DNA from: a virus
IMG/VR virus record: IMGVR_UViG_3300010885_027785
Coordinates: 1 to 21,476 of that record
Direction: 5' to 3' (one strand)
DNA: 21,476 nt
The notes under the pieces are model-generated. The model saw only the letters and a program-made list of their open reading frames with translations. It did no database searches and had not been told where the DNA came from. Numbering within the stretch: position 1 is the first letter of the stretch; the number at the start of each line of letters is the position of its first letter. A program made the position numbers and the translations under genes. Shown here in pieces: positions 1 to 21,476 of this stretch.

Positions 1-1
1 C

Positions 2-1717
2 AGCGCAACTACTGGCCAAGCATCTGATGGCATTGATCGTCTCTATGTTTTCTCTTCCTCCACAGATTTTGAGTCAGAGAAGCCATATACCAAATTTGCT
101 GCCTACACATTCTTGGAGCATGGTGGCGACTTCTCTGCAGCTGCGCGTCAGTTAGGTGCTGACGGCTTTGGCTCGCAGCCTGCCCAATCCACCACTGCAA
201 CCCCTGCGCCATCAAAGTCAGTGGCAGCGCACATCTCACTTGATCAGATGCCAGACATCAACAATGTTGCTCCTGACTACATCATCACCACTCTGGCTGA
301 TGAGATCCATGAGCCTGCCGAGCCATACCTTGGAGTGCATGGCGCAGTCTTGTCTCACATTGGTGATCTTGCACTGAGCCCTGCCTCCACAGTTGCTCAA
401 AGTGAAGATGGGCACTCACAGGCGCTCATTGCCAACTATGGCGCTGATGTGCGCTACTGCCATCAGATGGGGCGCTGGCTGCATTGGGATGGATCGCGCT
501 GGGAAGTGCAGCCACATGGTGGCGGCATCGTGCGCGAGTACGCCAAGAACATCGCGCGGCTCTATCCAGATGACAAGGAATGGACTTCACACAAGAAGCG
601 CAGTCTCACCACTCCTGGCATCAATGGCGCGCTGTCGATGTCCACCACAGATTTCCGCATTGAAGTCAGCGTCAATGACCTTGATGCGCGACCGTGGGAG
701 TTGAACACTCCTGCAGGGATTGTGAATCTACGCACTGGCGAACTACATCCAAGCGACCCCACGCATCTGCACACAAAAACCACGGCATTTGCACCAGACT
801 TCACAGCAGATCAAACACCTTGGACACAATTTCTGGGCTCCATCTTCCAAGGTGATGCAGAGATGATTGCCTACATCCAGCGGCTCATGGGATATGCCTG
901 CGTGGGAGAAGTCAGAGAAGCGATCCTCCCAGTCTTCTACGGGCAAGGCGCTAACGGTAAGACAGTGCTGCTCGAGACTGTGCAAGCAGTGCTGGGCGAC
1001 TACGCCACTGTTGCTCCACAGCGCTTCCTTGTGCAAGGTCCAGGGCAGCACGCCACAGAGATCGCAGCAATCGCAGGTGCGCGCTTAGTCATTGCTTCTG
1101 AGACCAATGAAGGCGAGAAGTTTGATGAAGCCAAGGTCAAGATCCTGACAGGTGGCGACAAGATCAAGGCACGCTTCATGCGCCAAGATGAATTCACTTT
1201 TAAGCCCAGCCATCTGCTTGTCATGATGACCAACCATCGTCCAGAAGTAGGCAGCGGCGGCACGAGCTTCTGGCGTCGCTTGCGTGAGATCCCCTTCACA
1301 TATGTAGTGCCTGAAAGTGAGCGAGATCCTGAGCTGACTTCTCGGCTTACCCATCAGCATGGCCAAGCCATCATGGCTTGGCTGGCGCAAGGTGCAGCAG
1401 ATTACGCAGCCAATGGGCTACGCGAGCCAGAGAAGGTCAAAGCAGCCACCAAGGGATATGAAGCCTCCACTGACACTGTTGGCCGCTTTGTGGAAGAGAT
1501 GTGCATCATCGGTGGTGGCGAATATGTGAAATCTCAGACAGCCAAAATGCGCGACACATACGAGTCATGGTGCAGAGCAGAAGGTGAGACTCCTGTCTCT
1601 GCTCGAGCCTTCACCATGCAGATCACATCGCGCTTTGGTATTGGCAAGAGCAGGGATATGCGCGCGCGCTATTACTCCAATGTGTCATTGGTTGGATCTG
1701 GTGAAGATGATGAATGA
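2..1717 (+). CDS. P4-type DNA primase/SF3 helicase, 5' end cut by window
   Basis: Replication protein that would unwind and prime phage DNA. The frame is open from base 2, so the start lies outside the window and 571 codons remain. The first ~45 visible residues (ending HGGDFSAAARQLGADGFG) resemble the end of a primase/polymerase module in this family. A D5_N-like stretch (RWLHWDGSRWE) follows. The SF3 ATPase core comes next: Walker A GQGANGKT at 941-964, Walker B-like ARLVIASE at 1079-1102, sensor-type MMTNH near 1223-1237, and a possible arginine finger in FWRRLREIPF near 1268-1297. P4-family enzymes commonly combine primase, helicase and origin binding (established for P4 alpha). A TGTCAT repeat cluster starts two bases after the stop, which fits an origin used by this protein (inference). 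The helicase call is firm; the type of the missing N-terminal domain is not visible. Confidence 0.93.
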   Translation, partial: SATTGQASDGIDRLYVFSSSTDFESEKPYTKFAAYTFLEHGGDFSAAARQLGADGFGSQPAQSTTATPAPSKSVAAHISLDQMPDINNVAPDYIITTLADEIHEPAEPYLGVHGAVLSHIGDLALSPASTVAQSEDGHSQALIANYGADVRYCHQMGRWLHWDGSRWEVQPHGGGIVREYAKNIARLYPDDKEWTSHKKRSLTTPGINGALSMSTTDFRIEVSVNDLDARPWELNTPAGIVNLRTGELHPSDPTHLHTKTTAFAPDFTADQTPWTQFLGSIFQGDAEMIAYIQRLMGYACVGEVREAILPVFYGQGANGKTVLLETVQAVLGDYATVAPQRFLVQGPGQHATEIAAIAGARLVIASETNEGEKFDEAKVKILTGGDKIKARFMRQDEFTFKPSHLLVMMTNHRPEVGSGGTSFWRRLREIPFTYVVPESERDPELTSRLTHQHGQAIMAWLAQGAADYAANGLREPEKVKAATKGYEASTDTVGRFVEEMCIIGGGEYVKSQTAKMRDTYESWCRAEGETPVSARAFTMQITSRFGIGKSRDMRARYYSNVSLVGSGEDDE

Positions 1718-1718
1718 A

Positions 1719-1917
1719 ATGACACATGACAGATGGAAAATAAATAATTCATACTCCAAAGATCTGTCATATGTGTCATGCCCCTCACAAAAGACCATTT
1801 TAAGTGTCATTGGCGGCCATGACGCATGACACTTATGACACATAGTTTGTTATCCCCATACGCGCGCACACAAGAAATGCAATGTCAAAAGTCTGTCATA
1901 AGTGTCATATGTGTCAT
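1719..1917. repeat. TGTCAT/ATGACA iteron-like cluster, candidate replication origin
   Basis: Ten exact copies of one hexamer lie within 199 bases. TGTCAT starts at 1765, 1774, 1805, 1894, 1903 and 1912; the reverse complement ATGACA starts at 1719, 1726, 1826 and 1835. Near-matches start at 1819 and 1883. Neighbouring copies are phased at 9 bases (1765/1774, 1826/1835, 1894/1903/1912) or 7 bases (1719/1726, 1819/1826). Chance predicts about 0.1 copies in this length. An A/T-rich patch (1736-1760) lies inside the cluster. Position directly after the primase-helicase gene and mixed orientation suggest origin iterons; an operator array for a phage repressor is the main alternative. No protein binding is shown by the sequence. 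Confidence 0.75.
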
Positions 1918-2349
1918 GGATCCAAGCCAGTGACTTCCACACAGATGCAGCCTTGGATGCGACAAATGCTGATTGCCAAAGGTGTGATGGCTGAGTCTGG
2001 GATGACTCGCAAAGCCAAGATCATGCGACATCGTAAATGCGGAATCCTGACACTGGCTGGCTTTGATGCTGACAGCTGCGCACTGGACGCATGGTGCGAT
2101 CTAGCAGAACTATCCGCACAAGGTGAAGCGCTGGCGTTGGTTGGCGGACGGCGGACATATGAAGTCCACGCAGACCGACTCAACTACCGCGACGCCTGGT
2201 CAATCAAAGCCAGACCAGCCGGACACATTGCTGTCTTTGCCAGCCACCGTTGCACTGATCCTGTGCCAGCAACTTGGCGGCTCCCAGCACGACCCACAAG
2301 CCCCTCCACGCAACAGCCCATCAACGATAACGAGGGAGTTCAATTCTGA
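1882..2349 (+). CDS. Conserved actinophage-type protein of unknown function
   Basis: The maximal reading frame is 155 residues. The core, roughly residues 48-125, contains GFDADSCALDAWCDL, then GEALALVGGRRTYEV, then a DAWSIKARPAG segment and a final HRC. I recall this pattern from uncharacterised actinobacteriophage and actinobacterial proteins, but no function is known to me. Cys and His residues spread through the core could bind metal. The start is uncertain: the first ATG (1882) sits inside the TGTCAT repeats, which force an odd CHKCHMCH peptide, and it lacks a clear ribosome binding site. ATG 1987, preceded by AAAGG, would give a 120-residue protein starting MAESGMTRK and leave the repeats noncoding. 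The stop overlaps the next ATG by one base, so the two genes are probably coupled. Confidence 0.7.
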   Translation: MSKVCHKCHMCHGSKPVTSTQMQPWMRQMLIAKGVMAESGMTRKAKIMRHRKCGILTLAGFDADSCALDAWCDLAELSAQGEALALVGGRRTYEVHADRLNYRDAWSIKARPAGHIAVFASHRCTDPVPATWRLPARPTSPSTQQPINDNEGVQF

Positions 2350-3215
2350 TGAGTGACCTAAACACCTGGCAGCCAGTGTGCATCTTGTGCGCGGCTCGCA
2401 ACCCAGCGCGAGACACGGTGCTGGAATCTGGACACTGCTGCAGCAGCTGCGCTCGATGGCTACAGCAAGCCATCCTTGATGTCTCGGTATATGCGCTCTC
2501 AGCTGCAGCATGGATCCCACCTAAGGGCTCAAGCAGAAGCAGTGGAGTGGCAGTCTTTGGCAGCAAGCCACCGCTCAACCTCGATGCAATCGATCCAGAG
2601 TGCGCATTGATGGAGTTGAATACTGGCGATCCATCCAGCGCAGTCACCATCCTTGAGGCACTCGAGATGTGGGAGCGCAGCATCAGGGAAGATCGAGGCT
2701 TTGGCTCTTATGGCCCAGCCAGCGCGATGCGCCTTGGTAGTCAGGTTGGCACGATCACTGCAGCAACACTCAGCGGAGTAGTGGGCTTCCTTGTCTCACA
2801 GATCGAGTGGATCACTACCGAGACTGAGTTTGGCTTGGAAGAGTTTGCTGATCACATTAGGAGAGCGGCAAACATTCTGCGCCGATGGGACGAGAACAGC
2901 ACGCAAGTGGGCACGCGCATCAACTGTCCTGGCTTAGTTGAGGACAAGACATGCAATGCGCCTATCCGCATCAGCACAGAAGGTGAGCCTGTCTTGTGTC
3001 GCAAGTGTGGGCACTCATGGACCATTGACTGGCTCATTGCGGTGGCTGGCGCTGACGCTGATGGCTGGGCAGACATCGAGGCTGTATGCCGGCTCTCTGG
3101 AACCAGTGAGCGCACAGTGCGGCGCTGGGCAAGCAAGGGCATCGTGCGCAAGCGTGGGCTGCTCTACAACGTGCGCGACATTAGTCAGGCAACCACTCGA
3201 GAAGTGAGCGCGTGA
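2349..3215 (+). CDS. Zinc-ribbon and helix-turn-helix DNA-binding protein
   Basis: 288 residues, started by an ATG with GAGGGAG upstream and a one-base overlap with the previous stop. An N-terminal pair of cysteine knuckles is visible (C11xxC14 and C30xxC33). A second set near residues 194-221 includes CPG..., TCN and CRKCGHSW, a zinc-ribbon pattern. The C-terminal ~50 residues (DIEAVCRLSGTSERTVRRWA, then a basic KGIVRKRGLLY) read as a helix-turn-helix with a wing, like MerR/excisionase-type domains. Similar zinc-ribbon plus HTH proteins occur in actinophage replication or early regions. A regulatory or DNA-processing role is likely, but target and partner cannot be read from the sequence. 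The cluster of TGTCAT repeats 430 bases upstream could be a binding site for this protein (speculative). Confidence 0.75.
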   Translation: MSDLNTWQPVCILCAARNPARDTVLESGHCCSSCARWLQQAILDVSVYALSAAAWIPPKGSSRSSGVAVFGSKPPLNLDAIDPECALMELNTGDPSSAVTILEALEMWERSIREDRGFGSYGPASAMRLGSQVGTITAATLSGVVGFLVSQIEWITTETEFGLEEFADHIRRAANILRRWDENSTQVGTRINCPGLVEDKTCNAPIRISTEGEPVLCRKCGHSWTIDWLIAVAGADADGWADIEAVCRLSGTSERTVRRWASKGIVRKRGLLYNVRDISQATTREVSA

Positions 3216-3427
3216 TGTCCATTGAAGACGCAGCGATGGATCCAACCGCACAAGATTCCATCTACCAAGAAGGCAGGGATGATGCAGCAGCTGCAATCAA
3301 GGCAGCCTGCAAGCACACGATCGCTGGCTTGGTCTGCACTCCCTGCGTCAGGGCTGCCGATGTTGCTAGAGGAATCCAGCAGCCACCTACCGCATGGGAA
3401 GAACTACAGGCAGGCGGCTGCACATGA
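3215..3427 (+). CDS. Small hypothetical protein with a Cys pair
   Basis: 70 residues; the ATG at 3215 overlaps the previous stop by one base (TGATG), which suggests translational coupling. A GTG at 3212 is an alternative start one codon earlier. The N-terminal half is helical and acidic (YQEGRDDAAAAIKAACK), followed by C41xxC44 and a final C69. I do not recognise the family; similar short proteins with a Gly-Arg-x-x-Ala-Ala helix and a CxxC are common near phage replication modules. Metal binding is possible, function unknown. Confidence 0.6.
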   Translation: MSIEDAAMDPTAQDSIYQEGRDDAAAAIKAACKHTIAGLVCTPCVRAADVARGIQQPPTAWEELQAGGCT

Positions 3428-3633
3428 GCGCGCTACTGATGCTGATTGGGTTACTCAGTGCGAACACATCCAGCGACTGGCTACAGGAGTACCCACGACC
3501 AGTAGATGCTCAGTGTCTGGCTGGCTGGGGTGACTCATGGGCGCAGTGGCCCAATGACAGCACGGGTGGATTCACTTGCAACAGGATCGCGCCACCAACA
3601 ATCACACTCACACACCGAGAAGGAGCGAACTAA
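3424..3633 (+). CDS. Small hypothetical protein, possibly exported
   Basis: 69 residues from the ATG at 3424, which overlaps the previous stop as ATGA and has AGGCGG six bases upstream. The N-terminus MSALLMLIGLLSA is hydrophobic and is followed by a polar, Trp-rich segment with two cysteines (C33 and C51) and a Pro/Thr-rich end, so it could be a short secreted or membrane-tethered peptide. An in-frame ATG at 3394 would add MGRTTGRRLH, giving a classical positively charged signal-peptide n-region, but it lacks a ribosome binding site. No family recognised. Reality as a gene is supported mainly by its tight coupling to both neighbours. Confidence 0.5.
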   Translation: MSALLMLIGLLSANTSSDWLQEYPRPVDAQCLAGWGDSWAQWPNDSTGGFTCNRIAPPTITLTHREGAN

Positions 3634-3731
3634 TGTGCGACAACTGCGAAGAATCCAAGGCAACCCAATGGTTCGGAGACCACAACCTTTGCGCCCACTG
3701 CTTCGACAACAGGATTGAGGGAACACGATGA
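3633..3731 (+). CDS. 32-residue zinc-knuckle micro-protein
   Basis: A very short frame with strong gene signals. AAGGAG lies eight bases before the ATG, the ATG shares a base with the previous stop (TAATG), and the stop overlaps the next start as ATGA. The protein begins MCDNCEE and contains C2xxC5 and C20xxC23 with a 14-residue spacer, a layout typical of a single zinc finger or treble clef. Tiny Cys4 proteins of this kind are seen in actinophage genomes with no known role. Nucleic-acid or protein binding through zinc is an inference. Confidence 0.65.
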   Translation: MCDNCEESKATQWFGDHNLCAHCFDNRIEGTR

Positions 3732-3964
3732 ACCACGACCTACTATGCCCTTGGCAAGTGTCTACAGAGTTTGATGCTGTGGTCAGTTGCGACGACTGCG
3801 ACCTCATCGCCAAGGTCCGAGCTGACGAGACGAATCAGATCCGTGACCGGCACGACAGGCACTCTGGTCTTGTGTGCTCGGACAGTTATGGTCGCGGCTT
3901 GAGGGATGCGATGGTTCAATTCAATGCAATCGTTGCCGGAATGAAAGCGGCAGGAGAGCATTAA
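3728..3964 (+). CDS. Small hypothetical protein with Cys/His residues
   Basis: 78 residues. The ATG overlaps the previous stop (ATGA) and the stop shares a base with the next ATG (TAATG), so it belongs to the same coupled run. It has C7, C21xxC24 and C51 plus HDRHSG, which may form a metal site; the C-terminal third (GLRDAMVQFNAIVAGMKAA) is probably a helix. No recognised family. GAGGGAA upstream is a plausible ribosome binding site. Confidence 0.6.
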   Translation: MNHDLLCPWQVSTEFDAVVSCDDCDLIAKVRADETNQIRDRHDRHSGLVCSDSYGRGLRDAMVQFNAIVAGMKAAGEH

Positions 3965-4068
3965 TGGTCCACCGGATTGAATGTGTATGCCATGAAGACG
4001 GCTGCAATGCGCACGATTGTGACCTCTGCACCTGCGCAGCCCTGGGCGCTCAAGCACTACTTGATTAG
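3964..4068 (+). CDS. 34-residue Cys-rich micro-protein
   Basis: The start at 3964 overlaps the previous stop (TAATG) and has AGGAGAG six bases upstream, which decides it over the longer frame open from 3874. Six of 34 residues are cysteine (C7, C9, C14, C19, C22, C24), with three histidines, ending in a short Ala/Leu tail. The density suggests one or two bound zinc ions. It ends the coupled run that began with the gene at 1882. Function unknown. Confidence 0.55.
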   Translation: MVHRIECVCHEDGCNAHDCDLCTCAALGAQALLD

Positions 4069-4099
4069 CGCGACACGCACCACAAGATCTAGTGGGTAC

Positions 4100-4132
4100 T
4101 TGACAGACAGTGTCCACATCTTGTGATATGCT
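4100..4132 (+). promoter_or_regulatory. Possible promoter before the packaging and head genes
   Basis: A perfect TTGACA sits at 4100-4105. Downstream, TG-A-TATGCT at 4124-4132 resembles an extended -10 element, but the 21-base spacing is longer than the usual 16-18; an 18-base spacing would use the weaker TGATAT at 4124-4129. It lies in the first real intergenic gap after the small-gene run, upstream of the 45-residue gene, HNH nuclease and terminase, where a late promoter would be expected. Weak evidence. Confidence 0.3.
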
Positions 4133-4140
4133 GCGCCTAG

Positions 4141-4169
4141 CGCATCCAGTGAATAACACACCGGATGCG
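4141..4169. promoter_or_regulatory. 7-bp inverted repeat, possible operator or hairpin
   Basis: CGCATCC at 4141-4147 is exactly complementary to GGATGCG at 4163-4169, with a 15-base spacer. It lies between the possible promoter and the 45-residue gene. It could be an operator half-site pair, an mRNA leader hairpin, or chance; no T-tract follows, so it is not a standard terminator. Confidence 0.35.
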
Positions 4170-4197
4170 TTTCGCATTTCATCAGACAGGATTCTTG

Positions 4198-4335
4198 ATG
4201 GCTCCCACGCTTGCCGAGATTGACGAGGCATTGGCTCACGCAAACGCAGTCGCATTGGATGATCGAGGATCTATGTGGCAGTGCTTTGTGGATCAGCTGC
4301 TTGATCAGCGCAACTCAGCGGTGATCAAGGTCTAA
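4198..4335 (+). CDS. 45-residue hypothetical protein before the HNH gene
   Basis: ATG at 4198 with CAGGA seven bases upstream; the stop ends three bases before the HNH start. The peptide begins MAPTLAEIDEALAHANAV and looks like a single acidic amphipathic helix followed by a polar tail. No cysteine pairs and no recognised family. It is the first gene after the putative promoter region, so it probably shares a transcript with the HNH and terminase genes. Small size leaves some doubt that it is real. Confidence 0.45.
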   Translation: MAPTLAEIDEALAHANAVALDDRGSMWQCFVDQLLDQRNSAVIKV

Positions 4336-4338
4336 GCA

Positions 4339-4656
4339 ATGCCCTTGAAGCCATGTCTTGATTGCGGTTGTCTCAGCCAGGAGCACAGATGCCCAGAGCA
4401 TCTGAGGATCTGGAGAGCAGCCAAGCAGAAGGGCAGAGTCAGAGTCAGCGCTCACAAGCGTGGTTATGACGCAGCGTGGAATGCGCTAAGGCGCACGATG
4501 CTGGCCAATCAAAAGTTCTGCACCTACTGCCAAGGCACAAGTGATCTCACACTTGATCACATCAAGCCACTTTCTAAAGGTGGCGACAACAGTCCGAGCA
4601 ATGCTCAGGTCTTGTGTCGCAGCTGCAACTCTCGCAAGGGTGATCGAGTTATCTGA
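4339..4656 (+). CDS. HNH endonuclease, terminase-linked
   Basis: 105 residues. The HNH (beta-beta-alpha metal) fold is visible at residues 59-102: FCTYC (C61xxC64), LDHI with the first catalytic His (H74), an Asn-containing loop (GGDNSPSNAQ), and C93xxC96 followed by NSRKGD. The third position is Asn rather than His, a frequent variant. An extra N-terminal knuckle (C6xxC9, C18) is typical of actinophage versions. HNH proteins encoded beside terminase genes are known to be needed for cos cleavage and packaging in HK97-like phages, so this one likely nicks packaging substrate together with the terminase. AAGG lies upstream of the ATG. Confidence 0.9.
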   Translation: MPLKPCLDCGCLSQEHRCPEHLRIWRAAKQKGRVRVSAHKRGYDAAWNALRRTMLANQKFCTYCQGTSDLTLDHIKPLSKGGDNSPSNAQVLCRSCNSRKGDRVI

Positions 4657-4882
4657 TCGCGCTTGATGGGGGGTGGGGTCTGACTTTTTTTGCAGGCTGG
4701 CAGACCCGTTGCCCATTGCCTCCTTTTTTCGCGTATACATCCCAGAAGATTTTGCTTGGCGGCTTTTTTGTGAGGGAATTCCGCAAGGCGTCATGATTTT
4801 GAGACTGCAGCTCTGATGCTTTTTTCATTTTGATCAAAAATTTTCCATATTTTTTTTGGTCTTTCAAGCGTTATGGATTCCA
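4657..4882. other. Noncoding packaging-region candidate (cos/pac) with T-tracts
   Basis: 226 bases without a credible gene between the HNH and small terminase genes, where cos sites often lie in HNH-bearing phages. It starts with a G-rich run (4668-4678), then a 7-bp inverted repeat GGGTCTG/CAGACCC (4676-4682 and 4701-4707, 18-base spacer). Five T runs of 6-8 bases on the + strand follow (4685-4691, 4724-4729, 4764-4769, 4820-4825, 4850-4857). Runs of this kind can curve DNA and might serve terminase binding. The cleavage point is not visible. The function as a packaging site is inference from position and structure. Confidence 0.4.
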
Positions 4883-5377
4883 ATGCCACCTATCCGCAAG
4901 CCAGCAGCAAAGCGCCAAAATCGAGTCACGCAAGATGTGGGCTTGGTCAGCGCTCCTGGCAAATTGCCTGCGCCTCCTGCCAAATTGTGCAAGGCAGCCA
5001 AGGATGCTTGGAACGCATACTGGACAGACATTGTCAGTGGCTCAGTGCGAGAAGCTGACGCGCCACTTGTGTTGCGCTGGATCCAAAACTTGAACAGATA
5101 CAACGTGCTCATTGCTCAGGCTGACGCAGATCCCATCGTTGCTGGATCGACTGGCCAGAAGCGAGCCAATCCGATTTATGACTTAGTGCTCAAACTAGAA
5201 GCCAGCATCAAAGTTGATGAGCAGCAACTGGGCATTGGTCCACTCAATCGCTTGAAATTAGGCATGGCAATCGGTGAAGCGTCGCGCTCACTTGCAGATC
5301 TCGAGACAGAAGGCAGCGATAATGGCGAGGACGATCCTCGGCTCATCCTCATCGCTGGAGCCATCGAGTCCAACTGA
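4883..5377 (+). CDS. terS: Terminase small subunit, P27 family
   Basis: 164 residues; recognises phage DNA and loads the large subunit. The N-terminus is basic (MPPIRKPAAKRQNR), then a helical region (AKDAWNAYWTDIVSGSV, READAPLVLRWIQNLNRY), then a GSTGQ...NPIYDLVLKLEASI segment and LGIGPLNRLKLG, the conserved core of P27-type small terminases. The acidic end (ETEGSDNGEDDPR) may contact the large subunit. The start is taken as ATG 4883, the first ATG that keeps the basic N-terminus; a TTG at 4856 would add nine unlikely residues and overlap the last T-tract. No strong ribosome binding site is present. Its last 56 bases overlap the large subunit gene. Confidence 0.85.
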   Translation: MPPIRKPAAKRQNRVTQDVGLVSAPGKLPAPPAKLCKAAKDAWNAYWTDIVSGSVREADAPLVLRWIQNLNRYNVLIAQADADPIVAGSTGQKRANPIYDLVLKLEASIKVDEQQLGIGPLNRLKLGMAIGEASRSLADLETEGSDNGEDDPRLILIAGAIESN

Positions 5378-6899
5378 GATCCCTTGGCCTGATGGCGTGG
5401 CTAAGCCGCTGAGTCATCCACCACTGACGACTGCTTCAAGTGATGGCCCCAAAGTTATCCGCTGGATTGAAAAAAATTGCCGATACGGTGAAGGCGACAA
5501 ATTCGGGCAAGCAGTCAAGTTGGATCTCTTTCAGAAAATCTTTCTCATCTGGCTCTTCGAGACCAAGCCCGATGGATCGCGCAAATATCGGCGCGCGATG
5601 CTCGAAGTCCCCAAAGGCAATGGCAAGACGCCAATCTCTGCATGGGTCGTTGCGTATTTGCTGTGTTCGCAAAAGAGCGCAGTGATCCCAGTTGCTGCTG
5701 CTTCCTATGAGCAGGCTGATCTGCTCTTTGGCGATCTGCGCAATTGCGTGCGCGAGTCTCCAACATTGTCCCCACTACTGGATGCTTTTGAGGGCGAGAT
5801 CCAAGTCAAGGGTGGCCCTGGGCGCGCGTACAAAGTCGCAGCAGTTGCTGGCACTAACGATGGCCAGCGTCCTAGCGCTTTTGCAGCTGATGAGATCCAT
5901 GAATGGACTGGCAACAAAGCGCGCGTGCACTTGGTCATCGCTAACGGTGCAACCAAGCGCGCTGACTCACTGATCTTCAACACCACGACGCCAGGCGCTG
6001 ATCTGGACTCGATGGCTGGACGCATGCATGCTTACGGATACAAGGTCAATGCAGGTGAAGTTGATGATCCTGAATTCCTTTTTGTGCACTGGGGCTCAGA
6101 CCCAGAAGCCTTCAATCTTGATGATGCGCAGCAATTGAACGCAGCAATACGAGCGGCCAATCCGGCTGCTGACTCTTTCCTGAGTGTCGCTGACGTCGCT
6201 GCGCGTTATCACCAAATTCCGCGCCACGAATTCGTGCGCTATCACCTTGGCCAGTGGACCACTGTTGCGGAAACATGGCTGCCACCTGGCGCAGCAGAAG
6301 ACATCATTGACACTGATGAGATTCCTAACGGCGCAGAAGTCATCCTTGGCTTTGATGGATCTTTCAACAATGACGCCACAGCCATTGTGGCTGTGTCTGT
6401 GCAGCGCGATGGCAGCCCTGCGCATGTGCAAGTGGTTGCCAACTACGAGCGGCCAGAGACTGCGCGTGCTGACTGGAAAGTGCCTATCCTCGAGGTTGAG
6501 GATGTCATCAGAGAAGCCTGCAGGCGCTGGCAAGTGCGCGAGATTGCGTGCGATCCATTCCGCTGGGCGCGCACTTACCAAGTGCTAGAAGCAGAAGGCT
6601 TGCCTGTCGTTGAGTTTGCCCAGTCTGCATCGCGCATGACGCCAGCAACCACGAGCTTCTATGAGGCTGTGGTCAATAAGCAAATGACTTTGGATGGATC
6701 ACCTGCGCTCATGCGCCACCTTGGCAACGCAACACTCAGGGTGGACGCGCGTGGCACTCGCATCATGAAAGATCACCGCAACTCCACGCGCAAGATTGAC
6801 CTTGCAGTTGCAGCAATCATGGCTTTTTCGCGCGCTCAGTACAACGCGCAAACACCTCAGAAGGCAGCCGCTGCCTTCATTGATTTTGACGATCTCTAG
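5322..6899 (+). CDS. terL: Terminase large subunit (HK97-like)
   Basis: 525 residues; the ATPase and nuclease motor that cuts and packages DNA. With the start at 5322, Walker A-like VPKGNGKT is at residues 96-103, Walker B AFAADEIHEW ends at 195, and the coupling motif NTTTPG is at 220-225. The RNase H-like nuclease half shows three acidic positions: D345 in LGFDGS, D411 in ACDPFR and D493 in RKIDLAVAA. ATG 5322 has GAAGG eight bases upstream and overlaps the small subunit gene; the frame is open further up to a GTG at 5274, which would only add a basic stretch read from inside terS. All core motifs are intact, so it should be functional. Confidence 0.95.
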   Translation: MARTILGSSSSLEPSSPTEIPWPDGVAKPLSHPPLTTASSDGPKVIRWIEKNCRYGEGDKFGQAVKLDLFQKIFLIWLFETKPDGSRKYRRAMLEVPKGNGKTPISAWVVAYLLCSQKSAVIPVAAASYEQADLLFGDLRNCVRESPTLSPLLDAFEGEIQVKGGPGRAYKVAAVAGTNDGQRPSAFAADEIHEWTGNKARVHLVIANGATKRADSLIFNTTTPGADLDSMAGRMHAYGYKVNAGEVDDPEFLFVHWGSDPEAFNLDDAQQLNAAIRAANPAADSFLSVADVAARYHQIPRHEFVRYHLGQWTTVAETWLPPGAAEDIIDTDEIPNGAEVILGFDGSFNNDATAIVAVSVQRDGSPAHVQVVANYERPETARADWKVPILEVEDVIREACRRWQVREIACDPFRWARTYQVLEAEGLPVVEFAQSASRMTPATTSFYEAVVNKQMTLDGSPALMRHLGNATLRVDARGTRIMKDHRNSTRKIDLAVAAIMAFSRAQYNAQTPQKAAAAFIDFDDL

Positions 6900-6906
6900 G
6901 CGAGTA

Positions 6907-7050
6907 ATGCTCAGTGATGCACTTGAGGCCGCAGGTCTTGCCTGTCTCACATGCTCAGCATTCCTCATCGCGCTCCCACTTGGCATTGCTGCAGCTGGGA
7001 TCTCGCTGATCCTTTTGGGTCTGTCTTTTGCAGATAGGGACTACTCATGA
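6907..7050 (+). CDS. Small one-helix membrane protein
   Basis: 47 residues starting MLSDALEAAG, with AGGCGAG just upstream. Residues ~10-40 (ACLTCSAFLIALPLGIAAAGISLILLG) are almost entirely hydrophobic, long enough for one membrane span or a short hairpin, followed by FADRDYS. Small membrane proteins of this type sit between terminase and portal in many actinophages; role unknown. The stop overlaps the portal start as ATGA. Confidence 0.7.
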   Translation: MLSDALEAAGLACLTCSAFLIALPLGIAAAGISLILLGLSFADRDYS

Positions 7051-8267
7051 GCATCTTGCGCAGAGCAACCTCAAAAGAGGCGCGCTCGATGGCCTATGGC
7101 CAAGGCGATCCCTACGCGATTCCTAGCAATGGCAGCCTTGCTTCCTACTCTTCAAGTGGCGTCTCTATCGATAAGCAATCAGCGATGAGCAGCGCAGCAG
7201 TCTTTGCAAGCGTGCGCATCTTGGCGTCCATCGTTGCTTCCACTCCGCTGCACACCGTACGAGTGGATGAAGCAGGGCGCGCACGGCGCACTGCTCAGCA
7301 CTCGCTCATTGAGAATCCCTTTGGCAACTCCAGCGGCACGCCAATCGATCGCCAAATTGGCCTAGAGCAGATGATGGTCAGCAAGTTGCTGCGCGGCAAC
7401 TCTTTCAACATCGTTGGCGCAACAGATCGCAAGGGCACACCAACGCAGTTGATCCCCATAGATCCTGACGTTGTCCGAGTGGATCAAACTGCAGATCAAG
7501 GCAAGCGCTTTTGGGTGGCTGGAAAAGTTGTACCCAATATGGACATCGTGCACATCCCTGGCTTATCCATGCCAGGCAGCCTGATTGGCATGAGTCCGGT
7601 TGCGTATTTTCGCCAGACTATTGGGCTTGGCTTAGCTATCGAGGAATTCGGTTCACGCTTCTTTGGATCTGGCGCAACGATGAGCGGCATCATTGAACTT
7701 GATGGCGACCTAGACCCAGACTCTGCGCGGCAACTCAAAGAGCGCTTTGAGTCACGCCACTCTGGCCTGCGCAAGTCGCACAGCGTTGGCGTGCTTACGG
7801 GCGGCGCAAAGTTTCGGCCAATCAGTGTGGCGCCAAATGAGGCTCAATTCATTGAGTCAATGCAGTTCAACGTCTCTCAGATCGCCATGATCTTTGGAGT
7901 GCCACCACACCTACTGGGCAACACTCAAGATGTCTCAGCTGCGTGGGGCGCTGGCGTAGAACCTCAGAACCGTGCTTTCCTCACTTACACGCTGCGCGCT
8001 TGGTATACGCGCATTGAAAATGCTCTCAGCAACTTGCTGCCTGATGGCCTGCAGGCTCGCTTTGATACTCAAGATCTTTTGCGCACTGACGCAGTCGCGC
8101 GCTCGCATCTCTATTCATCTGCGCGAGTTGCCGGCTGGATGACCACAGATGAGATCCGAGACATCGAGGGCATGGATCCAATCGATGGTGGAGATCGCAT
8201 AGATCAGCCACTCAACTCTGCGCATAACGGCGACACCATGCCAGCCGCGCCAAATTCTTCTCAATAA
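7047..8267 (+). CDS. Portal protein, HK97 family
   Basis: 406 residues; forms the dodecameric ring at the capsid vertex through which DNA passes. Typical features are the N-terminal SAMSSAAVFASVRILASIVAS helix, the ENPFGNSSG and LLRGNSFNIV segments, IDPDVVRV, MDIVHIPG, GMSPVAYFRQTIGLGLAIEEF, and the C-terminal FGVPPHLLG followed by a long helix ending IENALSNLL. Length is normal for the HK97 portal family. TAGGGA precedes the ATG, which overlaps the small membrane-protein stop. It sits directly after terminase and before the protease, the standard order. Confidence 0.94.
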   Translation: MSILRRATSKEARSMAYGQGDPYAIPSNGSLASYSSSGVSIDKQSAMSSAAVFASVRILASIVASTPLHTVRVDEAGRARRTAQHSLIENPFGNSSGTPIDRQIGLEQMMVSKLLRGNSFNIVGATDRKGTPTQLIPIDPDVVRVDQTADQGKRFWVAGKVVPNMDIVHIPGLSMPGSLIGMSPVAYFRQTIGLGLAIEEFGSRFFGSGATMSGIIELDGDLDPDSARQLKERFESRHSGLRKSHSVGVLTGGAKFRPISVAPNEAQFIESMQFNVSQIAMIFGVPPHLLGNTQDVSAAWGAGVEPQNRAFLTYTLRAWYTRIENALSNLLPDGLQARFDTQDLLRTDAVARSHLYSSARVAGWMTTDEIRDIEGMDPIDGGDRIDQPLNSAHNGDTMPAAPNSSQ

Positions 8268-8286
8268 TTCAGACAGGGAGCCACCA

Positions 8287-9150
8287 ATGGCCACAGTTGA
8301 GCGGCGCGCGTTGCCCATCAATCTTGAATATCGCAACACTGCAGACACCGTCACAGTTGAGGGATATGCCTCAGTTTTCTCTCAGCCATATGACATGGGC
8401 ATGTATCATGAAGAGATCGCACCTGGCGCATTTCGCAAGACACTCTCAGAAGCACCTGATGTGCGCTTCCTGATCAACCATGACGGCTTGCCACTGGCTC
8501 GCACTACCTCGGGCACTCTTGAACTTTCTGAGGACTCCACCGGCTTGCATATGCGCGCTCAGTTGGATCTCTCAGACCCTGATGTTGCTTCTTTGCTGCC
8601 AAAGATGAAGCGTGGCGATCTTGATCAGATGAGTTTTGCTTTCCGCACGATCAAAGATGAATGGTCAAGCGATTACGCAACGCGCACCATGCGTGAGTTG
8701 TCCTTGCGTGATGGAGATGTGAGCATCGTGACTTACCCAGCGTCACCAACAACTTCCATCAGCCTGCGCAATGCTCAGCGCAAGATGGCCGCTGCTCCCC
8801 TGCTGGCTCGCGTCATTGCATCGTTGCAAGAAGAGCGAGCAGGCGCAGCAATCAGCGCATCCAACCTCGATGCACTCCAGAAGATCTTGGATGCCATCGC
8901 AGCTGCTGACGTTGAACTTGATCAAGCACTTGTGGATCTGTCTGGCCTGATGGGCGTAGACAATCCTGACGTTGATGAGATGAATGATTCTGAAACTCCA
9001 GAAGAAGATATGCCAGAAGGTATGGACTCTTGCTTGGAAGAAGAGCCAGAAGAATCAGACATTGACATTGACATTGTGATTGCTATCGCGCGCGCACGCG
9101 CAGTGGCAAGCGCAACTGCTGCCCAGCGCAGCGCCAAATACCTCCGCTAA
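8287..9150 (+). CDS. Prohead maturation protease (S78) with acidic C-terminal extension
   Basis: 287 residues. The protease domain covers residues ~1-165: VEGYASVF, the GAF following IAPGAF, catalytic His65 in FLINHDGLPLART, and catalytic Ser116 in DQMSFAF, followed by RDGDVSIVTYPA. It would cleave the capsid delta domain inside the prohead. The last ~120 residues are an extension: a helical Ala-rich part, then a strongly acidic stretch (about residues 222-265, with EEDMPEGMD and EEEPEESDIDIDID) and a short basic Arg/Ala end. This tail is longer than in the minimal family and may act as an internal scaffold or inhibitor (inference). AGGGAG lies eight bases before the ATG. Confidence 0.92.
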   Translation: MATVERRALPINLEYRNTADTVTVEGYASVFSQPYDMGMYHEEIAPGAFRKTLSEAPDVRFLINHDGLPLARTTSGTLELSEDSTGLHMRAQLDLSDPDVASLLPKMKRGDLDQMSFAFRTIKDEWSSDYATRTMRELSLRDGDVSIVTYPASPTTSISLRNAQRKMAAAPLLARVIASLQEERAGAAISASNLDALQKILDAIAAADVELDQALVDLSGLMGVDNPDVDEMNDSETPEEDMPEGMDSCLEEEPEESDIDIDIVIAIARARAVASATAAQRSAKYLR

Positions 9151-9158
9151 ATAGCGGA
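9143..9158 (+). other. Hairpin overlapping the protease stop
   Basis: TCCGCT and AGCGGA form a perfect 6-bp stem around a 4-base AAAT loop, and the stop TAA lies in the stem-loop. No T-tract follows. It begins the 116-base gap before the capsid gene and may mark an mRNA processing or stability element; it is also short enough to be chance. Confidence 0.3.
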
Positions 9159-9248
9159 TCCGCCTAGCCGGAAAGTCAAAATGCTCAGCCGCAATCGCAC
9201 TGGGCAACTTTGGCATGACTCCACTCGGCAAACACCTCACACCTTCTA

Positions 9249-9263
9249 TGTCCTGAAAGGACA
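9249..9263 (+). promoter_or_regulatory. Hairpin covering the capsid ribosome binding site
   Basis: TGTCCT (9249-9254) and AGGACA (9258-9263) pair perfectly around a GAA triloop, or as 5 bp with a TGAAA loop. The 3' arm contains the ribosome binding sequence AAAGGA of the major capsid gene, whose ATG is at 9267. The structure could tune capsid translation; the small stem could also be opened easily by ribosomes. Confidence 0.45.
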
Positions 9264-9266
9264 ATC

Positions 9267-10589
9267 ATGAGCCGAATTACAGCTCTTGCAGAGAAGCGCG
9301 CAGCGGTTCAGGTCGAGATTGACGCACTTAGCACTTCAATCGAAACTGAAGCACGCGCATTTTCAGCAGATGAGCAATCAAAGTTTGACGAATTCATTAC
9401 TGATGCACGCGGTCTAGATGCTGAAATCTCACGCATCGAAGAAGCAGAAGCATCGCGCGCAGCTGCTGATGCAGTATCTGCACGCTACGGCTTGACTGGC
9501 AATGCCCAGGTCAAAGAGCCTCAGGTCTACCGCGCAGGTGGCGCCAACTCCTATTTCCGCGACCTTGCAGCCGCAAGCGTTCGCAATGACCGTGATGCAG
9601 CAGATCGTCTTTTCCGCAACGACAAGATGGTTGCTGAGTCTCGCGCAATCAACACCACGGACACATCGGGTGGCGATTTCGTGCCTCCTGTGTATTTGGT
9701 AGAAAAATGGGTTGCACTTGCTCGCGCTGGTCGCATCGTGGCCAATGAAGTCACTTCCCAGATTTTGCCAAGTGGGACTGACTCGATCAACCTTCCTAAG
9801 ATCACAGGTGGCGCAACTGTTGCTCCCCAAGCCACTAACGGCGCAGCGATCTCCAATACGGACATCGTCACAGGCACTGTGACTGGCCCAGTTGTCACAC
9901 TTTCTGGCGGCCAACTCGTGTCCTTGCAGCTTCTTGAGCAGTCGCCAATCAACATGGATGAAGTGCTGCTCCAAGACTTGGCAGCAGATTATGCATCCAA
10001 GTTGGATCGCGCTGTGCTTTTCGGCACTGGCACTTCTGGTCAGATGAAGGGCTTGCTTGTCATCTCAGGGACAAACTCAGTCACCTACACCACTGCTAGT
10101 CCAACGATTGCTGGCATTTACAGCAAGACTGCTGATGCAGTCCAGCAAGTGCATACTGGTCGCTTCTTGCCTCCAACGCACATCTTCATGCACCCACGTC
10201 GCTGGGCTGCCTTTATTGCTGCGAGTGATTCAACTGGTCGGCCATTAGTAGTGCCTTCCAGTGTTGGTCGCTTCAACGCAATGGGTGGACTGGATGCAGT
10301 TGCTGCAGAGGGTTACGTTGGCGAACTGCAGGGGCTTCCTGTCTACGTTGATGCAAACATCCCAACCAACCTTGGTGCTGGCACCAACGAGGATCGCATC
10401 ATTGTTGCTCGCGCAGCAGATGCCTTCCTATATGAAGGCACTTCACGCGCAGAAGTTTTGCCACAGACTTACGGTGCGAATCTTCAGGTACTTGTGCGCA
10501 TGTACAACTATGCAGCCTTTATTGGAGATCGCCTTCCAGCGAGCTTCTCGATCATTGGCGGCACTGGCTTGGTTACTCCAACCTTCTAG
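9267..10589 (+). CDS. Major capsid protein, HK97 fold
   Basis: 440 residues. Residues ~1-75 are a charged, heptad-like helix (LAEKRAAVQVEIDAL, FDEFITDARGLDAEISRIEEAEASRAAA), the scaffolding delta domain that the upstream protease removes in this family. The rest is the HK97-type body: SYFRDL, the TSGGDFVPPVYL entry, INLPKITGG, the E-loop region around VTGTVTGPVVTLSGGQLVSLQLLEQSP (in parts), LDRAVLFGTGTSGQMKGLL, HIFMHPRRWAAF, GLPVYVDANIP and a final SFSIIGG. No separate scaffold gene is visible, consistent with the fused delta domain. AAAGGACA before the ATG is partly held in a hairpin; a strong stem-loop follows the stop. Confidence 0.95.
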   Translation: MSRITALAEKRAAVQVEIDALSTSIETEARAFSADEQSKFDEFITDARGLDAEISRIEEAEASRAAADAVSARYGLTGNAQVKEPQVYRAGGANSYFRDLAAASVRNDRDAADRLFRNDKMVAESRAINTTDTSGGDFVPPVYLVEKWVALARAGRIVANEVTSQILPSGTDSINLPKITGGATVAPQATNGAAISNTDIVTGTVTGPVVTLSGGQLVSLQLLEQSPINMDEVLLQDLAADYASKLDRAVLFGTGTSGQMKGLLVISGTNSVTYTTASPTIAGIYSKTADAVQQVHTGRFLPPTHIFMHPRRWAAFIAASDSTGRPLVVPSSVGRFNAMGGLDAVAAEGYVGELQGLPVYVDANIPTNLGAGTNEDRIIVARAADAFLYEGTSRAEVLPQTYGANLQVLVRMYNYAAFIGDRLPASFSIIGGTGLVTPTF

Positions 10590-10596
10590 CCATACA

Positions 10597-10636
10597 CATT
10601 GTCAGGGCAGCCCTTCACTGGACTGCCCTGACAATG
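10597..10636 (+). terminator. Perfect 14-bp stem-loop after the capsid gene
   Basis: CATTGTCAGGGCAG (10597-10610) is fully complementary to CTGCCCTGACAATG (10623-10636), with a 12-base loop. It begins eight bases after the capsid stop. No run of T follows, so it is either a U-tract-less terminator of the actinobacterial kind or a 3' stabiliser of the abundant capsid mRNA. It probably lets capsid transcripts exceed those of the connector genes. Confidence 0.75.
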
Positions 10637-10677
10637 CACCACGCATTTAATACAACTCAACACAACAAAGGGATTGC

Positions 10678-11397
10678 ATGAAGTCTCGAGATCGCATATC
10701 CATCGGATGGGCTGACCCTGGCCAAGTTGATGGAGAGTTTGCAGTCAATATCGCGCTACTTGCAACCGCTCGGATGTCGCTTCTAGGCCCGCTCATCCGA
10801 GTTGAGGGATCTGGATTGATCTCGCGCTTGCGCAATCAGATCGTCACTACTTTTCTTGATGAAATTGATAGCACTTGGCTGCTGATGATCGACTCAGACG
10901 AGATCTTGACTGTTGAAACTTTTGACAAACTCATTGCGACTGCACATGAGGTCACTCATCCCATTGTTGCTGGCCTGTACTTTGGAGCCTTCAACATTGC
11001 AGGCAATGCCTATCCCGTACCCGTGCCGCTGATTTATCGCGCGCAAGCGCTTGGATATCTACCTATTGACGAATATCCCAAAGACAAGGTCATCGCAATT
11101 GATGGCGCTGGCACTGGCTGCCTACTGATTCACCGCAGCGTGCTTGAAGCAATCCGCGCAGCCGCAACCGTTGATCAAGGTGCGGATTGGTGCTGGTTCC
11201 AAGATGAGCCAATTGCTGGCAATTGGGTTGGTGAAGATCTCATCTTCTGTCGGCGCGCAAAAGCATTGGGCTTTCCAATCCATGCGCACACTGGCGCGAT
11301 TCTTGCCCATCGCAAGCGTTACTGGATCACTGACTTGCATCACCAAATTGATCGCAATGCACGCAAGATTGCGCAAGACCAAGAGGACACACCATGA
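10678..11397 (+). CDS. GT-A-like glycosyltransferase family protein
   Basis: 239 residues; likely transfers a sugar from a nucleotide-sugar donor. It starts MKSRDRISIGWADPG, has a helical region RLRNQIVTTFLDEIDSTW, and then LLMIDSDEI with the DxD-type metal/nucleotide motif at D72-S-D74. Later GAGTGCLLIHRSVLEAI and WVGEDLIFCRRAKALGFPIH match the acceptor-side E-D motif of GT2/GT-A-like enzymes, and AHTGAILAHRKRYWI lies near the end. AAGGGA precedes the ATG. Its place just behind the capsid gene suggests it glycosylates a virion protein or a tail component, but host-surface modification is also possible. Substrate cannot be read. Confidence 0.75.
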   Translation: MKSRDRISIGWADPGQVDGEFAVNIALLATARMSLLGPLIRVEGSGLISRLRNQIVTTFLDEIDSTWLLMIDSDEILTVETFDKLIATAHEVTHPIVAGLYFGAFNIAGNAYPVPVPLIYRAQALGYLPIDEYPKDKVIAIDGAGTGCLLIHRSVLEAIRAAATVDQGADWCWFQDEPIAGNWVGEDLIFCRRAKALGFPIHAHTGAILAHRKRYWITDLHHQIDRNARKIAQDQEDTP

Positions 11398-11561
11398 GCC
11401 TTCCAGACTGGAAAATTGCAGACCTTGCCATCCTCACTGGAGCGGCCGTAGAAGTTGCCCCAGAAGCGGCCACAGAAGCCCCAGGCGAAGAAGTAGCCAA
11501 GCCAGTAAAGCAGCGCGCTACACGCAAGGAAGCAACTGAGAAGGCTGTGACTATCTCATGA
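11394..11561 (+). CDS. 55-residue Ala/Glu/Lys-rich hypothetical protein
   Basis: Starts with ATGA overlap to the glycosyltransferase stop and ends with ATGA overlap to the connector gene, so it is coupled on both sides. The sequence runs from MSLPDWKIADLAILTG through an Ala/Glu/Pro-rich linker (APEAATEAPGEE) to a basic end (KQRATRKEATEK). No fold or family recognised; a low-complexity tail like this could be disordered or bind DNA. A minor head or neck component is an inference from position only. Confidence 0.55.
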   Translation: MSLPDWKIADLAILTGAAVEVAPEAATEAPGEEVAKPVKQRATRKEATEKAVTIS

Positions 11562-12160
11562 CCAATCCCACTGTCTTGGTGAGTCTGACTGATGTGAAGT
11601 TGCATCTCAACAAAACTGACTCAGCAGATGACACTGAGCTGCAAGGATTTATTGATGCAGCGACACCAATCATCGAGAACATCGCTGGCCCTGTCATCCC
11701 TGCGACTCGCGTTGAGTATTACAGCGGTGGCCAAAGCCAAATAAATGTGAGCTCTCTGCCGATCATGAGCATCACTTCTGTCATCGAGACGTATGGGCAG
11801 ACCAACTACACGCTGCAGGAAGTTTCCCTTGGTGGCGTCTCCACAGCCTTTGCCTTCACTATCGACTACTCCACTGGGCGCATTGTTCGGCGCGCTTACA
11901 ACGCTGAGGCTATGTTCCCAGTAGGCACGAATAACGTACAAGTCACATACCTCACTGGGCGCTCAACCGTTCCTGCCAATGTTCGCCTTGCAACACTCAT
12001 GCTGATTCAGCATCTTTGGGGATCATCGCAAATGAATCGCAACGGCGGTCGTCCAAGTTTTGGTGGAGATGACACCTTCACAAGTGGCGCAGGCTTTGCG
12101 GTTCCTAACCGAGTGCGCGAACTTCTCCAGCCTTCACCTCGAGTGCCTGGCGTAGCCTGA
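11558..12160 (+). CDS. Head-tail connector, HK97 gp6-like
   Basis: 200 residues. The N-terminal part has the typical connector pattern: VSLTDVKLHLNKTDSADDTE, then LQGFIDAATPIIENIAGPV, an alpha-helical bundle followed by beta strands (ISSLPIMSI-like region, YSTGRIVRR, VTYLTGR) and a helix VRLATLMLIQHLW near residues 142-154. The C-terminal tail carries a Gly/Ser-rich linker and VPNRVRELLQP. These proteins form the ring between portal and tail. The position after the capsid and before the tail genes agrees. Confidence 0.85.
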   Translation: MTNPTVLVSLTDVKLHLNKTDSADDTELQGFIDAATPIIENIAGPVIPATRVEYYSGGQSQINVSSLPIMSITSVIETYGQTNYTLQEVSLGGVSTAFAFTIDYSTGRIVRRAYNAEAMFPVGTNNVQVTYLTGRSTVPANVRLATLMLIQHLWGSSQMNRNGGRPSFGGDDTFTSGAGFAVPNRVRELLQPSPRVPGVA

Positions 12161-12612
12161 TGGCAACGTCAAGTATCCCAGCAGCCATTGATGGATGCAT
12201 CACACTTCTCTCAGCATCATCTGCCCTGGCTGGCGTACACATCACTGATGGCCAGCCCACAACTGATGTGCCACTTGATTTCGTAGCGATTGGCTACGCA
12301 GACGAGGGTGGCGACTCGATCACTGGCAGGCAGGATCCACAAACTCTGGGCAATATGCGCAGGTCTGAGATCTACTCGATCTCTTGCGAGATCTCGTCAT
12401 GGACTGGCGCAGCGACCATGAAGCCTGTGCGAGATCGAGCCTTCTACTTGATGGCAGCAGTTGAGACTGCAATCCGAGCGGACGGCACTCTTGCTGGCTC
12501 GGTTGCCTTTGCTGACTTTGGTGGATCCATTGCAGTCGCGCAAGTGCAAACAGTGCAAGGCGCTGTGGTCACTATCAAATTCACCATTGAAGTCAAGATC
12601 AACCGCATCTAG
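12160..12612 (+). CDS. Tail terminator / tail-completion candidate
   Basis: 150 residues, started one base into the connector stop (TGATG). The pattern AAIDGCITLLSASSALAGVHITDGQP, then DFVAIGYADEG, SISCEISSWTG, and a helix RDRAFYLMAAVETAIRADGTLAG followed by strands ending VTIKFTIEVKI matches the alpha/beta layout of siphophage neck or tail terminator proteins (gpU-like). I assign it by architecture and position before the tail tube gene, not by a specific motif, so a generic tail-completion role is the safe reading. Confidence 0.6.
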   Translation: MATSSIPAAIDGCITLLSASSALAGVHITDGQPTTDVPLDFVAIGYADEGGDSITGRQDPQTLGNMRRSEIYSISCEISSWTGAATMKPVRDRAFYLMAAVETAIRADGTLAGSVAFADFGGSIAVAQVQTVQGAVVTIKFTIEVKINRI

Positions 12613-12624
12613 GAGACACAGAAA

Positions 12625-12831
12625 ATGGACATCAAGAACATCTCACCACTCGGCGCGCTCTACATCCCAGTGCTTGGACTTGAAGTTGCTGCCGGCGCAA
12701 TCATTTCGATTGCCGATGCTGCAGCTGCTGCTTCATTACTCGAACAATCTGACAACTGGGCTCCAGTGGCAGACACAAAGACCAACAAACCAACACCATC
12801 AGTGTCGGTCGATCCGGCCCCTGCGGCCTAA
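12625..12831 (+). CDS. Small conserved phage structural-region protein
   Basis: 68 residues with GGAGA upstream. It opens IKNISPLGALYIPVLGLEVAAGAI, continues ISIADAAAAASLLEQSDNWAPV and ends with a Thr/Pro/Ser tail. I recall the 'IKNISPLGALDVP...LLGR..AGE... LL.Q.DNWxPV' pattern from small proteins in this position in actinophages, of unknown role. It could be a minor head-tail joining or capsid-decoration part. The Pro-rich tail looks disordered. Confidence 0.6.
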   Translation: MDIKNISPLGALYIPVLGLEVAAGAIISIADAAAAASLLEQSDNWAPVADTKTNKPTPSVSVDPAPAA

Positions 12832-12847
12832 CAATTAGGAGAACATC

Positions 12848-13825
12848 ATGGCTATTGGCGCAGGCATCGGAGCCCAACTGGGCATCGTCACTGAGGTCAC
12901 ATTCAACACTTACCTTGCGGTAAGTCGCTTCTATGAATTCACTTCTGAGAGCATCCAATACAACAAGAAAACTGCAGTAGGCATGGGCTTGCGCGCAGGT
13001 GGGCAACTTCCACGCGCACAGCGTCGCGTCGTGACCTCATACGATGCAGGCGGTGACATCACGCTGGATCTCCCCACTCGCGGTCTTGGCTTGCTCTTGA
13101 GTCACGCGATGGGATCCGCACCGACGCCAACCACAGTGAGCACTGGCGTCTACTCATACTCATTCACTCTTGGCGATGTGTACGGGCGCAGCTTCTCGGC
13201 TCAGGTTGGCGTACCTCAGTACAACGGCACAGTCATGGCCAAGACAGTCACTGGCGTCAAGGTCCAGTCCTTTGAGTTAGCGGTTGCCAACAACGGCATC
13301 GCCACTGGAAAATTCACTGTTGATGCTGCTGGCTTTGTCACTTCACAGGCGCTCGCAACGGCTTCCTACTCGGCAGCAGGGTCAGTCTTCAACTTCTCGC
13401 AGGGCTCGCTCACTGTCGATGCTGTTGCTGTCGCCAACGTTAAGGACTTCTCCTTGACGATTGACAACTCGCTCAAGCAGGATCGCTTCACTCTGAATGG
13501 ACTTGCAACTAAGTCCGAGCAGACCATTAGCGGATTCCGCAAGGTATCTGGCAAACTCACTGCAGAATTCACTGATGTCACGCTGATGAATAAATTCCTC
13601 ACGGATACATCTGCAGCACTTGTCCTTTCTTTTGTTGGCAGCACGATCGCAGCAACTTACAAAGACACGCTCACCATCACGCTGCCTGCAGTGAAGTTCA
13701 ACGCGGACACACCAAATGTGGCTGGCCCTGGCGTCGTTGATCTCGCAATGACATTTGATGTCTTTGATGATGGGACCAACCCACCTGTCACGATCTTCTA
13801 CCAGACTGCAGATGCAGCGCTCTAA
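12848..13825 (+). CDS. Major tail tube protein
   Basis: 325 residues; forms the hexamer rings of the tail tube. It has an N-terminal GAQLGIVTEVTFNTYLAVSRFYEF start, many short beta strands (YSYSFTLGD, VKVQSFELAVAN, KDFSLTIDNSLKQDRF, KVSGKLTAEFTDVTLMNKFL) and a final strand-rich part ending PPVTIFYQT. Size and repeats of strands fit actinophage tail tube proteins with two related halves. AGGAGA lies upstream of the ATG. It comes right before the tail-completion and chaperone genes, as expected. Confidence 0.85.
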   Translation: MAIGAGIGAQLGIVTEVTFNTYLAVSRFYEFTSESIQYNKKTAVGMGLRAGGQLPRAQRRVVTSYDAGGDITLDLPTRGLGLLLSHAMGSAPTPTTVSTGVYSYSFTLGDVYGRSFSAQVGVPQYNGTVMAKTVTGVKVQSFELAVANNGIATGKFTVDAAGFVTSQALATASYSAAGSVFNFSQGSLTVDAVAVANVKDFSLTIDNSLKQDRFTLNGLATKSEQTISGFRKVSGKLTAEFTDVTLMNKFLTDTSAALVLSFVGSTIAATYKDTLTITLPAVKFNADTPNVAGPGVVDLAMTFDVFDDGTNPPVTIFYQTADAAL

Positions 13826-14355
13826 TGATCGAATTTCAGGGCGATGACTACACGCTTCTTTTCAGGAAGATCCGTAATGTCAGCCCAGAAGTTGGAAAAG
13901 CCTTACGCAAAAACTTGACGGCAATTGGGCGACCAATCGCAGATGAAGTCAAGAGGGCCGCTCTTGCTCAACCCAGCAAGAGCGGCCAAGCGTTGGCGCA
14001 TAAGAAGGGCACGAGCGATGGGCTACGCAAGGGCATTGCTCGAGCAGTAGAGATGAAAGTCTTGAACACTAAAAAAGGCTCATTCTCTTTGCGCATCAGA
14101 GTCTCTGGCACAAAGTTCCGCGCAGCTACAGGTAAGCCAGCAACTCTTCCACGCTATTACGAGGGGCTGAGCCGCAAGGCTTGGCGACATCCTCAATGGG
14201 TTAAGCAAGCCGACATGCCAGGCGATGGCGCATGGGCCCAGCAATCCCCACGACCTTTCATGCTCAAAACTATTCAGCCTCACAAGCATCAAGTCTCAGA
14301 AGCAGTCCGCAAGTCTTTTCTAGAAGCACTCAACCAAGCCAAGATCACCGAATAG
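13825..14355 (+). CDS. HK97 gp10-like minor tail/neck protein
   Basis: 176 residues, overlapping the tail tube stop by one base (TAATG). The N-terminal helix EVGKALRKNLTAIGRPIADEVKRAAL, the basic LAHKKGTSDGLRKGIARAV region, strands around SLRIRVSGTKF and a C-terminal helix SEAVRKSFLEALNQA resemble the HK97 gp10 family, where the residues before the middle loop vary. Very basic overall. In HK97 this family lies before the tail terminator and tube; here it follows the tube, an arrangement I believe is seen in some actinophages. Confidence 0.65.
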   Translation: MIEFQGDDYTLLFRKIRNVSPEVGKALRKNLTAIGRPIADEVKRAALAQPSKSGQALAHKKGTSDGLRKGIARAVEMKVLNTKKGSFSLRIRVSGTKFRAATGKPATLPRYYEGLSRKAWRHPQWVKQADMPGDGAWAQQSPRPFMLKTIQPHKHQVSEAVRKSFLEALNQAKITE

Positions 14356-14366
14356 AAGGAATCAGC

Positions 14367-14732
14367 ATGCCAATTGAGATTCGAGGTACAACCTACGCAC
14401 TTCCAAAGATGGAAGATGGGCGGTCTGGGCCCACGGGCATTGAGATCGATGCCATCGAGACATTCTTTGGAGTGGACTACCAAGATCTCATGGCGCTGCT
14501 TGTGCCAGAAGAAGAAGGAATTGCAGCTCCTGTTGCCAAGAAGGGCTGCACGCGCAACCGCGCGCTGTATTCGATGGTCTGGATTGCAGTGCATCGCGTT
14601 GATGCCTCAAGCACCATTGAAGATGTCATGGAGTTTGGTGTGGATGAATTGAACTTCACCACAGAAGAGACCAAAGCAGTTGAAAGCCCAAAAGATACGG
14701 AATCCCAGCAGGAGGAATCCGCGCAAGAATAA
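14367..14732 (+). CDS. Tail assembly chaperone, gpG-like
   Basis: 121 residues from the ATG at 14367 with GAAGGAA upstream. Recognised by position between tail tube and tape measure and by the typical sequence: an acidic protein with FGVDYQDLMALLVPEEEG, TRNRALYSMVWIAVHRVDASSTIEDVMEFGVDEL and a Glu/Gln-rich end. It should coat the tape measure during tail assembly and be absent from mature tails. A CCCAAAA slippery site lies 13 codons before its stop, allowing a minority of ribosomes to continue as the longer G-T protein. Confidence 0.85.
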   Translation: MPIEIRGTTYALPKMEDGRSGPTGIEIDAIETFFGVDYQDLMALLVPEEEGIAAPVAKKGCTRNRALYSMVWIAVHRVDASSTIEDVMEFGVDELNFTTEETKAVESPKDTESQQEESAQE

Positions 14733-14872
14733 GAAAATACCTGCCCTTGCTGCTGCACACATATGGCGGCTTGACTCCAGAAATTGTCTGGAGTCTAGAC
14801 AGGCAGACCTTGGACGATCTGATCCAAGCAGCAGTGCAAATGAATACACCTGACTCATCTGACTTTGACTAG
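14367..14872 (+). CDS. Tail assembly chaperone G-T fusion made by -1 frameshift
   Basis: Join of 14367-14693 and 14693-14872: 109 residues of the gpG frame followed by 59 residues in the -1 frame, 168 in total. The -1 frame has a stop at 14681-14683, then is open to TAG 14870-14872. It encodes RYGIPAGG..., then YLPLLLHTYGGLTPE and VWSLDRQTLDDLIQAA, a gpT-type segment common in actinophages. It has no start codon or ribosome binding site of its own. Such G-T pairs are a conserved siphophage feature; the ratio of products controls tail assembly. Confidence 0.85.
14687..14693 (+). promoter_or_regulatory. CCCAAAA programmed -1 slippery heptamer
   Basis: In the gpG frame the codons read ..C CCA AAA, exactly the X XXY YYZ heptamer. 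The tRNAs can re-pair on CCC and AAA after slipping one base. The site falls 9 bases downstream of the last stop in the -1 frame, where the overlap between G and T begins. A downstream stimulatory structure was not identified. Confidence 0.8.
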
Positions 14873-14884
14873 GAGGCGATCCTG

Positions 14885-17785
14885 ATGGCTGACACCTCCC
14901 TTGGCTTCAACCTGATTGGCCGCGATGTTTCGGCTTCTAAGACTCTTGATGCAGTAGGCAAGGAAGCCACCAAGACTGGCGGAATCTTCAAGTCCGTTGG
15001 CACGATTGCTGCTGGCGTCTTTGGCGCTGACATCATGAGCAAGGCTGCTGGCAGCGTCATGAGTTTTGCCAAGGATTCCGTCAATGCCTTTGGCGATGTT
15101 GGCAAAGAAGTCATCAAACTGCAGCGATACACAGGTGGGACCGCAGAGGAGATGTCGAAACTGCGCTTTGCTGCAGAAGAGACTGGCGTCTCAACTGACA
15201 CTCTTGCCGCAGGCATGGGCAAGATGCAAAAGTCTGCAGCTGCTGGATCCAAGGCTTTTGCGGATCTTGGCATCAGCGTCAATGATGCCAGCGGCCACAC
15301 AAAGGATTCCACTGCTCTCTTCATGGAGACTGCTCAGAAGATCTCCGAGATGGGCAACGGTACGGCCAAGACTGCTGAAACTATGGCGATCTTTGGCCGA
15401 GGCGGCATGGCACTTCTTCCAATGCTGAACAAAGGCAAAGAAGGTCTGGGAGCCTTTGCAGAAGAAGCCCAGAAGATGGGGCTTGTCCTCACGGGTGACA
15501 ACTTGGTTGCGATCAAGGCCAACGTCATGGCACATCGAGAATTTGATGCAAGCGTCAAAGGCATGCAAGTGCAACTTGGTCAATATCTTTACCCAGCACT
15601 GACTGCGATCTCAACTGGGATGACTGAGCTAGTGCTCATAGTCTCCACATATCTCAAGCCAGCCTTCAAGTCTTTTGGTGACGCGCTCGTGCCAATCGTT
15701 GGCTTCATGGTAAATAACGTGATGCCAATCATGACTTCCCTAGCTGGAGCCTTTTTTAATATCCCTACGCCAATCCTTGCCTCAGTCGCAGCAATCATGC
15801 TGCTCAATTCTTCACTTGGCGCATCACTCGTGGCTGGAATCACCAAAGCAATCATGGGCATCGTGGCAATGGCCGCAGCAATGAAGGCCAACTACCTAGA
15901 AGCCCAAAGATTCATGACGATGCAAAGCGCAGGCGGCGTCTCAGCAGGCATCATGGCCACTGGCACATTCATGGCCGCTGGAGCAGTCGAAACACTCAGC
16001 GTGGCACTCAAGGGTGCATTGATCTCCCTTGGTCCAATCGGCATTGGCTTGGCTATCGCTGGCGCAGCAATGGCGCTCTTCACTTCTCACTCTGAAAGTG
16101 GCACTCGATCCACCACGGACTGGACGCAGGCACTTTACGATCAGAACGGTGCGCTGCTTGCTAACGCAAAAGCACAAACTGCAGCAGCAATCGCAAAAGA
16201 CACCAACCTTGCCAAGGCAAGTCAGTTTGGCATCTCTACTTCTGACATCACTCTTGGTCTTAATGGCAACGCAGACCGCTTGGCGCAGATCAAGAAAACT
16301 CTCGAGGCGTACTCCACTGTCAGTGATGCTCTTGACTCTCGAGATGCCAAGACCTATGAGCGCCAAATGGCGCAGAAGAAAGATGCTGAGACTGTTCTGC
16401 AGTCTCTTGACGATCAAGCGAATGGATTGAGTGCAACTGCAGCGCAAGCAAAGCGCACAGCAGATGCCATGAAGGCTCTGGGCGTGAGCGTTACCGACGT
16501 ACCTAAAGCACTCGCACCAACGGGCGCAGCGGCAGCCAAAGCAAAAGCAGAATTTGTGCTCTTGAGTTCTTCCATGCTCAATGTGGCCAAGTCTGCCCTG
16601 GCTGGATTGTCACCACTGAGCCAACTAGGCAAGCAACTTGGTGGAGATCTCATCGCCAAATTCACAGCAGGCATGACGGCTGCAGGCAGAGTCACCAAGG
16701 ACACTGTCAGTGCTTTTGGTGACATGGTCAATGAGATCAAGGGCAACTTCTCCAAGGCTCTTGGAGAGGCTACAAAGCAACTCGATGACGCTAAGGCAGC
16801 CTTCCAGAATTACCAAGACGCCATCAGCGGCGGCATCAGCGGTGGCAATGGCTTGGCCGATGCAGCTGCTGCGCAATCATCAGCGATCCAAGCGATTGCT
16901 GATGCGACCAAGTCACGCGCAGATGCTCAACTTGCCCTGAATGACGCGATCAAGGCTGGCGATCAGCCTGGCATTGATAGCGCTCAGAAGACCTACGATG
17001 ACGCAGGGATAGCACTCGGCAGCGCGCAAGCAAAGCAGGGTGGGTTCCTTTCCTTCATGCAAACTGGCGCAGATACAGCCAAGACCTTTGCAAGCCAGAT
17101 TGATCAACTCAGACTGGCTGGCGCATCCCTTGAGATGATCCAGCAGATCTCTGCCCTGGGCGCCGAAACTGGCGGCCGCATCATCGCTGAACTCATGAGC
17201 GGTGGAGCAGAAGCCATTGCTAAAGCCAAGACCTTGGTCCAGACGGTCGTTGATGTTTCTAAAGAAGCAGGCTTTGCAGCTGCCACCACATTCTTCCAAG
17301 GTGGCATCAATGCTGCTGCAGCATTGGTCGAGGGAATCAACTCTCAAATGCCAATGATCCAAGCAGCACTGGATGCCATTGGTGCAATGATCGCCAAGGC
17401 AATGGGCGTCAAGATCAGCACAGACATTGGCCAGCCAGCCGATGCAGGCGCTAACGCGATCGACTGGAACGCAACACCGGAACTGAGTGCGGCACTTGCT
17501 GCCAACCATGCATCCATTGACTTCCTTACGGGCATCCCAGCGTTTGCAACTGGCGGCATTGTGCCTGCCACAAGCGGTGGGCGCATTGTTCGCGTGGCAG
17601 AGGCTGGGCAAGCAGAAGCGATCGTGCCGCTGAGCCAACTTGGTGGAATGGGTGGCGGCGTCAATGTCACTATCCATGTCACTGGCTCAGTAGTGCAAGA
17701 GCAAGACCTAGCGATCAGCGTGCGCGATGCAATTGCGCAGATGATCCGGCGCCGTGGCGGCAATCCTGCAATCCTTGGAGTCTAA
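14885..17785 (+). CDS. Tape measure protein
   Basis: 966 residues, the longest gene here; sets tail length and passes into the host membrane. By the usual 1.5 angstrom per residue this implies a tail near 145 nm. The N-terminal ~235 residues are helical and Lys/Ala-rich, including IFGRGGMALLPMLNKG, a common tape-measure segment. Hydrophobic segments lie at roughly 248-290, 297-335 and 355-400, and long Ala-rich helices follow to about residue 850. The C-terminus has FATGGIVPATSGGRIVRVAEAGQAEAIVPL, also common in tape measures. No lysozyme or peptidase domain is seen. AGGAGG lies eight bases before the ATG, overlapping the G-T stop. Confidence 0.95.
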   Translation: MADTSLGFNLIGRDVSASKTLDAVGKEATKTGGIFKSVGTIAAGVFGADIMSKAAGSVMSFAKDSVNAFGDVGKEVIKLQRYTGGTAEEMSKLRFAAEETGVSTDTLAAGMGKMQKSAAAGSKAFADLGISVNDASGHTKDSTALFMETAQKISEMGNGTAKTAETMAIFGRGGMALLPMLNKGKEGLGAFAEEAQKMGLVLTGDNLVAIKANVMAHREFDASVKGMQVQLGQYLYPALTAISTGMTELVLIVSTYLKPAFKSFGDALVPIVGFMVNNVMPIMTSLAGAFFNIPTPILASVAAIMLLNSSLGASLVAGITKAIMGIVAMAAAMKANYLEAQRFMTMQSAGGVSAGIMATGTFMAAGAVETLSVALKGALISLGPIGIGLAIAGAAMALFTSHSESGTRSTTDWTQALYDQNGALLANAKAQTAAAIAKDTNLAKASQFGISTSDITLGLNGNADRLAQIKKTLEAYSTVSDALDSRDAKTYERQMAQKKDAETVLQSLDDQANGLSATAAQAKRTADAMKALGVSVTDVPKALAPTGAAAAKAKAEFVLLSSSMLNVAKSALAGLSPLSQLGKQLGGDLIAKFTAGMTAAGRVTKDTVSAFGDMVNEIKGNFSKALGEATKQLDDAKAAFQNYQDAISGGISGGNGLADAAAAQSSAIQAIADATKSRADAQLALNDAIKAGDQPGIDSAQKTYDDAGIALGSAQAKQGGFLSFMQTGADTAKTFASQIDQLRLAGASLEMIQQISALGAETGGRIIAELMSGGAEAIAKAKTLVQTVVDVSKEAGFAAATTFFQGGINAAAALVEGINSQMPMIQAALDAIGAMIAKAMGVKISTDIGQPADAGANAIDWNATPELSAALAANHASIDFLTGIPAFATGGIVPATSGGRIVRVAEAGQAEAIVPLSQLGGMGGGVNVTIHVTGSVVQEQDLAISVRDAIAQMIRRRGGNPAILGV

Positions 17786-19015
17786 ATGTTGTTCGACGGC
17801 ACAGACTCACCAACCATTTCAGTGGCTTTTGATACTGGAGAAGTCGGAATCTTCACTCTGGGGATCTCATCGCTCGGCGGCGCAGACAAACTTGGTGTGC
17901 CAGTGTCCACCTGGACCAAGTTGCCGATCTCCACTGTCCGCGCATTGAGCATCAGACGTGGCCGCACTCGTGAGGATCAGGCGATGCAGCCTGGCTCGCT
18001 CACGATGACGCTAGACAACCTCAGTGGAAACTACGATCCAGACAACCCTGCATCCCCTTATCGATGGAATGGCTACTCAACTCTTACTCGAGGTCTGGGC
18101 GTGCGAGTGCAGGCAACCTATGCAGCAACGGCATACACGATCTACCTTGGCTACCTCGAGCAGATAGATGCAGATGTCAGTCTGGATCCTGTCGTCACGA
18201 TGACCTTCACTGATGCACTGGCTCAGATTGCGCTGCAAACAGTTCCTGCAATCTCCAGCGCATACTCAGGCGACACCACAGCGGTGCGCGTGGGCAGAAT
18301 CCTCGATGCTGCTGGCTGGAGTGCATCGCTGCGATCCCTAACCGGATCGCGCACGATGCAGCCAGCGACCTACGGAGACAACGCACTCAACTTGAGCGAG
18401 CAAGCAGCGGCTTGCGAATTTGGGCGACTGTATGCAGATCGCAGCGGCAACATTGTGCTGATGCCATACGAGTCCACTTATTACACCACTCAGCGCATTG
18501 CCTTCTCAGATACTCGAGCAACGGGCACGGTGGAGTACGACACCATTAAGACTTCTCCTGGCGCAAAGTATCTGACTAATAACGTGGTCCTCACGCAGAC
18601 GTCAGGCACAACAGTCACCTACACCAACGCGCTCTCAGCTGCTCGCTATGGCACATATAGCAAGGCGGTCACTGCTCCATTACTTAGTGGCACAACAGCA
18701 ACCACGTTGGCGCAGATTATTGGTGATCGCTATGCGTATCCCACCACGCGAGTTGATGAACTCGAGTTTGACGCCTATGGACTGGGCACGCTTTGGCCAC
18801 AGGTGCTGCAATCAGATCTTGGTGATCGCGTCACAGTTGCGCGTACCACAGTTGATGGCAGAGCACGCATCTTCAACTCGTTGATTGAGTCACTGAATCA
18901 TGACATCAGCATTAATGGCTGGCGCATCAGTTTGGACCTAAGCCCAGGCATCTCTGGCTCACTGTTCACTCTTGGATCTTCATTGCTTGGCGGCACGGAC
19001 ATTCTTTACTATTAG
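17786..19015 (+). CDS. Minor tail protein (distal tail/hub candidate)
   Basis: 409 residues, beginning one base after the tape measure stop with TTGGAG upstream. A conserved core RALSIRRGRTREDQAMQPGS then LTMTLDNLSGNYDPDNP and a strand-rich region with YLGYLEQI are typical of actinophage minor tail proteins placed directly after the tape measure. The middle holds a helical QAAACEFGRLYADRSGNIVLMPYEST segment. An FTLGxSxLGG motif occurs near both ends (residues ~23-33 and ~394-404). Probably a distal tail/baseplate component; the exact subunit is not determined. Confidence 0.8.
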   Translation: MLFDGTDSPTISVAFDTGEVGIFTLGISSLGGADKLGVPVSTWTKLPISTVRALSIRRGRTREDQAMQPGSLTMTLDNLSGNYDPDNPASPYRWNGYSTLTRGLGVRVQATYAATAYTIYLGYLEQIDADVSLDPVVTMTFTDALAQIALQTVPAISSAYSGDTTAVRVGRILDAAGWSASLRSLTGSRTMQPATYGDNALNLSEQAAACEFGRLYADRSGNIVLMPYESTYYTTQRIAFSDTRATGTVEYDTIKTSPGAKYLTNNVVLTQTSGTTVTYTNALSAARYGTYSKAVTAPLLSGTTATTLAQIIGDRYAYPTTRVDELEFDAYGLGTLWPQVLQSDLGDRVTVARTTVDGRARIFNSLIESLNHDISINGWRISLDLSPGISGSLFTLGSSLLGGTDILYY

Positions 19016-19024
19016 GAGACATCA

Positions 19025-20188
19025 ATGCCATATCCCTACACCAACGGCACTGCATTATCTGCCACGGATCTCAACACTGATTTTCCACTTAAGGTGAGTT
19101 ACTCAACACCAAAGAACAATCAGACGGCCACTACCTACACTTTTGCACTCACTGATGCCGCACTGCTTGTGACTGCAAGCAACGCAGCTGCCAGCACATA
19201 CACGATCCCATTGCAGTCATCAGTTACCTGGGTAGTAGACACGATCTTGCGCGTCACCAATCTTGGTGCGGGCGTGGTGTCTTTTGTTGGTGCTGGTGGT
19301 GTGACGGTCACGAATGTTGCAGCGACTCTTGCGCAGTATGCAAGCGCAGACCTAATCCGCACGGCGTCTGATGCTTGGACTGTTCTCCCTTTCGCCGGTG
19401 GTAGTGCTAAAGCAACGGTCACGAGCACTACCGGTTCTCCGACCATTACGACCGTTAGCGGCAAGACTCTTTACCAGTGGACTGGTAGCGGCTCTGTCGT
19501 GATCGGTACTGCTGGCTTGTGCACTGTGCTCATGATCGCAGGGGCAGGCGGCGGCGGAGCGTACTCGAATACCTCAGGCACAGGAGGTGGCGGAGCGGCA
19601 GGAGCCGTTATCGCGACTGACATCTACTTGCCTGCAGCAACCCACACTTTGGGGTTAGGTAGCGGCGGAGCCGCTGGATCCGGTGGGGCAAGTGCCGGTG
19701 GAACACCAGGCAGCGGCTCAAACATCGGGGCAATTATTGCTTCAGCAGGCGGCGGTGGTGGTGGCGGATCAGGCTCAACAAATACACCAGGAGGATCAGG
19801 CGGCGGAGGCGGCAGCCAAGGCGGCATCACTGGCGGCGCGGCTCTAATGGGCACAAATTTTGGAAACGTCGGTGGGAACTCATCCGCGACATCGGCAGGC
19901 GGAGGCGGCGGAGCCGGTGGCGCAGGCGTAAACGGCAGCGGCACAGTCGGCGCAAACGGTGGGGCCGGAATAAATTCGAGCATTAGCGGAACATCTCTTG
20001 CCTATGCAGGTGGCGGTGGTGGTTCTGGAACTACTGCCCACGGAACGGGTCAAGCAGGCGGCGGCAACGGGTCAGGGTCAAGCCCTCAGGCAGGGGCCGC
20101 AAACAAAGGCTCAGGCGGCGGCGGCAGTTTCAACGGCATAAACGGTGGCGCAGGCGGCTCCGGCACTATCTACCTTTTGATTGGATGA
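19025..20188 (+). CDS. Glycine-rich tail adhesin
   Basis: 387 residues. The first ~170 form a strand-rich head (MPYPYTNGTALSATDLNT; IPLQSSVTWVVDTILRVTNLGAG; LYQWTGSGSVVIG). From about residue 172 to 383 it becomes a glycine/serine/alanine-rich domain with many G2-G7 runs interspersed with short hydrophobic and Asn-rich stretches, ending GAGGSGTIYLLIG. That layout matches glycine-rich phage adhesins such as the S16 gp38 type, where polyglycine II helices carry recognition loops (family knowledge). A receptor-binding role is inferred from location after the minor tail gene. TAGGAGA overlaps the previous stop. Confidence 0.75.
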   Translation: MPYPYTNGTALSATDLNTDFPLKVSYSTPKNNQTATTYTFALTDAALLVTASNAAASTYTIPLQSSVTWVVDTILRVTNLGAGVVSFVGAGGVTVTNVAATLAQYASADLIRTASDAWTVLPFAGGSAKATVTSTTGSPTITTVSGKTLYQWTGSGSVVIGTAGLCTVLMIAGAGGGGAYSNTSGTGGGGAAGAVIATDIYLPAATHTLGLGSGGAAGSGGASAGGTPGSGSNIGAIIASAGGGGGGGSGSTNTPGGSGGGGGSQGGITGGAALMGTNFGNVGGNSSATSAGGGGGAGGAGVNGSGTVGANGGAGINSSISGTSLAYAGGGGGSGTTAHGTGQAGGGNGSGSSPQAGAANKGSGGGGSFNGINGGAGGSGTIYLLIG

Positions 20189-20472
20189 TGATGGCTCATT
20201 TTGCGTATGTAATAGATGGAATCGTTCAGCGCGTTGAGCCGATAGTTACCTCAGTGATTGAGGATGAAACGGGAAAAGCTCAAGAATCCATTGGTCAAGC
20301 CTTCATGGTCTCGCTTTATCCTGACACCACTGCTCAGCAATGGGTGCGCACCTACTATCCATTGGGACAGCCAGACCCTTACCCTCGCGGCAAGTATGCA
20401 GGGCAAGGAGACTCTTGGGACGGCGTGGAGTTCGCGAGTCCTGTGGCACTTGAAAATGGAGTCACGAGATAA
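20185..20472 (+). CDS. Small tail-fibre-region protein
   Basis: Up to 95 residues. Three consecutive in-frame ATGs (20185, 20188, 20191) overlap the adhesin stop, so the exact start is open; family members usually begin near MAHFA. The pattern MAHFAYVIDGIVQRVEPI, a variable middle, then WVRTYYP, PRGKYAGQGDSWDGVEF resembles small proteins found next to tail fibres in many aquatic phages. It may assist or cap the adhesin (inference). Confidence 0.65.
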   Translation: MMMAHFAYVIDGIVQRVEPIVTSVIEDETGKAQESIGQAFMVSLYPDTTAQQWVRTYYPLGQPDPYPRGKYAGQGDSWDGVEFASPVALENGVTR

Positions 20473-20475
20473 CCC

Positions 20476-20754
20476 ATGACGAATATCACCATCGCCACTG
20501 ATTGGCTGCTCTTCTTCGTGGCGATTGTCTCAGCTACTGGAGCAACACTGATCGCGCTTCGTGGAGCAAATAAGAAACTAGAGAAGCGCATCACTGATGT
20601 GATCACCAAGGCCACTTATCCGATCCAACCCAAAGCCAACGGCAGTCTGTCTATGACTGACCTGCACAAGAAGGTTGATCTACTCACTGAGCGTCAGTAT
20701 GTCATCTCCCAGCAAGTCATTGATCACATCGCATCTCACGACCTCGAGCGCTAA
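20476..20754 (+). CDS. DUF2746-like membrane protein, lysis region
   Basis: 92 residues. One N-terminal membrane span at about residues 8-28 (TDWLLFFVAIVSATGATLIAL) is followed by a basic patch (RGANKKLEKR), an extended QPKANGSLSMTDLHKKVDLLTERQ and a helix with HIASHDLER. The span plus coiled-coil architecture and site next to the endolysin match the DUF2746-like proteins of actinophages, sometimes named holin-like. A role in lysis or membrane anchoring is possible but unproven. Confidence 0.65.
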   Translation: MTNITIATDWLLFFVAIVSATGATLIALRGANKKLEKRITDVITKATYPIQPKANGSLSMTDLHKKVDLLTERQYVISQQVIDHIASHDLER

Positions 20755-20775
20755 ACACAAACACGCACAACGGTT

Positions 20776-20804
20776 CAACCCCAGCCAATCCGGTTGGGGT
20801 CATT
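20776..20804 (+). terminator. Rho-independent-type terminator
   Basis: ACCCCAGCC (20776-20784) pairs with GGTTGGGGT (20790-20798), nine pairs including one G-T, with a 5-base AATCC loop, followed by CATTTTG. It lies 22 bases after the DUF2746-like stop and before the holin candidate. The T run is only four bases, so partial termination is likely. Confidence 0.65.
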
Positions 20805-20820
20805 TTGTATTGGAGCAATC

Positions 20821-21039
20821 ATGAGCAACTGGCTCGCAGCAACACCTCTTGGCTCAATCTTCAAGACCTTCATTGCAGTGATGATTGCTGCAGCGGTTGC
20901 TGACGCTGGGACCACTGGCGGCATCTCAATGGGCAACTGGCAGACATGGGTCATCTCAGGAGCAGTCTCAGCGCTTCCTGCGCTGATCAACTGGCTCAAC
21001 CCTGCTGATGCTCGCTACGGCAATGGCGCAGGTGCTTGA
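20821..21039 (+). CDS. Holin candidate
   Basis: 72 residues from ATG 20821 with GGAG upstream. Two hydrophobic segments (residues ~13-29, IFKTFIAVMIAAAVADA, and ~42-58, TWVISGAVSALPALINW) are separated by a short Gly/Thr turn; the end is polar and short. Two spans, small size, and a one-base overlap with the endolysin gene fit a holin, which would let the endolysin reach the peptidoglycan. The family name is not known to me. Confidence 0.65.
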   Translation: MSNWLAATPLGSIFKTFIAVMIAAAVADAGTTGGISMGNWQTWVISGAVSALPALINWLNPADARYGNGAGA

Positions 21040-21476
21040 TGTCATCTGCAGCTGACACTTGCCTCAACGGTTGGCCAGGCGTCAAGCCTGCGCTTGCTGC
21101 AATCAAGATGCGCACGCTGACGATACCTGGCACGGCTCGCAGGGTCACAGTGTTGCGCTCTGCAGCACCTGCCTTTGCAGCCTTCCTTGCTGATTGGCAC
21201 AGGTTGATGCCTAAGCGGCTCAACCTCAACGATGGTGGCGCAAGTGGCTGTGGTGGATACAACTACCGTCCAGCGCGCTCAGGAGCAGGACTGTCCTGCC
21301 ATTCAGGTGGCGTGGCTGTGGATTGTCGCTGGGACATCTTGAAGGCTGACGGCAAGAAGCACATGACTCCTGCAGAATTGAAAGTGCTGGATCAGATCCT
21401 TGCAACGTATGTCACTACTGATGGCCATCGCATCTTTGGATCAGGGGCTTACTGGAAAACAGTTGAGGAGATGCAC
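21039..21476 (+). CDS. M15-type endolysin (L-Ala-D-Glu or D-Ala-D-Ala peptidase-like), cut by window edge
   Basis: At least 146 residues, open to the last base. It cuts peptidoglycan peptides at lysis. The zinc-peptidase motif SxHxxGxAxD is intact at residues 86-95 (S86, H88, G91, A93, D95), giving two zinc ligands. Near the window end TVEEMH146 matches the downstream E-x-x-H region that supplies the catalytic base and third ligand; the window stops right on that His. GYNYRP just before the motif is common in this family. The start ATG shares a base with the holin candidate stop. Any C-terminal cell-wall-binding domain is outside the window. Confidence 0.88.
   Translation, partial: MSSAADTCLNGWPGVKPALAAIKMRTLTIPGTARRVTVLRSAAPAFAAFLADWHRLMPKRLNLNDGGASGCGGYNYRPARSGAGLSCHSGGVAVDCRWDILKADGKKHMTPAELKVLDQILATYVTTDGHRIFGSGAYWKTVEEMH

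Follow-up and report, generated by a model that had tools for sequence, protein, structure and literature searches.

Genes and features of the locus

The window, by which we mean the whole 21,476-nucleotide stretch analyzed here (virus record IMGVR_UViG_3300010885_027785), opens inside a gene for a P4-family primase-helicase and carries terminase and portal genes further downstream (Table 1). The helicase matched the Pfam families D5_N (3.7e-29) and DUF5906 and scored above the cut-off of TIGR01613 primase_Cterm (5.8e-86). A model of the full protein matched the structures of the SaPI5 primase-helicase (Z 29.5) and ASFV PrimPol (Z 31.2). The full-length homologue of Arthrobacter phage PeggyLeg03 (L015) has an N-terminal Prim-Pol, and the window gene is cut before that part; an Arthrobacter phage homologue of the helicase measures 836 aa.

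Ten exact TGTCAT/ATGACA hexamers lie in the 199 bp from 1719 to 1917, starting at 1719, 1726, 1765, 1774, 1805, 1826, 1835, 1894, 1903, and 1912, and an eleventh, at 1683, falls within the last codons of the helicase gene. Four steps are exactly 9 bp (1765-1774, 1826-1835, and 1894-1903-1912), and the only 7-bp step is 1719-1726. No other 199 bp of the window is as dense in this word (10 copies; 500 dinucleotide-preserving shuffles averaged 2.06 and never exceeded 4), and among all hexamers across the whole window ATGACA/TGTCAT formed the best cluster (10 versus at most 6 in 40 shuffles). The copies form blocks that alternate in orientation, one of them lengthened by a degenerate ATGACG, and two near-perfect inverted repeats (15 nt at 100% and 20 nt at 90%) are composed of these units. 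The spacer between the first two blocks has well above the 46% AT of the window. A sequence-only reading of this DNA had already described the ten hexamers, their 9-base phasing, their mixed orientation, and an A/T-rich patch between them, and all four were reproduced here; the alternating tract at 1857-1872 is an addition to that reading.

For the reading frame behind the array, GTG 1930 is the probable start. An ATG start at 1882 is less likely: the homologue in L001 begins MTNTNTLPNWMRE, matching MTSTQMQPWMRQ. Because the GTG start fits this homologue, the block at 1894-1917 would be noncoding. The small protein encoded from 1930 appears to be a flanking gene product that the array does not require, being absent behind the array in mycobacteriophages. 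Two genes behind the array, positions 2349 to 3215 encode a 288-aa protein (phrog_1467) with cysteine pairs and a weak C-terminal MerR-like match. A short element, CCCTCACAAA (or CCTCACGA), lies beside the iterons at 1780-1793 and in the same place in L001 to L003 and L006; it is conserved in close relatives. An Rfam search of positions 1500 to 2400 gave no match, and a terminator search found none. Promoter-like -10/-35 matches at 1719-1755 were barely above the shuffled background (2 versus 0.8).

Table 1. Coordinates of genes and sequence features in the window
Feature	Position	Strand	Basis
P4-family primase-helicase, 571 aa here, 5' part cut by window edge	2..1717	+	profile and structure matches
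RFX-like/Pox_D5 winged-helix domain, residues ~490-567, proposed iteron reader	1469..1702	+	profiles and model
Wing hairpin, residues 548-559 (strands 548-551, 556-559), R551 codon 1652-1654	1643..1678	+	column scan and model
Iteron block 1, ATGACA x2 (1719, 1726; 7-bp spacing)	1719..1731	+	exact hexamer positions
A/T-rich spacer between inverted blocks 1 and 2, candidate melting region	1732..1764	.	73% AT
Iteron block 2, TGTCATATGTGTCAT, 9-bp dimer, orientation opposite to block 1	1765..1779	-	hexamer positions
Lone iteron TGTCAT	1805..1810	-	hexamer position
Iteron block 3, ATGACG 1819 (degenerate), ATGACA 1826 and 1835 (9-bp dimer); left arm of main inverted pair	1819..1840	+	
Alternating purine-pyrimidine tract CATACGCGCGCACACA, 16 nt, Z-DNA-prone, in spacer 1841-1893 between inverted dimers	1857..1872	.	
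Iteron block 4, TGTCAT x3, exact 9-bp steps; right arm of main inverted pair	1894..1917	-	
Small cysteine-containing protein behind array, GTG start	1930..2349	+	phrog_16156 5.9e-07

Arrays behind related helicase genes

We assembled 137 nonredundant helicase loci from viral contigs, bacterial genomes, and phage records. A search for hexamer clusters beside the primase-helicase genes of relatives, suggested earlier for this locus, found arrays there with a word that varies: in 82 of the 137 loci the top hexamer in the 500 bases after the helicase stop codon exceeded all 60 shuffles. The words include CCTGTCATA in L001, TGGCAC in L002 and L004, TGGCGC in L003, AGTGAC in Arthrobacter phages, AGTGCC in Streptomyces elements, GCACAGAT-like words in mycobacteriophages, and also GTGGCAC.

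The spacing was far more constant than the spelling, with exact 6-mer direct pairs peaking sharply at a lag of 9. Lag-9 pairs numbered 496 in 79 of 111 actinobacterial-type loci versus 52 in 31 control coding stretches, and 89 in 19 of 26 loci from other phyla versus 13 in 9 controls. Under a strict rule that required a 5-mer repeated at exactly 9 bp and its reverse complement repeated at 9 bp 45 to 130 bases onward, inverted dimers occurred behind 61 of the 137 genes versus 3 of 3157 300-base bins elsewhere, and 75 further loci, collected as a second set, gave 40 versus 2 of 1623 bins. The same rule at lags of 6 to 8 and 10 to 14 recovered only 0 to 9 loci. The inner-edge gap between the two dimers had a median of 66 bases, with loops of 40 to 105 nt; single loci held up to 18 copies of the word, and many had copies outside the inverted pair. 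The breadth of this layout and of the 9-bp rule is new here.

Eighteen of the 111 actinobacterial-type loci had no clear array. Scanning array-less loci along the stretch retrieved for each revealed an AGCAC dimer at +137 in L095, inside the expected region, a dimer at +444 in L115, just past it, and one about 2.9 kb upstream in L071; the remaining ones had no displaced array along the scanned locus. The strict 9-bp rule also failed behind the gene of Bordetella phage BMP-1.

Mycobacteriophages keep the array though the gene that follows is another one, such as a RusA resolvase. The AGTGAC cluster occurs only once in the genomes of complete Arthrobacter relatives. In Arthrobacter phage RootBeer (L017, 6737-7015), a reversed gene lies between helicase and array and the array persists; the array is therefore separable from the gene. 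Two complete inverted-dimer units stand in tandem behind the helicase genes of L107, L015, and L033, possibly as a duplicated origin core.

A winged-helix domain whose wing covaries with the repeat word

Profiles of 58 homologues placed Pox_D5 (49 of 58) or RFX_DNA_binding (8 of 58) at the C terminus of the helicase, the window protein itself falling just under the Pox_D5 cut-off. Structure models were built on an alignment that left out phage-record rows. The C-terminal domain was modeled as a winged helix (pLDDT 79), with the two strands listed in Table 1 forming the wing, and its best PDB matches were RFX5 (Z 10.2), the DNA-bound hRFX1-DBD (Z 9.8), and 1ka8, the origin-binding domain of P4 (Z 8.2, with 76 residues at 2.5 A). 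The likeness to RFX factors such as hRFX1 with the X-box extends from the fold (Z 9.8 to 10.2) to the mode of reading, since in RFX1 the wing, not the helix, does the reading in the major groove (PMC4333399); unlike the window protein, RFX factors are eukaryotic regulators without a helicase. The residues that covary with the repeat word sit in this same wing.

In a first alignment, the last ~30 helicase residues tracked the word rather than overall kinship. L006, which is only 57% identical to the window protein, has the same TGTCAT word and the same RDM wing, whereas L002 and L003, at 70% and 68% identity, combine TGGCAC/TGGCGC with KGS[KR]G (KGSKG in L002). An unbiased, protein-wide scan of 435 alignment columns, corrected for helicase-core distance, ranked R551 first (partial correlation 0.341; mean 0.009, sd 0.077). 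With nine weak-array loci left out of the association test, R551 accompanied 39 of 42 TGAC-type words versus 5 of 46 other words (Fisher 1.2e-15), and [KQ]Gx[KRH]G accompanied GTGGC in 9 of 10 cases versus 1 of 78 (1.7e-10). Phylogenetically independent pairs on the helicase-core tree divided 11:2 for TGAC with R551 (p=0.022) and 6:0 for GTGGC with [KQ]Gx[KRH]G (p=0.031).

This rule had been read off the training data and was therefore tested unchanged on new loci, which were drawn from the same collection as the training loci. TGAC again went with R551 (12 of 16 versus 5 of 30; p=2.3e-4), and the sole GTGGC locus had KGGKG, the other 45 being without such a wing. Exceptions to TGAC-R551 amounted to 3 of 42 training and 4 of 16 held-out loci, and R551 was also found with GTGCC in four loci of each set. 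Among near-identical mycobacteriophage helicases, small changes in the wing went with changes in the word: A[ST]HG with GGCACA, VSNS with AGTACA, VSNG with AGAACA, and AING or ASNG with AGCACA. In L110, the wing has Q for K and the word GTTGC for GTGGC.

The spelling of the word covaries with a few residues at the predicted DNA-reading tip of the helicase, so that a putative recognition rule can be read from sequence. This wing code is new here. We found no description of it, or of the alternating tract described below, in the literature searched; most subscription journals were outside reach, and absence is unproven.

An alternating purine-pyrimidine tract between the dimers

Alternating purine-pyrimidine runs are the classical Z-DNA-prone type of sequence. 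The tract in the window is unremarkable alone (16 nt was reached by 7% of shuffles, and a second 16-nt run occurs at 9087), and the case for it therefore rests on the family. In most loci, a tract of 12 to 40 bases made of CG, CA, and TA steps lies between the inverted dimers, and its sequence varies. Within 330 bases behind the gene in array-bearing actinobacterial loci, 68% had runs of at least 14 versus 0.8% of other 330-base windows on the same contigs, and 34% had runs of at least 20 versus 0.00% (p=3e-37). The corresponding values were 73% and 62% in other phyla (versus 0.9% and 0%) and 63% and 42% in the held-out loci. The flanks of the tract are A/T-rich, exceeding the locus mean by 0.21 at position -20 and by 0.15 at +20. 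None of 21 mycobacteriophages had the tract. The conserved Z-prone tract between the dimers is new here.

Long tracts, up to 40 nt, were observed at a fixed place between the inverted dimers in L104, L034, L038, L042, L048, and most of L149 to L179. In the spacers of the Arthrobacter phages L015 to L017 (e.g., CCTACGTGTGCGCGCACGTAGG), the tract is palindromic or nearly so and is flanked by more inverted repeats, and a cruciform is therefore possible in these phages.

The array as a probable replication origin

We conclude that the array is probably a phage replication origin, or the helicase-loading part of one, bound by the upstream primase-helicase through its RFX-like winged helix (probability roughly 0.8). 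The conserved position of the array, its 9-bp phasing, its inverted-dimer layout, and the covariation of word and wing were all computed directly. An iteron origin served by a P4-type primase-helicase was what the sequence-only reading had suggested, and that suggestion gains support from the conserved position, from a geometry like that of P4 crr and pRN1, and from the covariation. GC skew, raised earlier as a further line of evidence, was uninformative: in two complete relatives the cumulative curve reaches its minimum at the end of the genome and leaves the array unmarked.

In the mechanism we propose, the primase-helicase would bind the array by docking its C-terminal winged helix on the repeats, and the wing, around R551, would enter the major groove and read the hexamer. 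Neighboring subunits may occupy words 9 bp apart, as covariation and precedent suggest. Opposed dimers on either side of the spacer would then set two rings head to head, so that hexamers load in opposite directions, and the A/T-rich flanks and the alternating tract may help the spacer melt before the origin fires. The same protein would go on to unwind the DNA and prime both forks; such activities have been reported for Cch2 with a partner and for pRN1. Fast joint change of word and wing may keep each initiator private to its own origin.

Comparison with known systems and alternative readings

Satellite phage P4 offers a close comparison. Its alpha protein is likewise a primase-helicase with D5_N, DUF5906, and a Pox_D5 wing domain, and its crr lies directly behind alpha, with type 1 repeats in both orientations as two opposed sets around a spacer (4314 and 4323, 9 bp apart on the + strand; 4366 and 4384, 18 bp apart on the - strand). 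In P4, the primase is a Toprim, unlike the AEP Prim-Pol of homologues of the window protein, and the A/T-rich crr spacer lacks an alternating tract. The word is GTGAAC in P4 and TGTCAT in the window, a difference from P4 that had been remarked on earlier and that is expected because the word changes with the wing.

P4 also has a second site, the annotated ori, about 4.5 kb away. By analogy, the array could be an auxiliary region required in cis like crr, which shares its geometry, with initiation elsewhere in the missing part of a genome of which the window is a 21-kb fragment. We regard this as unlikely: pRN1, the PICI ori, and Cch2 are precedents for a single site directly behind the gene, and the AGTGAC cluster of complete Arthrobacter relatives has no second copy.

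PICI origins have two iteron sets around an A/T-rich region immediately 3' of rep, and an E. coli PICI pri-ori replicates and requires ori (PMC6092414). The window resembles the PICI/SaPI rep-ori in having iteron sets that flank a spacer 3' of the gene and a putative C-terminal reader, a reader of this kind being stated for PICI/SaPI in PMC7581432. The PICI layout was described as shared with "no other known bacterial replicon" (PMC6092414); in contrast, we found it behind most of the actinophage primase-helicases tested here. Adding to the precedents of P4 crr and pRN1, SCCmec Cch2 is a D5_N helicase whose isolated C-terminal domain binds AAGTG iterons in a 23-bp direct-repeat block directly behind its gene (PMC7581432), and its three 5-nt iterons would fit a 9-bp step if evenly spread. 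Unlike the window protein, Cch2 works with a separate primase, and its site is a single block with no inverted partner required for binding.

The archaeal plasmid pRN1 encodes ORF904, an AEP primase with an SF3 helicase and a winged helix, and the 100-bp element behind this gene is essential and restores replication when moved (PMC4234260). Its authors read the element as a stem-loop and described no iterons. We observed that this stem-loop (L445, ~5087-5195) consists of inverted 9-bp iteron dimers (TGTCCATAGTGTCC): the 21-nt stem TTATGTCCATAGTGTCCAACT is TGTCC-N4-TGTCC, and its inverted copy lies 66 nt away, which is the median gap of the loci examined here. In both systems, a long inverted repeat built of 9-bp iterons lies behind an SF3-winged-helix gene, with an AEP primase in ORF904 and in homologues of the window protein.

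Stem-loop or cruciform origins have been proposed for pRN1 and for Bordetella phage BIP-1. In such an origin, the hairpin-forming arms would matter rather than the words as protein sites, and for our loci we consider this improbable. For pRN1 itself, a structural reading is favored, since a stem mutation was rescued by a symmetric change and gel shifts and footprints found no specific binding (PMC4234260); an iteron-only view leaves that symmetric rescue unexplained. In 61 of 101 loci the two 14-bp arms pair without a mismatch, a figure inflated by the choice of the best-matching pair per locus. A stem has no need for arms that are each a 9-bp direct repeat, or for the extra copies beyond the pair, and it does not predict the covariation of word and wing. 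Beyond the arms, complementarity also drops almost to chance (0.32 in the outer flank), and loops as long as those measured here argue against a hairpin.

The sequence-only reading had also allowed for a repressor/operator array, in which a regulator such as the small protein at 1930 or the MerR-like protein at 2349 would control the downstream genes. An array that precedes an operon, the promoter-like matches, and the weak MerR match are compatible with such a role, and an origin can also serve as an operator. Regulation by the protein that follows is unlikely, given that the array persists in mycobacteriophages, where another gene comes next. As RootBeer also keeps it despite the reversed gene, the promoter matches barely exceed shuffles, and the word covaries with the wing of the helicase, we judge an operator array to be very improbable overall. 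A chance or compositional cluster has nothing in its favor except the short word length and can be dismissed, as 500 shuffles never exceeded four copies and the cluster is conserved in relatives while its word changes.

A replication origin bound by the primase-helicase is the likeliest reading. On sequence grounds, the array appears to be an ordinary member of the P4/PICI/pRN1-like family and not a new class of origin. The earlier idea of an undescribed class is not supported, since precedents have been described in P4 crr, the PICI/SaPI ori, SCCmec Cch2, and pRN1. Theta-type iteron plasmid origins (RepA/Pi type) have 17- to 22-bp iterons, DnaA boxes, and a RepA-type initiator; the window has iterons of 9 bp beside the gene of a putative helicase initiator. 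Geminivirus Rep is an unrelated HUH protein with a different fold that acts at a rolling-circle origin. In geminiviruses too, the iteron words vary, and they do so together with a short segment of the initiator, according to work cited in PMC12548392.

Implications for primase-helicase replicons

More speculatively, a single 9-bp inverted-dimer grammar, read by an RFX-like wing with a decipherable code, might serve AEP/D5 replicons across phages and archaeal plasmids. In most of them, the conserved tract might act by shape and not by sequence, passing from B to Z form under negative supercoiling and absorbing or releasing torsion as two rings open the A/T-rich flanks. We offer this combined proposal tentatively, as possible rather than probable.

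To our knowledge, most phages with primase-helicases still lack a mapped origin, among them hundreds of sequenced actinophages. The layout described here would give each such phage a predicted origin together with a testable recognition code. With it, an origin architecture that had been called unique to PICIs reaches beyond them, and the pRN1 stem-loop can be read as an inverted pair of iterons. In the conserved alternating tract, a possible role for Z-DNA at an origin takes a concrete form that can be tested.
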